Assembly: GCA_007693785.1 (NCBI GenBank)
Contig: RECY01000026.1
Coordinates: 310,001-374,000, forward strand
DNA length: 64,000 bases
From: Phycisphaerales bacterium
GTDB taxonomy: Bacteria > Planctomycetota > Phycisphaerae > Phycisphaerales > UBA1924
Reading direction: 5' to 3'
In this document: one piece after another, positions 1 to 64,000 of the stretch
Position numbering within the stretch: position 1 is the first letter of the stretch
Layout of the letters: each line of letters begins with the position of its first letter
Made by a program: the position numbers and the translations under genes
Notes under the pieces: generated by a model
Told to the model about the DNA's origin: nothing
The model's input: only the letters and a program-made list of their open reading frames with translations
Database searches by the model: none

Positions 1-1783
1 CCCGGAGGGTGAGGGTGGCGGGGGCGGGCTGGTCCTCGTCGAGGCCCGGGGGTCGGGCGTAGCGCCCGGCGTTCTCGATCAGGTTGGTCAGGATCCGTTC
101 CAGGGCGTCGGGATCGAGGCGGACGCGGGGGGCGTCGGCGGGCTCGGGTGGGGCGAAGGTGTTTTCGAGGGTGAGGGCGACCCCTGCGGTTTCGGCGGCG
201 GCGCGGAGGGCGGGCAGGGCGCGGTCGAGCAGAACGCGGGGTTCGCGGGCGTCGGGCGGGGTGCTGGAGGCGTCTTCGGGGCGTGGGGCGCTGGCCCGGG
301 CGTAGGCGAGGACGGAGGCGACGATGCGCTCGAGGCGGGCGGTTTGGGTGCGGGTGCGTTCGGCGAGCTCGGCGACGCGGGCGGTGTCGCCGCGGGCGGC
401 GGCGGTCGCCGCGAGGTCGCTGCTCAGGCGGAGGGCGGTCAGGGGCGTGCGGAGCTCGTGGGTGACCGCGGTGACGAACCGGGCGCGCCGGTCCGCGTTG
501 ACCAGAGCCGCCCGGAGCACGAGCCCGATCGCGAGGATCGCCCCCGCGACGGCGAGCCCGGCGATCGAGAAGGTCCAGAGGGCGGCCCGCCCGGCGGCGG
601 ACCCGGCGGGGAGGCTGCGCCCGGGCTCGAGCGCGACCGGGAGGGTCGCGAGGGGGTAGGCGAGGTCCCCGGGCTTGAGCGGGCGGAGGCGGGCGCCGGG
701 GAGCAGGTCGAGCACGGAGCCGGTGAGGCGGGCGGCGAGCGCCTCCCAATCCACCACGGCGAGCTGGGTCACGCGGCGGTCCTCGTCGGGCTCGACGCCC
801 GGACGCGTCGCGCGACGGATCAGCACGAGCGACGCCTCACCCTCAATCGGGACCCAGGCCGCGACGAAGGGGCCCACCTCGCCAGCGGCGATCACGCGGG
901 CCGGCCCGTCGGGCCACACCGGCAAGCGCGACGCGTCGTCGCTCAGCCCGGCGAGCGTCTCGGCGAGCGTGGCGGCAACGGCGGCCCGCCCGCCCTCGAA
1001 CGCCTCGCCCACCCGCGAGGGCTCGGGCTCGGACGCCGGGGCGGGGTGGTCGGGGAGCGGCGCGCGATCCGCTTCGGCCTCGGGCGGAGGCTCCAAACGG
1101 GGCTCCAAACGGGGCTCCGAACTGGGCTGAGAACGGGGCTCAGACGCGGGCTCGGACGCCGGCTCAGAAAAGGGCTCGGCACGGCGCGGCGGGGCGAGGG
1201 CTTGTCGCTGCAGGGTGAGCGCATCGGCGATCGGTTCGGGGGTGAGGGGGTCGGCCTGGGCGGCCCGTGGGCGGCGCGAGCGGCTGGGGGCGATCTCGTC
1301 GGCGGCGGCTCGGAGGGTCGGCTGCCACCGCTCCAGGCGATCCTCGGTCAGGAGCCACTCGGCGATCGGAGCGGCGGCGCCGAGCTCGGCGATCGCGCGT
1401 TCGCGGTCCTGGCCCGCGGGAGCGGTGGGAGAGCGGACCTGCCCGTCGGGCTCGACGACCGCGTGGAGGCGGATCATCGCGCCGGGGGCGGTGACGAGCG
1501 GGGATCGCACGGCACCGACGGGCTCGGGGCGCTCGGGGGCGGCGCGTCCGACGACGCCCCCGGGGCTGTACGCCTCGTAGTGCCACGCCGGGCGGCGCGA
1601 CTCCCGCGCCAGCAGCTCCACCGCGACCGACTCCATCCGCCACAGCGCCAGGCGGGCGGCCTGCTCGATCGCGGCCTCGCGCTCGGCCCGCCACGCACGC
1701 CACCCCGCCCACGCGAGCGCTTCGACCACCAGCAGCGCGCTGACGGCGTACACCACCCAGGCCCAGACGCGACGCCCTTTCAC
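1..1783 (-). CDS. Sensor histidine kinase, C-terminus cut by window edge
   Basis: Membrane sensor kinase that would autophosphorylate on His and pass phosphate to the response regulator encoded just upstream. The 594 visible codons show an N-terminal membrane helix (about residues 6-25), a large extracytoplasmic region, a second helix (about 400-425), then the dimerisation/H-box VTHELRTPL with the phospho-accepting His near residue 442. An N-box-like stretch (ILTNLIENAGRYA) lies near 563. The last ATP-binding motifs lie beyond the left edge. The GTG start overlaps the regulator's TGA (GTGA), so the two are translationally coupled. Odd point: residues about 204-234 are a Ser-Glu-Pro repeat linker in the sensor region. 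The ligand is unknown. Confidence 0.9.
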   Translation of the reverse strand, partial: MKGRRVWAWVVYAVSALLVVEALAWAGWRAWRAEREAAIEQAARLALWRMESVAVELLARESRRPAWHYEAYSPGGVVGRAAPERPEPVGAVRSPLVTAPGAMIRLHAVVEPDGQVRSPTAPAGQDRERAIAELGAAAPIAEWLLTEDRLERWQPTLRAAADEIAPSRSRRPRAAQADPLTPEPIADALTLQRQALAPPRRAEPFSEPASEPASEPRSQPSSEPRLEPRLEPPPEAEADRAPLPDHPAPASEPEPSRVGEAFEGGRAAVAATLAETLAGLSDDASRLPVWPDGPARVIAAGEVGPFVAAWVPIEGEASLVLIRRATRPGVEPDEDRRVTQLAVVDWEALAARLTGSVLDLLPGARLRPLKPGDLAYPLATLPVALEPGRSLPAGSAAGRAALWTFSIAGLAVAGAILAIGLVLRAALVNADRRARFVTAVTHELRTPLTALRLSSDLAATAAARGDTARVAELAERTRTQTARLERIVASVLAYARASAPRPEDASSTPPDAREPRVLLDRALPALRAAAETAGVALTLENTFAPPEPADAPRVRLDPDALERILTNLIENAGRYARPPGLDEDQPAPATLTLR

Positions 1784-2511
1784 GAGTCGGCGTCCGTGGT
1801 GGGGTCGCCGAAGACGTAGCCCGCGCCGCGGACGGTGCGGACGACGCGTTCGGCGTCGACGCCGACGCCTCGGAGGGCCTCGCGGACGCGGAGGACGGCC
1901 ATATCGACGGTGCGCGTGCGCACGCCGCGAGGGTCCAGCCGCCAGACCGAGCGGAGCAGCTCCTCGCGTGTCACCGCCCGGTCGGCGTGGGCGATGAGAT
2001 AGGCGAGCAGGGCGGCTTCCAGCTCCGGGAGCGGCACGGGCGGGGCACCGGGCCCGGGGGGCGTCAGCTCGCGGCGCTCGGCGTCGAACCGTGCGCCGCC
2101 GGGGAGCTCGACCGTTCGCACGGCTTTCGGGCGCGCGGGGGAGCGGCGCAGGACGGCCTCGACCCGCGCGATCAGCTCCCCCGCGCCGAACGGCTTGACG
2201 ACGTAGTCGTCCGCCCCGCCGCGGAGCCCGCGGACGCGGTCGGCCTCGGCGTCGAGGGCGGTGAGCATGATGACCGGGAGCGTCGGACGCTCGCGCCGGA
2301 TCGCGTCCAGCACGCCGAACCCGTCCAGCCCGGGCATGAGCACGTCGAGCAGGACGAGGTCGAACCCGTCGGCGTCGTCACCGAGGGTGTCGAGTGCGGC
2401 TTGCCCGGTGGGGGCTTCGCGGGTGGCGTAGCCGGCGAGCTGGAGCGCTTCGCGCACGCCGTCGCGGATCGCGGCTTCGTCCTCGATGATCAAGACGCGG
2501 GCGAGGGGCAC
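1780..2511 (-). CDS. OmpR/PhoB-family response regulator
   Basis: DNA-binding response regulator partnered with the coupled downstream kinase. The receiver domain (about residues 4-120) has the acidic pair E10/D11, phospho-acceptor D56 in LVLLDVLMPG, T84 and K106 in VVKPFGAGE. A winged-helix C-terminal domain follows, with the signature region VRTVRGAGYVF near the end. The frame is open further upstream, to 2766, but I chose the GTG at 2511 because the receiver beta-1 strand follows within five residues and the upstream extension translates a palindromic repeat. Length 243 residues is normal for the family. Target genes cannot be told from the sequence. Confidence 0.92.
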   Translation of the reverse strand: MPLARVLIIEDEAAIRDGVREALQLAGYATREAPTGQAALDTLGDDADGFDLVLLDVLMPGLDGFGVLDAIRRERPTLPVIMLTALDAEADRVRGLRGGADDYVVKPFGAGELIARVEAVLRRSPARPKAVRTVELPGGARFDAERRELTPPGPGAPPVPLPELEAALLAYLIAHADRAVTREELLRSVWRLDPRGVRTRTVDMAVLRVREALRGVGVDAERVVRTVRGAGYVFGDPTTDADS

Positions 2512-2571
2512 GCGAGCAATGTACACCGTGCGAGCGCACGGGCTTGTCACGCTGAGGTCACGGGGGGAGGT

Positions 2572-2854
2572 CAGCCATCGGCCATCAGGGATCAGGGATC
2601 GGTGGGGGAGGGCGATCGATGTCTGGTGCCATGGAAACGCGCAGGCCCGAAGGGCCGAAGCTTTTCCATGCCGGGCACGGACGGGCGACGCCGCCTCGAC
2701 GAGCGAGCGCCGCAGGCCGAGCCCGGAAAAGCTCCGCCCGCGGCGGGCTGCGCGTTTCCGGGGCACCGGACAGGTGCACGCTGGAGATCAGGAATCAGCG
2801 GGTGATACGGATCCTCATCCCGCCTAATGGCTGATCCCTGATGGCTGATGGCTG
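2572..2854. repeat. Long imperfect palindrome (about 283 bp) between divergent genes
   Basis: Three nested blocks pair across a 46-base centre. Outer arms 2572-2595 and 2831-2854 match over 24 bases with one mismatch. Middle arms at about 2621-2648 and 2745-2771 share the core GGAAACGCGCAG and its complement. Inner arms at about 2656-2676 and 2723-2735 share AGCTTTTCC. No transposase lies nearby. It resembles a non-autonomous palindromic repeat (REP or MITE-like) and fills the space upstream of both the regulator and glyS. It could fold as a large hairpin in either transcript. Confidence 0.75.
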
Positions 2855-2962
2855 ATGGCTCTCTGCAGACCACGGCTCGTTCCGATCGCCCCCCTAGCAT
2901 CGGCGGTCCGCGGCCGGGGTGGCTGCGGGAGCGACCGAACGAGCCCGGAGAGCGAGACGATC

Positions 2963-4597
2963 ATGCCTGCCGAGAAGACGCCCGACTCGAAGATGATGGA
3001 AGACCTGGTCAGCCTCTGCAAACGCCGGGGCTTCGTCTTCCCCGCCAGCGAGATCTACGGCGGCATCAACGGCTTCTGGGACTACGGCCCGCTTGGCGCA
3101 CAACTCAAGAACAACCTCCGCGACGCGTGGTGGCAGGACAACGTGCTCATGCCCCCCATGGGCCCGAACGGCGAGCCGGTGTCGGTCGTTGGGCTGGACA
3201 GCGCGATCATTCAGAACCCGAAGGTTTGGGAGGCGAGCGGGCACCTGGCGGGGTTTGCCGATCCGATGCGCAAGTGCGCCGGGTGCGGGCACTTCGTCCG
3301 AGACGATCACCTTTGGGAAACCCTGGCGACCGCTTCCGAGTGGCACCAGTCGCTGCTGCAGGAGTTCACGCCCATCAGCGGCGCCATCGACTCCGAACGC
3401 CTGATGCGGTGGGCCAAAACCCGCGGCAAAAAGCTCGCGCCCAATCTCGCGCTCGTGCGCAATCCCGAAGTCACGCTGAGCTGGATCGCCCAGCGCGTCA
3501 ACGGGCAACCCGACGCCCCGCCCGACATGATGGAGTTCACGCGCTACTTCGCGACCGAGCAACTCCACGCAACGGGCCTCCAGGAGCCGTGCCCGCGCTG
3601 CGGCGGGCCGCTCGGCGAGCCGAAGGCGTTCAAGCTCATGTTCGAGACGTGGGCAGGGCTCGTGCAGGACGACGAGCACAAGGTCTACCTCCGCCCAGAG
3701 ACCGCGCAAGGCATTTTCCTGAACTACAAGAACGTGCTCGACACGAGCCGTGTGCGCGTGCCGTTCGGGATTGCGCAGGTGGGCAAGAGTTTCCGCAACG
3801 AGGTGACGCCGCGGAACTTTATTTTCCGCAGCCGCGAGTTCGAGCAGATGGAGCTGGAGTGGTTCTGCCACCCGGACGAGGCGAGGAAGTGGTTCGAGTT
3901 CTGGCGGGATCACCGGATGCAGTGGTGGCAGTCGATCGGGCTCGCGGGTGACAACCTGGTGCTGCGCCAGCACGAGTCGGACGAGCTGAGCCACTACGCC
4001 AAAGAGGGCGTGGGGACGGCCGACGTCGAGTACCGCTACCCGTTCACCGCGCCGGGTTTCGGCGAGCTCGAGGGCATCGCGCACCGGACGAATTTTGACC
4101 TCGCGGCCCACCAGCAGCACAGCAAGGCGAAGCTCGAATACTTCGACCAGGAGCGGAACGAGCGGTACCTGCCGCACGTGATCGAGCCGGCGGCCGGGTT
4201 GACGCGGGGCGTGCTGGCGATTCTGTGCGAGGCGTACACGCGGGACGAGAGCCGTGCGAGCCCGGAGATCATGAAGTTCCACCCGCGGGTGGCGCCGATC
4301 AAGGCGGCCGTCTTCCCGCTGGTCAATAAAGACGGCATGCCCGAGGTCGCCCAGAAGCTGCACGCGGAACTCCGGGCGCGGTTCGGGCGGCTCGGCATGA
4401 TCGAGACGGACCCGAAGCAGTCGATCGGGAAGCGATACGCGCGGATGGACGAAGCCGGGTGCCCGGTCTGCTTCACCATCGACGGCGAGACGATGACCGC
4501 CCAGACCGTGACGGCTCGCGACCGCGACACCGGGGCGCAGGAGAAGATCGCGCTGGACAAGGTCAGCGACTACGTGGCGCAGAAGCTCGGCGTCTGA
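2963..4597 (+). CDS. glyS: Glycyl-tRNA synthetase, dimeric (alpha2) type
   Basis: Charges tRNA-Gly with glycine (class II aaRS). The N-terminus (MEDLVSLCKRRGFVFPASEIYGG...) and the motif 2 region FRNEVTPRNFIFRSREFEQMEL are those of the alpha2 enzyme shared by eukaryotes, Thermus and some bacteria, not the alpha2beta2 enzyme of E. coli. A zinc-binding insertion shows CAGC (about 230 bp in from 3270) and CPRCGG near 3594. The C-terminal anticodon-binding domain runs to the end. I chose the ATG at 2963 because it has an upstream GGAG and because the frame before it translates non-conserved sequence. 544 residues. It faces gatB, with 41 bp between the two stops. Confidence 0.96.
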   Translation: MPAEKTPDSKMMEDLVSLCKRRGFVFPASEIYGGINGFWDYGPLGAQLKNNLRDAWWQDNVLMPPMGPNGEPVSVVGLDSAIIQNPKVWEASGHLAGFADPMRKCAGCGHFVRDDHLWETLATASEWHQSLLQEFTPISGAIDSERLMRWAKTRGKKLAPNLALVRNPEVTLSWIAQRVNGQPDAPPDMMEFTRYFATEQLHATGLQEPCPRCGGPLGEPKAFKLMFETWAGLVQDDEHKVYLRPETAQGIFLNYKNVLDTSRVRVPFGIAQVGKSFRNEVTPRNFIFRSREFEQMELEWFCHPDEARKWFEFWRDHRMQWWQSIGLAGDNLVLRQHESDELSHYAKEGVGTADVEYRYPFTAPGFGELEGIAHRTNFDLAAHQQHSKAKLEYFDQERNERYLPHVIEPAAGLTRGVLAILCEAYTRDESRASPEIMKFHPRVAPIKAAVFPLVNKDGMPEVAQKLHAELRARFGRLGMIETDPKQSIGKRYARMDEAGCPVCFTIDGETMTAQTVTARDRDTGAQEKIALDKVSDYVAQKLGV

Positions 4598-4638
4598 ACC
4601 GGGAGCCGTGCGGGGCTCGGCGGCCTGTTCGCGGGCGG

Positions 4639-6234
4639 CTATCGCAGCTTGCGGGTGACGGCGTCCCGGGCGGCTTTCGCGTCGGCCTGCCCGGCGCTGG
4701 CGCGCATCACCGCGGCGATCAGGCGGCCGACCGCTTTATCGTTGCCCGCGCCGAATTCCGAAGCGGCCTGGGGCTCGGCGGCGATCCCCGCGTCGCACCA
4801 CTCGTCGAGCTGCCCGGCGTCGCGGACGGTCAGCATCCCGCCCGCCTCGGCCAGCTCGCGTGGGTGACGCTCGCCCGAGGCGAGGCGCGTCATGAGCTGA
4901 TCGCTCGTCTGGGCGCTCAGCTCGCCTTGCTCGCGCATCGCGCCGAGCTGCCCGAGGTCGTGCGCGTCGAGCCCGAGGGCGTCGAGGGGGACGCCTCGCT
5001 CGTTGGCGAGGCGCGCGCCCGATTGGAGCAAGAGGTTCGCGACGGCTCGCGCGGCGGACTCGGCGCGCGACGCGCCCGTTTCGAGCGCGATCCGTACGGC
5101 CTCGTCGAACAGCGCCGCGAGGGCGGGCTCTTCGCTCAGCGCCAGCGCGGGCTCGCCCTCCAGCCCCAGCTCGCGCGTGTAGCGCTCGAAGCGTGCGCAC
5201 GGCAGCTCCGGGAGCGCGTCGCGCACGCGGTCGCCCCAGGCGCGCGTCAGGCGGATCGGGACCAGGTCGGGGTCGGGAAAGTAGCGGTAATCGTCGGCTT
5301 CTTCCTTGTCGCGCTGCGGGGTGGTACGGGCGCGTTCGTCGTCCCACCCGCGGGTGGTTTTGGTGCCGGGGGCGAAGGCGAGGCCGGTCTCGCGCCAGCG
5401 GTCGGGCTGATCGCGGAGCTCGGCCTCGATGGAGCCGCGGAGGGCTTTGAAGGAGTTGAGGTTCTTCACTTCGACGATCGGCGTGCGCACGGTGCGCCCG
5501 GTGTCGAAGGTCAGCTCGGTGTTGATGTTGGGCTCGAAGCGGATGTGCCCGGCTTCGAGGACGCCCTCGCTTGCGCCCAAGGCGCGGGCGATCGCGCGCA
5601 CGCCGCGTGCGAGGCTGACGGCCTCGTCCGCCGAGACGAGCGTCGGGGCGGTGACGATCTCGAGCAGGGCGGCCCCGGCGCGGTTGAGATCCACGATCAA
5701 GCCGGCGAGGCGCGCGCCCGGGTGCAGGTGCGCCAGCTCCGCGGGGAGCTCGTGCAGCAGCTTGCCCGCGTCCTCCTCCAGGTGCGCGCGCGCGATGGGG
5801 ACTTCGACGACGGCGCCGGTTGGTTTGGCGTGCGCGTCGAGCCGGGGCACGCGGGCGAGCCCGTCGAAGCAGACGGGGAGCCCGAGCTGCGAGATCTGAT
5901 ACCCCTTCGGCAGGTCCGGGTAGGCGTAGCTCTTGCGGTCGAAACGGGTGACCTCCGCGAGGCGGCACCCGAGCGCGAGCCCGACGCCGGCCGCCAGCTC
6001 GATCGCGCGCTCGTTGACCACCGGCAACGCGCCGGGAAGAGCGAGGACCACGGGATCGGTGAGCGTGTTGGGCGCGGCGTCCGCGAAATCCCGGTGGGCC
6101 GGGCTGGGCGCGCTCGCGAAGACCTTCCGGCGCGTCGCGAGCTCGACGTGGATCTCCATGCCGACGATGAGGCGCACCGCGACGATGTTCGCGGCTTCAC
6201 GCTCGGCACGGGTCATCGCGGCGGGATCGGTCAT
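4639..6234 (-). CDS. gatB: Aspartyl/glutamyl-tRNA amidotransferase subunit B
   Basis: GatB binds misacylated Asp-tRNA(Asn) or Glu-tRNA(Gln), phosphorylates the side chain and amidates it with ammonia from GatA. Family marks seen: VRLIVGMEIHVEL near the start, FDRKSYAYPDLPKGYQISQ, HLEEDAGKLLHE, DLNRAGAALLEIVT, EVKNLNSFKALRGSIEAEL and DYRYFPDPDLVPI, then the C-terminal YqeY-like helical domain. 531 residues is somewhat longer than usual because the helical region is extended. gatA and gatC are not in the window, which is common for scattered gat genes. It is the last gene of a minus-strand run after mqnA and the sigma-like gene. It implies that at least one amide tRNA is made indirectly here. 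Confidence 0.96.
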   Translation of the reverse strand: MTDPAAMTRAEREAANIVAVRLIVGMEIHVELATRRKVFASAPSPAHRDFADAAPNTLTDPVVLALPGALPVVNERAIELAAGVGLALGCRLAEVTRFDRKSYAYPDLPKGYQISQLGLPVCFDGLARVPRLDAHAKPTGAVVEVPIARAHLEEDAGKLLHELPAELAHLHPGARLAGLIVDLNRAGAALLEIVTAPTLVSADEAVSLARGVRAIARALGASEGVLEAGHIRFEPNINTELTFDTGRTVRTPIVEVKNLNSFKALRGSIEAELRDQPDRWRETGLAFAPGTKTTRGWDDERARTTPQRDKEEADDYRYFPDPDLVPIRLTRAWGDRVRDALPELPCARFERYTRELGLEGEPALALSEEPALAALFDEAVRIALETGASRAESAARAVANLLLQSGARLANERGVPLDALGLDAHDLGQLGAMREQGELSAQTSDQLMTRLASGERHPRELAEAGGMLTVRDAGQLDEWCDAGIAAEPQAASEFGAGNDKAVGRLIAAVMRASAGQADAKAARDAVTRKLR

Positions 6235-6326
6235 GCACGCATCGTAACCGGGCGGCACCTGGGGAGGGAATGGGAGCGTGGGGCGCACGGACCTCTCGGA
6301 AGAGGTTAGCGGCACAGCGTTGCGGG

Positions 6327-8015
6327 TTACAGGTGTGTGTTCCGGGCGAGGTTGAGGGCTCGGCGCGTGGCTTCGCGTTCGATCTTGGCGGCGGCGACGG
6401 GGGTGGTCCCGAGCTCGCGGGCGAGCTCGGCGAGCGTGCGGGGCGGGCGGGCGTCCCAGCCGAAGCGGGCCGACAGCGCCGCGGCGTACGGCGTGACAGG
6501 GAGCGCGCGCACGTGCGCACGCAGGCGCGGGTCCGGCTCGAGCCACGCCTGCCAGGGCTCGACGCGGCGCGTCCAGTCCGGCACGACCGCGCCCGCGGGC
6601 ACGCGCGGCGAGGCGCGCGACGCGGGCTCGCCCTTGGCGTGCAGGCCCGCGCGGGCTCGCTGGGCGAACCGCGCGACCGCGACGGACACACGCCCGGCGA
6701 TCCGCCCGGCGCGCCCGGGGTCGAGGCGCGCGGGGTCGGCGCGGGCGACCTCGCGTGCGGCGGTCGTGATCGAGCCGAGCACGAGGCGCCGCGCGTCGCG
6801 CTCGCGCAAGGCGTCGAGGCGCAGCGCGAGCGCTTCCTCCGCGGCGTCGATCACCACGCGGAGCTGCGCGCGCACGATCGAGGCGTTCAGACTCGCGGCG
6901 TGGCGCAAGTCTGTCTCGGCGCGGTCCACCAGCTCCGCGGGCGGGTTGCGCCCGGCGCAGGCGCGGACCGTTCGCGCGGCTTCGTGGATCAGGAAGCGGT
7001 AGGCGATGATCCGGGCGGACTCGGCGAGGGGATCGGGCGGGTGGCGCTCGCGCATCGACTCGATGAGCTCCCGGAGGCTGGTCGGGGCGGGCTCGGCGGG
7101 GTTGGTGCGCACGGGCTCTGGGGCGAGGAGGACCTCGCGCGCGTCGGGGCGGCTGAAGGTGGGGAGCGTGGGGCCGACGAGCTCGAGCGTGCGCAGCAAG
7201 CGGGCCCGCTCCCGGACAGCGGCGCGTCGGACGTGCGCGGGCGTGACGCCGAGGCGGTGCGCGACGCGCGCCGGGTCGATCCCGCGCCGGAGCGCGCGCG
7301 CGCACACGGCGTCCTGACGCGACGCGAGTCGGGGCGTCGGGGGAAAGATGGGCTCGGCGGCGCGGGCGTCGTGGTCGAGCAGCACACGCCGGACCGCGCC
7401 GGGGCTGCGACCGAGGCGCTCGGCGATGCGCTCGGCGACGCGCGTCCGCGCCCACCCGAGGCTGGCGCGATACCGCGAGGCGAGGCGGAGCACCCGCCGC
7501 GTCTGGTCCTCGGTCAGCGGCGCGGGGGCGGGGGTGGCGTGAAAACGGGCGGCGTGCGCGCGCTCGAAGGCTTCGACGGCTTCGGGCCTGAACACCACGC
7601 GCGCGACGCTCGGGCCCGTGCGCACGCGGCGCGCCACGAGCCCCAGCTCGCGACGACGCTCGACCGTGCGACGGCTCACCCCCCAGCGGGCGGCGAGCTC
7701 GTCGAGGCCCGGCCAGGCGGGGCAGTCGTCGGGGGTCAGCCCGGCGGCCTCGCTGAGGTGCTCGCCCAGGGCGCTCAGGCTCGCGAGCAGGGCGCGCCCG
7801 AGCACGACGCCGGGCGCGAGGTCGCCCGTGTCCGGGCGGTAGCTGGTGATGCGGAAGATGATCCACTCGGCGGGGTACCAGCGCTCGGGTTCGAGTTCGC
7901 TGGCGAGCTCGTCGAGGCGCTCGATCTGGCGGCGCAGGACCGCGGGCGTCGCGTGTCGCACCTGGCGGGCGAGCTCGTCGAGCACGCCGACGCGGATCGT
8001 GGGGAGGCGGGGCAC
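6327..8015 (-). CDS. Putative sigma-70-like / multi-HTH regulatory protein
   Basis: 562-residue soluble, Arg/Ala-rich protein of uncertain function. Visible features: a helix-turn-helix at about residues 104-127 (LDELAARWGVSRRTVERR), two more HTH-like stretches (ERLGRSPGAVRRVL and AHRLGVTPAHVRRA), a middle helical part resembling sigma-70 region 2 (ASLNASIVRAQLRVV followed by VSVAVARFAQRAR), and a C-terminal piece like sigma region 4 (LARELGTTPVAAAKIEREA). That order is reminiscent of planctomycete-specific sigma-like proteins, but no domain is canonical. The start is GTG at 8015; no strong ribosome site is seen. It lies 35 bp after mqnA and 92 bp before gatB, all on one strand. An alternative reading is a transcription factor unrelated to sigma. 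Confidence 0.72.
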   Translation of the reverse strand: MPRLPTIRVGVLDELARQVRHATPAVLRRQIERLDELASELEPERWYPAEWIIFRITSYRPDTGDLAPGVVLGRALLASLSALGEHLSEAAGLTPDDCPAWPGLDELAARWGVSRRTVERRRELGLVARRVRTGPSVARVVFRPEAVEAFERAHAARFHATPAPAPLTEDQTRRVLRLASRYRASLGWARTRVAERIAERLGRSPGAVRRVLLDHDARAAEPIFPPTPRLASRQDAVCARALRRGIDPARVAHRLGVTPAHVRRAAVRERARLLRTLELVGPTLPTFSRPDAREVLLAPEPVRTNPAEPAPTSLRELIESMRERHPPDPLAESARIIAYRFLIHEAARTVRACAGRNPPAELVDRAETDLRHAASLNASIVRAQLRVVIDAAEEALALRLDALRERDARRLVLGSITTAAREVARADPARLDPGRAGRIAGRVSVAVARFAQRARAGLHAKGEPASRASPRVPAGAVVPDWTRRVEPWQAWLEPDPRLRAHVRALPVTPYAAALSARFGWDARPPRTLAELARELGTTPVAAAKIEREATRRALNLARNTHL

Positions 8016-8050
8016 AGGGGGAGCGTAATCGGTGGTGCGGGGGCGCGGCT

Positions 8051-8926
8051 TCAGGCGTGTTCGCGCCCGAGGTGGTGGTCGGCGGGGCGGTCGGCGATCC
8101 GGAGGTGGGGGCCGGGGGCAAGGGCGTGCTTGTGGGCGAGCTCGGCGAAGCGTCGGGCGGCCTCGATCTCGCGCGGGCCGACCTCGTAGCGCAGCAAGCG
8201 CCCGAGATACTGCTTGGCGAGGTCGGTCGGCCAGCGGTGCTCGGGGGCGCGGGTGCGCACGATCCAGTCGATGCGGGTCTGGTTGTGCCGTCGCTGGCGG
8301 TCGAGCAGAAGGGCGGCGGTGCGGACGTGTCGCGTCTCGGCGTGATCGGTTCGGCAGGCCCACATCGCGTAGACGAAGGGGAGGCCGGTCCAGGCGCGCC
8401 ACGCCTCGCCGAGGTCGAGCTGGTGGGGGTATCGGACGGCGGGGGGGGAATCGGTGACGACCTTGTCGCCGATCATGAGCAGGGCTTCGGGCCATTCGAC
8501 GCCGAGCCCGCCGGTGCGTTCGACGCGTTCGCGCGCGTCGAAGTCGATGAGCTCGGGGGTGATCCCGAACCGCTCGGCGAGGAGGATGCGGGTGAGGGCG
8601 ACCGAGGTGTGGCTGTCGGTGTCGGCGTGGACGCGGGTGATGCGCTCGATGGGGGTGGTGCTGTAGAGGCGGACAGTGAGGGTCGGCCCGTCGCACCCGA
8701 TCATGCCGACGGGCAGGAGGGTGAGCGGCGCGGGGTCGCCCGGGGCGGGCTCGAGCGCGCCGGCGGCGTCGATGAGGCTGCAGAGCCCGATGTCCGCCTG
8801 GCCGGTGCGGACCATGTCGGCGATGCCGCTGGGGGCGGCGGGGACGAGATCGAGCCCGCGGACGTCGCGCAGCCCCTCGATCAGCGGGGCGGTGTTGAGG
8901 TATCGCACAGCGACGACGCGGGTCAT
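8051..8926 (-). CDS. mqnA: Chorismate dehydratase (futalosine menaquinone pathway)
   Basis: MqnA removes water from chorismate to give 3-enolpyruvyl-benzoate, the first step of the futalosine route to menaquinone. Seen: N-terminal RVVAVRYLNTAPLI, the substrate-binding region PSGIADMVRTGQADIGLCSL, the DTDSHTSVALTRILL motif (the family's D-x-x-S-x-T-S-V), and LMIGDKVV. 291 residues, a usual length for the solute-binding-protein-like fold. ATG start at 8926. Other mqn genes are not in the window. It is divergent from lptB, with 132 bp between the starts, and leads the minus-strand run mqnA - sigma-like - gatB. Confidence 0.93.
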   Translation of the reverse strand: MTRVVAVRYLNTAPLIEGLRDVRGLDLVPAAPSGIADMVRTGQADIGLCSLIDAAGALEPAPGDPAPLTLLPVGMIGCDGPTLTVRLYSTTPIERITRVHADTDSHTSVALTRILLAERFGITPELIDFDARERVERTGGLGVEWPEALLMIGDKVVTDSPPAVRYPHQLDLGEAWRAWTGLPFVYAMWACRTDHAETRHVRTAALLLDRQRRHNQTRIDWIVRTRAPEHRWPTDLAKQYLGRLLRYEVGPREIEAARRFAELAHKHALAPGPHLRIADRPADHHLGREHA

Positions 8927-9058
8927 GGCGGAGGGTAGGGAGAGCGCGGATGGCGAACGGGCGGCGTGCTGGTTGCCCGTCGTGTCCGGGGGTTGCGTCG
9001 GGTGTCGCGGGCTGGCACGTGGCGCTCCCCCGGGGGCGGGAGGCTCTACACTGCAGCG

Positions 9059-9886
9059 GTGCCATTGCTGGAAGCGTCCAACCTGAGCAAGGTCTTCGGC
9101 GGCCGGGCCGTCGTGGACAACGTGGGGTTCACGGTTGAGCCGGCGGAGATCGTCGGGCTGCTCGGGCGGAACGGGGCCGGGAAGACCACCAGCTTCCGCA
9201 TGACGATCGGGATGATCGAGCCCGGGGGCGGGAAGGTCGTTTTCGACGGCAAGAACATCACGAACCTGCCGATGTACCGTCGGGCGCGACTCGGGATGGG
9301 GTACCTGAGCCAGGAGCCGAGCGTGTTCGGGCGGCTCACGTGCGAGCAGAACCTCCTGGCGATCCTGGAGACGCTCCCGATCTCGCGGGCCGAGCGGAAG
9401 CGCCGGGCGGCGGACCTGCTCGAGCAGTTCGGGCTCCGTCACAAGGCGAACCAGGCGGCCCGGACGTGCTCCGGCGGCGAGCGGCGCAAGCTTGAGATCG
9501 CGCGGTCGCTGATCACCAAGCCGAAGCTGATCTTGCTCGACGAGCCGTTCAGCGGTGTGGACCCGATCGCGGTGGAGGACCTGCAGGCCGAGATCCGCGG
9601 CTTGGCCGAGCGCGGGATCGCGTTTTTGATCACGGACCACAACGTGCAGCAGACGCTGCGGGTGTGCGACCGTGCGTACATCATCGACGGCGGGAAGAAG
9701 TTCGCGGAGGGCAAGCCGCGGGAGCTGATCAACGACGAGAAGGTGCGCCGGGTGTACCTCGGAACGCTGTTCCGGGGCGACGAGTTCGATGAGCCGTACG
9801 ACATGCGCCGTCGCCTCCGCGGCCCGACGCCGGAGAACGGGCACGGGGCCGAGCCGGTCGCGAGCCACCCGGGGAAGAAGCGATGA
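9059..9886 (+). CDS. lptB: LPS export ABC transporter ATP-binding protein
   Basis: Cytoplasmic ATPase that would power lipopolysaccharide extraction by LptF/LptG. Walker A is GLLGRNGAGKTT, the Q-loop lies in GMGYLSQEPSVFGRLT, the signature is CSGGERRKLEIARSL and Walker B is LILLDEPFSGVDPIAV; the sequence ITDHNVQQTL with the switch His is typical of LptB. The GTG start at 9059 was chosen because PLLEASNLSKVF is the normal N-terminus. The last 30 or so residues form a charged tail not usual in LptB. Its stop overlaps the next gene's start (ATGA), so the PEGA lipoprotein is co-translated. An LptF/LptG-type permease is encoded separately at 43046-44758. Confidence 0.94.
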   Translation: MPLLEASNLSKVFGGRAVVDNVGFTVEPAEIVGLLGRNGAGKTTSFRMTIGMIEPGGGKVVFDGKNITNLPMYRRARLGMGYLSQEPSVFGRLTCEQNLLAILETLPISRAERKRRAADLLEQFGLRHKANQAARTCSGGERRKLEIARSLITKPKLILLDEPFSGVDPIAVEDLQAEIRGLAERGIAFLITDHNVQQTLRVCDRAYIIDGGKKFAEGKPRELINDEKVRRVYLGTLFRGDEFDEPYDMRRRLRGPTPENGHGAEPVASHPGKKR

Positions 9887-10296
9887 GCGGGCGGACGCGG
9901 ATCGGTGGTGTGGTGTTGCTCGCGGCATTGTCGCTCGCGGGGTGCGTGGACCGGCGTTTGGTCATCACGAGCGAGCCGAGCGGGGCGCGGGTGTGGGTGA
10001 ACGACCTGGAGGTCGGTCGGACGCCGACGGAGACGGCCTTCAAGTTCCATGGCGTCTACGACGTGCGGCTGGAGCTGGAAGACCACGAGCCGAAGTGGAC
10101 AAGCCGCAAGACGCGGACGCCGATCTACGAGTACCCCCCGCTGGACCTGCTCGCCGAGGCGCTGCCGCTGCGGTTCCGGAACCATCAGAAGTGGCACTTC
10201 GAGCTGGAGCCGAGCCTGGAACGCGCGCAGCCGCGGGACGAGCTGGAGGCGGACCTGCTGGAGCGAGCGGGGGAGCTGCGGGATCGGGTGAATTAG
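9883..10296 (+). CDS. PEGA-domain lipoprotein
   Basis: 137-residue predicted lipoprotein. The signal peptide ends in a lipobox, LSLAGC, so the mature Cys would be lipidated. A PEGA-type beta domain follows (RLVITSEPSGARVWVNDLEVGRTP), a surface-protein fold of unknown ligand. A basic and acidic C-terminal helix, ELEADLLERAGELRDR, closes it. ATG overlaps the lptB stop by four bases, implying coupled translation. Its stop codon TAG shares bases with the TAA of the convergent gene ending at 10293. A link with LPS export is inferred only from the operon. Confidence 0.85.
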   Translation: MSGRTRIGGVVLLAALSLAGCVDRRLVITSEPSGARVWVNDLEVGRTPTETAFKFHGVYDVRLELEDHEPKWTSRKTRTPIYEYPPLDLLAEALPLRFRNHQKWHFELEPSLERAQPRDELEADLLERAGELRDRVN

Positions 10297-11045
10297 AACC
10301 AGATCTGCATCATGTTTCCAGTCTGCGGCTTCGGGTTCTCTGCGATGGTTTGAATCGGTACCCATCGCTCGCGAGGGGCATCCCATGCGAACACGAAAAC
10401 GAGGAAACCGTCATAGTACTCATTAGGCGCAGCCGGTAGCGTTGCCGGGATTTCGATATGCACGACACGCAAATTTGCTTGTCCAGGATCGAGTCGACTG
10501 TAAAATCTGTGAACGTCTCGGCTGCGAGAAGTCAGTCCGTTGGTCCCGAGTCGCATCTCATCCCGCGATCGAAGACGCACTTTAGTGATCGCCAGCCGCT
10601 TCGGGCCGAGCACGTCGGCGAAGGCCTTCCAGTTCTCCGGCGTGAAGTCGAGCGCCTGCAGGCGACGCCCGGTGAAATCAGGCTCGCGCCCGGAGAAGGC
10701 CACGATCTGGCGGACGTACTCGTCGAAATCGGGGTCGATGTAGAGCATGATGCGGGCGGCCGCGGCCTCGGCGAGCTGCTCCTGGGCGTGGGGGATCAAC
10801 GCCCTGCTCTCCAGAATGCGCGATTTGATCGTCGAGCGCGTGCCCTCGGGGTCGCGGCGGAGATCCGCGAGGTCCCGCAAGTCGCCGGATGCGGACTCGA
10901 CCCGCTGCGCGGCGGGTTCGTTGGCGGCGGGCGGAGCCGTGAACACTTGCTGCTGCGCTGACAGGTGTGGCAACACGTTGCGCACCATAAGAAAACCGGC
11001 AACAACAATAAGCAGCGCAACGAGAATATATCTTAATCGTGTCAT
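10293..11045 (-). CDS. Membrane-anchored protein of unknown function (copy B)
   Basis: 250 residues. An N-terminal helix (about residues 4-24, LRYILVALLIVVAGFLMV) anchors the protein; the rest would lie outside the cytoplasm. It is a paralogue of the protein at 12658-13413. Both have the block LYIDPDFD-x-Y, then SGR-x-PD, a late stretch with FAWD-x-x-R-x-RWVP, and both end in IWF. I recognise no known domain. It is the last gene of the six-gene minus-strand cluster, 28 bp after prepilin B. Its first codons are AT-rich compared with neighbouring genes. A role with the prepilins, such as a minor assembly component, is inference. Confidence 0.8.
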   Translation of the reverse strand: MTRLRYILVALLIVVAGFLMVRNVLPHLSAQQQVFTAPPAANEPAAQRVESASGDLRDLADLRRDPEGTRSTIKSRILESRALIPHAQEQLAEAAAARIMLYIDPDFDEYVRQIVAFSGREPDFTGRRLQALDFTPENWKAFADVLGPKRLAITKVRLRSRDEMRLGTNGLTSRSRDVHRFYSRLDPGQANLRVVHIEIPATLPAAPNEYYDGFLVFVFAWDAPRERWVPIQTIAENPKPQTGNMMQIWF

Positions 11046-11073
11046 GAAATATCCTGCGAAGTCTTTGTAATTT

Positions 11074-11826
11074 CTACCAGTCGCGGCCGTGGACGCCCTC
11101 GGGTGTGTCGGCGTAGATGAAGGCGGCGCTGACCCGCCAAGGGTGCTCGACGGGCGGGGTCGCGTCGGCCGCGGCGCGGAAGGCGGCCGCGCCGTCCGCG
11201 GCGAGCACCCCGCTCGGGATGGTCATGGCGGCGCGCCCCGCCCACAGCCAGTGATCGTCGTACATCAACGCCTTATTGGACGGATACGCGACTTCGGACG
11301 TTCGGACCGCACGGAGCAGGTGGGCCGTTTGTCCCTGATCTCCAAACCCACCGGGGCGGAACAGTCGCGGGTCGGCCATGAACGCGTGGCTGTAGATGTA
11401 GCTCGGGAGCGTCCATGAGTATCCACCGCTTGGCAAATCCTGGATCCACGGCTCGCCCGGCCTGAACTGAACGTCCGGATTCAGCCACGTGGTGTAATGC
11501 TCTCGCCAAGGGGCGACGCCCTCCATGACATACGGCCACCCGTAACGCAAGCGGAAAGGATGGAGCATGAGACCACCCCCGATGCGGGCATACTCAGGCG
11601 TGTCATACAGCGCGTCGGCGGGAAGGATCGGGTACCGCCCGTCGTGCACGCCGGTGTAGAGCTCGACCGAGTGCCCAAGCTGACGGAGGTTGCTCAGGAC
11701 CTTCGCGCGATCGGCCGCGCTCCGCGCCCCGGCGAGTGCCGGGACGCTGAGCGCGATCAGGATCGCGATGATCGAGATCGCGACGAGGAGTTCGATGATG
11801 CTAAACGCATCGCGATGCGCGGGCAT
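11074..11826 (-). CDS. Type IV pilin-like prepilin (copy B)
   Basis: 250-residue prepilin. A short basic leader ends RDA before the class III cleavage/methylation motif F-S-I-I-E-L-L, with Glu at +5, and the hydrophobic helix VAISIIAILIALSVPALAGAR. The globular part contains YIYSHAF and a late ADG motif (VLAADGAAAF) similar to that of planctomycete DUF1559-type prepilins. It ends GVHGRDW. The ATG at 11826 is preferred over GTG at 11838. It is a paralogue of the gene at 11849-12610 and lies 22 bp after that gene's stop. Prepilin peptidase and assembly ATPase are not in the window, so it must use machinery encoded elsewhere. Confidence 0.88.
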   Translation of the reverse strand: MPAHRDAFSIIELLVAISIIAILIALSVPALAGARSAADRAKVLSNLRQLGHSVELYTGVHDGRYPILPADALYDTPEYARIGGGLMLHPFRLRYGWPYVMEGVAPWREHYTTWLNPDVQFRPGEPWIQDLPSGGYSWTLPSYIYSHAFMADPRLFRPGGFGDQGQTAHLLRAVRTSEVAYPSNKALMYDDHWLWAGRAAMTIPSGVLAADGAAAFRAAADATPPVEHPWRVSAAFIYADTPEGVHGRDW

Positions 11827-11848
11827 GTGCGTATCCACTATTGGTTGA

Positions 11849-12610
11849 CTACCAGTCTCGTCCGCCCGCGCCGCCTGGGGTGTCGCTGTAGCGGATGCCG
11901 CGCCCGCCGATGAAGGGGGTCGGGATGGGGGGAGTGGCGTTCTCGTCGAGGCGCATCACGACCGAGCCGTCGGCGGCGAGCACGGCGCGGGGGTCGGTCG
12001 GTCGTGGGTCGCGGGTCAGGTATTCGCGTTTGGCGTCATAGAGCAGCGCTTTGCTCGAAGGGTGCGTCACATCGGACGTGCGCACAGGGCGGATGAGCGT
12101 GATCAGTTCATCCGTCGAGGTCGGCGGGTTCGGAGCGAACAGGCGCGGGCGGGCTTGGAACGCGTGGCTGTAGTGGTAGCTGGGGTCGTTGTCGCGAATG
12201 GTGCCGGGCGCATCGCTGCGGAGTTTCCAAGGCTCGCCGGGCTCGATGGGGGCGCCGGGGTTGACCCACGTGCTGTAGTGCTCGCGCCACGGGGCGATTT
12301 CGTGCATGAGCGCGGGCCAGGAAATTCGGAGCTGGAACGGATAGGTCGAGGAGAGTGTCTGGCTCTGCCCATTTGGTTCCAGAGAAAGCCATTGTCCACG
12401 TTCGGCGAACGGATATGTCTCGCTGTACCGCCCGATGTACTGCTGAAAGATGACTCCAACTTGGCGGAGATTGCTGAGTGTGACGGTTGTTCTGGCCTGC
12501 GACCGAGCCGAGGCAAGCACAGGGATGAGGATTCCAAGCAACACCGCAATAATGGCGATGGAAACCATGAGTTCAACAATGGTAAATGCGTGTGGCTTTG
12601 TGCGACGCAT
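11849..12610 (-). CDS. Type IV pilin-like prepilin (copy A)
   Basis: 253-residue prepilin with leader MRRTKPHA, cleavage motif F-T-I-V-E-L-M and helix VSIAIIAVLLGILIPVLASARSQ. It shares with copy B the sequences TLSNLRQVG (SNLRQLG in B), IAPWREHY-x-TW-x-NP, SYHYSHAF, RPVRTSDV, VLAADG and the ending GGRDW. The frame is open to an ATG at 12640, but 12610 gives a leader of usual length. It follows copy A of the anchored IWF protein by 47 bp. The proteins may be pseudopilins of a secretion or surface fibre system; that is inference from the N-terminal signal. Confidence 0.87.
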   Translation of the reverse strand: MRRTKPHAFTIVELMVSIAIIAVLLGILIPVLASARSQARTTVTLSNLRQVGVIFQQYIGRYSETYPFAERGQWLSLEPNGQSQTLSSTYPFQLRISWPALMHEIAPWREHYSTWVNPGAPIEPGEPWKLRSDAPGTIRDNDPSYHYSHAFQARPRLFAPNPPTSTDELITLIRPVRTSDVTHPSSKALLYDAKREYLTRDPRPTDPRAVLAADGSVVMRLDENATPPIPTPFIGGRGIRYSDTPGGAGGRDW

Positions 12611-12657
12611 GGTGTGTCTAGGTGTCGATATGATCCGCATTGCCGGGTCGCCGGACT

Positions 12658-13413
12658 CTAGAACCAGATGGGCCGTTGAATATTGTCGTCATCAATTATG
12701 CCACTTGCGGCTCCGCTCGCGAGCGGTACCCATCGCCCACGTGAACGGTCCCATGCGAATGTAAGCACGAGCAAGCCGCGGTATGTGCCGGCGGTTCCCG
12801 GAAGTTTAGCCGGCCAAGCGAGGTGAATGACGTCCGTGTTTGGTTCATGCATGGGGATGTCACTATATCGCCCTTGGCTGCAGCCTTGCGTAATGATCGA
12901 TCCGCCACCAGTCCATGAACCGTTCTCGCCGCCACGGAGAACGAAGACCGTTCCGGGATCGATCGCAGTTACGCTGCGATTGGCGAGCGATGTCCACCGA
13001 TCCCGCTCTAATGGTCGTCCGAAGAGGGTAAGCGATTCTAAGTCCGGCTGCCGCCCGGAAACATGCCTCATGTGCTCGATATACCGATCGAAATCAGGAT
13101 CAATGTAAAGTAGAACACGGTTTCGAGCCAGTTCCGTCAGTTGTGGACGTGCCCGGATCGGATGCTGGCTGAGTGCTTGACGGATCTGGGCTTCGATGTC
13201 GATGGCATGCCGATCCAGATCCGAAACGGCGTCCTCTCGGTCGCGGAGTTCGTACCGATCAAAATCAAGCTCTGCGACGAACCCGGCCGCGGGAGAGGGC
13301 GAGAAAGCCTCTCCCGTGCTGTGTCGGCTGGGCATTACGCGGATCGCCAAAAATATAATCCCGGTAAACAGTATACCAAAAGCGATAATAATCTTTATAT
13401 GTTTTATGCCCAT
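12658..13413 (-). CDS. Membrane-anchored protein of unknown function (copy A)
   Basis: 251 residues. N-terminal anchor IIIAFGILFTGIIFLAIRVM, then a probable extracytoplasmic domain. Paralogue of the protein at 10293-11045: shared LYIDPDFDRYI, SGRQPD, FAWDRSRGRWVPL and terminal IWF. Start ATG 13413 is preferred to an in-frame start at 13452, which would overlap the upstream gene and add a charged extension ahead of the helix. The first 25 codons are strikingly AT-rich (many ATA, ATT, TTT), unlike the rest of the window. It is the first of the paralogue pairs in the A-B-B-A order anchored-prepilin-prepilin-anchored. No domain recognised. Confidence 0.8.
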   Translation of the reverse strand: MGIKHIKIIIAFGILFTGIIFLAIRVMPSRHSTGEAFSPSPAAGFVAELDFDRYELRDREDAVSDLDRHAIDIEAQIRQALSQHPIRARPQLTELARNRVLLYIDPDFDRYIEHMRHVSGRQPDLESLTLFGRPLERDRWTSLANRSVTAIDPGTVFVLRGGENGSWTGGGSIITQGCSQGRYSDIPMHEPNTDVIHLAWPAKLPGTAGTYRGLLVLTFAWDRSRGRWVPLASGAASGIIDDDNIQRPIWF

Positions 13414-13421
13414 GTTATTAA

Positions 13422-13718
13422 TTAATAGGGCACACATTCGCCGTACCGACAAATCGCTAACACATATAGGCCAAGGTCATCTTCGCCTTCGTTTTTTCCA
13501 CAGCCGATAAATAGTCGACTGCACTGGCCATCTGGGGTTATGACATGCAAAAGCGCTGCGCAGTTAATCGTATGGCAGAGCAAAGGGTCTTGTGTATGGC
13601 ACGCTTTGCATTCGCCGGCAGTAATTTGTGCAGGATCTCCGTAAACAGTTCCGGTGACTGCAGCTAATGTGGTGGCCACGAACAGGCATGTGGCTGCATA
13701 AAAATTAAACTTTAGCAT
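13422..13718 (-). CDS. Small secreted cysteine-rich protein
   Basis: 98 residues. A signal peptide (MLKFNFYAATCLFVATTLAAV...) should be cut near TVYG, leaving a mature chain of about 70 residues with eight cysteines, an even number that suggests four disulfides. One pair forms CKACH, which matches the c-type haem motif CxxCH; a single-haem cytochrome is therefore a less likely alternative. Start ATG 13718 is preferred to TTG 13733, which would overlap the preceding stop. It sits directly after a MauE/DoxX-like gene. In other bacteria MauE-type proteins help oxidise cysteines in exported partners, so this protein is the likely client (inference). Confidence 0.72.
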   Translation of the reverse strand: MLKFNFYAATCLFVATTLAAVTGTVYGDPAQITAGECKACHTQDPLLCHTINCAALLHVITPDGQCSRLFIGCGKNEGEDDLGLYVLAICRYGECVPY

Positions 13719-13729
13719 TTTTGTGTCTT

Positions 13730-14197
13730 TCAATTATTTGGTTGCTCACAATACATATAAATTCTGAGCACCAATAGTGATGCTCCCCCCAGCAGGACGT
13801 TCCGCCAGAGGGCAACGATAAACGCGTGGACGCCGAACCATTCGGCGACGCGATCGGAACCGAGGCCGCAGCCGCACCCGCCGGGGGTGGTCCCGAGCAA
13901 TCGCTCGGCTGCGAGGTAGACGCTGAAGAGTGCCAGAAGTGCGAGGGCCGCTCCGGCGGCGAGCAGGGCTTGCTTGCCGGAGATCAACCACGCGGCGAGC
14001 AGGACTTCGACGAAGCCCAGTGCGGCCGCCGCGGTTTCGAGGTTGTGCTCGCCGATCGTGCCGGTGATCCACGCGGACGAGGCCATCGCCTCGGCCGTGG
14101 ACGCCGGGGCTGCGAGCTTGGCGAAGCCCGCGAAGAGGAAGACGCTGCTGAGCATCAGCGTGGCACCGGTTGCGATGTGGCCCATCCCATCTCGCAT
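13730..14197 (-). CDS. MauE/DoxX-like redox-associated membrane protein
   Basis: 155-residue integral membrane protein with four predicted helices: LMLSSVFLFAGFAKLA, ALGFVEVLLAAWLI, AALALLALFSVYLAAE and FIVALWRNVLLGGASLLVL. The loop after helix 3 holds the motif GGCGCGLGS, matching the conserved C-x-C-x-G loop of MauE-type proteins. Members of this family act in periplasmic disulfide or redox chemistry, MauE being needed to make the disulfide-rich subunit of methylamine dehydrogenase. The gene leads a minus-strand cluster and is followed closely by a small eight-cysteine secreted protein. Specific partner is inferred from position. Confidence 0.82.
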   Translation of the reverse strand: MRDGMGHIATGATLMLSSVFLFAGFAKLAAPASTAEAMASSAWITGTIGEHNLETAAAALGFVEVLLAAWLISGKQALLAAGAALALLALFSVYLAAERLLGTTPGGCGCGLGSDRVAEWFGVHAFIVALWRNVLLGGASLLVLRIYMYCEQPNN

Positions 14198-14319
14198 AGC
14201 ATCAAACTAGCTGGGCGGGGGATAGCCGTGCAAGCCCTTTGTGTCGGTATTTTTGTTAAAATTTTGACGAGCGTAATTATTTGCGTTCTGTGACCGGGCG
14301 ACCCCCTCTGTTGGAGGGG
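14198..14319 (-). promoter_or_regulatory. AT-rich leader upstream of the six-gene cluster; weak hairpin
   Basis: Between the hydrolase stop and the MauE-like start. Bases 14240-14282 form a markedly AT-rich patch in an otherwise GC-rich region, a plausible promoter for the minus-strand cluster; I cannot assign -35 and -10 boxes with confidence. A small hairpin (CCCCTC/GAGGGG, 14303-14319) lies right at the hydrolase stop and might be a weak terminator. Confidence 0.35.
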
Positions 14320-15666
14320 TTACTTCCCCCCGGCCCGCTCGAAGAACGCCAGCATCGCCTCCGTCGCGGCATCGCTCGGCTCGCCGGTGCCCATGCCGGA
14401 GCGGATGGCTTGTCGCTCGCTCTCCCAGACGGTCATGCCGTGGCACATGCGATCGGCGCTGAAAAACTCGGCCTTTCCGGGGTTCAGCGTGTTGATGACT
14501 TCGACGATCCACTCGTGGTCGCGCCGGTCGCAGACGAAGTCGTAGGAGCCGTGGATCGCGAGGACGTGCGTCTCCACGAGGCTCCACGCGTTGGCCCACT
14601 GGCTGTCGTGGAGCTCCGTGAAGAACCGGACGCTTCTGCCCGCGGAGACGCTGTCGGTGGGTTGGAAACCATACTGCGCGAGATCGGGATGTCGATCTAA
14701 GATTTCAGAAGGATGCAGGCGTGCGTAAAGGAGAAGCGACCAGAACTTGGCGTAGGCGTCGGCGACGAGGTTGAGCTGGGCGGCGTTCGCGCCGGTGAGG
14801 GCGGCCTGGCGTCGGACGTTGGCGATCATGTACTCGGTCCAGGGGACGAAGCCGGTGCCGAAGACGACGACGCCCGCGACGTCCTGCTCGGCCGCCAGCA
14901 GCGGCGCCTGGATGCCGCCCATTGAGATCCCGACGAGGAAGACGCGGCTTGGGTCGATGTCGGGGTGGCTTTTGAGGGTGGTGAGGGCGGCTCGGAAGGC
15001 CTGCATCTCCTCGTCGAAGCCGTACTCGTCGCAGGGGGGGCCGGCGGAGTCGCCGACACCGGGCTTGTCGACCATGAAGACGGCGTAGCCGGCGCGGGCG
15101 ACGTCCTGGATGCATTTGAGCAGGCCGCGGTCGGCGATCGTGGTGGCGTCCATGGAGCCGCAGGAGATGCCCTGGATGAAGAAGACGGCCGGGAGCGGCC
15201 CGTCGGCGTCGTCGGGGCGCGTGAGGATGGACCGGACGGCGTAGCCGTGGTGCGTCATGACCTCGCCGTAGGTGGTCGTGGTGCCGGGGAGTTCGAGGGC
15301 CCGCCGAGCGAGGGTGACGGGGCGGGTGATCGTCTCGCCCTGTCGCCAGAGGGTGAGCTGCAGGGCCTGTCCCTCGGCCCCGTGGCGGAGGGCGTCGGAG
15401 AGGGCCTGGTGGGTGGGGGTGGGGTGGTCGTTGATGGCGGTGATGCGGTCGCCGGCGAGGACGCCGGCGCGTTCGGCCGCCCCGCCGGGGATGAGCCCGG
15501 CGATCGCGACGCCGCGTGCGTCCCCGTCGGCGTAGCCGAGCTGGACGCCGAGGACCCCGCGCCGAGCCAGCGTGGGCTCGTCGGGGTGGAGCGGGTCGGC
15601 GAGGGCGGACGGGGCGAAAGCGATCGAGGCGAGCAGGGTCAGGATCAGGGTGAGCATCGCGGGCAT
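14320..15666 (-). CDS. Secreted PDZ-domain alpha/beta hydrolase
   Basis: 448 residues. A signal peptide (MPAMLTLILTLLASIAFAPSALA) targets export. A PDZ domain follows (about residues 35-125; GVLGVQLGYADGDARGVAI and GERAGVLAGDRITAIND-like text), then an alpha/beta hydrolase fold with nucleophile Ser in GISMGG, acid in SYDFVCDRRDH and His in CHGMT. Similar proteins are annotated as alpha/beta hydrolases of unknown substrate. The PDZ module probably binds a peptide or C-terminus. Start ATG at 15666 is chosen because it begins the signal peptide; the frame is open further upstream. It is transcribed toward the MauE-like cluster, 122 bp before it. Confidence 0.85.
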   Translation of the reverse strand: MPAMLTLILTLLASIAFAPSALADPLHPDEPTLARRGVLGVQLGYADGDARGVAIAGLIPGGAAERAGVLAGDRITAINDHPTPTHQALSDALRHGAEGQALQLTLWRQGETITRPVTLARRALELPGTTTTYGEVMTHHGYAVRSILTRPDDADGPLPAVFFIQGISCGSMDATTIADRGLLKCIQDVARAGYAVFMVDKPGVGDSAGPPCDEYGFDEEMQAFRAALTTLKSHPDIDPSRVFLVGISMGGIQAPLLAAEQDVAGVVVFGTGFVPWTEYMIANVRRQAALTGANAAQLNLVADAYAKFWSLLLYARLHPSEILDRHPDLAQYGFQPTDSVSAGRSVRFFTELHDSQWANAWSLVETHVLAIHGSYDFVCDRRDHEWIVEVINTLNPGKAEFFSADRMCHGMTVWESERQAIRSGMGTGEPSDAATEAMLAFFERAGGK

Positions 15667-16054
15667 GGGCGGCCTCCGGACGGGGCTTCTGGCCCCGACG
15701 CCTGTTCTCATACTTGTGGATTTCAGAATAGTTGCGGGGGAGGGGGGAAGAGAAGTGGGAGCCCTCACCCCGGCCCTCTCCCGGGGGCGGGAGAGTCGGC
15801 GATCTCGGCTTTGGCCCTCTGGCACTTTGCTGATTTAGCCATATTCCGCCTCGGCTCCTCTGCCTCGCTTTGCTCGCCACCTTCCTTGGCGTGAGCGGGG
15901 AAGGGCAGGGGAGCACGGGTTGGCTCGGAAGCCAAGCCGTAGCACTGGATGGGATCGGGGGAGCCCGGCTTGGTCGGGTTGCGGCTAGCATCCGCCCCCG
16001 CTTGGGTGCGTGCGGTGTTGGTAGCGTTGGGCGGGGATCCGAAAGGAGCGGCTT
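15667..16054. other. Intergenic region with a CCCTCACCCC-type hairpin repeat
   Basis: 388 bp between divergent genes. At 15762-15795 it carries CCCTCACCCCGGCCCTCTCC followed by a 7-bp hairpin (CTCTCCC/GGGAGAG, loop GGGGGC). That string resembles a REP-type repeat seen in many unrelated bacterial genomes. AT-richer sequence at 15700-15730 may hold the hydrolase promoter. A good ribosome site (AAAGGAG, near 16041) precedes the plus-strand gene. No open frame here looks coding. Confidence 0.55.
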
Positions 16055-17191
16055 GTGCTGGCGATCGTGACGGGTCAGGTGGGGATGGATAAGAAGCCGT
16101 ACCTGGAGGGTGTGAAGCGGTTCGCGCACGAGCAGGGCGAGCCGCTGGAGGTGCTGCACGTCGGGGACATCATGTACCGGGAGGCGCCGGACGTGCCGCC
16201 GGGCCGGATCCTGGACCTGCCCTTGAGCCGCCTGCAGACGCTGCGTCGTGCGGCCCTCAAGGACGTGATGGTCGAGACGCCCAAGCACAAGAACCTGCTG
16301 GTGAATACGCACGCGACGTTCCGCTGGCGTCACGGGCTGTTCAGCGCGTTCGATTTCGATCAGATCCAGCGATTGAAGCCGGACGTGTTCATCGCGCTGG
16401 TGGACAACATCGAGGTGGTGCACGAGCGTCTGCACCGGGATCACGTGGTGGACGCGACGCTGAAGGACTGCATGGTGTGGCGCGAGGAGGAGCTGCTCGC
16501 GACGGAGCTGATGAGCCAGGCGGTGCCGGGGAGCAGGTTTTACATCGTGAGCCGCGGTCGTCACGAGGAGACGCACCGGACGATGTTCCGGTTGATCGCG
16601 CGCCCCGGGATGAAGAAGGTGTACCCGAGCTTCCCGATGAGCCACGTGGTGGACATGCCGGAGGTGCTGGCGGAGATCGACGCGTTCCGCGCGGCCCTCG
16701 CGGAGCACTTCATCACGTTCGACCCGGGTGACGTGGACGAAAAACTGCTGCTCGACCGGGCGCTGGAGGCGGCGCGGGAAGGGCAGGACATCATCGAGCA
16801 CGAGGCGCACAGCTTCGGCGGCGCGAAAAAGGGCTCGGCCCCGATCCGCGTCAAGGTCCGCGAGGTGCTCGACATCGCCGGCGACATCGACGGGCAGATC
16901 TACATGCGGGATTTCAAGCTGATCGATCAGTCCGATATGATCGTGAGCCTGGTGCCGGAGCTGCCGGGGATGGGCGGCAAGGACATCCCGGGCCTGTCTT
17001 CGGGCGTGGAGCGCGAGCTGCAGCACGCGTTCGAGCACGCGAAGGAGGTGTATGTGGTGTGGAAGCCGAAGAAGCCGCCGAGCCCGTTCATCACCGAGAC
17101 GAGCACGAAGATCTTCAAGACGACCGAGGAGGCGCTGAGCTATTTCGAGCAGGCCGGGATGTTCGGGGAGCGGAACCTCTTCGGGCAGTGA
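16055..17191 (+). CDS. Divergent P-loop NTPase with nucleoside-deoxyribosyltransferase-like C-terminus
   Basis: 378 residues. The N-terminus, LAIVTGQVGMDKKPY, sits where a Walker A loop of adenylate-kinase-like proteins would be but lacks the final Gly and the Ser/Thr after Lys. The C-terminal 100 residues (QIYMRDFKLIDQSDMIVSLVP, then SSGVERELQHAFEHAKEVYVVW) resemble the nucleotide-salvage fold of nucleoside 2-deoxyribosyltransferases. Together these suggest a nucleotide kinase or base-modification enzyme, but activity is uncertain. GTG start at 16055 is supported by AAAGGAG ten bases upstream. It converges on cysS with three bases between the stops. Confidence 0.7.
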   Translation: MLAIVTGQVGMDKKPYLEGVKRFAHEQGEPLEVLHVGDIMYREAPDVPPGRILDLPLSRLQTLRRAALKDVMVETPKHKNLLVNTHATFRWRHGLFSAFDFDQIQRLKPDVFIALVDNIEVVHERLHRDHVVDATLKDCMVWREEELLATELMSQAVPGSRFYIVSRGRHEETHRTMFRLIARPGMKKVYPSFPMSHVVDMPEVLAEIDAFRAALAEHFITFDPGDVDEKLLLDRALEAAREGQDIIEHEAHSFGGAKKGSAPIRVKVREVLDIAGDIDGQIYMRDFKLIDQSDMIVSLVPELPGMGGKDIPGLSSGVERELQHAFEHAKEVYVVWKPKKPPSPFITETSTKIFKTTEEALSYFEQAGMFGERNLFGQ

Positions 17192-17194
17192 GGC

Positions 17195-18766
17195 TCAGGC
17201 GCGGGAGACCTCGACCCGCCCGCCGGGCATGTCCTTGATCGCGTAGCCGCGGGCCGTGAGCTCGTCGCGGATCGAATCGGCGCGGGCGAAGTCCTTGCCC
17301 GCCCGCGCCTCGCGCCGCTCGGTGAGCAGGCGCTCGACGTCCGCGTCGGGCTCGAGCCCGGCGGTGAAGACGCCGATCGCCGTCTCGGCCCGCGCCGCAC
17401 GCTCCAGCTCCAGCAGCCCAAGCACGGCGTCGAACTCAGCGAGCAACGCCGCGTCGCCGCGCGTCGGGTTCGGGATCTGCCCGATCCATGCGTTGAGCAC
17501 GCCCAGTGCGCCCGCGATGTTCAGGTCGTCGCTCATCGCGGCGCTGAACGCCCCCGCGACGCCCCCATGCCGCTCGCCGGCGTCGCTGGAAGCGTGCGCA
17601 CGATCGGCGAAGGTCCGCCAGCGTTCGATCATGCGGGCGCTGTCCTTGAGCCCCTGCTCGGTGAAGTTCGCGTTGCTGCGGTAGTGGGTCTTGATCAGCT
17701 CCAGGCGCAGGGCGGCCGGGTCGTGCCCCTTGGCGAACAGGTCCCGCGCGGTGAAGAAGTTGCCCGTGCGTTTGGACATCTTCTCGCCCTCGACCTGGAG
17801 GAAGCGGGCGTGGAGCCAGTGGCGGGCGAACTCGGGTTGACCGCTGTGGGCGCAGCTCTGGGCGCGCTCGCACTCGTGGTGGGGGAAGATGTTGTCCTCG
17901 CCGCCGGAGTGCAGGTCGATGACGCCGCTGTCGGGCGCGAGCGCGTCGCCGGCCATCACGCTGCACTCGATGTGCCACCCCGGGTAGCCCGCGCCCCACG
18001 GGCTCTCCCACTTCATCAGGTGGCTCGCGTCCTCTTTCCACAGAAGAAAGTCGGCCGGGTGTTTCTTGCTGGACTGGTTCGCGTCGGAGACGCGCCCGCC
18101 CGCGCCGCCGCGGACGTCTTCGAGCGTGTTCCCGCTGAGCCGCCCATAGCTGGGGAATGAGCGCACATCGAAATAGACCGCCCGCGAGCCCGCCTCGCCC
18201 GTCGCGTAGGCGTGCCCTGTTTCGATCAGGGCCGCGATCCACTCGATCATCCGGGGCACGGCCTGCGTCGCGCGGGGCATCCGCCAGGGCTCGCGCTCGG
18301 CCTCTTTCGCGACCTTCAGCCCGAGCCGGGTCGCGTCGTGCATGAACCGCCCGGCGTAGAAGGCCGCGATCGCGTAGGGGTCGTGCGGGTCCACGTCGGC
18401 GTCCGGGGGGAGGGCGCCGCTTTTCTTGGCTTCGGCGATGCGCCGCCCGGCGAGGGCCATCTTGTCCTCGCCCGAGCCGTCGGCCGCGGCGTCGTCGGTC
18501 ATGTGCCCGACGTCGGTGATGTTCATGACGTGGACGACCTCGCGCGGGCCCCGGTGGGGGGTGCCGTTCGGGCCTTCGAGCTCGCACAGGGGCGATTCGA
18601 TCCATCGCCGGAGGAGGTCGGCGGCCAGGAAGGCGCGGAAGTTGCCGATGTGGGCGTCGTCGTAGACGGTGGGGCCGCAGGTGTAGAAGGTGACCCGCGC
18701 CGGATCGCCCGGGCGGAAGGGCTCGCGGCGGCGGGTGAGGGTGTTGTACAGGTGGAGCGTGGACAT
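17195..18766 (-). CDS. cysS: Cysteinyl-tRNA synthetase
   Basis: Class I synthetase charging tRNA-Cys. Seen: FYTCGPTVYDDAHIGN (zinc Cys and the HIGH-type motif, here HIGN), GYPGWHIECSVMA, HSGGEDNIFPHHECERAQ with zinc ligands, and the KMSKS-type loop as KMSKR in EGEKMSKRTGNFF. 523 residues; two short insertions, one rich in Asp/Ala/Gly after VMNITDVGHM, make it slightly longer than usual. The C-terminal DALR-like and tail domains are present. A ribosome site (GGAG) precedes the ATG and is directly preceded by a perfect 7-bp hairpin at 18777-18795. Confidence 0.95.
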   Translation of the reverse strand: MSTLHLYNTLTRRREPFRPGDPARVTFYTCGPTVYDDAHIGNFRAFLAADLLRRWIESPLCELEGPNGTPHRGPREVVHVMNITDVGHMTDDAAADGSGEDKMALAGRRIAEAKKSGALPPDADVDPHDPYAIAAFYAGRFMHDATRLGLKVAKEAEREPWRMPRATQAVPRMIEWIAALIETGHAYATGEAGSRAVYFDVRSFPSYGRLSGNTLEDVRGGAGGRVSDANQSSKKHPADFLLWKEDASHLMKWESPWGAGYPGWHIECSVMAGDALAPDSGVIDLHSGGEDNIFPHHECERAQSCAHSGQPEFARHWLHARFLQVEGEKMSKRTGNFFTARDLFAKGHDPAALRLELIKTHYRSNANFTEQGLKDSARMIERWRTFADRAHASSDAGERHGGVAGAFSAAMSDDLNIAGALGVLNAWIGQIPNPTRGDAALLAEFDAVLGLLELERAARAETAIGVFTAGLEPDADVERLLTERREARAGKDFARADSIRDELTARGYAIKDMPGGRVEVSRA

Positions 18767-18776
18767 CGGTTCTCCA

Positions 18777-18795
18777 GTACGGGACAGGCCCGTAC
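18777..18795 (-). promoter_or_regulatory. Hairpin just upstream of the cysS ribosome site
   Basis: GTACGGG pairs with CCCGTAC around a five-base loop. It ends one base before the GGAG of cysS, so it could affect translation or be a leader terminator remnant. No T-box specifier or antiterminator bulge sequence was recognised. Confidence 0.4.
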
Positions 18796-19066
18796 GAACC
18801 CGAGAATCAAGTGCTGAAATACCCCGAATGTGGTGCCGGTATTTCTAAGGGGTTTGTGAAGAAATGGGGAAAAACCGTCAGAAAGAGGACTTTCCCGGAT
18901 AAATCGCGTCGTTCGAGCTGTTACTTTGGGTTGCGAATGTTCGAGCCACTGTATTCCGGCGTGATCTGTCAGGTTGTTTGAGCGTCCGGCGGTTTGGTGA
19001 CTTGGGAACGCATTCCCTGGGGGGGGACGGGAGCTATCTCGGGGTTTTTGGAACGGAGCCTGAACA
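18796..19066. other. Intergenic region between cysS and the LuxR-type gene
   Basis: About 270 bp, noticeably less GC-rich than the flanking genes (for example 18810-18910). Divergent promoters for cysS and the regulator must lie here, but I could not pick convincing boxes. No coding frame or repeat seen. Confidence 0.4.
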
Positions 19067-19873
19067 ATGGGTTTTGCGATTGATCCGGCGGAGTTGCAGG
19101 CCGACGGCACGCGGGTGATCGACCTGCGGGACGACTCGGCGGTGCAAGGGGCGGCATGGGCCGCGTTGCGATCGGATCCGACGATCGGCGTTGCGGTGGT
19201 GCGCGAGGACGGGTTTACCGTCTGGTGCAATGAGCGTGCGGCGGTCATTTTCTTGGGCGACGACGCGAAGCCTCGGGACGCGATGGGCAAGCCCTGGCGG
19301 GAGATCTTCCCGGAGCCGTGGATCAAGGAGCGGCTCGGGATCCTGCGTCAGATCAAGCAGACGGGGCAGGGCGTGCTGCTGCGGACGCTGTGGCGCGGTC
19401 GCCAGCAGGGGTCGTGGATCCGCATGATCGACCCGGAGCCGCAGGACCACGATTCCGAAGGGTTTATGAGCCGGGAGAAACCGGACACGGACGAGCCCCG
19501 TGCGTCGGACGGCTCGTCGTTGTCGCGTTTTCTGATCATCACCCGCCGGATGGACGCCCGGGAGTTTGCGGAAGTCGAGGCGAAACGCGACGTCGAGGTC
19601 ATCGACAGCGACGTGGTGCACCTGGGCGACCTGGACAAGCTGACGGCTCGCGAGCTCGAGGTGCTGGCGCTGCTCGGGCAGGGGCTGACGGTCGCGGAGA
19701 TCGGCGAGGTGCTGCACCGCTCGCCGAAGACGGTGGATCGGCACCGGGACAAGCTGGCGAAGAAGCTCGGGGGGACGAACCGGGTGGAGCTGGCGCGGGT
19801 GGCGTTCGAGGCGGGCCTGGAGCTTTCGGACGCGAGCCGACGCCGAACGAGCTCGGGGCCCACATTAAGCTGA
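19067..19873 (+). CDS. PAS-like / LuxR-type HTH transcriptional regulator
   Basis: 268 residues. The N-terminal part (about 35-150) looks like a PAS sensory domain (GVAVVREDGFTVWCNERAAVIF ... GKPWREIFPEP). The C-terminal LuxR-type HTH (about 198-255) contains LTARELEVLALLGQGLTVAEIGEVLHRSPKTVDRHRDKL in two overlapping motifs. No phosphorylatable receiver is present, so it may respond to a ligand or redox cue through the PAS part. It stands alone, 270 bp from cysS, and its stop lies in a 15-bp tandem repeat array. Targets unknown. Confidence 0.85.
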   Translation: MGFAIDPAELQADGTRVIDLRDDSAVQGAAWAALRSDPTIGVAVVREDGFTVWCNERAAVIFLGDDAKPRDAMGKPWREIFPEPWIKERLGILRQIKQTGQGVLLRTLWRGRQQGSWIRMIDPEPQDHDSEGFMSREKPDTDEPRASDGSSLSRFLIITRRMDAREFAEVEAKRDVEVIDSDVVHLGDLDKLTARELEVLALLGQGLTVAEIGEVLHRSPKTVDRHRDKLAKKLGGTNRVELARVAFEAGLELSDASRRRTSSGPTLS

Positions 19874-19916
19874 GCCGGCTCGATTGGAGCCGGTTCGAGC
19901 GGAGCCAGCTCGAGCG
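19872..19916. repeat. Three 15-bp tandem repeats at a convergent gene end
   Basis: Units 19872-19886, 19887-19901 and 19902-19916 share GAGCC-x-G-x-TCGA. The array starts on the regulator's stop codon and fills most of the gap before the O-antigen ligase stop at 19925. Each unit is partly self-complementary, so the array may also help end transcription. Confidence 0.7.
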
Positions 19917-19924
19917 TTGTTGTT

Positions 19925-21334
19925 TCAAGCCGATCGGGTGGTTGCGGGGTGCGGGCACCAGACGGTGGCGAGCGCGAGGCACGTCGCGCCGATCGCGGCG
20001 GTCTGCGCGTTGATGTGCACGGTGTCGAAAGCGCTGACGAGGGCGAGGCCGACGAGCGCGAGCGCCGGGCCGAGCTCGGTGTATACGCCGTGGGCGAGGA
20101 GTCGCTCGCGCCAAGGGCGGGCGACGGCTTTGGGCCCGTGGCGGGGCGCGATCGCGCCGCGTGCGACGGCGGCGACGAGCGCGAGCGCGAGCAGCAGCCC
20201 GACCGTGCCGGTGGTCGCGCCGACGTGCAGCAGCGTGTGGTGCGCATGGTCGTGCAGGACGGTCGTGCTCGGGTCGTGCCCGGCGGCTCGCATGGCCCGG
20301 GCGCTCGCCTCGCGGAAGCTGCCCGCCCCGAGCCCGAGCACCGGGTGTGCCGCGAAGGTCTCCCCCGCCCAGAGCACCATGAACACGCGCTTGCCGGTGT
20401 CGGTGTCGTAATCCTGCTCCGCGACGGCGGCGCGGACCTCGTCCCGGGCGGCTTCGGCCCGCGCGAGCACCGTCGGCGCCAGCAGCGTCGAGGCGACCGT
20501 CACGACCACCAACCCCAGCGCGCCCAGCACCGCGAGCACCGAGAGCGGCGCGACGCGACGGGCGTGCCAGAGCGCGAGCGCGCCAACCACCAGCGTCAGC
20601 CCGGCCCCGGCGAGCCAACCCCCCCGCGTGCCGGTCGCGAGCAGGGCGATCCAGGTGATCGCGAAGCCGACCGCGCCCAGGGCGCGCCAGCGCCCGCGCC
20701 CGGCGGCGAGCGCGGCCCCGTGCATCCCGAGCGGGACCATCAGGAGCGTGCCGGAGACGGCCGGATCCCACCACCCGCTGTTGCGCCCGGGCTGACGGTT
20801 AAAGGTGAGGGCGGGGAGTTCGAGGGCGAGCCCGACGGCGTGGGCGAGCTGGCTGAGGTGCCCGAGCGCGAAGCCGACGAGCATCGCCGCGACGATCCAC
20901 CCCTTGCGATCGAGCACGGGCCAGAGCAGGAGCGGGACGACCGCGAACCGCGCCTGCCCGAGCTCGCGCCAGCCCTGAGCGCGGTCGGGCGACCAGAGCA
21001 GCGAGATCGCGAGCCAGGCGAACGCGAGGGCGAGGATCAGCATCGCGGGCTGGAGGAGCAGCGCGGGCCAGGTGCGCCAGGTGTTGTTGGCGCGGACGAG
21101 CCAGTACAGCGCGAGGGCGGCGAGGGCGATCTCCATCGCGGAGATGAACGCGCCGAGGCAGAGCGCGAACGCGCCGGCGAGGATCAGGTGCAGGCGTGTG
21201 CCGAGCTCGTCGCGCGCGTGCTGGCGGTCGAAGGCGCGCTGCGCGGCCTCGGTGTCGAGCCACGGCGCGCGGAGGCACGCGAACGGGGCGGCGAGCCCGC
21301 GCGGGCGCGCGATGGGTCGGTCGTCGGGGAGCAT
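19925..21334 (-). CDS. O-antigen ligase family membrane protein (likely independent start inside fused frame)
   Basis: 469 residues if translation starts at the ATG at 21334, which has AGGA nine bases upstream. About a dozen hydrophobic helices (for example LILAGAFALCLGAFISAMEI and GAVGFAITWIALLATGTRGG) enclose the Wzy/WaaL-type region with TGTRGGWLAG and, in the long loop, HPVLGLGAGSFREASARAM and HDHAHHTLLHVG. The family joins or polymerises lipid-linked glycans on the periplasmic side. The TRGG and GLGAGSF motifs are the strongest evidence. Its partner could be any of the glycan genes at 58-63 kb (inference). Confidence 0.85.
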   Translation of the reverse strand: MLPDDRPIARPRGLAAPFACLRAPWLDTEAAQRAFDRQHARDELGTRLHLILAGAFALCLGAFISAMEIALAALALYWLVRANNTWRTWPALLLQPAMLILALAFAWLAISLLWSPDRAQGWRELGQARFAVVPLLLWPVLDRKGWIVAAMLVGFALGHLSQLAHAVGLALELPALTFNRQPGRNSGWWDPAVSGTLLMVPLGMHGAALAAGRGRWRALGAVGFAITWIALLATGTRGGWLAGAGLTLVVGALALWHARRVAPLSVLAVLGALGLVVVTVASTLLAPTVLARAEAARDEVRAAVAEQDYDTDTGKRVFMVLWAGETFAAHPVLGLGAGSFREASARAMRAAGHDPSTTVLHDHAHHTLLHVGATTGTVGLLLALALVAAVARGAIAPRHGPKAVARPWRERLLAHGVYTELGPALALVGLALVSAFDTVHINAQTAAIGATCLALATVWCPHPATTRSA

Positions 21335-24300
21335 GGGCGGGAGATCCTGCCCGCGCCCGCCCCCCGGGGCAAGCCGGGGCGGGGAGAGATCAGCGATCGG
21401 GCGTGCGGTCCGGCGTGCGGGGGGTCGGGGCGTCGGCGGGAGGCTCGGCGGGCGCGTCGGCGGGGGCGGGGCGGCTCTGCGGCTCGCTCTCGGGCAGCAG
21501 GGGGGGGCGGGGCGGCTCTGCGGCTCGCTCTCGGGCAGCAGATCGGGCCCCGTCTCGGGACCGGTCTCGGGCCCCGCTTCGAGCTGGGGTTCGGGGCGGG
21601 GTTCTGGTTTCGACGGCCCGGCGACGGGCGGGGGGTCGGGGATGGGGGCCTGGAGGACGATGGTGTCGTTGCCCGCGGTGAGGAGCAAGCGCCCGTCGAT
21701 CGCGGCGAGCTCGGTGGGGCGTCGGGTGAGGATGACGGTGGCGTGCGCGGCGGCGAGGCGTCCGTCGGGTCGGTGGAAGATGTAGAGGGCGTGCTCGCGG
21801 GCGCCGTCGCCCCGTTCGATCCCGCGCCGGTCGATGGCGGCGTAATAGTCGCGTGTGGCGGCGGGGGTGGTGAGCAGGTCGAAGGTCTCGAGCCCGTCGA
21901 GGCCGAGCAGTTCCCCGTCGGCGTCGGCCGCGATGATCCCGCGCGGGGTGAGCAGCTCGAGCGTGTCGTCGTGGATCAGCGCGCGGAGCCCGTCGCGGAC
22001 GTCGAGGCGTCGATCGACGGGCAGCGGTTGGGCGACGAGTCGCCCGCTTTCGCGTTCGAGGCGTCGGAGCTGGTGCTGCTCGTCGCGGATGTAGACGCTG
22101 GGCCCGACGACCCAGGCGCCGACGGTTCGGATGAGTGCGGCGTCGTTCTGCGACCAGGTGATCCCGTCGGTGCCGAGGGCGAGGACGCCGCCGGTGGCGC
22201 CGATGATGATCTGCCCGTCGCGGGCGACGCGGACCCACCTGGGCCTGGCGCCCTGGAGGTCGTCGCGCCGGAGGCCCCGCCCGGATTCGAGCTCGATCGC
22301 GGCGAAGCGGGGTTGCCCGGTCTGGGCGCGGTCGTCGCCGAGCGTTTCGCCGATGAGCGCGACGACCCCGCCGCCGACGTCGACGTCGTAGACACGCTCG
22401 ACGTGGGTGGTGGCGGTCCATCGCGCTCGCCCGGTGCGCAGGTCGATCGCGGCGACGCGCCCGGAGCGTTCGACCGCGACGAGCTCGTCGGGGATGTCGG
22501 CGATGAGCACGTCGCGGAGGGTCCCGAGCCCGGACATGGGCGTCTGGACCATCCGCGGCCCGTCGAGGCCGGCGATGCGGGCCTCGACGCCGGGGTCGGG
22601 CGGGAAGAGCTCGTGGAAGGGCGGCGTGATCCAGCGTCGCTGCCCGGAGGCGGCGTCGAGGCGTTCGAAGCGTCCCCCGCCCTCGAGCAGCGGGTGGAAG
22701 AGCAGGACGCCGCCCTCGTCGTGGCGGACGACGACCGGCTCGGCATCGGCGGGGTGATGCACGCTCCACGCGGGTTCGAGCTCGCCGCCCGGCCCGACGC
22801 GGAAGAGCCCGATCGCGGGCTCGTCGGTGTTCTGCATGACCACGCGATCGGTCGGGAGCCCGTACCGCTGCCCAGCGATCGGCGGGCGCAGGCGCCAGCC
22901 CTCCAGACGCTGGATATCCGAGGTGACCGACGGCCCGATCCACGCGAGGCGCGGGCCCGAGCCCCCGCCCGCGACGCGGATCCGCTCGAGCAGGGCCGCC
23001 CCCGCGGCGAAGTCCAGCTCCGGGTGGTCGCGTTCGAGCACGCGGAGCAGCCCGGCGGCGTCGGCGAGGCGGGCCTGGGCGTCCAGCGCCGCCAGGCGCT
23101 CGAGCGCCGCGTCGCGCAGCGCGTCGCGGGCGCCGGGGCGGGCGATGGCGGCGTCGAGTTCGGCGGCCTCGAAGGCCCGGGCCCGCGCCGCGTCGGCCGA
23201 CCGCGGGCGACCGGCGCGATCGTGCGCCGAAGCCGCGCGGAGCCACAGCCCCGAGGTCGTCGCCGAAGCCGGGTAGCGGAGCGCCAAACGCTCGATCGCG
23301 CCGGCGGAGGTTTCCGGGCCCATCGCGGCGGCTTCGAGGGCGGCCTCGGCGTCGAACGCCGCGTAGGTCGTCGGCCCGTGCGCGCGCACCAGCTCCCGCA
23401 CCCGGCGGGCGGCCTCGGCGTCGGCACGCACACGCAGACGCAGCCCGCGCCACGTCGCCGAACGCAGCGGGGACTCGCGCAGCACGCGCTGGTACGCCTC
23501 GACCGCGAGCGCAGGCCGCCCCTCCGCCTCACGCTGGCGACCGAGCGCGAACAGGTGCGCCACGCGCTGCTCGGGCGTGTCCGCGGTGCGTCCGGCTCGG
23601 TCCACGATCGACGCCATCAGGCGCAGGTCGCGGATCGACGCCTCGCCCGGATCGGGCGCGTCGCCGGCGTGGATCATCAGCATCAACGCGTCGTGCAGGC
23701 GCGTCCGCGCGACGCTCATCGCGGGTGAGAGCGGGTCGCCCTCGATCGCCGCCAGCGCCCGGTCCACCGCGGGGATGATCCGGTCGTGACGCCCGGCGCG
23801 GAAGGCGAGCTGGGCGAGCGTGACCGCCGGCGCGGGGTCGCCCGGGTCGCGGTCCAGACGGGCCTCGAGCTGCGACGAGGCCGACGACCAGATCGGGTGG
23901 CTCCGCAGGCTGGTGGGCCCGGCGACGAGGAGCTGCCCGTCGGCGGCGAGCGCGTTGCCGGCGTGCTCGAGAGGGGTGAACGACGGGCTCCCGGGGGCCC
24001 CCGGGTCGATGAGCAGGAGCCCGTCGGTCATGGGAATCATGAGCTCGTCGCCCGCGGCGACGGCGCGCCCGGCGACGGTCCGCCCGCGGAGCAGGCCGGC
24101 GGTGAGGGTGACGACGCCATGGGTCACGTCGTTGATGGGGACAAAGGCGGCGCGGTCGGCGCTGACCCCGGCGAGGTGGTCGCCGACGCGGAGGATGTAC
24201 TCGGGCATCGCCATGGTGGCGGCGGGTCGTTCGCCAAGCAGCTCGCCGGTCTCGGTGTGGATCTCGACGATCTGTTCCAGGTTGGGGGTGAGCGCGTAGA

Positions 24301-25888
24301 GGCGGTCGCCGACGACGACGGGGGCGCTGACGGTGAACGGCGGGCTGCTGACGCCGCGACGCGTGGTCTCGGCGACGAAGCGTCGGACCCAGATCGGGCG
24401 TCCGGTGTCGGCGGCGAGGGCGATGATGACGCCGGTGTCGTCGGCGTGATAGACGACGCCCCGGTCGAGGACGGGGGCGGGGGTGGCGCGTGTGCCGCTG
24501 GAGAAGGGCATCGCGCCGGTGGAGGCCGCGAGGCGGACCCAGCGGGTCTCGCCGGTCCAGAGGTCGAGCCCGACGAGGTAGGTGGAGACCAGGCGTCGGG
24601 CCTGGACGAACTTGCGCGCAACGACGATCGCGGTGTCGCCGGAGACGACGATGGGCCCTCGGGGGACGGCGTAGACGAGCTCGGGCGAGGCCGAGGCGAT
24701 GGCCCGCGACCAGAGCACGCGCCCGGTGCGCGTGTCGATCGCGTGGACGCGGGGGTCGCCGTCGCGCCCTTCGTTATAGCTGATGCCGGTGGCGGCGAGC
24801 GCGAGGGCGCCGGCGATGGTGACGGTGTTGCTGTCGCCCGGGGGTCGCGGGCCGCCGGGTCGGAAGTTGGTGAGGTTGCCGAGGTCGCGTTCGTTGGCGA
24901 TCTCGCCCCTGGTGAGGGGTTCGGGCTCGGCGCGCCAGATGGGTTCGAGGGTGAAGCGGTCCCACGCGGAGACGGTGCGCCCGTCGTTGACGTAGACGAC
25001 GTCGCCGACGACGGTGGGGAAGACCCAGGATGTGGCTTCGCGCATCGCCTGTCGTTCGCGTTCGGTGCGCCCTTCGAGGACTTCGTCGGTGCCGGCGGGG
25101 GAGGTGGGGACGCTGGACATCGCGCTCGCGAGCAGGTCGGGGGTGTCGAGCGGGCTGTTGACGGTGAGCGGCGAGGTCGCGAGCGTGCGCGAGGCGGGGG
25201 GGTGCTCGACGCGGGCCGGGGCGGCGGTGTCCTCGAGCCCGCCCTCGGCGCGCCATCGCTCGGCGAGGGCGCGGAGGGGGGCGTCGTCGGTGTATCGGGT
25301 CAGCGTCGTCGCGAGGCGGGCCGCCGAGCGGGCGCGGACCGAGCCGGGCGTTCGGTCCGGGTGCCGGTCGAGCTGGCGAAGGGTCATGCGGGCGGCGTCG
25401 AACGAGGCCGACTCCATCTCCAACTGGGCGACACGGAGGGCGGCGTCGAACCCCGCGGGCGTCAGCAGGTGGCGACGCTCGACCTCGCCCGCCTCGCCGG
25501 CTTCCAGCGCGCGGGCGGCGGACGCCCCTTCCACCTGGCGGTAGCGGTCCAGCAACTCGCGGTCGGCGAGCAACGCCGCGTGGACGCGCGTCCGCACCGC
25601 GAGATAGAGCGAAGGATCGGCATCGGTCGCGATCAGGCGCTCGGCCGATTCGTCGAGCATCGCCTGCAGCGCGCGCACGGCCTCGGCGACGTTGCCCGCC
25701 TCCACCAGCGCGGGCACCCGCGCGAGCGCGTCGCCCGCACGCGGCGTCTCGTCCACGTACACCGGGTTGTCCGCCTGCCCGAACGACCAAGGGGCCGCCC
25801 CCAGGACGCACGCGAGCGACGCGAGCCAGAGCGGGGCGGCGTGTGCCGCACCGATTCTCCGACCCCGCCGACCGATCTGACGAGCCAT
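19925..25888 (-). CDS. Fused frame: secreted PQQ-like beta-propeller/TPR protein joined to O-antigen ligase
   Basis: One uninterrupted frame of 1987 codons. Residues 1-38 are a signal peptide. About 40-200 are helical; about 280-640 and 1030-1440 are two PQQ/WD-like beta-propellers (repeated blocks such as VHAIDTRTGRVLWSRAI and AAIDLRTGRARWTATTH); helical TPR-like repeats lie between. From about 1519 on it is an O-antigen ligase/polymerase with many membrane helices. The join passes through a 41-bp tandem duplication (21460-21541) and about 45 residues of low-complexity text that read like an off-frame shadow. With one copy removed the propeller frame would instead end at 21390. I therefore think this was two genes; the fusion may be recent or an assembly artefact. 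Confidence 0.75.
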   Translation of the reverse strand: MARQIGRRGRRIGAAHAAPLWLASLACVLGAAPWSFGQADNPVYVDETPRAGDALARVPALVEAGNVAEAVRALQAMLDESAERLIATDADPSLYLAVRTRVHAALLADRELLDRYRQVEGASAARALEAGEAGEVERRHLLTPAGFDAALRVAQLEMESASFDAARMTLRQLDRHPDRTPGSVRARSAARLATTLTRYTDDAPLRALAERWRAEGGLEDTAAPARVEHPPASRTLATSPLTVNSPLDTPDLLASAMSSVPTSPAGTDEVLEGRTERERQAMREATSWVFPTVVGDVVYVNDGRTVSAWDRFTLEPIWRAEPEPLTRGEIANERDLGNLTNFRPGGPRPPGDSNTVTIAGALALAATGISYNEGRDGDPRVHAIDTRTGRVLWSRAIASASPELVYAVPRGPIVVSGDTAIVVARKFVQARRLVSTYLVGLDLWTGETRWVRLAASTGAMPFSSGTRATPAPVLDRGVVYHADDTGVIIALAADTGRPIWVRRFVAETTRRGVSSPPFTVSAPVVVGDRLYALTPNLEQIVEIHTETGELLGERPAATMAMPEYILRVGDHLAGVSADRAAFVPINDVTHGVVTLTAGLLRGRTVAGRAVAAGDELMIPMTDGLLLIDPGAPGSPSFTPLEHAGNALAADGQLLVAGPTSLRSHPIWSSASSQLEARLDRDPGDPAPAVTLAQLAFRAGRHDRIIPAVDRALAAIEGDPLSPAMSVARTRLHDALMLMIHAGDAPDPGEASIRDLRLMASIVDRAGRTADTPEQRVAHLFALGRQREAEGRPALAVEAYQRVLRESPLRSATWRGLRLRVRADAEAARRVRELVRAHGPTTYAAFDAEAALEAAAMGPETSAGAIERLALRYPASATTSGLWLRAASAHDRAGRPRSADAARARAFEAAELDAAIARPGARDALRDAALERLAALDAQARLADAAGLLRVLERDHPELDFAAGAALLERIRVAGGGSGPRLAWIGPSVTSDIQRLEGWRLRPPIAGQRYGLPTDRVVMQNTDEPAIGLFRVGPGGELEPAWSVHHPADAEPVVVRHDEGGVLLFHPLLEGGGRFERLDAASGQRRWITPPFHELFPPDPGVEARIAGLDGPRMVQTPMSGLGTLRDVLIADIPDELVAVERSGRVAAIDLRTGRARWTATTHVERVYDVDVGGGVVALIGETLGDDRAQTGQPRFAAIELESGRGLRRDDLQGARPRWVRVARDGQIIIGATGGVLALGTDGITWSQNDAALIRTVGAWVVGPSVYIRDEQHQLRRLERESGRLVAQPLPVDRRLDVRDGLRALIHDDTLELLTPRGIIAADADGELLGLDGLETFDLLTTPAATRDYYAAIDRRGIERGDGAREHALYIFHRPDGRLAAAHATVILTRRPTELAAIDGRLLLTAGNDTIVLQAPIPDPPPVAGPSKPEPRPEPQLEAGPETGPETGPDLLPESEPQSRPAPPCCPRASRRAAPPPPTRPPSLPPTPRPPARRTARPIADLSPPRLAPGGGRGQDLPPMLPDDRPIARPRGLAAPFACLRAPWLDTEAAQRAFDRQHARDELGTRLHLILAGAFALCLGAFISAMEIALAALALYWLVRANNTWRTWPALLLQPAMLILALAFAWLAISLLWSPDRAQGWRELGQARFAVVPLLLWPVLDRKGWIVAAMLVGFALGHLSQLAHAVGLALELPALTFNRQPGRNSGWWDPAVSGTLLMVPLGMHGAALAAGRGRWRALGAVGFAITWIALLATGTRGGWLAGAGLTLVVGALALWHARRVAPLSVLAVLGALGLVVVTVASTLLAPTVLARAEAARDEVRAAVAEQDYDTDTGKRVFMVLWAGETFAAHPVLGLGAGSFREASARAMRAAGHDPSTTVLHDHAHHTLLHVGATTGTVGLLLALALVAAVARGAIAPRHGPKAVARPWRERLLAHGVYTELGPALALVGLALVSAFDTVHINAQTAAIGATCLALATVWCPHPATTRSA
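21460..21541. repeat. 41-bp tandem duplication altering a reading frame
   Basis: Copies 21460-21500 and 21501-21541 differ at one base (C to G, creating an eight-G run). Because 41 is not a multiple of three, both copies encode LLPESEPQSRPAP but in frames two bases apart, linking the propeller frame to the O-antigen ligase frame. Confidence 0.9.
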
Positions 25889-26175
25889 GCCGCCGCCTTC
25901 CTTGGCCCCCGCTCACGCCCACACGCCGACGGCGCGAACGCCCTCTACCAGTATCTTCGACCCGCGACCCACCCCCGATCCAACCCCACGATGCCGGTAT
26001 CCCCCCATACACGATTCAAACCCGGTGTTTTTACTAGGTACGGTGATTTTCTCGGGCGGGGCTTTGTCGGCGCTGTGCTCAAGACCGTTCTGATCGCGAC
26101 AGGTTCTCGCCGGGGTGGACGTTCCCCGGGGTTCGGGGGTGCGGGGTCGGTGTCCTGCGTCGATACCCCTGCACC

Positions 26176-26700
26176 ATGATGCGGTTGCTCCGTTCTCTGA
26201 CCCGGGCCGCGATCCTGAACCCGTCGATGGGCGGAGCGGGGGTGGCGAGCCCCTCCCGGGTGTCCCTGGGCGGGCTGTGGACGCGACGGTTGGGGCTGGA
26301 GCCGACCGATCCCGGGGCCCTGCGACGGGGGCGGCGGGTGGCGTTGCTGCTTCTGGCGGTCGGGTTGCTCAGTCTCGGCGACCTGGCGTTGACGATGACA
26401 TTCTTGGTCCACACGGGCATGGCTGAGGGAAATCCCCTGGCGAGGGCGGTCATCGGGTACAACTCGGCGGCCGTGCTGGTGTTCTGGAAGCTCTCAACGG
26501 TGGTGTGCACGCTCGCGATCCTGTTCGCGCTGCGTCGCCGGGTGTCGGGGGAGCTGGGGGCGTGGGTGTGCGTCGCGGTGCTGTCGTGGCTGACCTTCCA
26601 CTGGCAGGCGTATATCGCGCAGCAGGACTCGGTGACGGCGTGCGTCGCGGTCGAGCGGGCCGAGTGGGACGCCCGGTGGGTGCGGTTGTCGGCTCAGTAA
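26176..26700 (+). CDS. DUF5658-like small membrane protein
   Basis: 174 residues. Basic cytoplasmic N-terminus, then three or four hydrophobic segments: VALLLLAVGLLSLGDLALTMTFLV, AVLVFWKLSTVVCTLAILFAL and AWVCVAVLSWLTFHW. The pattern of D-x-x-x-T near helix 1 followed by GMAEGNPLA (a helix with acidic residue followed by E-x-NP) matches the DUF5658 family of unknown function. Start could be ATG 26176 or 26179. It stands alone, 287 bp from the divergent propeller gene. That space holds no gene I can support. Function unknown. Confidence 0.7.
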   Translation: MMRLLRSLTRAAILNPSMGGAGVASPSRVSLGGLWTRRLGLEPTDPGALRRGRRVALLLLAVGLLSLGDLALTMTFLVHTGMAEGNPLARAVIGYNSAAVLVFWKLSTVVCTLAILFALRRRVSGELGAWVCVAVLSWLTFHWQAYIAQQDSVTACVAVERAEWDARWVRLSAQ

Positions 26701-26770
26701 GTGCGATGCGGGCGGGCCGAGGCAGGGTGGGGCGTTCGTCGGCGGGGGCCGGGGTCGCTACGCTCGCACC

Positions 26771-27382
26771 GTGAGCACGCGCCATCCGAGAGAGTGCCGG
26801 GGGATCGGTCGCCCGCGACCGCGTGTCGTGCGCGCGCTCGTGTCGGTGTGGTGCCTGGGCGTCGGGCTGGCGCTCGGGGCGTGCGGGCACAGCGCGCCGA
26901 GCGCCCGCGTCGCGGACGCGCGCCTGACCCAGGCGAGCGCCGGGCACGCGGTGGTGGCGTTCGTGATCGAGATGGAGAACCCGAACGCGTATGCCCTGCC
27001 GCTGCACGAGGCGCGGTACACACTGCGGCTCGGTGAAGGCCCGTCGCAGACGGTGGTGCGCGTGCCGAAGACGACGCTGCGCCCCTCGGGCGCGGGTCGG
27101 TTCGAGCTGCCGGTGGCGATCGAGGGGGGCGCGGGGGCGCTCGCGGCCCTGATCCAAGGCGGGATCCAAGGCGGCATCGAAGGCGGGATCGGGGGCGACC
27201 AGGGGCGAGCGGACGACGACGGGGCGGGGACGGTGTCGGTGCCCTACCGCTTGACGGGGACGGTGGTATACCGTCGCCCGGGGGAGATCGCCGAGCGTCT
27301 GTTCGACGCGGGGCTGAGCCGCCCTCGGGCGCGGTTCCGCGACCACGGGACGATCCGCGTGGAGGCGCCGGGGCCTCGGTGA
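26771..27382 (+). CDS. LEA14/WHy-like lipoprotein
   Basis: 203 residues from a GTG start. A basic leader and hydrophobic stretch end in a lipobox, LALGAC, so it is probably a lipoprotein. The body fits a water-stress/hypersensitive (LEA_2-like) beta-sandwich: VVAFVIEMENPNAYALPLHEARYTL is the typical N-P region. Inserted about residue 120-150 is a low-complexity tract of GGI repeats (IQGGIQGGIEGGIGG) unlike the family. Role in this organism unknown. Plausible upstream partner is the small membrane protein 70 bp before it. Confidence 0.65.
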   Translation: MSTRHPRECRGIGRPRPRVVRALVSVWCLGVGLALGACGHSAPSARVADARLTQASAGHAVVAFVIEMENPNAYALPLHEARYTLRLGEGPSQTVVRVPKTTLRPSGAGRFELPVAIEGGAGALAALIQGGIQGGIEGGIGGDQGRADDDGAGTVSVPYRLTGTVVYRRPGEIAERLFDAGLSRPRARFRDHGTIRVEAPGPR

Positions 27383-27406
27383 GGGCGTGCGTCGCGGGCC
27401 CGCGGT

Positions 27407-28567
27407 TCAGGCGGGTTTGGGGACGAGCGGGTCGGCGTCGCGGTCGCTGACCAGGACGTGCAGCTTGGGCAACTCGGCCTGAAGGCGTGCGGCGAGGCGC
27501 GGGAGGTACCCGCGCTCGGTGTTGGTGTGCCCGGCGAGGATGATGCTCAGCCCCTCGTTGGCGGCGGCGATGATCTCGTGGTGCTTCATCTCGCCGGTGA
27601 CGAAGACCTCGCACCCCTCGCGGATCGCCATCTCGGCCAGCTCGGCCCCCGAGCCCGGGCAAACGCCGACGCGGGAGACCTTCTTCGCCAGGTCGTCGGC
27701 CGAGTACTTGATGCGGGCCTTGCCGAGGAACGTTTCGAGGCGCTGCCCGAGCTCCGCGATCGTCGCGGGCTGATCGAGCACGAGGCGACGCCCGATGCCG
27801 GACTGGCGGACGGGCTCGCCCTCGAGCGGGTAGACGTCGATCGCGGGCTCCTCGTAGGGGTGGAAGCGTCGGAGCGTTTCGACGACCAGGGGCAGGGCCT
27901 TGCGGGCGCAGACCATTTCGAGGCGACGTTCGTCGGCTTCTTCGAGTCGCCCGGCCTCGCCGATCGCGGGCTGCGCGCCCGACTCGCCCAGGAACGTGCC
28001 GGTCCCGGGGGTGGCGAAGGAGCAGACGCGGTAGGCGCCGATGATGCCCGCGCCGCCGGTCGCCATCGCGTTGCGGACGCTCTCGAGCGCGTCGGCGGGG
28101 ACGAAGGTGACGACCTTGAGCTCGCGCGTGCCGGGCTTTTCCATGTGGGGGCTGAGGGCGCGGACGTCGCCGACGATGCGCCCTTCGCTCCCGGCGCTGA
28201 GCCCTTCACAGAGCCAGTCGGTGACCCCGCCCTGGACCGAATCGAGCGCGGTGTGCGGGCTGTAGATCGCCATCCCGAGCTCGGCGGCTCGGAGCAGGGC
28301 CCGCTGCATGGGCTGGGCGTCGGTCAGCGCGGTCAGCGGCTTCCAGATCGGCGGGTGATAGGCGACGATCGCCGAGGCGGCGCGCTCGGCGGCCTCTTCG
28401 ACGACTTTTTCCGAGAGGTCGATCGTGAGCAGCACGGGCCCGCCGAGCGCCGCCGAGCGTCGACCGAGGTGGAGCCCGACGCGGTCCCACGTCTCGGCGT
28501 AGCGGGGCGGGGCGATGCGCTCCATCGCGTCGATCAGGTCCGAGACGGTCCAGTCTGCTCCGGGCAT
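27407..28567 (-). CDS. Nif3-like dinuclear metal-centre protein
   Basis: 386 residues, the length of the long NIF3/YqfO form with an inserted PII-like domain (about 135-260). Metal-site motifs seen: AYHPPIWKPL, SPHTALDSVQGGVTDWL, TGEMKHHEII and GHTNTERGYLP. The family is often called GTP cyclohydrolase 1 type 2 but its true role is unsettled. ATG at 28567. It converges on the lipoprotein at 27382 with 24 bases between stops. No operon partner. Confidence 0.9.
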   Translation of the reverse strand: MPGADWTVSDLIDAMERIAPPRYAETWDRVGLHLGRRSAALGGPVLLTIDLSEKVVEEAAERAASAIVAYHPPIWKPLTALTDAQPMQRALLRAAELGMAIYSPHTALDSVQGGVTDWLCEGLSAGSEGRIVGDVRALSPHMEKPGTRELKVVTFVPADALESVRNAMATGGAGIIGAYRVCSFATPGTGTFLGESGAQPAIGEAGRLEEADERRLEMVCARKALPLVVETLRRFHPYEEPAIDVYPLEGEPVRQSGIGRRLVLDQPATIAELGQRLETFLGKARIKYSADDLAKKVSRVGVCPGSGAELAEMAIREGCEVFVTGEMKHHEIIAAANEGLSIILAGHTNTERGYLPRLAARLQAELPKLHVLVSDRDADPLVPKPA

Positions 28568-28757
28568 CGGGCCCCCTTTCCACGCCGGATGCTATGCGGC
28601 GCGGGGCGGGCCCCGAACGACCGATCGGACGGGCAACGCCGGTGCGTCGTCCGTCCGATCGGTGCGGTTCCCGGCTCCTCGGCACGCCCGCGGGGCGGGC
28701 GCGTCGCAGGGTTGGAGCGCGGTGGGGAGGGCGTCTGGGGCGGGATTCGCCCGCGGG

Positions 28758-29921
28758 TCAGTCGTGCAGCGCCGCGGTCGCGGGCAGGTTGATGGTGCGG
28801 AGCTGGAGGGTGGTCTCGATCCGGAAGTTGGACTGGTTGGTGCGTCGCTCGGCGTGGAAGACGTGCAGGGTGTAGGTGTGCCCGTCTTGCAGCCAGTCGA
28901 GGCGGTTGAGGTCGATGAACTGCTCGCGACGGGGGTGGAGCCCGCCGAGGTCGATCACGAGCCGCCCGTCGATGAAGACCCAGACGTCGTCGTCACCGGT
29001 GAATTTGAAGGTCTGGTTGGCGTCGTGGTTGTAGACGAACTCGGTTTGGATCTCGGTGGTGAAGTGGAAGTTGTTGTTCCAGTTCTGATAGTTGCCGTAG
29101 AGCTGCCCGTCGATGGGGAAGAAGCCGCCGCGTGACTTGTAGGGCTCGTGCTGCGCCGAATCGAAGACGTAGACGTTGGTGTCGGGCGTTCGGACGAGCC
29201 GGAGGTCGACCTGGGTGGACTGGTTGACGCCCGCGTGATCGTTGAACCACTCGTCGAAGCGGTGGTTGTCGTCGGCGCCGGCGACCTGGGTGCTGGTGCC
29301 GCCGAGGAAGAACCCGGCGCGATCGCCGCGTTCGGGGTCGTAGAGGGCGGGCATGATGGGTTGGCCCTGGCTGTTGGTCCAGTCATGCCCGATGGTCTTG
29401 CCGTGGCGTGTGGCGAGGACGGGCTTGCCGTTTTCGCCGAGGTAGTCGCTGACGAGCCCGACGGTGGCGTGGCTGCCGGTGAAGCGTTGGAAGTCGGGGT
29501 GCCCGCCGGGCTCGCCGTGGGCCTTGAAGTCGCGGATGATCGCGGTGATCTCAACGAAGTCGGGGAAGCTGTTGGGATCGAGCCCGGGCTGGTGTTTATC
29601 GCCGGCTCGGCTGAAGTCGCGCCCTTGGTTGGGGTTGGGGTCGTTGCCCGGGCCGGTGGTGCCGCTGTTGTTGCCGTGCCCCTGGTTGCCGCTGTTGCTC
29701 TGTCCCGGGTTCCCTTGTCCTTGGTTGGCGTTGCCTCGGTTACCGGCGGCTTCGTGGGCTCGGGTGTTGGCGTTGTCGTTGGGCCCGGCGTGGGCGGGAC
29801 CAGTGAACGAGGCGATGACCAGCCCCGCGAGCGCCGTCAGGGCCGCGGCTCCGGTCAGCGCCTGCGAGACGCGACGCTCCCGCATCGCCTGGGTTTCGAT
29901 CGTACCCGTGCTGCGGTCCAT
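28758..29921 (-). CDS. Secreted fibro-slime domain protein
   Basis: 387 residues. A signal peptide (ALTGAAALTALAGLVIASFTGPAHA) is followed by a Gly/Asn-rich low-complexity region (about residues 48-105), then a fibro-slime domain: QTEFVYNHDANQTFKF, TGDDDVWVFIDGRLVIDLGG and LHVFHAERRTNQSNFRIET. The domain is found in secreted carbohydrate-binding or slime proteins. Start at ATG 29921, though the frame is open beyond. The Gly/Asn linker may be flexible or surface-exposed. Substrate unknown. Confidence 0.85.
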   Translation of the reverse strand: MDRSTGTIETQAMRERRVSQALTGAAALTALAGLVIASFTGPAHAGPNDNANTRAHEAAGNRGNANQGQGNPGQSNSGNQGHGNNSGTTGPGNDPNPNQGRDFSRAGDKHQPGLDPNSFPDFVEITAIIRDFKAHGEPGGHPDFQRFTGSHATVGLVSDYLGENGKPVLATRHGKTIGHDWTNSQGQPIMPALYDPERGDRAGFFLGGTSTQVAGADDNHRFDEWFNDHAGVNQSTQVDLRLVRTPDTNVYVFDSAQHEPYKSRGGFFPIDGQLYGNYQNWNNNFHFTTEIQTEFVYNHDANQTFKFTGDDDVWVFIDGRLVIDLGGLHPRREQFIDLNRLDWLQDGHTYTLHVFHAERRTNQSNFRIETTLQLRTINLPATAALHD

Positions 29922-30237
29922 CGTCGGCCTCCCATCACCCGTGCCGGGCTCCGGCGAAACGCTTGGCACCTTGCCGAGGCGTCTGCCTTGCCTTCCCCCG
30001 AGGGGCGGCGGGCAAACGGTCCGTTTCCCTTGCTCCCCACGCCAGCCCATCGCGCGAACCCCCGGGTTGCGGGGTTCGGGCTCTACGGTCTCGGGCAAGC
30101 CTGCGGCCTTTGCGGGGCGGTGGTCGATACGATCTCAGCCGAACCCGACGCGCCCGCCCCCGGGACGGATCCCGAGGGGCAAGCCGACGGGGGTGGAGCG
30201 GGCGAAGGCGGGTGTTGAACCCGGGACAGGAGTCAGC
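29922..30237. other. Intergenic region between divergent fibro-slime and murA genes
   Basis: 316 bp, GC-rich throughout. A ribosome site (CAGGAG) sits before murA. I found no convincing promoter boxes, repeat or coding frame. Confidence 0.35.
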
Positions 30238-31596
30238 ATGGACGCGTTCGTGATCGAGGGCGGGGCGAGGCTCGAAGGCCGGCTCCGTGTCAAGGGCTCC
30301 AAAAACGCGGCGTTGCCCCTCCTGGCGGCCGCCCTGCTCACCGACGAGCCGGTCACCCTGCAGGACATCCCGGACCTCGCGGACATCCGCAACATGCTCC
30401 GCCTGCTCGAAGAGCTCGGCGTCGAGCTCGACGGCAAGCCCGAAGACACCGACGGGGACTGGGACGGCACGCTGACGCTCCGTACCAGCGACGAGGCGTC
30501 GAGCCACGCGCGGTACGAGATCGTGCGCACGATGCGTGCCAGCATCTGCACGCTCGGGCCGATGCTCGCCCGGCGGGGCGAGGCGCGGATCTCGATGCCA
30601 GGCGGGTGCGCGATCGGCGACCGCCCGGTGGATATCCACCTCCGCGGGCTGCGGGCGCTGGGGGCCGAGATCACGCTCGACGGCGGGGACATCGTCGCGA
30701 CCGCGCCCGGCGCTGGGGATCGTCGGCGCCTGCGGGGCGGGCAGGTCTTCCTGGGCGGGCCGAGCGGGCCGACGGTCTTGGGGACGGCGAACGTGATGTC
30801 GGCGGCGGCTTTGGCGGAGGGGGCGACGGTCATCGAGTCGGCCGCGTGCGAGCCGGAGATCGTGGACCTCGCGAACCTGCTCAACGCGATGGGTGCCCGC
30901 ATCGAGGGCGCGGGGAGCCCGCGGATCCGCGTCACGGGCGTCGAGAGCCTTGGGGCGGCCCGGCACCGCGTCATGCCCGACCGCATCGAGGCCGGGACGC
31001 TCATCTGCGCCGCCGCGATGACCAACGGCGACCTCACGCTCGAGAACTGCCCGCTCGACGCGCTGATGGCGGTGAGCGACCGCCTCGCCCACGTCGGCGT
31101 GCGCGTCGAGGCGGTGGGCCCGGCGAGCGCGATCGACCCGATGCGCGCCAGCGTCCGCGTGACGTGCGAGCGCACGCTCCGCCCGGTCGAGATCACGACC
31201 CAGCCGCACCCGGGCTTCCCGACCGACCTGCAGGCCCAGTTCATGGCGCTGCTCTGCCTGGCGGACGGGAACTCGGTGATCACCGAGCGGATCTTCCCGG
31301 AGCGGTTCCTGCACGTCGCGGAGTTGAGCCGCATGGGCGCGCAGCTGTTCCGCCAAGGCTCGACGGTGGTCGTGACGGGCGTGAAGGAACTGGTCGGCGC
31401 GCCGGTGATGGCGAGCGACCTGCGCGCGAGCGCCGGGCTGGTGCTCGCCGGCCTGGCGGCCCGCGGGACGACGGTCGTGAACCGGGTGTACCACCTGGAC
31501 CGCGGGTACGAGAAGCTGGAGGAACGTCTGGCGTCAGTGGGCGCGCGGGTGAGCCGCGTGGACGCGGCAAAGCTGGACGCGGCGGTCCGCCTATGA
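30238..31596 (+). CDS. murA: UDP-N-acetylglucosamine 1-carboxyvinyltransferase
   Basis: First committed step of peptidoglycan synthesis: transfers enolpyruvate from PEP to UDP-GlcNAc. 452 residues with the [13 protein letters not shown]-terminus, the catalytic Cys124 in [13 protein letters not shown] (so fosfomycin-sensitive type), and late [18 protein letters not shown] and [16 protein letters not shown]. The region about residues 60-80 has a short acidic insertion. Its stop overlaps the start of the SDR gene (ATGA). Presence of murA supports peptidoglycan in this planctomycete. Confidence 0.96.
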
Positions 31597-32435
31597 GCGG
31601 TCCGGGCGGGCGACTGCGCGGGAAAGTGGTGCTGGTCACCGGGGCGGCGCGGGGGATCGGGTTGGCGACGGCCCAGGCGGCGCACGCCGAGGGGGCGACG
31701 GTCTGGCTCAGCGACGTGCGCGTGACGGAGGCGGAGGACGCGGCCTTGGCCCTCGGGGCGGGGGCGCGGTCGGTGGCGCTGGATGTTCGCGACGACGCGG
31801 CCTGGTCGTCGGCGATGCGCGAGGTGCTCGCCCGCGACGCCGGCTTGCACGGGCTGGTGAACAACGCGGGGATCACCGGCTTTGAAACAGACTTTCCCGC
31901 GCCGGGCCAGCAGGACCCGGAGCACGTCTCGCTCGAGACGTGGCGCGCGGTGCTGGCGGTCAACCTCGAGGGCGTGGTGCTGGGGTGTGCGCACGCCCTG
32001 CGCGCGATGCGGGGGCGGGGCGATGGCGGGGGGTCGATCGTGAACGTGGGCTCGCGTTCGGGCGTGGTGGGTGTGCCCGGGGCGTGCGCGTACGCCGCGA
32101 GCAAGGCGGCGGTGGCGCACCACACGCGGAGCGTCGCGCTGTACAGCGCCGAAGCGGGGCTCGGGGTGCGGTGCAACTGCGTGCAGCCGTCGGCGATCCG
32201 GACGTCGATGTGGGACGCCGTGCTGGGCGAGGCGGGGAGCCCGGGGCGGGAGGCGCGGGAGGCGGAGGCGGTCGCGGACTGCCCGCTGCGCCGGTTCGGC
32301 ACGCCGGCGGAGGTCGCGGGGCTGATCGTCCACCTGCTGAGCGACGAGGCGGGGTACACGACCGGGGCGGTGTTCAACGTCGACGGGGGCACGCTCGCGG
32401 GGCAGGCCTCGCCCCCGTCTCCCGGAGCCCGGTGA
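31593..32435 (+). CDS. SDR-family oxidoreductase
   Basis: 280 residues, classical short-chain dehydrogenase/reductase. NAD(P) motif [14 protein letters not shown], catalytic Ser region VNVGSRSG, and Tyr167/Lys171 in YAASK. The C-terminal [13 protein letters not shown] is typical. D-rich beta-2 end ([11 protein letters not shown]) suggests NAD preference. It overlaps murA by four bases, so they are co-translated, but the substrate is unknown. Confidence 0.92.
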
Positions 32436-32484
32436 GCTGGCGGGGCGTCGGGTGCGGCCGGTTCCGGCGACCTATCCTCGCCGC

Positions 32485-33600
32485 GTGAATCCCGATGCTC
32501 AAGATGAGACCCGTTCGCAGCCTGTGGCGGAGTCGGACGCGTTGTCATCCGGCCCGGCGCCGGAGGTGGAGGCGTCGGCCGCGGGCCTGTCGCCGGGCGG
32601 TGTGAAGCCGCCGCTGACGCCGTGGGAGCGTTTGGTCGACAATCTCAGCACGCTGGCGCTGCTGGTGATCGTCGGGGTGATCGTCGGGGGTCTGCTGCTG
32701 AACCGTCTGCCGGAGCGGGTGCAGCCGTGGCTGGTGGAGCAGGTCTACGACGACGGCGTGCAATGGCGGACGCTGCTGATCTGCGCCCTGCTCGCGGTGG
32801 TCTTGGCGCTCGACACCGTGCGCACGATCGGGCGCGACCGGTTGGAGAGCGCGTGGGCGACGGCCCGTCGCCTCGGGCCGATGGCGGTCCTCGGCGCGTT
32901 CTGGACGGCGATGCCCGCGATCAACGGGACGCTGCTGCTGATCTACATGCCGACGGTCGCCGAGTGGCTCGAGGGGCAGCGGGCGATCGGGCTGGTGCTG
33001 TATGTGGTGATCTTCATCTTCAGCGCCGGCTTCGGGATGCTGCCGACGTATGCGCAGGCGATCCTGGCGGGTTTTGTGTTCGGCGCGTGGCTGGGGATCC
33101 CGGCGGCGCTGGCGGGGTTTGTCGGGGCCGCGATCATCGGGCACATCGTGGCGCGCACGGTGAGCAAGGATCGCCTGCAGAGCGAGATCGCTAAATCGCC
33201 CAAGGCCGAGGCGGTGCGGAAGGCGCTGATCGACGGCGGGACGCTCGGGAGCATCGGCGTGATCGCGCTGCTCCGGCTCCCGCCCAACTCCCCGTTCGCG
33301 CTGACCAACCTCGTGCTCGCGGCGAGCGGGGCGAAGATGCTCGTCTTCGCGATCGGGACCGGGTTCGGGATGATCCCGCGCACGGCGGCGGCGGTCGTGA
33401 TCGGGACGCAGTACGAGTCGCTGGTCGACGCCGAGACGCCGGCGTGGATGGGGCTGGTGGGCATCGGCGCGACGGTCGTGGTGCTGGTGGTGCTCGGGCT
33501 GATCGCGAACCACACGCTGCGGAAGGTTGTGGGGCAGGAGGCGGTCACCAAGCGGCGACTCCGGCGCAAGGCGGCGGGCGACGAGCCCGGCGGGCGCTAG
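32485..33600 (+). CDS. VTT-domain (TVP38/DedA-like) membrane protein
   Basis: 371 residues. A long hydrophilic N-terminus, then helices including [30 protein letters not shown], the VTT core with [47 protein letters not shown] and [23 protein letters not shown]. The F-x-x-x-R-x-x-P-type motif in RLPPNSPF matches SNARE-associated Golgi/TVP38 proteins, some of which flip lipids. GTG at 32485 is the likely start; one more GTG lies at 32452. 49 bp after the SDR gene; stop shares CTAG with the convergent trpS stop. Confidence 0.82.
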
Positions 33601-34700
33601 AGGCGAAGCTCCCGACGCCCGAAGTTCAACGCCATCGCGTCCTTCGCCATCGCGAGCGTCTCCTCGGCCAGCTTGTTCGCGCGGTCCGTCCCGGCGCGGA
33701 TGATCTCCACGACCTCCGCCTCGGCGTTGGGGCCCTCATATTTTGCCCGTCGCTCGCGCATCGGCTCCAGCAGCTCGTTCACCGCCTCGATCACGGCCGC
33801 CTTCACGTGCCCGTCGCCCAGGTTGTCCCCGCGCCGGTACCGGTCCTTCAGCTCCGACACCTGCGCCTTGTCGCGCATGAAGATCTCCGCGTAGTCGAAG
33901 ACCGGGTTGATCGTCGGGTCGCCCGGGTCGTCGGGGTTGCGGCTCTGCCCCGGGTACATCGCGTTGATCTTCTTTTTGACTTCCTTCGGCGTGTCGCTCA
34001 GGAAGATCGCGTTGTGCAGGCTCTTGCTCATCTTGTGCTTGCCGTCGGTCCCGACCAGGCGCGCGACGCGCCCGATCTTGGCCGCGGGGATCGGGAACAA
34101 GCCGCCGGCCGCCGGGTAGCCCGCGTCCTCGGTCTGCGGGTCGACCCCGCAATAGACCTGGTTGAACCGGCGCGCCACCTCGCGGCACATCTCGATGTGC
34201 GCCACCTGGTCTTCCCCCACCGGGATCAGGTCCGGGCGGAACGCGAGGATGTCCGCGCACTGCCCGACGGCGTACATGGGAAAGCCGAAGCTGTACGAGT
34301 CCCCGAGGCCCTTGTCCTCGATCTCGGTCTTCAGCGTCGGGTTCCGCATCACGCGGTTGAAGGGCACCAGCATCGCGAGGAACCAGGTCAGCTCCGCGAT
34401 CGCCGGCACCTCGGTCTGGAGCACGATCGTGGACTTTTCCGGGTCGATCCCGGCCGCCAGCCAGTCCTTGGTGATCTCGATCGTGCTCTCGCGGATCTCG
34501 CTCGCCTTGTCGGCCCGGGTCGTGTAGGCGTGCATGTTCGCGAGCAGGAAGTAGCAGTCGTACTCGTCCTGCAGCGCGACGCGGGTCTCGAGGCTGCCCA
34601 CCCAGTGCCCAAGGTGCAGGCGCCCGGTGGGCGTGTCGCCGGTGAGGATGCGGGGCTTGGGGGCGTGGGTCGCGGGCGGTTCGTCGGTGTGGTCGGGCAT
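33597..34700 (-). CDS. trpS: Tryptophanyl-tRNA synthetase
   Basis: Charges tRNA-Trp. 367 residues; PRILTGDTPTGRLHLGHWVGSL holds the HIGH-type motif (HLGH), with VGEDQVAHIEM, and the KMSKS loop is exact (KHKMSKSLHNAI). ATG at 34700 is chosen over upstream frame extension to 34730. C-terminal anticodon-binding helices are present. Stop codon overlaps the VTT gene's stop, so the two transcripts converge with no spacer. Confidence 0.95.
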   Translation of the reverse strand: MPDHTDEPPATHAPKPRILTGDTPTGRLHLGHWVGSLETRVALQDEYDCYFLLANMHAYTTRADKASEIRESTIEITKDWLAAGIDPEKSTIVLQTEVPAIAELTWFLAMLVPFNRVMRNPTLKTEIEDKGLGDSYSFGFPMYAVGQCADILAFRPDLIPVGEDQVAHIEMCREVARRFNQVYCGVDPQTEDAGYPAAGGLFPIPAAKIGRVARLVGTDGKHKMSKSLHNAIFLSDTPKEVKKKINAMYPGQSRNPDDPGDPTINPVFDYAEIFMRDKAQVSELKDRYRRGDNLGDGHVKAAVIEAVNELLEPMRERRAKYEGPNAEAEVVEIIRAGTDRANKLAEETLAMAKDAMALNFGRRELRL

Positions 34701-34758
34701 GACGCGAACCATAGCTCCCGGGTGTCGCACGGTCGGCCCGATCGGCTAGGCTGCGAGG

Positions 34759-35334
34759 ATGCCCGTCCTTCGCACCCGCGTGCTGTCGACGCCGCTTGAG
34801 CCGCTGACCGCGATCAGCCTGGACGCCGACCCGCTCCGCGCGCCCGCCGGGGCGGTGCTGGTCTGCCTGGAGTTCGGGCACCGGGTGTCGGGGGCGCAGG
34901 GCGAGCTGTCGCGCCTGCTGGAGACGCCGGACCCGCCGGACGAGGTCGCCCCGGGGGTCTGCCCCGTGCTGGACGCGGCGGAGGCGCAGCTCGGCGAGTA
35001 TTTCGCGGGCGCGCGGCGCGCGTTCGAGGTGCCGATGCTGACGCTGGGGACCGAGTTTCAGCGCCGGGTGTGGGGCGAGCTCGGCCGCATCCCGTTCGGC
35101 GCGACGATCAGCTACGGGCGGCTCGCCGAGCGCGTGGGCTCGCCCGGCGGGGCGCGGGCGGCGGGGGGCGCGAACGGGGCGAACCGCATCGCGATCCTGA
35201 TCCCCTGCCACCGCGTGATCGACGCGGACGGTGCGCTGCACGGGTACGGCGGCGGGCTGGCGCACAAACGCCGCCTGCTTGAGATCGAGGGGGCGCTCCA
35301 TCCCGCGCCGCTTTTCGAGGCGACCGATCGGTAA
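34759..35334 (+). CDS. ogt: Methylated-DNA-protein-cysteine methyltransferase
   Basis: Direct repair of O6-alkylguanine; the alkyl is moved to Cys150 in IPCHRVI. 191 residues. Seen: FQRRVWGELGRIPFGATISYGRLAERVG (the DNA-binding helix region) and the YGGGLAHKRRLLEIE C-terminus. A short Gly/Ala insertion (SPGGARAAGGANGANR) sits before the active site. No regulator is adjacent. Confidence 0.93.
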   Translation: MPVLRTRVLSTPLEPLTAISLDADPLRAPAGAVLVCLEFGHRVSGAQGELSRLLETPDPPDEVAPGVCPVLDAAEAQLGEYFAGARRAFEVPMLTLGTEFQRRVWGELGRIPFGATISYGRLAERVGSPGGARAAGGANGANRIAILIPCHRVIDADGALHGYGGGLAHKRRLLEIEGALHPAPLFEATDR

Positions 35335-35372
35335 GCCCCTTTCGGCTACCATCCCGTCAGGAGGTGCCCCCG

Positions 35373-36098
35373 ATGCCCAACCCGCCAGCCCCCACCGACG
35401 CCCCGGCCCCGCGTCTGTACGACCTTGACGCCGACGAGCTGATGGCGTCCGAGCAGTTTTCCGACCGCGTCTCGCTGCTCCCGGGCGAGCGGGCCCAGCT
35501 CAACGCCGGGGAGCGCCTCCGCATCCTCTGGGGGCAGGACATGCTCCGCGACGTGCTCGACGGTCGGTACCGGGCGGTGGTCTGCGGCGTCAACGACGCC
35601 GACAACGCCCACGGGATCATCGCCCAGCTCGTCAGCCTCGTGACCACGAGCCAGTGGTCCCCGCAGAGCGTGACGAGCTTCGCGAAGATGTTCCAGGAGT
35701 CGGTCAGCGTCCACGCGCGGGACGACCGCGAGCCGTACATCCTGAAGTACGACCTGGACAGCCTGATGATCTTCGCGTTGCTGCGTCCGCGCGGGCGGGA
35801 GCACTTTACGGTGCAGGACCTGAGCCGCGGGTTCGCGACGGTGACCAAGATGCTCGCCGGTCGGGCCGAGCGTCGCCCGGTGGCGAGCGTGAGCTTCCTC
35901 GGGGCCCGGAGCAACCGCCTGGTGGACGAGGAGGGTCGGGAGCCGAGCTTCGAGACGGTCTGCCGCACGATGTACGACAGCGGGTTCCGGGGCGACGTCT
36001 ACCCGAGTCCGGCGCTGTGGCAGTTCGGGCACGTGGGGGTCTTCCCCAGCTATCCCTTCCCCGAGGGTGTTGCGCGGATGCGTGAGGGCAGCAGCTGA
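35373..36098 (+). CDS. Conserved-looking hypothetical protein
   Basis: 241 residues, soluble, no signal or membrane helix. I recognise no domain. Notable parts: LYDLDADELMASEQFSD, WGQDMLRDVLDGRYRAVVCGVND and a C-terminal part beginning near YDSGFRGDVYPSPALWQFG. An AGGAGGTG ribosome site ends five bases before the ATG, which sets this start over GTG 35364. It lies 38 bp after the methyltransferase gene, perhaps in one transcript. No function proposed. Confidence 0.75.
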   Translation: MPNPPAPTDAPAPRLYDLDADELMASEQFSDRVSLLPGERAQLNAGERLRILWGQDMLRDVLDGRYRAVVCGVNDADNAHGIIAQLVSLVTTSQWSPQSVTSFAKMFQESVSVHARDDREPYILKYDLDSLMIFALLRPRGREHFTVQDLSRGFATVTKMLAGRAERRPVASVSFLGARSNRLVDEEGREPSFETVCRTMYDSGFRGDVYPSPALWQFGHVGVFPSYPFPEGVARMREGSS

Positions 36099-36187
36099 GT
36101 CGTCCGCGCCGGGTGGCGTGCGGGGCGGGTGGGTGAAACGCCGCCCGTCGGCTTCCCAAAGATCGCGGTGAGGGGGTCTTTGCCGCC

Positions 36188-36652
36188 ATGGAACCGCACC
36201 GACGCGCCGCGCACGTTCAGGCCGATCAATTCGGGCAGCCCTTTGCGGAGGCCTCGCCCACGGGTCGTGTCGTGGACCGGGACGCCGGGCCCGGCGAGCG
36301 TGCGTACGCGATGTGGACGCACCTGGGCCCGATGATCGCTTGGTTTGTCGCGGCCGGGAGCAGCGGGATCGGGTTCCCGATCCCCCTCGCGGTCGCCTGG
36401 ATCATGTGGCTGAGCCGGAAGAACGACTCGCCCTTCCTCGACGACCACGGCAAGCAGTCGCTCAACTTCCAGATCTCGCTGATCGCGATCTTCCTGATTC
36501 TCATTTTACTCGCGATCCCGACGTGCTTCGTGACCTTCGCGGCCAGCCCGTTGATCATCGTCCTCGCGATCGTGGGGGCGATCATGGGATCGGTCGCCGC
36601 CAACCGGGGCGAGTTCTTCCGCTATCCGATGACGTGGACGTGGGTGAAATAA
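36188..36652 (+). CDS. DUF4870-like membrane protein
   Basis: 154 residues. A hydrophilic N-terminus, then AMWTHLGPMIAWFVA, GIGFPIPLAVAWIMWLSRKNDSPFLDDHGKQSLNFQISL, and a long last helix region (LILILLAIPTCFVTFAASPLIIVLAIVG in overlapping segments). The block D-D-H-x-K-x-x-LNFQIS is typical of DUF4870. Function unknown. An ATG start at 36188 follows the previous gene by 89 bp. Confidence 0.8.
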   Translation: MEPHRRAAHVQADQFGQPFAEASPTGRVVDRDAGPGERAYAMWTHLGPMIAWFVAAGSSGIGFPIPLAVAWIMWLSRKNDSPFLDDHGKQSLNFQISLIAIFLILILLAIPTCFVTFAASPLIIVLAIVGAIMGSVAANRGEFFRYPMTWTWVK

Positions 36653-36706
36653 ACCCATGGTCGCCCGGCGACCGTGCCTCGGCGACTGAGCCGGCTATCG
36701 GGCCGG

Positions 36707-37336
36707 CTACCGGGCCGGCACGCCGCGGACCACGGCCCCGTCGGCGACGTCGCGCACCACCACCGCCCCGGCCCCGATCACGCACCCGGCCCCGATCGAG
36801 ACCTCCGGCAGCACGCACGCCCCGATCCCCACCAGCGTGTCGTCCCCGATGCGGACGCCCCCGCCCAGCACCGCGCGCGGCGCGACGTGGGCGTTGGTCC
36901 CGATCTCGCAGTCGTGCTCCACGATCGCCGCCGAGTTGATCGTTGCGTGGTCGCAGACCATCGATCGGCTGTTGACGATCGCCCCGGCCCCGACGAGCAC
37001 GCCCGCGCCGAGCACCGCGCTCGGGCTGATGAACGCCATCGGGTGGACCACCGTCGCCGCCGGCGTGTGCAGGTGCGTCAGCAGGCGTCGGCGCAGCGCC
37101 AGACGCCCGGTCGCGAGGATCCACGGGCGCTCGCCGAGCGCGTGCGCGTCGTCGATGTTCCCCAAGCGCTCGAGCGCCTTGCCCACGGTGCGGATCTCGG
37201 CCGACGCGTTGTCGTCCAAAAACCCCGCCATGGAGAACCCCGCGAGCTGGGCGGCCTCGGCGACCACGAGCGCGTGCCCGCCGCCGGCGATCAGGACCAG
37301 TTCCGTCTGCTGCGTGCTGGGAGGCGTGACGCTCAC
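36707..37336 (-). CDS. NeuD/PglD-like sugar O- or N-acyltransferase
   Basis: 209 residues. An N-terminal Rossmann-like part (LVLIAGGGHALVVAEAAQLAG ... GFLDD) is followed by a left-handed beta-helix of hexapeptide repeats with VHPMAFISPSAVLGAGVLVG, the probable catalytic His in IVEHDCEIG and NAHVAPRAVLGGGVRIGDDTLVGIGA. The family acetylates UDP- or CMP-linked sugars during glycan synthesis. GTG at 37336. Substrate and partner genes are not fixed by context; the glycosyltransferases at 58-63 kb are candidates. Confidence 0.85.
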   Translation of the reverse strand: MSVTPPSTQQTELVLIAGGGHALVVAEAAQLAGFSMAGFLDDNASAEIRTVGKALERLGNIDDAHALGERPWILATGRLALRRRLLTHLHTPAATVVHPMAFISPSAVLGAGVLVGAGAIVNSRSMVCDHATINSAAIVEHDCEIGTNAHVAPRAVLGGGVRIGDDTLVGIGACVLPEVSIGAGCVIGAGAVVVRDVADGAVVRGVPAR

Positions 37337-37523
37337 GCACGCATGATGGACGATCCCGGCCCGCCTGTCCAGTGCCCCGCCTCCGTCGGCGACGCCCGCC
37401 GACGCCCAGGCAACGGACAACCGCCGAGCGCCCTGAGCCGCGGGGCGTCCCGCTGATGCCCGGCGAGCACACCGCAGGCTGGTTTCCAAGCAGAACAAGG
37501 GGGGCCGAACCGCTTGGGGTGTT

Positions 37524-40196
37524 CTACCGCGTCTCGCCCTCGTTCGCGAGCCTTGGCCCCCACACGCCGCCCCCGAGTGCCGGATCGATCGCCCGCAGCC
37601 GGGCGACGTGGGCCCGGGCGGCGGCCCGCTCGCCCGCCTGCGCGCCGTCGTCGCGGACCATCCGGAGCAGCAGCGTCCACAGCTCGACCGCGGTCGGGTC
37701 CAGCTCACTTCCGGGGTTGGCGGCGATCGCGTCGCGTGCGGCTTCGCGCGCCGCCAGGGAGCCGCGGGTCGCCAGCTCGAGGCGCACGCGTTCGGGGGTG
37801 AGGCGGAAGCGGGCGGTCGCGTCGCCCGCGCGTTCGCCGCTTTCGAGGGCGCGACGCACGTCTTCCGCTGCCGCGCCGGGCTCGCGTGCGAGCAGCGCGT
37901 CCACGCCGGCGGCGACGATCGCCCAGTGCGCGAGGTCGAGCCCGTCCGCGTCGAGCAACGCACCGCCGTCGTGCGCGCGCCAGGCGTCGGCGATCGCGCG
38001 GGCCTTGGCGCGCGCGGGCGCGTCCCAGCCTTCGAGCTCGGCCCGCTGCTCCCGCATCGCGCGGAGGCGCTCGCGCACGCCGGCGCGGGCGAGCGCCGCC
38101 GCCGCTTCGCGGATCTCGCGGGCGCTCTCGCGCCCGCTCGTTGCTCGGTGCGGGGCGAAGAACGCGCGGGCGTCTTCGAGCGCCTCGATCGCCCGTCCGT
38201 GCTCGGCGTGGGCGGCGAGACGGCGCAGGGCCGCCGCTTCGGCGCGGGGCACGCGGAGGTCGTGCGCCAGGGCCGCGCTGAACAGGGCGGCGAAGCGGCG
38301 GGGCTCGGCTTCGGGGTCGCTTCGCTCCAGGCGATCGGCGGTCAGCGCGCGCACGCTCGGGTCGTTCGGGTGCGCGGCGAGGGCTTGCGCGAGCAGGGCG
38401 CCCGCCGCGTCCTGCTCGTCGCCCGCTTCGAGCGCCAGCACGCGCGCGAGCGCGACCGTGGGCGAGCGATGAACGGGTGCGCTCTCGTGCGCGAACGGGG
38501 CGAGGGCCTCGGGCGCCGGTCGTCCTGTGCTCGCTTCGTGCAGGCGCGCCCAGCGTTCGAGCACGTCCCACCGGCGCGGGCGCTCGCCCGCGATCGGGGC
38601 GAGGTGCTCGCGCAGCACGCCCCACCCGGCCCGGACGACGCTCGGCGCGGGCGAGTCGTCGCGTGCGTGCAGCTCCGGCGCTTCGCCCGCGAGCGCGAAC
38701 CGCTCGGCGGCTTCGTCGATCGCTCGCTCGCCCGCGCCGTCCCGGATCGTGCGCACGAGTTCGAACGCCGCGCGCTCGAACGACGTCGGCGCGCCGCTCG
38801 CGCCCGGACGGACGCGTGCACCCGCGTCGAGATCAACCGAGGCGCGGTCCTGCGCCGCCTGGGCGAGAGCGCGGGCCCGGGCGTGGAGCGTCTGGAGGCG
38901 TTCGTCGTCGTCCGGCGCCACGCCGATCGCTCGCGCGTCGCGGAGCTGCGCGATCGCCGCATCGCTCGCGCTCCGCACGCGGTCGCGGTCGCTCGGCGGC
39001 GCGCTCGCGCCGGCGAAGAGCACGCCGACGCTCTCGATCGCGACCTCCGCGAGCGTGCGCTCGCTGGCGTCGAGCAGGGTTCGGGCCCGGGCCTCGCGTT
39101 CGGCCCGCGCCCAGCGGTCGAGCAGGGCCTCGATGGTCAGCACCGTGTGCCCGGGCGCGTCCTCGCCGGGGGCGGGCGTGTCGCGCTGCGCGTGGGCCGA
39201 GGCGATCGAGGGGAGCAGGCCCGTCGGGTCGGGCTCGATGAACTGGATCGTGACGATCGTCGCGTCGCGACGGGGCGGGCGTCCGCGGCGCGGGTTGAGG
39301 CGGTCGAGCTCTTCCAGCAGGGCCCGCTGCGCGTCGGCGGCTCCGGGGTCGTTGGTGCGCTCGATGGAGCGGGCGAGGACGAAGACCGTGCGCGGGCCGC
39401 GTGCGGCGAGCGCGGCTCGCAACGCGGGGGCGAGCGCGTTCCCGCCGCCGGGCTCGAGTTGCTCCAGCCATTCGCGGGCGTCGGCTTTGGCGACCGGTGT
39501 CGCGGGCTGCGCGCCCGGGGCGCGGGGGAAGCGGCGTAGGTCGGGTGGTCCGTCCGTCGTGGCGGCGAAGGCGAGGATCTCGAACCGCTGGGCCGCGTCG
39601 AGGCGTTCGATCGAGCGGGCGGCCTCGGCCGTGACGAACCGGAGGCTGCTCGCCATCGGCCCGGAGGTGTCGATCAGGTAGACGACCGTCGGCTCCGCCC
39701 CGCCCCGGACGCCCGCGAAGCGCGGCGCGGGCGCGGGGCCCGGGGGCGTGACGCGCGTCGGTCGCCCGGCTGCGGGCGCGTCGCTGGGCGCGTCCGACGC
39801 CCCCGGGGCGGCGCGGGCGGGGGCGCGCTCGCGGGGCGCGTCCGAGCCCGGCGGTGTGGCGTCCATCGCCGACGCGAGCTCGTGCGCCCGGGTGAGCGAG
39901 GCGCGGAGATCGGCTGGCGGGTCGGGGGCCTGTGGGCTTGCGGCGTGCGCCGGGGCCGAGGCGGGCCGGTCGGGCGGGGGGGTGCTGGAGGTGGTGCTGT
40001 TGCGGGGGGTGTGCAGCGTGACGCCGGCGCCGGCGTCGGGCTCGCCCGCGGGTCGTCGCTCGGGGGCGAGCACGGTGACGGTGACGGTCAGGAGGAGCGC
40101 GAGCAGCGCGCCGTGGACGCACAGGCTGACGGCTGAGGGGACGAGCAGGGCGCGCCAAGGGCCGGGGCGCGTGGGCCCGGGTTCAGTCGTCGTCAT
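37524..40196 (-). CDS. Large VWA-domain protein with N-terminal membrane anchor
   Basis: 890 residues. A single N-terminal helix (LLVPSAVSLCVHGALLALLLTV) anchors it, then a Pro/Ala-rich linker, then a von Willebrand A domain from about 165 to 320. The MIDAS begins VVYLIDTSGPM, where the usual D-x-S-x-S reads D-T-S-G-P, so metal binding may be altered. The long C-terminal part is helical, Ala/Arg/Glu-rich and repeat-like. The start overlaps the 3' end of the DoxX-like gene by 14 bases. The role, perhaps a surface or complex scaffold, is inferred. Confidence 0.78.
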   Translation of the reverse strand: MTTTEPGPTRPGPWRALLVPSAVSLCVHGALLALLLTVTVTVLAPERRPAGEPDAGAGVTLHTPRNSTTSSTPPPDRPASAPAHAASPQAPDPPADLRASLTRAHELASAMDATPPGSDAPRERAPARAAPGASDAPSDAPAAGRPTRVTPPGPAPAPRFAGVRGGAEPTVVYLIDTSGPMASSLRFVTAEAARSIERLDAAQRFEILAFAATTDGPPDLRRFPRAPGAQPATPVAKADAREWLEQLEPGGGNALAPALRAALAARGPRTVFVLARSIERTNDPGAADAQRALLEELDRLNPRRGRPPRRDATIVTIQFIEPDPTGLLPSIASAHAQRDTPAPGEDAPGHTVLTIEALLDRWARAEREARARTLLDASERTLAEVAIESVGVLFAGASAPPSDRDRVRSASDAAIAQLRDARAIGVAPDDDERLQTLHARARALAQAAQDRASVDLDAGARVRPGASGAPTSFERAAFELVRTIRDGAGERAIDEAAERFALAGEAPELHARDDSPAPSVVRAGWGVLREHLAPIAGERPRRWDVLERWARLHEASTGRPAPEALAPFAHESAPVHRSPTVALARVLALEAGDEQDAAGALLAQALAAHPNDPSVRALTADRLERSDPEAEPRRFAALFSAALAHDLRVPRAEAAALRRLAAHAEHGRAIEALEDARAFFAPHRATSGRESAREIREAAAALARAGVRERLRAMREQRAELEGWDAPARAKARAIADAWRAHDGGALLDADGLDLAHWAIVAAGVDALLAREPGAAAEDVRRALESGERAGDATARFRLTPERVRLELATRGSLAAREAARDAIAANPGSELDPTAVELWTLLLRMVRDDGAQAGERAAARAHVARLRAIDPALGGGVWGPRLANEGETR

Positions 40197-41221
40197 CGTC
40201 GTCGCCCTTGGCGAACCCCCCGAAGAGCAGGTGATCGATCGAGAGTCGCCCGGGCCCGAGCAGGAGCAGGGCGAGGGCGGACATGAGCAGGGCGAACTGC
40301 CAGAGGAGGACGTTCCAGGCGCCCGGGTCGAACGGCGGTCGGTCGGGGAGGAACCCGAGCACGGTGGCGCCGGTCTGGACCGCGGGCCCGATCTCGGTGA
40401 GCCAGATCGCGACGAGCATCGTGACGACGAACCCGATCGCGCCGAAGCGCGTCAGGAAGCCGAAGAGGCAGAACAGCCCGAAGACCAGTTCGGTGATCGC
40501 GGCGGCCCAGGCGAGCAGGACGAGACGGTTGCCGGTGCTGGCGACGTCGGGCCAGATGGGCGGGGGCGTCGAGGCGTCGTCGCGCGAGCCGACGGGGTTG
40601 TTCGCGCGGTCCATGAGCAGGACGAGGCGGTAGAGCCCGCGGACCTCGACGGGGCTGGGGAAGTCCGACGCGGTGTAGACCGGGCGGCTCGGCGAGGCGT
40701 CGTCGGGTCGCGGCTGGACGGCGAGGTCATCGCCCGAGTCGTCCCGGTCCGACGCGGGGTAGGCCTGCGGGTTGGACGGGCGGGGGCGGGGCTCGATCGG
40801 CGGGGGCTCGACGGGCTTCAGGCGCGGCTCGGAGCCGTCTTGGTACGAGGCGGCCCGGAGGGTGTACCCGGGCGAGGCGGTGTGGGGGGCCCCGGCGTGG
40901 AACGCGTCGGCGCTGGGCGTGCCCTCGATGGGGAGGGGGGCGTCCTCGTGCGGGGGGAGCGGCGCGTCGTAGGGCTCCGGCTCCGGCTCTGCTGGCGGTG
41001 GCGGGGCGGGCTAGCGATCTGGGGAGGGATCCTGCGGCGGGGCGTCGGGCGGGGTCTTGGGGGCGGGCGGGGCTGGGGAGCGAGACGCCCGCGTTCGCCA
41101 AGCGAGCCGCCGCCTCGCCCTCGACCTCGAACGTCGTGACCACCTTCCCGAGCCCGGCCCAAAGAAAGGTCACCCCGAGCATGACACGCAGGCAGAGCGG
41201 GCTGAAGACGGGCTTGGGCAC
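40183..41221 (-). pseudogene. DoxX-family membrane gene, frame broken in a Pro-rich loop
   Basis: The GTG start at 41221 has AAGGAG upstream and begins PKPVFSPLCLRVMLGVTFLWAGLGKVV, the first DoxX helix. That frame then leaves the coding phase near 41050-41090. The C-terminal helices (NRLVLLAWAAAITELVFGLF, TRFGAIGFVVTMLVAIWL, WQFALLMSALALLLL) are in the next frame, which also contains a TAG at 41011. Between lies a Pro/Glu-rich loop that reads sensibly in the second frame. The part 40183-40614 has its own ATG and could still be translated. Either the gene is truly broken or a C-run was miscalled. DoxX proteins act in periplasmic redox balance. Confidence 0.65.
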
Positions 41222-41668
41222 CGGCGGCTCCTTCGAGAGGCTCGATCGCGACCGGCTGGCACGCCGGGGCGGTTCTCTTCCAACATCTTGCGCTCGCCCC
41301 GACCCGAGGCGAACCAAACCCGCGAACTTTTTCGAACCCTCGGCGTCCCCGATGCGGGTTGTTGGGGACGACGGGCTAGCACTTTTATCAACGTCTTTAC
41401 GTGGCCACCTGTTCGGGTGATCGTTCTCGCGGGGGTCTGGGTGGATCGCCCCCCGATGAAGCAGAGATCGGGCGAAGCGGGGTCGGAACGGGAATCCGCA
41501 GGGGTGCGGGCGGGTGCGTGTGCTAGTATGGGCTCCACTAACCAGCGAATCGGGGGGGATCGGGTCGATGGACGCGGGCGGTTGGTGGGGTGGGTTGGCG
41601 GGTTGGGGGATGTTGCGTGGCGTCGGGTGTCCGGGCGGGCCTGTGGGGCTCGGCGTGGGAGGCGATCC
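41222..41668. other. Divergent intergenic region of doxX and tetR
   Basis: 447 bp. A TAGTAT at about 41525 preceded by TGTGC could be a -10 for tetR, with no clear -35. The first half includes an AT-richer patch (41380-41400). GGAGG lies just before the tetR ATG. No open frame seems coding and no repeat was found. Confidence 0.4.
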
Positions 41669-42295
41669 ATGGCTCGGCTGCCGGCAGCGGAACGGCGGAA
41701 GCAGTTGCTCGACTGCGCGCTGGTGCTGTTCAGCGAGCAGGGCTATGCGCGGGCGACGACGGCCCAGCTCGCCAAGGCGGCGGGCGTCACCGAGCCCATT
41801 ATTTACCGGCATTTCCCGAGCAAGAAGGCGTTGTTCATCGCGCTGATCGAGCGGACGGGGGACGAGACGCTGAGCCGCTGGAAGGCGGACCTGGCGGACG
41901 CCGCCGACCCGGCCGAGCGTCTGCACCGCCTGATCGGGGACAATCCGATGGTGACGCCGCGGGGGTTGAGCGGGTACCGGGTGTTCCTGCAGGCGATCAC
42001 CGAGACGGGCGACGAGGAGATCCGCGAGGCGTTGAACCGGCACATCGCGAAGCTGCACACGTTCATGTGCCGCGAGCTGGCCGAGGCGCAGGGCAAGCAC
42101 CGGGTGACGAGCCGCTACTCGGCCGAGGTGCTGTCGTGGCTGCTGATTAATATTGGTCTGGGCTACGGCGTGCTGACGGCGATGGCGATCCAAGGGCATG
42201 GCCGCGACGAGGCGGGCGTTCACATTCAAGACGTCCTCCGCCGAGTGCTGATCGGTCGCGGCGAGGGGCGCGAGCGCCCGGGCGACGTGGTCTGA
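41669..42295 (+). CDS. TetR/AcrR-family transcriptional regulator
   Basis: 208 residues. The N-terminal HTH is standard: RRKQLLDCALVLFSEQGYARATTAQLAKAAGVTEPIIYRHFPSKKALFIAL, split over residues about 8-58. The ligand domain is helical and not assignable. GGAGG seven bases before ATG supports this start. Divergent from the DoxX gene, which may be its target by the usual TetR logic (inference). An Rrf2 gene follows 200 bp downstream. Confidence 0.92.
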   Translation: MARLPAAERRKQLLDCALVLFSEQGYARATTAQLAKAAGVTEPIIYRHFPSKKALFIALIERTGDETLSRWKADLADAADPAERLHRLIGDNPMVTPRGLSGYRVFLQAITETGDEEIREALNRHIAKLHTFMCRELAEAQGKHRVTSRYSAEVLSWLLINIGLGYGVLTAMAIQGHGRDEAGVHIQDVLRRVLIGRGEGRERPGDVV

Positions 42296-42495
42296 GGCCC
42301 CTCGCCCCTCGCTCTGCGGGGTCACCGGCCGGGGCCGGGCCGGGCCGGGCTGGATCGGGTCGGGCTCGGGCGAGGGCTGGACACAACCCGGGCGTGGAAC
42401 CGGATAGAATCGTCTGAAAGATTCGCCCTGCGGGCTGGTTCGCGGCTGTGGTGTGTGTGCTTCGAGCGGGCGAGGTGGCACAAAGGAGTGTGCGG

Positions 42496-42996
42496 ATGCT
42501 TTCCCAAACGGCCGAGTACGCCCTCCGCGCGATGGCCTGCCTGGCGTACCGCCCGGACGAGTTGACCACGACGCCGGTGCTCGCGAAGCAGACGCAGGTG
42601 CCGAGCAACTATCTCGCGAAGGTGCTCCAGGTGCTCGCGGGTGCGGAGCTGATCGTGGGGCGTCGCGGGGTGGGGGGCGGGTACCGCCTGGCGCGTCCGG
42701 CAACCGAGATCCGCCTGCTGGACGTGATCAACGCGGTCGATCCGGTGGAGCGGATCTCGACGTGCCCGCTGGGGCTGGCGAACCACGGGACGAACCTGTG
42801 CGCGCTGCACCGTCGCCTGGACGAGGCGGCGCGTCGCGTGATCGAAACCTTCGGCGGCTCGACGCTGCACGACGTGATCGCCGAGGCCGCCCCGAGCCTG
42901 CCGCTGTGCGATCAGGAGATGACGGCGAAGCTGCGGATCAACATCGAGGGCTCGCCGAACGCGCCCGCCTACCCGGGGCCGAGCGGGCACGGGTGA
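42496..42996 (+). CDS. Rrf2-family transcriptional regulator
   Basis: 166 residues. Winged helix: MLSQTAEYALRAMACLA, then VLAKQTQVPSNYLAKVLQVLAGAELIVGRRGVGGGYRLARP, with three Cys (STCPLGLANHGTNLCALHRRL and a late LCDQE) that could ligate an Fe-S cluster as in IscR/NsrR. AAAGGAG precedes the ATG. The usual signal is redox, nitric oxide or iron-sulfur state, but the target is unknown here. Confidence 0.88.
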   Translation: MLSQTAEYALRAMACLAYRPDELTTTPVLAKQTQVPSNYLAKVLQVLAGAELIVGRRGVGGGYRLARPATEIRLLDVINAVDPVERISTCPLGLANHGTNLCALHRRLDEAARRVIETFGGSTLHDVIAEAAPSLPLCDQEMTAKLRINIEGSPNAPAYPGPSGHG

Positions 42997-43045
42997 CGCC
43001 CGCAGCCTCTTCGCGTTGCCATCGCCCGCGCGGGTGACCGATTCG

Positions 43046-44758
43046 TCAGTGGCGTCGGAGGCGTGCGAAGGCGATGGCGGCAAGAGCGGCGAGGGCGACG
43101 ATGCCGAGCCAGATGAGCGTGATCCAGACCGGGCCGTTGTTGTGGACCATGCGTTGCCCGGTGGAGATCGTGAGATAAGCGGCCAGCGCCGGGAAGAAAG
43201 TCGTGAGGTAGACCGGGAGCGGGAGGGTCTGGGCGAGGAGCATCGCGACGACCGAGCCGCAGGCGATCATGACCAGGACGCTGGCGGCCATCGCCCATCG
43301 CTCGTGCTGCTTGCTGGTGATCTCGCGGTCGAGCCGGAGCAGGGCGCGTTCGAGGTCGTGGACATAGGGGGCGAGGTAGGGGTGGGGCTCGCCGCCGTCG
43401 CGTTCGCGCGCGAGCGCGACGAGGCTCGCGCTGGGCTGTTCGAGGAGGGTGTCGAGCGGGTCGTCGGCGGCGCGGAGCCCGTCGTAGACCAGCTCGCTCC
43501 GGTCGCCGAGCGCGCCGTTCTCGCCCGCGTCGCGGGAGACTTCGGTCAGCTCGAGGCGGAGGGTGAGCCCGGTGTCGCTCCCGGCGGTCTGGCGGATGCC
43601 GGCGACGGCTTCGGGGCGCAGGCGCGCGACGCGGGCCGAGCGTCGTTCGACGCGTGCGGCGCCGTCGGCGGCGGGGTTGCGGATCTCGACGATGACGGGC
43701 CCGTCGCCGGGTTCGGCGTCGGGCTCGTGGAGGGCGTGCCACTCCCCGCGTCCGTTGTCGCGCAGGGCCCGGGCGAAGAGGGTGAGCGTGCGTCCGCCGG
43801 GGTAGGTGAACTCGGCGCGTCCGTCGCGGTCGAGGCGTTGTTGGACGGTGGTTCGGGTGTCCTGGATCGCCATGTGCCGGGCGAGCGTGCGCCGGCGCTG
43901 GTCGATGAAGTTCATGCGGTCGGGGTGGTGTCGGAGGGCGGCGAGCTGGCCGAAGGTGAGGAACTTGGGGTTGTCGTTGAAGGCGTCGGGGACGTCGAAG
44001 GGCCCGAGCTCGGTCTGCGCGCCGCGCCAGAAGAAGTCGCCGTCGGGCGACTGGCGGACGCCGTCCTCGAGCACGAGCCAGGCCCGTGCGGCGACGTCGG
44101 GGTTGTCCTCGGGCGCGGGGTAGAGGACGAGCTCCGCACGCCGGGCGAGGTTCTCGCTGATGACCTGCCCGTCGTCGCCGAACTCGAGGGCGACGAAGCG
44201 CTCGAAGATGAGCCACTCGATGACGCCGGCCTCCGCGACGCGCGGGTTGCGCGCCGGGTCGAGCGGCATGACGCTGTCGGCGTGCACGATGAGGTTGTCG
44301 ATCTGGATCGAGTCCCCGCGTTCGATCGAGCCGACGAGCAGCTTGGTCATGTCGCGGGTCACCATCTGCTCCATCGAGCGGAGGAACCGCGGGATGACCT
44401 GCTCGTTGAGCACCAGCAGCCCGCCCGCGAGCACGAGCCCGGTCGCGAGCGCGGGGGCGAGGACGGCGCGGTGCGGGATGCCCCCGGCGTATGCCGCCGT
44501 CAGCTCGTTGTCCGACGCCAGGCGGTGGTACGCGAGCGTCGCCGCGAAGCTCGCCGCGAACGGGAGCGCGTACGCCATCATGGGCGGCACCGCGAGGAGC
44601 ATGAACCGGAGCGTGTCGATCGGGCCCAGTCGCCCGTCGGCGAAGAACCGCACCGCCGCGATGAAGCTGATGATCGCGACCAGGACCGCGGTCGATAGCA
44701 ACAGCAGCCGCCAGAGGTCGGCCAGCACCGCGCGCCACAGCGTCCAGGGCATCCGCAT
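43046..44758 (-). CDS. LptF/LptG-family LPS-export permease
   Basis: 570 residues. Membrane part with WRAVLADLWRLLLLSTAVLVAI, then helices FMLLAVPPMMAYALPFAASFA and VLAPALATGLVLAGGLLVL, and the C-terminal helices of YjgP/YjgQ type (KQHERWAMAASVLVMIACGSVVA ... VHNNGPVWITLIWL). The extracytoplasmic beta-jellyroll is larger than usual because of long acidic loops (residues about 180-460). Start ATG at 44758. A second LptF/G gene and LptA/C are not seen here; lptB is at 9059. It would form the inner-membrane LPS extractor. Confidence 0.87.
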   Translation of the reverse strand: MRMPWTLWRAVLADLWRLLLLSTAVLVAIISFIAAVRFFADGRLGPIDTLRFMLLAVPPMMAYALPFAASFAATLAYHRLASDNELTAAYAGGIPHRAVLAPALATGLVLAGGLLVLNEQVIPRFLRSMEQMVTRDMTKLLVGSIERGDSIQIDNLIVHADSVMPLDPARNPRVAEAGVIEWLIFERFVALEFGDDGQVISENLARRAELVLYPAPEDNPDVAARAWLVLEDGVRQSPDGDFFWRGAQTELGPFDVPDAFNDNPKFLTFGQLAALRHHPDRMNFIDQRRRTLARHMAIQDTRTTVQQRLDRDGRAEFTYPGGRTLTLFARALRDNGRGEWHALHEPDAEPGDGPVIVEIRNPAADGAARVERRSARVARLRPEAVAGIRQTAGSDTGLTLRLELTEVSRDAGENGALGDRSELVYDGLRAADDPLDTLLEQPSASLVALARERDGGEPHPYLAPYVHDLERALLRLDREITSKQHERWAMAASVLVMIACGSVVAMLLAQTLPLPVYLTTFFPALAAYLTISTGQRMVHNNGPVWITLIWLGIVALAALAAIAFARLRRH

Positions 44759-44906
44759 CGCGACCATCGTACGGGCGACGCGCGCCCGGCATCGCCTGGT
44801 TTCGGATCCGGGCGACGCACTCGGCGATGGCGCGCGTCTGTGCGCTGTTTGGGGGCACTTCGAGATTTGGTGTGACTCGGCGGGGTGGGGGGTCGATAAT
44901 CTGGGC

Positions 44907-45602
44907 ATGACAACGAACGAAGCCGTGCCGAGCCGCAAGACACGCGAGAAGAAGCCCGCCCGCCCGTGGATCCCGGCCCTCTGGGCCGTGGCTGTCGCGT
45001 GCGCGGTCTGGTTCTACGTGGAGCAGGTCCACGAGGACATCTTCCCGAAGCGGTTCCACACGGTGGTCGAGGGGGAGATCTATCGCTCCGGCAAGCTGAC
45101 CTCAGCCGCGATGACCAAGGTCGTCCGCAAGCACGACATCAAGACCATCGTCGACTTCGGGGCGTACAAGATCGATTCCAAGGAGGACGCGCTCCAGCAG
45201 GCGATGGCCGACAGCCTCGGCACCACCCGCTACCGCCTCGACCTCCACGGCGACGCCACCGGCAACCCGAACGCCTACGTCCAGGCCCTGCGCCTCATGA
45301 CCGACCCGGCGAACCACCCCATCCTCGTCCACTGCGGCGCGGGGACGGAGCGGACGGGGTGCGTGGTCGTGCTCTACCGGCACCTGCTCGAGGGCGTGCC
45401 GGTCGCCGAGGGGTACAAGGAAGCCAGCTCCAAGGGGCACAGCGGGCGTCGGAACCCGCACCTGATGGACGTGCTGAACACCTGGACGGACCCGATCACC
45501 GAGGCGTGGGAAACCGGGGGCGACGTCCCCGGGGCCGAGCCGCTGCCCGAGCCCGAGCCCGTCCGCGCGTCCACGAGCGTCGTTTCCAGCACGGGCCGCT
45601 AA
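44907..45602 (+). CDS. Membrane-anchored dual-specificity/tyrosine phosphatase-like protein
   Basis: 231 residues. One N-terminal helix (PWIPALWAVAVACAVWFYVEQ) anchors it. The catalytic signature HCGAGTERTG gives Cys143 and Arg149; the general-acid region is near LDLHGDATG. It resembles bacterial DSP/PTP proteins, some acting on phosphoinositides or proteins. Acidic Pro-rich tail. It is divergent from the permease by 148 bp. Cytoplasmic or periplasmic side is undetermined; the basic N-terminus suggests the catalytic domain faces out. Confidence 0.82.
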   Translation: MTTNEAVPSRKTREKKPARPWIPALWAVAVACAVWFYVEQVHEDIFPKRFHTVVEGEIYRSGKLTSAAMTKVVRKHDIKTIVDFGAYKIDSKEDALQQAMADSLGTTRYRLDLHGDATGNPNAYVQALRLMTDPANHPILVHCGAGTERTGCVVVLYRHLLEGVPVAEGYKEASSKGHSGRRNPHLMDVLNTWTDPITEAWETGGDVPGAEPLPEPEPVRASTSVVSSTGR

Positions 45603-45617
45603 CTCAACCTCTGCAAA

Positions 45618-45691
45618 CATCCCGGGCTGGACTCGAACCAGCAACCTGCGGATTAGAAGTCCGCTGCTCTGTCCAGTTGAGCTACCGGGAC
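45618..45691 (-). tRNA. tRNA-Arg (anticodon TCT)
   Basis: Read on the minus strand: acceptor GTCCCGG with CCGGGAT, D-arm GCTC/GAGC, anticodon stem GCGGA/TCCGC around loop CTTCTAA, T-arm GCTGG/CCAGC with TTCGAGT. Anticodon TCT reads AGA. 74 bases; CCA not encoded. Confidence 0.93.
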
Positions 45692-45767
45692 ACGGGCGCC
45701 CGCGCGGGGCGCCGTGCGGGATCGTACGTGCGCACGCCCCGGTCGGGTGCCGGGGGGCTCGGGTATT

Positions 45768-45844
45768 GTCGCGGCCCGGTCGCGGCCCGGTCGCGGCCCG
45801 GTCGCGGCCCTGTTGCTGCCCTGTTGCTGCCCTGTTGCGGTGCG
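45768..45844. repeat. 11-bp tandem repeats
   Basis: Seven consecutive units starting at 45768: GTCGCGGCCCG three times, one GTCGCGGCCCT, GTTGCTGCCCT twice, then a degenerate unit. It lies between the tRNA-Arg gene and a secreted-protein gene. Unit change (G/C to T) runs in blocks, as in stepwise expansion. Confidence 0.85.
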
Positions 45845-45873
45845 ACAAGAGATTTTGCGTCGGCGATGACGAA

Positions 45874-45901
45874 CGCTCCCCCGCCATTGGGCGGGGGAGC
45901 G
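45874..45901. terminator. Strong hairpin after PEP-CTERM-like gene
   Basis: 12-bp perfect stem, CGCTCCCCCGCC/GGCGGGGGAGCG, loop ATTG, 39 bases past the minus-strand gene's stop. The T-run after it is weak, so it is a likely but unproven terminator. Confidence 0.6.
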
Positions 45902-45939
45902 CGTGGTTGCCGCGTGTGTGCGTGCGATCGGTCGCGGGT

Positions 45940-46638
45940 TCAGGCGCGTCGGCGGCGGGCGGCGAGGCCGCCCAGGCCCAGGGCGCCGAGGGCCGCGGTG
46001 GCGGGCGCGGGGACGATGGGGACGGCGCGGAGGTCCATGGAGTGGAAGCCGTAGTCGGAGAGGTAGGCCGGCCCGGGGTTGCCGCTGACGAGTTCGAGAT
46101 AGTTCACGGCTCCCGGGAAGATGCTGAAGCCCGCGACTTCCCAGAGCCCGCCGCCCTGCTCGGTCCCGATGCTGAGGTTCGTCGCGACGCCCGGCCCGCT
46201 CCACGCGGCGGTGGTGGGGCTGGTGACCTGGAGGTGGAACGCGCCGAGGTCGGTCAGGACGGTCGCGGACTCGTGGAGCACGTCGCCGAAGTTGCCTTCG
46301 GCGTAGAGGTGGGCGAGGCTGAGGCTGGTGACCAGGACGGGGGCGGAAAAATCGAAGCGGATGGATTCGTTCCCGCTGATCTCGCCGTGGACGGCCCCCC
46401 CGCCGATCCCGACGCCGTAGGTCCCGTTGACGTTCTTGAACTGGAAGGTGCTGATCGGGGCGGTGATGTCAGCGTTGACCCAGCCGAGATCGACCTGGGC
46501 GCTGGACTGAAGGGAGGGCAGGTGGCTGAAGTTGATGGCGTGCGAGTCGGGGATCACGCTGTTCGCGGCGGCGCCCGTGGCGATCAAGCCCGAAACAGCG
46601 GCGATGGCAACGGCGAACGTGGTGCGAGTCTGCGACAT
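45940..46638 (-). CDS. Secreted protein with PEP-CTERM-like sorting tail
   Basis: 232 residues. Signal peptide (MSQTRTTFAVAIAAVSGLIATGAAA). Beta-rich body with GYGVGIGGGAVHGEISGNE-like and YLELVSGNPGPAYLSDYGFH regions, probably an adhesin-like or ice/choice-of-anchor type domain. C-terminus PAPATAALGALGLGG then AARRRRA: a short motif, helix and basic end like PEP-CTERM, but PAP replaces PEP. Start ATG 46638 has AGAGGA upstream. An exosortase gene is not in the window. Confidence 0.8.
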   Translation of the reverse strand: MSQTRTTFAVAIAAVSGLIATGAAANSVIPDSHAINFSHLPSLQSSAQVDLGWVNADITAPISTFQFKNVNGTYGVGIGGGAVHGEISGNESIRFDFSAPVLVTSLSLAHLYAEGNFGDVLHESATVLTDLGAFHLQVTSPTTAAWSGPGVATNLSIGTEQGGGLWEVAGFSIFPGAVNYLELVSGNPGPAYLSDYGFHSMDLRAVPIVPAPATAALGALGLGGLAARRRRA

Positions 46639-46872
46639 GGTCCGATCCTCTCTCATGATTCGATGCTGGTTCCAACCCGGGGAGGCCCGCTTCCTTGCCG
46701 ACGGCTTGCCCAAGGCAGGGTCAACATGACACCCAAATCGGGGTGTCGCTCGTGATCGGGGCGAGGCTTGGGCGTTGGCAATCCCCCTGTGCAGGGGATG
46801 CGGGTTGTGCAGGGGGTTGAGCGTTGGTGGGCGTGGTTCTCGGGCCTCAGACGGCCTGTAGGGAGCGTGGCG

Positions 46873-47574
46873 ATGGCGGGCTTGTTGGGTGTGCCGAGCG
46901 CTGTGACGCGGATCGTGACAACGCTGGTCGTGCTGGGGGTCACCCTGTTCGCGGGGGCGATGGGGTACCGCTTCGTCCGCGCGAGCGTGGCGGCGGAGGT
47001 GTACCGGGACCGCCTGACGGCCCTCGCGGCCGACCACGAGACGCTGCGCGAGTCGTATAACGAGGCCGTCCGACGGAGCGCGGTGACCGAGCTGGTCGTC
47101 GATCGCGGGACGCTGACCGTCCGCGTGCGCACGGGGCGTGAGGGTGGCGGTGGCGGGGTGTTGCGGGAGGTGCGGACGCCCTTCGATCCGTCGGGTGAGA
47201 TTTATGTGGACTACGCGGTGCTGGACGGGCGGCTGTGGATCCGTCGTGTGTTCGACGACCGGACGCCGCCGAGCGAGGGGCTGGTGATCGATCCGGAGCT
47301 GGCGAGCGTGGACTGGTCGGCGGAGGGCGGGGCGGGCGTGCGCGTGGGCAAGGCGGTGTACCGGTCGCTGAGCGACGGTCGGTGGGTGGTGAGCGTGACG
47401 GGGCAGGGGAGCCTGGGGCTGACGCGGGTGGGCTCGGTGGAGACACCGGCGGCCGAGCTGCTGGCGGCCCCGGAGGTCCGGGAGTACGAGGAGATCACGG
47501 GCGAGGCCGACCGCGCGGTGGAGGCGATCGGGTGGCGCGAGGTGTGGGGGTGGGTGCGGGGGGAGGGGCGGTAG
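46873..47574 (+). CDS. Hypothetical single-pass membrane protein
   Basis: 233 residues. An N-terminal helix (IVTTLVVLGVTLFAGAMGYRFV) followed by a predicted coiled coil (AAEVYRDRLTALAADHETLRESYNEAVRR), then a beta-rich region. No family recognised. The frame is open upstream to 46768; I chose ATG 46873 because the region before it translates the end of a neighbouring intergenic patch. Convergent with the MFS gene. Confidence 0.65.
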   Translation: MAGLLGVPSAVTRIVTTLVVLGVTLFAGAMGYRFVRASVAAEVYRDRLTALAADHETLRESYNEAVRRSAVTELVVDRGTLTVRVRTGREGGGGGVLREVRTPFDPSGEIYVDYAVLDGRLWIRRVFDDRTPPSEGLVIDPELASVDWSAEGGAGVRVGKAVYRSLSDGRWVVSVTGQGSLGLTRVGSVETPAAELLAAPEVREYEEITGEADRAVEAIGWREVWGWVRGEGR

Positions 47575-47583
47575 GGGGCCTCG

Positions 47584-47662
47584 GAACTCAGAGCTCGGAT
47601 CGGAGTGGTGGATTCGGAATGTGTGGAGAGGTTGGGTGCGGAGCGTGATCCGCTCTGAGTTC
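47584..47662. terminator. Inverted repeat between convergent genes
   Basis: GAACTCAGAGCTCGGATC (47584-47601) mirrors GATCCGCTCTGAGTTC (47647-47662) with a two-base gap, around a loop of 45 bases. It sits between the stops at 47574 and 47677 and may end both transcripts, although the loop is long and no T-run is clear. Confidence 0.4.
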
Positions 47663-47676
47663 TGCGTTTCGAGCCT

Positions 47677-49053
47677 TCATCGGACGCCGACCTGGTGGAT
47701 GAGTTTGGTGGGGAGGAGGAGGGCGAGGAGTCCGCTGGTGGCGAGGAGTGCGGCGGCGGCGTAGGTGGCGTGGTAGAGGCCGTGGGTGCGGTGGATGTGC
47801 TCGGTGGTGATGGGGCCGATGAAGGCGAAGGCCCAGGCGCCGCCGAGCATGAGCCCGCTGGCCATGCTGGTTCGGTGGGGGATGAGTCGCTGGGCGAGGC
47901 TGATGGTGACGGGGACCATGCCGCCGAAGCCCATGCCGGCGGCGACGCTGAGAGCGAAGGCGATCGCGAGCACGCCCCCGGGGCCGAGCGTCTCGCGGAG
48001 GGCGTCGGCGTGGGGGAAGCAGGCGACGGCCGCGGCCCCGAGCAGGGGGACGCCGACGATCGCGGGCTTCTCGTGATGCGTGCGGAGGAGCCATCCGGCG
48101 AGGAGGCCCGCGCCGCCCATGCCGACCTGCATGGAGGCTTGCATGGGGCCGTTGAAGAGCGAGGCCTGAGCGGCGGCCTGCTCGCTGAGTCGCCCGATCG
48201 GCTCGGCGGCGTTGGCGGCGACGCCGTCGTCGAAGGAGACGAAGCGCTTGACCCATTGGAAGACGATGTAGATGAGTGACATGTTGGTCGTGAACCAGAT
48301 GATGTTGCCGAGGTAGAGCATCGCCACGGTGCGCCAGCGGGCGGCCCGCTCTTTGGGCGTGAGGGCGAGGTGCCCGTCGCGGGCGTTGGTGAGTCGGTGG
48401 GGGACGCGGTGGATGGCGCGGGCGAGCAGCCAGGCCGCGATGAGCCCGGGAACGATGAACAGGACCATCGCCTTGAGCCCGACGCGGTAGTCGGGCTTGG
48501 TGGTTTCGCTCGCGGCTGCGGCGACAGCGTGGCTGACCTCGCGGACGTAGACGGGGCTGAGGACGTTGCCGAGCACGCCCCCGAGCATGCCGGTCATGAA
48601 GAAGATGGCGACGCCGAGGCTCCGTCGCGCACCGGCGAGCTGCCCGGCGGCGGCCGCGGCGGGCGGGTGGAACGCGCCGACACCCATGGTGCCGAGGACC
48701 TGGATGACCAAGAGCTGCTCGAAGGTGCTGACGAGCCCGACGCAGCTGATGGCGACGCAGGCGACGATGAGCCCGAGCGTGGCGAGGAGACGGGTGTTCC
48801 ATCGGTCGGAGAAGTAGGCGACGAGGGGCTGGACGAGCCCGCTGGCGATGGAGCCGACGCCGAGGAGGAGGGCAACCTGGCGGTCGGCGAGCTCCAGTTG
48901 GGTCTGGAGCAGGGGCATGAGGCTGACGGTGATGAAGCTGAAGGCGTCAACCACGGTGTGGGCGCCGACGGTGGTGGCGAAACGCCGCCCGCGTCTGGTG
49001 ACGAGCTCGGGATGCGGGCTCGGATCGCCCGGGGGAGGTGGTGGGGTCGGCAT
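47677..49053 (-). CDS. Major facilitator superfamily transporter
   Basis: 458 residues, 12 predicted helices. Seen: VVDAFSFITVSLMPLLQTQLEL, SDRWNTRLLATLGLIVA (the MFS motif A region is D-R-W-N-T-R), GVGAFHPPAAAAAG, and a second-half FGGMVPVTISLAQRLIPHRTSMASGLMLGGAWAFAFIG. This last text and the HPP motif recall the fosmidomycin-resistance (Fsr) group. Substrate unknown. ATG 49053 chosen; an upstream extension to 49194 is unlikely. Confidence 0.85.
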   Translation of the reverse strand: MPTPPPPPGDPSPHPELVTRRGRRFATTVGAHTVVDAFSFITVSLMPLLQTQLELADRQVALLLGVGSIASGLVQPLVAYFSDRWNTRLLATLGLIVACVAISCVGLVSTFEQLLVIQVLGTMGVGAFHPPAAAAAGQLAGARRSLGVAIFFMTGMLGGVLGNVLSPVYVREVSHAVAAAASETTKPDYRVGLKAMVLFIVPGLIAAWLLARAIHRVPHRLTNARDGHLALTPKERAARWRTVAMLYLGNIIWFTTNMSLIYIVFQWVKRFVSFDDGVAANAAEPIGRLSEQAAAQASLFNGPMQASMQVGMGGAGLLAGWLLRTHHEKPAIVGVPLLGAAAVACFPHADALRETLGPGGVLAIAFALSVAAGMGFGGMVPVTISLAQRLIPHRTSMASGLMLGGAWAFAFIGPITTEHIHRTHGLYHATYAAAALLATSGLLALLLPTKLIHQVGVR

Positions 49054-49553
49054 GGCTCGCCAGGCGGGGTGTGCGGGAGGGGGGATCGAGATCTGGAGCG
49101 GAAGGAATCGTTGCGGGCTCGGGGCGAGATGCAAGGGGGTGGTGGTGGGTGGCGAATAGAGCGGATGTGAAGGTGTAAAACACGGATGCGTCATGCTTTA
49201 CGCAGTTTGAAGCGTGTAGGGCATGAGAGGCGTGGCGAGGGGTTGGGTGTGGTTTGGGGGTATCGGGGGCTTTCCGGAAACCATGACGGTGTGTGAAGCG
49301 AAAGATTTTTTGAGACGTCGGTGGCCGATCTGTATGTTCAAATTTTGTTAGAAAGCAAGGGTTTGGCTTCGATTTTACCTGTTTTCTCAAGATCACCGGA
49401 GGGGGATTGGGGTGTTCTGCGGTAGGATGACGGCTCACGAGGCTGTGAGTTTGGATGTTGGGCAAATGCTCGGTGGAGCTTGGCCCGGTGGGATCGCGGC
49501 CTTGGCGGGTTTGGGACAGAGGGTTTTCTTTTAAGCGAGAGTGAGGATCAGTC
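49054..49553. other. Intergenic region upstream of PEP-CTERM-like gene
   Basis: 500 bp between divergent genes. AT-richer than the genes, with runs at 49300-49400. Ribosome site GAGGA precedes the plus-strand ATG. Probably holds promoters for both sides. No gene, repeat or clear boxes. Confidence 0.35.
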
Positions 49554-50663
49554 ATGATGAAGATTCGGATGACAGCGTTGGCGGCCGCGGCCGCGATCGC
49601 GGCGATCAGCGGCGGGGCTTCGGCGCAGAGCGCGGGCGATGTGGTGTTCACGACCGACGACGGCGGCGTGTGGCTGCGGACACTGGGCGGGATGACCACG
49701 CAGCTTGCGCAGATTAATGATCCGGGTGTTCGTCTTGCGGATCTGGCGTTCGGGCCGGGTGGCGCACTGTTCGTGAACAGTGGGCCGGCCCCGGTGGAGA
49801 ACCCGAGCCAGGCTGTGATGTACCGGATTGACGACCCGTTCGGCTCCGCGAACGTCTCGGTGCTGGCGTCGAGTGATCCGTTGCAAAATCCTGTTGGCTT
49901 GGTGTTTGATCCGAACAGCGGGAATTTGCTGACGGTGAACAACCCCGGCACGCCGGGTCAGCCGCAGTTCTACATCGGTCTGCTGGGTGTGAACCCGACG
50001 ACCGGCGTGGTCACGGAGTTGCTGGAGCGTGATATCTCGAGTTTCCCGACGTGGAACCGTGGCAGTTACTTGTCGCAGGTTCCGGGCGCGCCGGGTGAGT
50101 TCTTTGCGACGGCAGCCGAGGGCAGCGCGACGGTGATTCCGGCCGTGCCCGGGTTCAGCCGCGCGGGTTCGCTCCACCGCCTGACGGTCAGCGGCGATCT
50201 TTCCGGCGCCAGTGAGTCTCTGATCGTGGACCTCGGCGATACATCGGTCACGGGGCTGAACATGCCGATCACACGTGTCACGGGCGTGACGGCTGTGGAC
50301 AGCCAGACGTTGTTTGTGTCCGCGTTTGATTTTGACGATCAGGCGGGCGCGATTTATCGCGTTGATCTGGATGCGAACGGTGATTTTGTGGGTCTTCAGG
50401 ACATCACGAGCGGCAATGTTCCGCAGACGTTCCTCCCGGAAGAAATCGAGTACAACCCGTTCACGGGCACGCTGCTGTTTGCGGATCGCTCCACCAGTGG
50501 TGCAACGGGCGGGAACATCTTGGAAATCAATCTCGACGGCACCGGCTTCTCGGTGTTCGCCAACGAAGGCCGCGTCCGCGGCATCGCGATCATCCCGACC
50601 CCCGCGGGTGGTGCGTTGCTCGCGATCGCCGGGTTGGCGGCGGCGCGTCGTCGCCGGGGCTGA
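49554..50663 (+). CDS. Secreted beta-propeller-like protein with PEP-CTERM-like tail
   Basis: 369 residues. Signal peptide (MKIRMTALAAAAAIAAISGGASA). A body of repeating beta strands (LADLAFGPGGALFVNSG; VGLVFDPNSGNLLTVNN; EEIEYNPFTGTLLFADRS) suggests a propeller. The C-terminus is IPTPAGGALLAIAGLAAARRR, the helix plus Arg end of a PEP-CTERM-like sorting signal with PTP in place of PEP. Followed by a strong terminator. Ligand unknown; a surface role is inferred. Confidence 0.82.
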   Translation: MMKIRMTALAAAAAIAAISGGASAQSAGDVVFTTDDGGVWLRTLGGMTTQLAQINDPGVRLADLAFGPGGALFVNSGPAPVENPSQAVMYRIDDPFGSANVSVLASSDPLQNPVGLVFDPNSGNLLTVNNPGTPGQPQFYIGLLGVNPTTGVVTELLERDISSFPTWNRGSYLSQVPGAPGEFFATAAEGSATVIPAVPGFSRAGSLHRLTVSGDLSGASESLIVDLGDTSVTGLNMPITRVTGVTAVDSQTLFVSAFDFDDQAGAIYRVDLDANGDFVGLQDITSGNVPQTFLPEEIEYNPFTGTLLFADRSTSGATGGNILEINLDGTGFSVFANEGRVRGIAIIPTPAGGALLAIAGLAAARRRRG

Positions 50664-50770
50664 GAAACCCCTCCGGGCCCGAGGCTTGGACTTGAGGGCC
50701 TGAGTTGAGAGCTTGAGCCCGCGGCTGCGTGTCGCGGGTTTCGGGTTCGGGATATGCCTTGCATGACTCG

Positions 50771-50804
50771 CCACCCCGCGGCTGCCCGCGGGGTGGTTTT
50801 TTTT
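50771..50804 (+). terminator. Rho-independent terminator
   Basis: 11-bp stem CCACCCCGCGG/CCGCGGGGTGG with loop CTGC, followed by eight T. Serves the PEP-CTERM-like gene ending at 50663. The remaining 244 bp to the next ATG holds no gene I can support. Confidence 0.9.
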
Positions 50805-51048
50805 CTGGGCAGTGGGCAGTGGTTTGGGGTTCTTGATCTGTCGGGGCGGCGGAGTATGGCATCGTGGCAAGACGAGTGCTTTGGGGGAGATGGGGTGGTG
50901 TGATTGGCGGCTTGGTGGTGGTTCAGGGGTTGGTTCGGGCGGTTGAGTTGTGAAAACCGCTCGGCTTGGCGGGGGCGTTCTGGTATGGTGCGGGTCGGTT
51001 TTCCGGGAATGTGAATCGGCTTTGGCCTTCGGGCAAGAGGTGCGTGTG

Positions 51049-53478
51049 ATGCGTCGAGTGATCGGAGCGGGGCGGTCTGTGCGTTGGTCTTTGGCGGCGT
51101 TCGGCGTGCTGGGCGCGGCCGGCCTCGGCTCGGCGTCCGGGGCGTCGGGCGAGGAGGGGGTGTTCGGGGTCAAGGGCTCGGGCTCGTCGCTGGTTCGCTC
51201 GGTGACGCCGGCGCGGTACGACGGGCACCAGGTGGTTCGGATCGTGGCGCGCACGCCGACGGAGTTGATGCGGGTGAGCGGGATTGCCGAGTCGATCATG
51301 AACTGCCGCCCGTCGCTCGGGCCGCTGGACGTGCAGGTGACACCCTCGCAGCGTGCGGCGCTCGAGCGTCTTGGTTTTGAGATGGACGTGCTGGTGGAGG
51401 ACCTGCAGGCGCTGGTGGAGGGCGAGCGGGCCGAGATCGAGGCGTTGAACCAGCTCCGGGACACGGCGTGGTTCGGGAACTGGCGTTCGCTGTCGGAGTA
51501 CGAGGCGTTCTGGGCGCAGACGCAGGCGGCCGCGCCGGACGTGGTGTCGATCGAGACGGTGGGGTCGAGCCTGCAGGGGCGTCCGATCGACCTGCTGACG
51601 ATCACGGGCCCGAACGGGACGACGCCGATCGGGGATCGCCCGGTGATCCTGTTCAACGGCTGCCTGCACGCCCGGGAGTGGATCAGCCCGATGACGGTGA
51701 CGTACATCGCCGACCAGCTCGCGCGGAACTACGGGTCGGACCCGCGGGTGACGGCGCTGCTGGACGAGGTGGTGTTTTACATCGTGCCGATGGCGAACCC
51801 GGACGGGTACGAGTTCTCGTGGACGACGAGCCGCTACTGGCGGAAGAACCGTCGCAACAACGGGGACGGCACGTGGGGCGTCGACCTGAACCGCAACTGG
51901 GGGCATCTGTGGGGGGGCGCGGGCTCGAGCGGGTTTGGTTCGAGCGACATTTACCGGGGGACGGCGCCGTTCAGCGAGCCGGAGACGCGTGTGCTGCGCG
52001 ACCTGGCGAACGACACGCCTAACTTGGTCGCGCACATCGACTATCACAGTTACAGCCAGTTGATTTTGTACCCGTTCGGTGGTGCGGCCCAGCTCCCGCC
52101 GGAGCCGGACCTGACGTTCTTCCAGACGCTGACGCAGGACATGAGCACGCTGATCCTGTCGCTGACGGGCGTGTTCTACAACCCGATCGCGAGCTACCAG
52201 CTTTACGTGGCGGCGGGCGATTCGACGGACTGGTTCTACGCCGACCGTGGGGTGTACAGCCTCACGCTCGAGCTGCGCCCGTCGGGCGGCGGTCTGGCGG
52301 GATTCAACCCGCCGGTGTCGCAGATCCTGCCGACGGCGATGGAGAACTACGAGGCGGCGTTGCTGTTTGCCGAGCGTGTGTCGCTCTCGCTGGTGTTCGG
52401 GTTCCCGGAAGGTCGCCCGCAGAGCGCCGAGGCGGAGAGCGTGGTGAGCTTCCCGGTCACGATCCTGAACGGCGCGCAGCAGCTCGACACGGGCGTGAGC
52501 CCGCGCGTGCGGTACCGCTTCGGCGACGAGGGCTCGTACGACGCGACGGACCTGATCTCGCTCGGGGTCGGGCTGTACGCGGTCGAGCTGCCGACCGGGG
52601 CGTGCGGGCAGGACGTGCAGTACTATTTCGAGGCGACGGTGGTGGGTGGTGAGGTGCTGACCAACGCGTCGGCGTCGTCGCCGTACACGCTGTCGACGTA
52701 CGACCCGGACCTGGACACGATCGTGTACGAGGACAACTGCGAGGTGGACCTGGGCTGGACGGTGGGCGTGCCAACGGACACCGCGACGCGGGGGATCTGG
52801 GAGCTGGCGATCCCGGAGCCGACGGCCGCGCAGCCGGGAAGCGACCACACGCCGGGCGGCGAGAAGTGCTGGGTGACCGACGGGCGCGCCGGCACGAGCC
52901 TGGGCTCGTACGACGTGGACGACGGCGCGACGACGCTGACCAGCCCGCGCCTGGACGGCACGAGCCCGGCGGGGCGCGAGGCGTACCTGGTCTATCACCG
53001 CTGGTACTCCAACGACCAGGGCGCGAACCCGAACACCGACGACATGCCGATCCTGATCTCCAACGACGACGGCGCGACATGGGAGACGCTGGAGATCGTG
53101 ACGGAGAACGCGAACACGTGGGTGCGCAAGGAGTTCCGGATCGCGGACTTCGTGGAGCCGACGGATCAGATCCGCGTGCGGTTCATCGCGCAGGATTTTG
53201 ATCCGGGCTCGATCGTCGAGGCGGCGGTGGACGACGTGCTGATCGTATGGCGAGGTTGTGCGCCGACGACCTCGCCGGCGGACCTGACCGGGCCGGAGAT
53301 GGACGGCATCCCGGACGGCGTGGTCACGATCGCGGACCTGAACTACTTCCTGATGCTGTGGATGGACGAGGACCTGGGCGCGGACTTCAGCGGTCCGGGG
53401 CTCGACGGCGTGCCGGACGGGCTGATCACGATCGCGGATCTGAACTACTACATGAGCCTGTGGCTGGCGGAGCAATAA
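51049..53478 (+). CDS. Secreted M14 zinc carboxypeptidase with dockerin-like C-terminus
   Basis: 809 residues. Signal peptide (RWSLAAFGVLGAAGLGSASG). The M14 peptidase spans about 125-430: zinc ligands H207 and E210 in LHAREW, H333 in DYHSYSQ, catalytic Glu408 in LTLELRPSG. Two beta-sandwich domains follow. The last 60 residues are two repeats, DGVVTIADLNYFLMLW and DGLITIADLNYYMSLW, dockerin-like and placed after DLTGP; such tails are used as anchors in Phycisphaerae. It would cut C-terminal residues from peptides outside the cell. Start at ATG 51049. Confidence 0.93.
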   Translation: MRRVIGAGRSVRWSLAAFGVLGAAGLGSASGASGEEGVFGVKGSGSSLVRSVTPARYDGHQVVRIVARTPTELMRVSGIAESIMNCRPSLGPLDVQVTPSQRAALERLGFEMDVLVEDLQALVEGERAEIEALNQLRDTAWFGNWRSLSEYEAFWAQTQAAAPDVVSIETVGSSLQGRPIDLLTITGPNGTTPIGDRPVILFNGCLHAREWISPMTVTYIADQLARNYGSDPRVTALLDEVVFYIVPMANPDGYEFSWTTSRYWRKNRRNNGDGTWGVDLNRNWGHLWGGAGSSGFGSSDIYRGTAPFSEPETRVLRDLANDTPNLVAHIDYHSYSQLILYPFGGAAQLPPEPDLTFFQTLTQDMSTLILSLTGVFYNPIASYQLYVAAGDSTDWFYADRGVYSLTLELRPSGGGLAGFNPPVSQILPTAMENYEAALLFAERVSLSLVFGFPEGRPQSAEAESVVSFPVTILNGAQQLDTGVSPRVRYRFGDEGSYDATDLISLGVGLYAVELPTGACGQDVQYYFEATVVGGEVLTNASASSPYTLSTYDPDLDTIVYEDNCEVDLGWTVGVPTDTATRGIWELAIPEPTAAQPGSDHTPGGEKCWVTDGRAGTSLGSYDVDDGATTLTSPRLDGTSPAGREAYLVYHRWYSNDQGANPNTDDMPILISNDDGATWETLEIVTENANTWVRKEFRIADFVEPTDQIRVRFIAQDFDPGSIVEAAVDDVLIVWRGCAPTTSPADLTGPEMDGIPDGVVTIADLNYFLMLWMDEDLGADFSGPGLDGVPDGLITIADLNYYMSLWLAEQ

Positions 53479-53515
53479 ACGCCGCCCCGCTCGAGGCGAT
53501 GCTGCGCAGATCGGG

Positions 53516-53549
53516 CGCACCCGGCGACCCGCGAGGGACGCCGGGTGCG
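53516..53549. terminator. Bidirectional terminator between convergent genes
   Basis: Perfect 11-bp stem CGCACCCGGCG/CGCCGGGTGCG around a 12-base loop, then TTCTGCTTTC. It lies between the carboxypeptidase stop (53478) and the symporter stop (53603). Confidence 0.65.
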
Positions 53550-53602
53550 TTCTGCTTTCAGGCCGGTGAGCGGCGTGCGGGCGGCGCCGGTCCGAGGCGG
53601 GT

Positions 53603-55186
53603 TTATGCCTCGCCCTCGGTTTGTTGCAGTCGTTCGGCGATCTCGGCTTCGGTGGCGAGCTCGTTTTCCGTGGCGGCGATGACGCCGGCGACCATGCAGT
53701 CGCCGGTGACGTTGCAGCAGGTGCGGCACATGTCGAGCACGCGATCGACGGCGAAGATGACGGCGACGCCGGTGGTCATGACCTCGGTGGGGAATCGGAG
53801 CGCCTGCATGACGATGACGAGCATGACCATGCCGACGCCGGGGACGGCGGCGGTGCCGATGCTGGCGAGGGTGGCGGTGAGGACGACGGTGAGCTGCTGC
53901 CCGAGGTCGAGGTTCATGCCGAAGAGCTGGGCGATGAAGACGGTGGCGACGCCCTGGTAGAGGGCGGTGCCGTCCATGTTGACGGTGGCGCCGATGGGGA
54001 TGACGAAGCTGGTGATCTCTTCGCTGACGCCGAGTCGTTCCTCGACGCACTCCATCGTGACCGGTAGCGTGGCGCCGGAGCTGGAGGAGCTGAAGGCGAG
54101 GAGCTGCGCGGGTGCGATGGCGCGGAAGAACCGGGCGTAGCCGACCTTGGCGACGGCGCGGAGGACGCCGGGGTAGACGCCGAACATCATGATCGCGAGC
54201 CCGGCGATGACGACAAGGACGTAGCCCCCGAGCGCGCCGAGCACGCCGAGGCCCATGTCGGCGACGACGCTGACGAGCAGCGCGAAGACGGCGTAGGGGG
54301 CGATGCTCATGATCCAGTGGACGATGCGGATGACCACGTCGGTCATGCCGTCGAAGACGCGGAGGACGGGGGCGCGTTTGTCTTCGGGCAGTCGTGTGAG
54401 CGCGAGGCCGACGAGTAGGGCGGTGACGACGACCTGGAGCATCTGCGCCTCGGCGAGGGCGCGGAAGGGGTTGGCGGGGAGGAGGTTGAGCAGGGTGCCC
54501 CAGCCGGTGGTTTCCTGTCGGCGCTGGTCGGCCTGGGCGATGCGGTCGGCGGCGGCGGCCTGGCCTCGCTCGGCGAGCTGGTCGCGGACCTCGTCGGTGA
54601 CAAAGCCGCCGGGCCCGACGATGTTCGCCAAGAGCAGGCCGACGGTGATCGCGACGGCCGTGCTGAGCAGATAGATCCCGAGCGTCTTCCCGCCGATGCG
54701 CCCGAGCTTGGCGGGGTCGCCGATGGAGGCCGCCCCGACGACGAGGCTGAACAGCACGATCGGGACGGCGACAAAGATCAGAGCGCGCAGGAACAGGCTC
54801 CCGACGAAGTCGTTCGCCTGGCGGACAAAGCGTGCGGCACGCGCGAACAGGCCGGCGTCCTGGTTGGCTTCGACGGTTTCGAGCCCGAGCGCGTCGATCA
54901 GCTCGGGTGTGAGCTCGTGGGTGCGTCGCCGGTCGAGTTGGCGGTCGAGGGCGGGGTCGCCGGTGGTGAGCTCGCCGGGCGTGCGCACGCCGTCGGGGAG
55001 GCGGGGGACCTCGGCTTCGCGGGATTCGAGGAAGGCGGCGGGGTGATCGACGCCGAGGCCTCGCCAAGTGGCGTCGGTCCAGGCGGCGTTGACGACGAGC
55101 CCGACGACGAGGCCGAGGATCAGGCCGATCAGGATGCGCCAGTGGATGGCGAGCTTCTTGCGACGGCGTCGTTCGGCGGTTGTCAT
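53603..55186 (-). CDS. Sodium/proton:dicarboxylate (DAACS/SDF) symporter
   Basis: 527 residues, longer than usual because of an insertion after helix 1 (about 40-110). Core motifs: SSSSGATLPVTMECVEE (hairpin 1), NMDGTALYQGVATVFIAQ (the NMDGT signature), and hairpin 2/helix 8 near AVPGVGMVMLVIVMQAL with DRVLDMCRTCCNVTGD. The family imports C4-dicarboxylates or glutamate with Na+ or H+. ATG 55186. It is divergent from an ABC exporter, and the region between carries palindromic repeats. Confidence 0.92.
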   Translation of the reverse strand: MTTAERRRRKKLAIHWRILIGLILGLVVGLVVNAAWTDATWRGLGVDHPAAFLESREAEVPRLPDGVRTPGELTTGDPALDRQLDRRRTHELTPELIDALGLETVEANQDAGLFARAARFVRQANDFVGSLFLRALIFVAVPIVLFSLVVGAASIGDPAKLGRIGGKTLGIYLLSTAVAITVGLLLANIVGPGGFVTDEVRDQLAERGQAAAADRIAQADQRRQETTGWGTLLNLLPANPFRALAEAQMLQVVVTALLVGLALTRLPEDKRAPVLRVFDGMTDVVIRIVHWIMSIAPYAVFALLVSVVADMGLGVLGALGGYVLVVIAGLAIMMFGVYPGVLRAVAKVGYARFFRAIAPAQLLAFSSSSSGATLPVTMECVEERLGVSEEITSFVIPIGATVNMDGTALYQGVATVFIAQLFGMNLDLGQQLTVVLTATLASIGTAAVPGVGMVMLVIVMQALRFPTEVMTTGVAVIFAVDRVLDMCRTCCNVTGDCMVAGVIAATENELATEAEIAERLQQTEGEA

Positions 55187-55233
55187 GCGGGCAAGGTAGA
55201 GCGATGGGGGCGGGGGCACAAGGGGAATGGTGG

Positions 55234-55327
55234 CACAGCTCGGAGAGCTGTGGGCTTCGGGAAGAGACACAGCTCGGAGAGCTGTGCCACCCGGGGCCGG
55301 GGAAGAGGCACAACTCGGAGAGCCGTG
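55234..55327. repeat. Three copies of a short palindromic repeat
   Basis: The palindrome CACAGCTC-GGA-GAGCTGTG occurs at 55234-55252 and 55268-55286, and a variant (CACAACTC-GGA-GAGCCGTG) at 55309-55327. Copies 2 and 3 share flanks GGGAAGAG and CCACCC. It fills the 167-bp gap between divergent starts. REP-like. Confidence 0.85.
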
Positions 55328-55353
55328 CCACCCGGGCACCTACCATCTCCCAC

Positions 55354-57324
55354 ATGCCTCCACGCACACGCAGTTCTCGCCAGCGGTACCAGAACTACCG
55401 CGATCGGCGCAAGCAGACGAGCATCCACGAGGCGGTGGACGAGACGACGATCGAGAAGAAGGCCGGGCAGCGCAGCCGCACGTGGTGGACGCTGGCGAAG
55501 GCGTTCTGGGCGTTGCTGCGCGGGCACCGCTGGACGGTCGCGCTGGCGTTGCTCACGCTGACGGCTTCGGTCGCCTTCGGGCTCTTGCTGCCGTTCAGCA
55601 CGAAGGTCGCGATCGATTACATCATCACGGACGCGCCGGGGCCGGTGATCATCGACGACGCGCTCGGGCTCGGGACCGATCGCAGCCGCCTGCTGTGGAT
55701 GCTCTCGATCGCGATCGTCGTGGTGAGCGTCGTGAGCGTGGGGCTGGCGATGTGGGGTCGGTGGCAGACGACGCGATTGACCAAGCGGCTGCAGGTCAAG
55801 CTGCGGCGCGAGGTGTTCGATCACGCCGTGCGGCTGCCGCTGCACCGCGTGCAGTCGATCAAGACCGGCGGCGTGGCGAGCGTGCTGCGCGAGGACGCGG
55901 GTGGCACGGCCGAGCTGTTGTTCAGCATGATCTACAACCCGTGGCGTGCGATCGTGACGCTCTTCGGCGGGCTGACGATCTTGGCGATCGTGGACTGGCG
56001 CCTGCTCGCCGGCTCGCTGATCGTCATCCCGCTGGTCTACCTGAGCCACCGGACGTGGATCGCCGGGATCCGCCCGATTTATCGCGATATCCGCTCGTCG
56101 CGGAGCGGGATCGACGCGCACGCGACGGAAGCGTTCGGGGGGATGCGCGTCGTCCGCGGGTTCAACCGCCAGCGCGGCGAGACCAACCGGTTCACCTTCG
56201 GCAACCACTACATGGCGCGTCAGGAGATCCTCGCGTGGTGGCGCAGCCGGTTGCTCGAGGTCGCGTGGGCGGTGGCGATCCCGACCGCGACGGCCGCGGT
56301 GATCCTCTACGCCGGGCACGCGTACATGCGCGGCGAGGTGCAGATCGGCGACATCGCGATGTTCATCGGCTACCTGATGATGCTGCTCGGCCCGCTGGAG
56401 GCGCTGGTCGGGAGCGCGACCAACATCCAGAACCAGCTCGCCGGGTTCGACCGCGTGCTGGACCTGCGCGACGAGCCGACGGAGTTCGCGGGCACAGCCG
56501 CGACGCGCACGCTCGATCCCGCCCGTGTCGCGGGGCGACTCACGTTCGAGCGCGTCAGCTTCGCCTACCCGCGGATGCGTCGCGGGCGCAGCCCGCACGC
56601 CGAGGAAGCCAACCCGCCGGTGATCCACGCGATCGACCTCGACGTCCGCCCCGGCGAGACGATCGCGCTGGTCGGGCCCAGCGGCGCGGGCAAGACGACG
56701 CTGTGCAACCTCGCGGCGCGGTTCTACGACCCGACGGAGGGGCGCGTGCTGCTCGACGGCGTCGACCTGCGCGAGATCCCGGTCACCGACTACCGCGCGC
56801 TGCTCGGCATCGTTGAGCAGGACGTCTTCCTCTTCGACGGCACGATCGCGCAGAACATCGCGTACGCGCGTCGCGACGCGTCGGAGGACGACGTGCGCCG
56901 TGCGGCGGAGGTTGCCAACGCCGCGGGGTTTATCGGGGCGCTCGAAGACGGGTACCGGACGCGGATCGGGGAGCGCGGCGTTCGCCTCAGCGGCGGGCAG
57001 AAGCAGCGGATCGCGATCGCGCGGGCCGTGCTTGCGGATCCGAAGATCCTCATCCTTGACGAGGCGACCAGCAGCCTCGATTCGGAGAGCGAGCAGCTGA
57101 TCCAGCAGTCGCTCGAGGGCCTGCTGAAGACGCGGACGAGCTTTGTGATCGCGCACCGGCTGAGCACGGTGCGCCACGCCGACCGGATCGTGGTGCTGGA
57201 GGACGGGCGGATGATCGAGGTCGGCACCCACGAGGAACTGCTGGCGAAGGACGGGCGGTACGCGGAGCTGCTGCGGATGCAGCTCGACCCGAAAAACGCC
57301 AAGCCGACGCTGACCGAGGCGTAG
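55354..57324 (+). CDS. ABC transporter, fused permease and ATP-binding domains
   Basis: 656 residues, exporter type. The six-helix membrane domain (about 55-355) starts with WTVALALLTLTASVAFGLLLPFSTKV. The nucleotide-binding domain has Walker A GPSGAGKTT, Q-loop GIVEQDVFLFDGTI, signature RLSGGQKQRIAIAR, Walker B ILILDEATSSLD and the His-switch AHRLSTV. This pattern fits MsbA/multidrug exporters, so substrate may be lipid A or a drug. N-terminal 45 residues are basic and soluble. Start ATG 55354. SixA-like phosphatase follows by 41 bp. Confidence 0.92.
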   Translation: MPPRTRSSRQRYQNYRDRRKQTSIHEAVDETTIEKKAGQRSRTWWTLAKAFWALLRGHRWTVALALLTLTASVAFGLLLPFSTKVAIDYIITDAPGPVIIDDALGLGTDRSRLLWMLSIAIVVVSVVSVGLAMWGRWQTTRLTKRLQVKLRREVFDHAVRLPLHRVQSIKTGGVASVLREDAGGTAELLFSMIYNPWRAIVTLFGGLTILAIVDWRLLAGSLIVIPLVYLSHRTWIAGIRPIYRDIRSSRSGIDAHATEAFGGMRVVRGFNRQRGETNRFTFGNHYMARQEILAWWRSRLLEVAWAVAIPTATAAVILYAGHAYMRGEVQIGDIAMFIGYLMMLLGPLEALVGSATNIQNQLAGFDRVLDLRDEPTEFAGTAATRTLDPARVAGRLTFERVSFAYPRMRRGRSPHAEEANPPVIHAIDLDVRPGETIALVGPSGAGKTTLCNLAARFYDPTEGRVLLDGVDLREIPVTDYRALLGIVEQDVFLFDGTIAQNIAYARRDASEDDVRRAAEVANAAGFIGALEDGYRTRIGERGVRLSGGQKQRIAIARAVLADPKILILDEATSSLDSESEQLIQQSLEGLLKTRTSFVIAHRLSTVRHADRIVVLEDGRMIEVGTHEELLAKDGRYAELLRMQLDPKNAKPTLTEA

Positions 57325-57365
57325 AGTGGTCCCGGACGTGCGGGGGGGTTTTGAGAGGACGTGGG

Positions 57366-57854
57366 ATGCAGCTGTTTATTGTCCGTCACGGGAAGGCCGC
57401 GCGCCACAGCGATTCCGGGCGTGATGCCGACCGCGAGCTGACCGACCGCGGGCACCGCCAGGCGGCGTACCTGGGCGACCGCCTGCTCGTGTCGGACGTC
57501 CGTCCCGGCGTGATCGTCGCGAGCCCGCTCACCCGCGCGCAGCAGACGGCCCGCCCGATCGCCGAGCTGCTCGGGCTGGAGCTGCGCACCGATGAACGCC
57601 TCGCGACCGGCAGCACCGCGGGGCTCATGATCGACTTGATCGCGGAGCTGCACGACGCCGGGGAGGCGGCGGGCGCGATCGTCGGGCACAACCCGGACCT
57701 CTCGCTGCTCGCGGCCCGCCTGCTCGGCGGGGGTTGGGGCGGCTCGCACGAGCTCCGCACCGGGCAGATGGTCGCGGTCCGACTCCGCGGCCGCGTCGAG
57801 CCGAACGCCGGCGAACTGGTCGGTGTCGAGCGCCTTGTCGAGGACGATGACTGA
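57366..57854 (+). CDS. SixA-like phosphohistidine phosphatase
   Basis: 162 residues, histidine phosphatase fold. Catalytic RHG in LFIVRHGKA (His8), second His in IVGHNPDLS, and VIVASPLTRAQQTARPIAELL. SixA removes phosphate from phosphohistidine on signalling or PTS proteins; the target here is unknown. Overlaps none; probably shares a transcript with the ABC exporter upstream. Confidence 0.88.
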   Translation: MQLFIVRHGKAARHSDSGRDADRELTDRGHRQAAYLGDRLLVSDVRPGVIVASPLTRAQQTARPIAELLGLELRTDERLATGSTAGLMIDLIAELHDAGEAAGAIVGHNPDLSLLAARLLGGGWGGSHELRTGQMVAVRLRGRVEPNAGELVGVERLVEDDD

Positions 57855-58020
57855 TCCGGCGATCGCGCGGCTCAGCCCTGGGGTGCGCCTCGGGCGCGTT
57901 CAGTTCGGTTGCACGGATCGAAAACGCCTTCTGAAACTCGGTGGGATGGGCCTCTGGCCCGTCTCGATCGACGCTCCAGGACGGGCGAGACGTCCGTCCG
58001 ACTAACCCTTCAAACAGAAC
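57855..58020. other. Intergenic region with short inverted repeats
   Basis: 166 bp between convergent genes. Contains GGGCCTCTGGCCC (about 57950) and GGACGG ... CCGTCC (57981-58001). Possible terminator or REP-type element; no coding frame. Confidence 0.4.
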
Positions 58021-59841
58021 CTAGGCAGTCGCGCGTTGAGGTGCGTGGGTGGCGCGTGCCGCGAGCGTGCGCACGAGCGAGCGGGCGGCGTGCGCGCTCG
58101 GGTCCGGCTCGCGCCCGCGGTAGGCGGCGAGGGCGTCGCGTGTCCGACGCGTGAGCGCGGCGTGCGCGTCGCTGTCGCACATGATCCGATCGAGCAGGGC
58201 GCAGAGTTCGGCCGCGCTCGTCACGCTCGGCCACGCGTCGAGCGCGTAGTGCGCGAGCGGGTGCGTGCCCGTTGTGTGCGCACACAGGATCACCGGTCGC
58301 CCGTGCGGGCTCGCGTCCAGCGTCGCGCTCGTGATCGCGCTCGGGCAGACGACGGCCCGGGCCGCGCGCACGGCCTCGTCGAACGGCTCGTGAGCCGCCG
58401 GACGCCACTCGAACGCGTCCCCCAGCTCGCGCCGGTAGCTCGCTTCCGGCCGGTAATAGCGCGGGTGCGGGCGGAGGGCCAGTCGCCACCCGCGGCTCGT
58501 GGCGTGGGCGGCGAGCTCGCGGAGTGTCGCGAGCTCGCGGTCCCACCGCGCCCGGGGCATCGCGCCCAGGTGCGCGCTCGCGTCGCCGTCGTGGACGGGG
58601 ACGAGCACCGTCGGCTTTGATGACGCGGTGTCGTGCGCGCGCCGCGCGTCCGTGTCATCGGCGTCGGCCGAGGTGCAGGGCGCGCCGGGCGAGCCGGTGA
58701 GCTCGATCGCGGCTTCGGGGCGGTCGGCGCGGAGCTGGGACGCGTGGGCTGCGCCGACGGCGGCGAACGCCGTGCCCGCGGGAAAGGGGCGGTGATACTC
58801 CGCCCAGCCGGTCATCATCGGGCAATGCGGGAAGACGAGTCTCGGCACGTCGCACAGGGCCGCGATGTCGATCACGGGCGTGTGGTAGGCGGCCACGACG
58901 CCCGCGATGCGCCCGGTGGTCATCGTCGCGAGCCAGCGGTCGGCGAGGCTCGCCATCGCCTGCGCGTACGTCCCGGTGAGAAACCGCAGGTGGGCGTCGA
59001 GCGCGCCGGAGGTGAACAGCGGGTCGTCGTTCGCGGCGAGCGCGGCGGCGAGGGCTTGCGCGTCGAACGACGGCGCCACGCCCGCCGGCGTGCGCACGCC
59101 CATCGCTTCGAAATAGCTCGCCTCGTCGCACAGGCGCACGCGGTCGCGCGGCTCCAGGCGGGCGAGGTCCGCGGTGAACAAGGTCTTCGCGACCAGGACC
59201 GCCTCGGCGTCGCGCGTCGCGAGCGCGAGCATCGGCAGCTCCGCCCCGTTCCCCACCGCCACCGCGTGCGTCCCGCGGACGCGTGACGCGTCGAACGCGG
59301 GGTTTCGAACCGGGGCCTCGTGCTGTGCGTCGCCCCGGTCCGTGCGGCTCTCGGTGCTGGCGGGGGCTTCGACGACGCGGCACGCCAGCCCGAGCGCCCG
59401 CGCCACCGGCGGCACCAGCCCGTGCAGCGCCGCCCGGCGGGTTTCGTGGGGCGGGCGATCGAGCAGGTGCCCCGCGGGGTCGGTGGGGAGGCAGAGGAGC
59501 TCGTCGCCGGCTTGGGCCGCTCGCTCGATCGCGGAGATCGGCCACAGCGTGCGCGCGATCGCGCGCACGTGCCGGTAGCCGGCGAGGGCGAGGAGGTTGA
59601 TCCCACGGTGTTCGAGGCGGGCGTCGCGGGCGAAGGCGGCGCAGGACCGGTCGAAGCGTTCGTTGAGGCGGGCGCAGGCCGAGGGGTCGTCCAGCCCCGT
59701 CCAGGCGCTCCGGGTCTCGAGCCCGAGGCGGAGGGCCCCGCTCTCGGCCTGCCCGCACATCGGGAGCACGGCCGCCGCCCCGGTGCTGGCGCACAGGCGT
59801 TCGGCGTCGTCCTCGTGAAACGCGATCAGCACCCTCGGCAT
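58021..59841 (-). CDS. Putative glycan-related protein, glycosyltransferase-like
   Basis: 606 residues, soluble, no signal peptide. N-terminal MPRVLIAFHEDDAERL recalls a glycosyltransferase beta-1 strand. The C-terminal third has GWRLALRPHPRYYRPEASYRR and ARAVVCPSAITSATLDASPHGRPVILC, like the nucleotide-sugar half of polysaccharide (CDP-glycerol or GT-B type) transferases. I cannot name the activity. ATG 59841 is preferred because GGAGG lies six bases upstream. It begins a block of three glycan-type genes. Confidence 0.62.
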   Translation of the reverse strand: MPRVLIAFHEDDAERLCASTGAAAVLPMCGQAESGALRLGLETRSAWTGLDDPSACARLNERFDRSCAAFARDARLEHRGINLLALAGYRHVRAIARTLWPISAIERAAQAGDELLCLPTDPAGHLLDRPPHETRRAALHGLVPPVARALGLACRVVEAPASTESRTDRGDAQHEAPVRNPAFDASRVRGTHAVAVGNGAELPMLALATRDAEAVLVAKTLFTADLARLEPRDRVRLCDEASYFEAMGVRTPAGVAPSFDAQALAAALAANDDPLFTSGALDAHLRFLTGTYAQAMASLADRWLATMTTGRIAGVVAAYHTPVIDIAALCDVPRLVFPHCPMMTGWAEYHRPFPAGTAFAAVGAAHASQLRADRPEAAIELTGSPGAPCTSADADDTDARRAHDTASSKPTVLVPVHDGDASAHLGAMPRARWDRELATLRELAAHATSRGWRLALRPHPRYYRPEASYRRELGDAFEWRPAAHEPFDEAVRAARAVVCPSAITSATLDASPHGRPVILCAHTTGTHPLAHYALDAWPSVTSAAELCALLDRIMCDSDAHAALTRRTRDALAAYRGREPDPSAHAARSLVRTLAARATHAPQRATA

Positions 59842-59961
59842 CGGTCCCTCCGACACCCGCCTATCGGACTCGCCCCGGGGCCCGCTTGAGACGCCCCCGC
59901 CGATCGGGCCGAAACCCGCAAGTTTCGGAGCGCACCGCGTCTATGGCCCGATAGGGCCTCC

Positions 59962-62352
59962 ATGCACACCGTCCCGCAGACGCACGCCCCGCCCGCGAGC
60001 CCCGGCATCGGCGAGGGCTCCGCCCTCACCCACGCCGAGCGCGCCCTGCTCGGCGAGGTCGCTGGCGCGATGCGTGCCCGGCGCTGGTGGGCGGGGGCCG
60101 GGGCGATCCAGAAGCTCAGCGTTCGCTACGGGGCCGATCCGGTCCTCGTCGGCGCGCTCACGCCCTGCTTGCACGAACTCGGGCTCGACGCGCTCGCCCG
60201 CGGACTGACCGATCCCGACGCCCCCGGCGGGCAGACGTTCGACGCGGGCGTCTTCGAGGGGAACCTCGCGGCTCTGGAAAGCGCCGAGGGGATCGACCCG
60301 GACAGCGCCGCGGCCCTGCGCGAGGCGTGGCGAGCGAGCGTGAGCCGCGAGCGGTGGCACCGCGCCCGCGATGGCAATCTCGTGAGCGACGGGGGCTCAC
60401 CCGCGGAGATCGCCCGCTGGCGGGGGCTGGCGGACGTGATCGCCGAGAGTTGCGAGGCGGTCGGTCGCGTCGCGTGCGCAGAAGGGGAGATCCATCCCGC
60501 GACGGTGCTGATCGGGGCCGAGTGGCCGTGGGGCGTGCGCGAGCTGCACGCACGTCTGGTGGCTCAGGAGCGCACGATGGGCGTCTATCGACGCCGGATC
60601 ATCGTGCTCGAGCCCGACGCGGTCGCCGCGGCGCGAGGGCTGGCGGTCGAGGACCAGCGGGGCGCGCTCGAAGACGGGCGGTGGGTCTGGTTCGTCGGCC
60701 CAGAAGCCGGGGACCGCTTCGGCGCGTGGCTGGAGCGTGACCCGGCCCACGCCTGCCCGCGGGAGTCGGTGCTGATCGGCACGCACCCGGGGCACACGCC
60801 GTGCGCGCAGGCGGTCGGCGAGCGTGTGCGCACGTTCGCGGGCACGCAGTCGCAACTCGCCGAGTCGTGGCAGCGCGAGGCGGAGCGGCTTTACGCGGGC
60901 AGGGACGGCGCACACTGGGCGGCCCGCTTCCGTGCGGCCGCCGCCGGGCAAGCGCGTCTCCGTGTCCTGCTGACGACCTCGCGTCACTCGACGTTCATGC
61001 GCCACTCGGTCGAGGACCTCGCCCGCGCTTTCGAGGCCCTCGGGCACGAGACGCGGATCAGCATGGAGCTGGACGTCTCGACCCTGCGTATCCGCTCGGC
61101 CCTCGCGAAGGACGTCGCCGATTTCCAGCCCGACGCGCTCGTCTCGGTGAATTGGCCGCGATGGACGCTCGGCCCGCTTCCAAGGGAGCTGCCGCTCGTC
61201 TGCTGGGTGCAGGACGCGATGCCGCACCTGTTCGAACGCCGGACCGGCGAGGCGCAGGGCCCGTTCGACGTGCTCGCCGGCTACTGCTTCGCGGCGCTGT
61301 TCGCGGGCGACGGGTTGGGCTACGACCCGCGGCGTGCGCTGCCCAGCGTGCTCCCGGCGAGCGGGGCCAAGTTTCACACCGGGGCGGTCTCGCCCGAGCT
61401 GCGCGAGCGGTTCGCGTGCGAGATGGCGTTCGTCAGCCACCACGGCGAGACGCCGGAGGACCTGCGCGACCGCCTGGCGGCGAGCGTCGTGCGCGGCGAA
61501 GGGGGGCGCGTGCTGGTCGAGCGTCTGTACCGCGACGCGCAGGAGATGCACCGCCTCTGCGGTCGCGAGCCGGTGCAGTGCACCGGGCACGAGCGTGTGG
61601 TCCGGGCGTTCCGCGAGTCGCTGGGTCGGGAGCCGACGGGCGCCGAGGCCGCGCGCGTGCGGGTGAGCGTGCTGGAACCGCTGTACGGGCGGATCTTTCG
61701 GCACGCGACGATCGGGTGGGCCGCCTCGATCGCGCGCCGTCGCGGGTGGCGTCTCAAGCTCTTCGGCAAGCGCTGGCGCCAGTCGCCGTTCGCGGCGTTT
61801 GACTGCGGCGAGCTGGCGCACGGGGAGGAGCTGCGCGCGTGCTACGCCACGGCCGGGGTGACGCTGCAGATCGATCCGATCAGCACGGTGCACCAGCGGA
61901 TCGCGGAGTGCGCGCTCTCCGGCGGGCTGCCCGCGCCGCGTTTTGTCGCCGACATGCTCAACTGCGTGGACTTGGACGCCGTGACCGAGGCGGGCGTGGG
62001 GGGCGCGGTGGCGGATGCGCCCGCCGGGATGCGAGCCGCGAGCCTGCGTCAGCGGTTCGGGCTGGCGGCGGGCCCGGCGTTGCCCGAGCCGCCTGTCGCG
62101 CCGGGCTCGGAGCACCTGAACCGCGCGGACCTGTCGGTCTACGACCCGACCCGCCTCTACGCAGACTTGGGGGAGATGGGATTCGCCGACGAGCCCGGGC
62201 TCGAGCGCGTGGTGGAGCGTGCGATGGAGGATCCCTTGTGGCGGGCGCGGTGGAGCGGCGTGATCCGTGCGCGCGCCGAGCGCCACGCGACGCACGAGGG
62301 GCTTGCACGCCGCCTGATGGAGCGGATGGGCGAGCGACTCGGGGCCTGTTGA
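59962..62352 (+). CDS. Large glycosyltransferase-like protein (CgeB-type)
   Basis: 796 residues. The first 330 are helical without a known match. A GT-B-like part spans about 330-780: RVLLTTSRHSTFMRHSVEDLARAFEALGHETRI, LVCWVQDAMPHLFERR, and WRLKLFGKRW ... YATAGVTLQIDP with VHQRIAECALSGGLP. The last motif is typical of CgeB/GT-1-like proteins that act on glycans or lipids. Divergent from the previous gene by 120 bp. Convergent with the next gene by 17 bp. Confidence 0.75.
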   Translation: MHTVPQTHAPPASPGIGEGSALTHAERALLGEVAGAMRARRWWAGAGAIQKLSVRYGADPVLVGALTPCLHELGLDALARGLTDPDAPGGQTFDAGVFEGNLAALESAEGIDPDSAAALREAWRASVSRERWHRARDGNLVSDGGSPAEIARWRGLADVIAESCEAVGRVACAEGEIHPATVLIGAEWPWGVRELHARLVAQERTMGVYRRRIIVLEPDAVAAARGLAVEDQRGALEDGRWVWFVGPEAGDRFGAWLERDPAHACPRESVLIGTHPGHTPCAQAVGERVRTFAGTQSQLAESWQREAERLYAGRDGAHWAARFRAAAAGQARLRVLLTTSRHSTFMRHSVEDLARAFEALGHETRISMELDVSTLRIRSALAKDVADFQPDALVSVNWPRWTLGPLPRELPLVCWVQDAMPHLFERRTGEAQGPFDVLAGYCFAALFAGDGLGYDPRRALPSVLPASGAKFHTGAVSPELRERFACEMAFVSHHGETPEDLRDRLAASVVRGEGGRVLVERLYRDAQEMHRLCGREPVQCTGHERVVRAFRESLGREPTGAEAARVRVSVLEPLYGRIFRHATIGWAASIARRRGWRLKLFGKRWRQSPFAAFDCGELAHGEELRACYATAGVTLQIDPISTVHQRIAECALSGGLPAPRFVADMLNCVDLDAVTEAGVGGAVADAPAGMRAASLRQRFGLAAGPALPEPPVAPGSEHLNRADLSVYDPTRLYADLGEMGFADEPGLERVVERAMEDPLWRARWSGVIRARAERHATHEGLARRLMERMGERLGAC

Positions 62353-62369
62353 ATCGGTGAGAACGCGCG

Positions 62370-63530
62370 TCAGGCGCGCAGGGCCCGGGCGGGGCGTGCG
62401 CGCTCTTGAAGCCGCGGCTTCTGGGCGTCGTCGCCCGTCATCGCCTCGGCCTGCTCCAGCACGCCGAGGCGCCAGCGCCAGCGTCGGACCAGGCGCAGGC
62501 CGTCGGCCAGCGCCTGCAGCACCCGTTGCTGATCGCCGGGCTCACCCGTGACACACCCCGCGGGCGTGCGCTCGAGCGCGTGCCACGCGTGCGTCTGGCG
62601 CTCGGCGTCGGCGCGGTCGCGCTCGACCGCCTCGCGGTAGTGGGCGAGCGTCGCGGGATCGGCGAGATCGGTTCGGAAAAGGTCGCGTGCGAAGGACGGG
62701 CAGGCCTCGGCGAAGGCGCGGGCCGCTCGCCCGAGGGCCTGCTCGCGCCGGAGCAGGTCGTCCGGGCGGTAGCGGTGGTGGTGCGGGGCGCGGGCGTCGG
62801 GATCGTAGAGGACGGGCGAGCCGAAGGCCTCGCGGAGGCGGTGGGCGAGCTCGATGTCCTCGTACCCGTAGGGGGCGAGGGCGTGGGTGTAGCCGCCCGC
62901 GCCGAGCAGGGCGTGGCGGGGGAGGCTGACGTTGAGCCCGAAGGCGTGGCGGTAGCCCCAGTCGCGGTCGGCGTCCGACGGACCGCTCGTCATCGCGTCG
63001 TAGAAAAAGACGAGCCCCGTCTCGGTCACGAGCCGATCGGCGAGCGTCGGCGGGTCGTTCGGCGCGCACAGCTCCGCGAGCGGGGCGAAGCGGCTGTCGC
63101 CGACGATGATCGCCGGCGGCTGGCGACGGGCGGCCCGTGCGGCGTGTCGCGCCAGGTGGGCCGCGAGAAAGCCGGGCTCCGGGCGGACGTCGTCGTTGAT
63201 CGAAACGAACACCGACCCGCGGCACCCCGGGGCCAGCAGGTTCCGCACGCCCACGCACCCGTGCGTCGCGCGGGCGTCGGTGGGCGGCGCGAGCGTCTCG
63301 ATCCGGAGCGAGAGCGAAGAGGACGCCTGCGCGTCACGCCACGCCCGCTCGGCGGCTTCGGCGGACTCGTCCCCGGGATCGGGGCTGTCGATCGCGACGA
63401 TGACTTCGGCCCCGGCACCGTCGAGGCCGTGCTGACGGGCGAGCCCGGCGAGGCAGGCCGCCAAGTGGTGCGGGCGGGCGCGCGTCGGGATCAGGATCGA
63501 GGCGTGAAGCTCGCGGGGGATTCGGGGCAT
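62370..63530 (-). CDS. Family 2-type glycosyltransferase
   Basis: 386 residues, GT-A fold. N-terminal ASILIPTRARPHHLAACLAGL, then the DxD-like region SVFVSINDDVRPEPGF. Acceptor site DWGYRHAFGLNVSLPR and ED in YGYEDIELAHRLREAFG are the usual family 2 (galactosyltransferase C-terminal) motifs. Tail is helical and basic. ATG 63530; an upstream frame into a tRNA gene is not coding. Presumably adds a sugar in surface glycan assembly, substrate unknown. Confidence 0.87.
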   Translation of the reverse strand: MPRIPRELHASILIPTRARPHHLAACLAGLARQHGLDGAGAEVIVAIDSPDPGDESAEAAERAWRDAQASSSLSLRIETLAPPTDARATHGCVGVRNLLAPGCRGSVFVSINDDVRPEPGFLAAHLARHAARAARRQPPAIIVGDSRFAPLAELCAPNDPPTLADRLVTETGLVFFYDAMTSGPSDADRDWGYRHAFGLNVSLPRHALLGAGGYTHALAPYGYEDIELAHRLREAFGSPVLYDPDARAPHHHRYRPDDLLRREQALGRAARAFAEACPSFARDLFRTDLADPATLAHYREAVERDRADAERQTHAWHALERTPAGCVTGEPGDQQRVLQALADGLRLVRRWRWRLGVLEQAEAMTGDDAQKPRLQERARPARALRA

Positions 63531-63630
63531 GGGGACGTTATCGGCCGACCGTGGGGCGCGGGCTGAGGCGGATCGCCCCGGTTCCTGCGGAACCCGGAGC
63601 GCCGTTGCGTTGCCCGGGCCTGAAACGACC

Positions 63631-63657
63631 GCCGCCCGCTGCGGGGCAGCGGGCGGC
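63631..63657 (-). terminator. Terminator-like hairpin after tRNA-Gln
   Basis: 11-bp stem GCCGCCCGCTG/CAGCGGGCGGC with a five-base loop, six bases beyond the tRNA 3' end, then GTCGTTTC on the minus strand. Likely the tRNA terminator. Confidence 0.7.
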
Positions 63658-63663
63658 TTCGAG

Positions 63664-63734
63664 TAGGGCATCAAGGATTCGAACCTTGACTAAGTGAACC
63701 AGAATCACTCGTGCTACCGTTACACTAATGCCCC
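63664..63734 (-). tRNA. tRNA-Gln (anticodon CTG)
   Basis: Minus strand: acceptor GGGGCAT/ATGCCCT, D-stem GTG/CAC, anticodon stem AGTGA/TCACT, loop TTCTGGT with anticodon CTG, T-arm CAAGG/CCTTG with TTCGAAT. G1-T72 is a wobble pair. 71 bases; CCA not encoded. Reads CAG. Confidence 0.93.
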
Positions 63735-64000
63735 AACAAAATACGATCAATCAGCGAGTTTGGCCCTGCGAGGTGCTGAGCCGCGGTGGTCCGGCTCGGG
63801 CATGGTACGTCACCCGGGCCGCGTGGAGTTCGGGGCCTCATGAAAGGCTCCGAGCGGTCATCTTTGCCGATCGGCGTGGCGTAGGCAAGGGTTGAGCGCG
63901 GAAGTGGTGCTTCGGTTGACTTGCGTGGGGGGGGCGATGGCGGAAAGCCGTCGCGGGGCGTTGGCCCCGCGACGGTGTGTGTGCTGGTGGTGTTGGTTAG
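63735..64000. other. Intergenic region at right edge with strong hairpin
   Basis: No gene I can support. A perfect 12-bp stem (CCGTCGCGGGGC/GCCCCGCGACGG, loop GTTG) lies at 63948-63975. Followed on the minus strand by CTTTCC, it could end a gene lying beyond the edge. A TTGACT at about 63916 is isolated. Confidence 0.5.

Follow-up and report, generated by a model that had tools for sequence, protein, structure and literature searches.

A short tandem repeat blurs the boundary between a propeller gene and an O-antigen ligase gene in a Phycisphaerales bacterium

In the genome of a Phycisphaerales bacterium, two minus-strand genes, one for an exported propeller and the other for a WaaL-type O-antigen ligase, are joined on paper by a short tandem repeat, and the single long frame that results most likely reflects a recent or artefactual frame slip rather than a new fusion protein. 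The window analysed, a stretch of 64,000 nucleotides, covers positions 310001-374000 of contig C13 in an assembly of 45 contigs (3.06 Mb, 95.5% complete). The reading that we favour, with a probability of roughly 0.58, is that a real and recent tandem duplication has blurred the boundary within a two-gene operon. An exported propeller with a disordered Pro-rich tail would be encoded first and a ligase, starting at its own ATG at 21334, second. In this genome or clone, a very recent, possibly strain-level tandem duplication within the low-complexity propeller tail would have added 39 bases and two extra Gs, which can equally be described as 41 bases of which one has changed. The stop at 21390 would have been lost to the shifted frame, which would enter the ligase frame by a 1-in-3 chance; the ligase would probably still be made from its own ATG, and the read-through product would not be a working fusion.

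Anatomy of the repeat

The repeat is built from an exact 39-base unit that occurs twice, at 21462-21500 and 21503-21541, with GG between the copies and hence a period of 41; this arrangement is borne out by the sequence itself, by Tandem Repeats Finder and by a base-by-base check. In the base-by-base check, each base equals the one 41 positions further on over exactly 39 consecutive positions starting at 21462. The copies thus have the near-perfect, head-to-tail form of a recent tandem duplication and differ at none of the 39 bases (39/39), synonymous sites included. When the comparison is widened to 21460-21500 against 21501-21541, the sole mismatch is C at 21461 against G at 21502, in agreement with the original prediction of two copies identical except for one base. 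The eight-G run that it had noticed nearby is located at 21500-21507 and includes the intervening GG (21501-21502).

The exact unit can be refined to 39 bases, or 13 codons (LLPESEPQSRPAP, minus strand, propeller frame), so that the two copies are in frame with one another as coding units and the frame is broken by the two extra bases in the eight-G run. By the base-by-base and frame checks, the minus-strand copy at 21503-21541 lies in the propeller frame; the one nearer the ligase, at 21462-21500 on the same strand, falls outside the upstream propeller frame as assembled. Two histories are equally parsimonious and would fit the sequence equally well, namely a 39-base in-frame duplication with a 2-base change in the G run, or a 41-base duplication with one C-to-G change. 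The unit has no other occurrence in the 3.06-Mb assembly. In 738 kb sampled from the genome for tandem duplications with a period of 20-120 and at least 30 exact matches, it is the sole near-complete exact one, and it is well beyond chance expectation.

Reading frames across the junction

As assembled, the ATG-initiated frame occupies 19925-25888 on the minus strand and comprises 1987 codons; that it passes 21390 and enters the ligase, as originally reported, is correct, since 41 inserted bases do not make up whole codons and the 21390 stop is therefore bypassed. The outcome depends on the repeat and on the length of the G run. With the eight Gs of the assembly the propeller continues as ...RPAPPCCPRASRRAAPPP... 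across the ATG at 21334 into the ligase to give 1987 aa, with a linker that includes ...PQSRPAPPCCPR... in the fused frame. With a single copy, the propeller stops at 21390 after 1485 aa and its C-terminus reads ...RPAPADAPAEPPADAPTPRTPDRTPDR; 6 or 9 Gs in the run (period 39 or 42) lead to the same stop after 1498 or 1499 aa; and a G run of 7 or 10 terminates the propeller after about 1567 aa. The C-terminal peptide of the separately terminated propeller is ...PTPRTPDRTPDR.

Codon usage beyond the junction still fits the frame that stops at 21390. Scored against codon usage learned from 137 long ORFs on the contig, the second copy (21462-21500) has a log-odds of +5.3 in the 21390-stop frame versus -6.4 in the fused frame, and 21393-21461 has +1.8 versus -6.0; both stretches are short, and the second figure is weak when taken alone. 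These negative scores accord with the earlier impression that the linker looks like off-frame text, and the coding signature that a natural gene fusion would carry is absent from the linker in the fused frame. That the linker is open at all is unremarkable, as the probability that a random frame of the same composition contains no stop over 56 codons is about 0.66, and the chance that a shifted frame coincides with that of the ligase is 1/3. Frame check and codon scores place the Pro/Glu/Ala-rich tail of the propeller at 21390-21643 (minus strand), where it would end at the 21390 stop in the one-copy or the 39/42-period reading; it is disordered and of low complexity. The sequence and the codon scores likewise mark 21335-21389 (minus strand) as a probable spacer from the propeller stop to the start of the ligase, whose ATG is preceded by AGGA. 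The preferred annotation is of two genes, a propeller ending at 21390 in the unshifted reading and a ligase at 19925-21334.

The two encoded proteins

The product of 19925-21334 (minus strand, 469 aa from its own ATG) is, to judge from profile and predicted fold, a separate O-antigen ligase of the WaaL type. A Wzy_C domain (PF04932; 5.6e-17) is found at residues 1741-1901 of the fused frame, and a profile search reaches WaaL 7TPG at 3.9e-20 and, with a weaker hit, the oligosaccharyltransferase 9RMK. The model built from the ATG at 21334 is confident (mean pLDDT 88.4), and in a Foldseek search with this model 7TPG gave the only convincing score (E 3.1e-8, prob 1.00, TMt 0.72). Conserved Arg and His motifs align with those of 7TPG, RnSgWW with RPSAW and AHNall with AHNDIV. 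The likeness to WaaL (PF04932; 7TPG) in sequence profile and predicted fold extends over nearly the entire ligase part; unlike 7TPG, to which its identity is about 20%, the ligase here continues, on paper, the frame of a propeller upstream of it. The ligase homology mostly begins close to the ATG at 21334.

The conserved core of the propeller, 1415 aa encoded at 21644-25888 on the minus strand, is that of an exported BamB/PQQ-like beta-propeller (Pfam PQQ_2, 3.9e-21). It shares the propeller repeats and a hydrophobic signal segment at the N-terminus with BamB and other PQQ-like beta-propellers (PF13360); unlike BamB, it has a 1415-residue core and scores 38.6 bits against the curated BamB equivalog, far under the cut-off of 285.2, which places it outside that family. 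The propeller belongs to a family of its own that is widespread in Phycisphaerales and is accompanied by a divergent DUF5658 gene; its named relatives are from Phycisphaerales and Phycisphaeraceae MAGs of the Planctomycetota. In the window, the divergent DUF5658 gene lies at 26176-26700 (plus strand) beside the propeller core. The two form a conserved pair, as such a gene flanks 86 of 89 propeller loci across the Phycisphaerales.

WaaL ligases have an established cytoplasmic N-terminus, and a Sec-exported domain at the N-terminus conflicts with this topology; placed ahead of the ligase, an exported propeller would be expected to reverse or prevent its insertion, which makes a working fusion unlikely. 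Were the 41-base state fixed, the cell might at least produce the fused protein.

Comparison with related genomes

Searches of 163 genomes of the same family with each protein as query (E <= 1e-60 for the propeller, 1e-30 for the ligase) recovered the propeller in 150 and the ligase in 110 of them. By the listed coordinates, this genome alone has the two genes side by side, and no other of the 163 does; the nearest other propeller-ligase pairs are about 5-9 kb apart (genomes G125, G122, G123 and G023), whereas in most cases the genes lie on separate contigs or at a great distance from each other. No ligase was found in the 1.5-3 kb flanks of the propeller loci that were fetched, nor was a repeat or G tract found at the same position in the propeller loci examined from relatives. 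Because neither the fusion nor the adjacency was found in relatives, both appear peculiar to the present genome. The idea of a functional natural gene fusion, one of the readings originally proposed, loses its footing here: a natural fusion should be conserved in related genomes, and comparison of the locus, which had been suggested as a check with relatives that all carry the fused gene as one possible outcome, uncovered no relative in which the genes are fused or even adjacent. The ligase was also considered as a conserved operon partner of the propeller; this was rejected, as no ligase flanks the propeller of any relative and the conserved neighbour is the divergent DUF5658 gene.

The position of the propeller stop could be read at 83 loci, a set in which some genomes are present in both collections. 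It ranges from 5 residues before to 53 after query residue 1415 and lies within 17 residues in 74 of the 83, and nine of the loci have Pro/Glu-rich tails (31-53 aa) comparable to the present one. Identity in the propeller is only about 40% even with the nearest relatives, none of which belongs to the same genus, so that the one-copy allele is not directly observed.

Origin of the frame shift

We infer that the duplication is real DNA. The strongest competing explanation, possible though rather doubtful, is an assembly or consensus error: the repeat unit would in truth be single, or double but with 6 or 9 Gs in the run, and the propeller would stop at 21390. Such an error might have arisen where overlapping ends were joined or the G tract was miscounted, in a region of 83% G+C. 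It would agree with the solitary standing of the repeat in the 738 kb sampled and with its ends, which form 39 exact bases plus GG instead of a clean 41-base duplication, and either a single copy or a run of 6 or 9 Gs brings the propeller to the stop that its relatives would predict. Long poly-C/poly-G tracts also occur by G+C-rich hairpins on other contigs, at the end of C8 (L081), at the starts of C14 (L082) and C17 (L083) and at C5:6946-6970 (L080); the hairpins belong to a dispersed repeat (..CTCGGCACCTCCCCCGCCGGGGCGGGGGAGG..), and the tracts look like sequencing or assembly artefacts. Against an error, a miscounted G run cannot account for a 39-base copy, the 385-kb contig is free of N, and on this contig the frame is kept in 23 of 24 cases in which a G/C run of at least 7 has clear coding on both sides, the lone exception (window position 57342) sitting between two called genes. 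Two broader faults were considered and rejected, a general k-mer assembly artefact because the sampled sequence holds no other near-complete tandem duplication, and homopolymer miscalls as a general fault because runs of at least 7 keep frame inside genes.

It is improbable that the repeat serves as a phase-variable switch, in which a change between one and two copies, or slippage of the G8 tract, would toggle between separate genes and a fused or mis-terminated product and so modulate ligase output or the propeller tail. Eight Gs is a typical length for a contingency tract, and the run-length variants described above yield three different C-termini. Short repeats of comparable size do gain and lose copies in real populations; in M. 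tuberculosis promoters, tandem repeats such as those with a 57-bp unit vary at a rate of 10^-2 to 10^-3 per chromosome (PMC12817950). Such a switch is opposed by the lack of a conserved repeat or tract at this position in relatives, all of other genera, by the presence of only two copies, by a fused state without evident use and by G/C runs of at least 8 at 15 other places on the contig, several of them inside genes that keep their frame. Still less credible is its more specific form, in which a Phycisphaerales cell would switch surface-glycan ligation by stop bypass, a reversible slip in the tail (of the copies or the G8 run) alternating between a separate ligase and a read-through fusion; a search of the literature on ligase phase variation found nothing relevant.

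A genuine, selected fusion, i.e. a 1987-residue protein that tethers a periplasmic propeller to O-antigen ligation, is barely plausible: no stop interrupts the assembled frame from one end to the other and the two neighbouring genes point the same way, but the 163 relatives, the off-frame linker, the ease with which such a linker stays open and the topology conflict all speak against it. Of the three readings first put forward (fusion, phase switch or artefact), the functional fusion has not stood; the accompanying frame arithmetic and the remark on an off-frame linker have.

Relation to known tandem repeats

With nearly identical copies, some tens of bases long and arranged head to tail, the repeat resembles short tandem duplications and VNTRs of G+C-rich genomes, such as the pe/ppe indels and 57-bp promoter repeats of M. 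tuberculosis (PMC12817950), and it shares with them a susceptibility to slippage and assembly error; of the structural differences seen relative to an older reference, about half are ascribed to errors in that reference (PMC12817950). Unlike the M. tuberculosis cases, it comprises two copies in the 3' coding tail of a gene, is offset by 2 bases so that the frame shifts into the following gene, and is known from one assembly. The case illustrates neatly how a small repeat within a disordered tail can lead automatic annotation to call a spurious two-domain protein. If retained, the 1987-aa fusion would mislead by inviting the conclusion that a periplasmic propeller acts with O-antigen ligation. 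Biological importance would attach to the allele only if it were polymorphic in reads.

Several other repeats were encountered. A second period-41 array, at 55259-55336 of the window, is built on a palindromic CAGCTCGGAGAGCTG motif; a link with the repeat at 21462-21541 was rejected because this array is intergenic, diverged (91% identical) and unrelated in sequence, and the shared period looks like coincidence. Repeats with a period of 102 occur in the same genome at C13:9136, C13:144934 and C13:374032, with units such as GACATCACCGGGCCCGCGCTCGACGGCGTCCCC, and are possibly dockerin-like or other duplicated domain repeats. In one relative (locus L019, from position 5867 onward), a near-perfect, partly palindromic tandem repeat of 107 bp directly follows the propeller gene.
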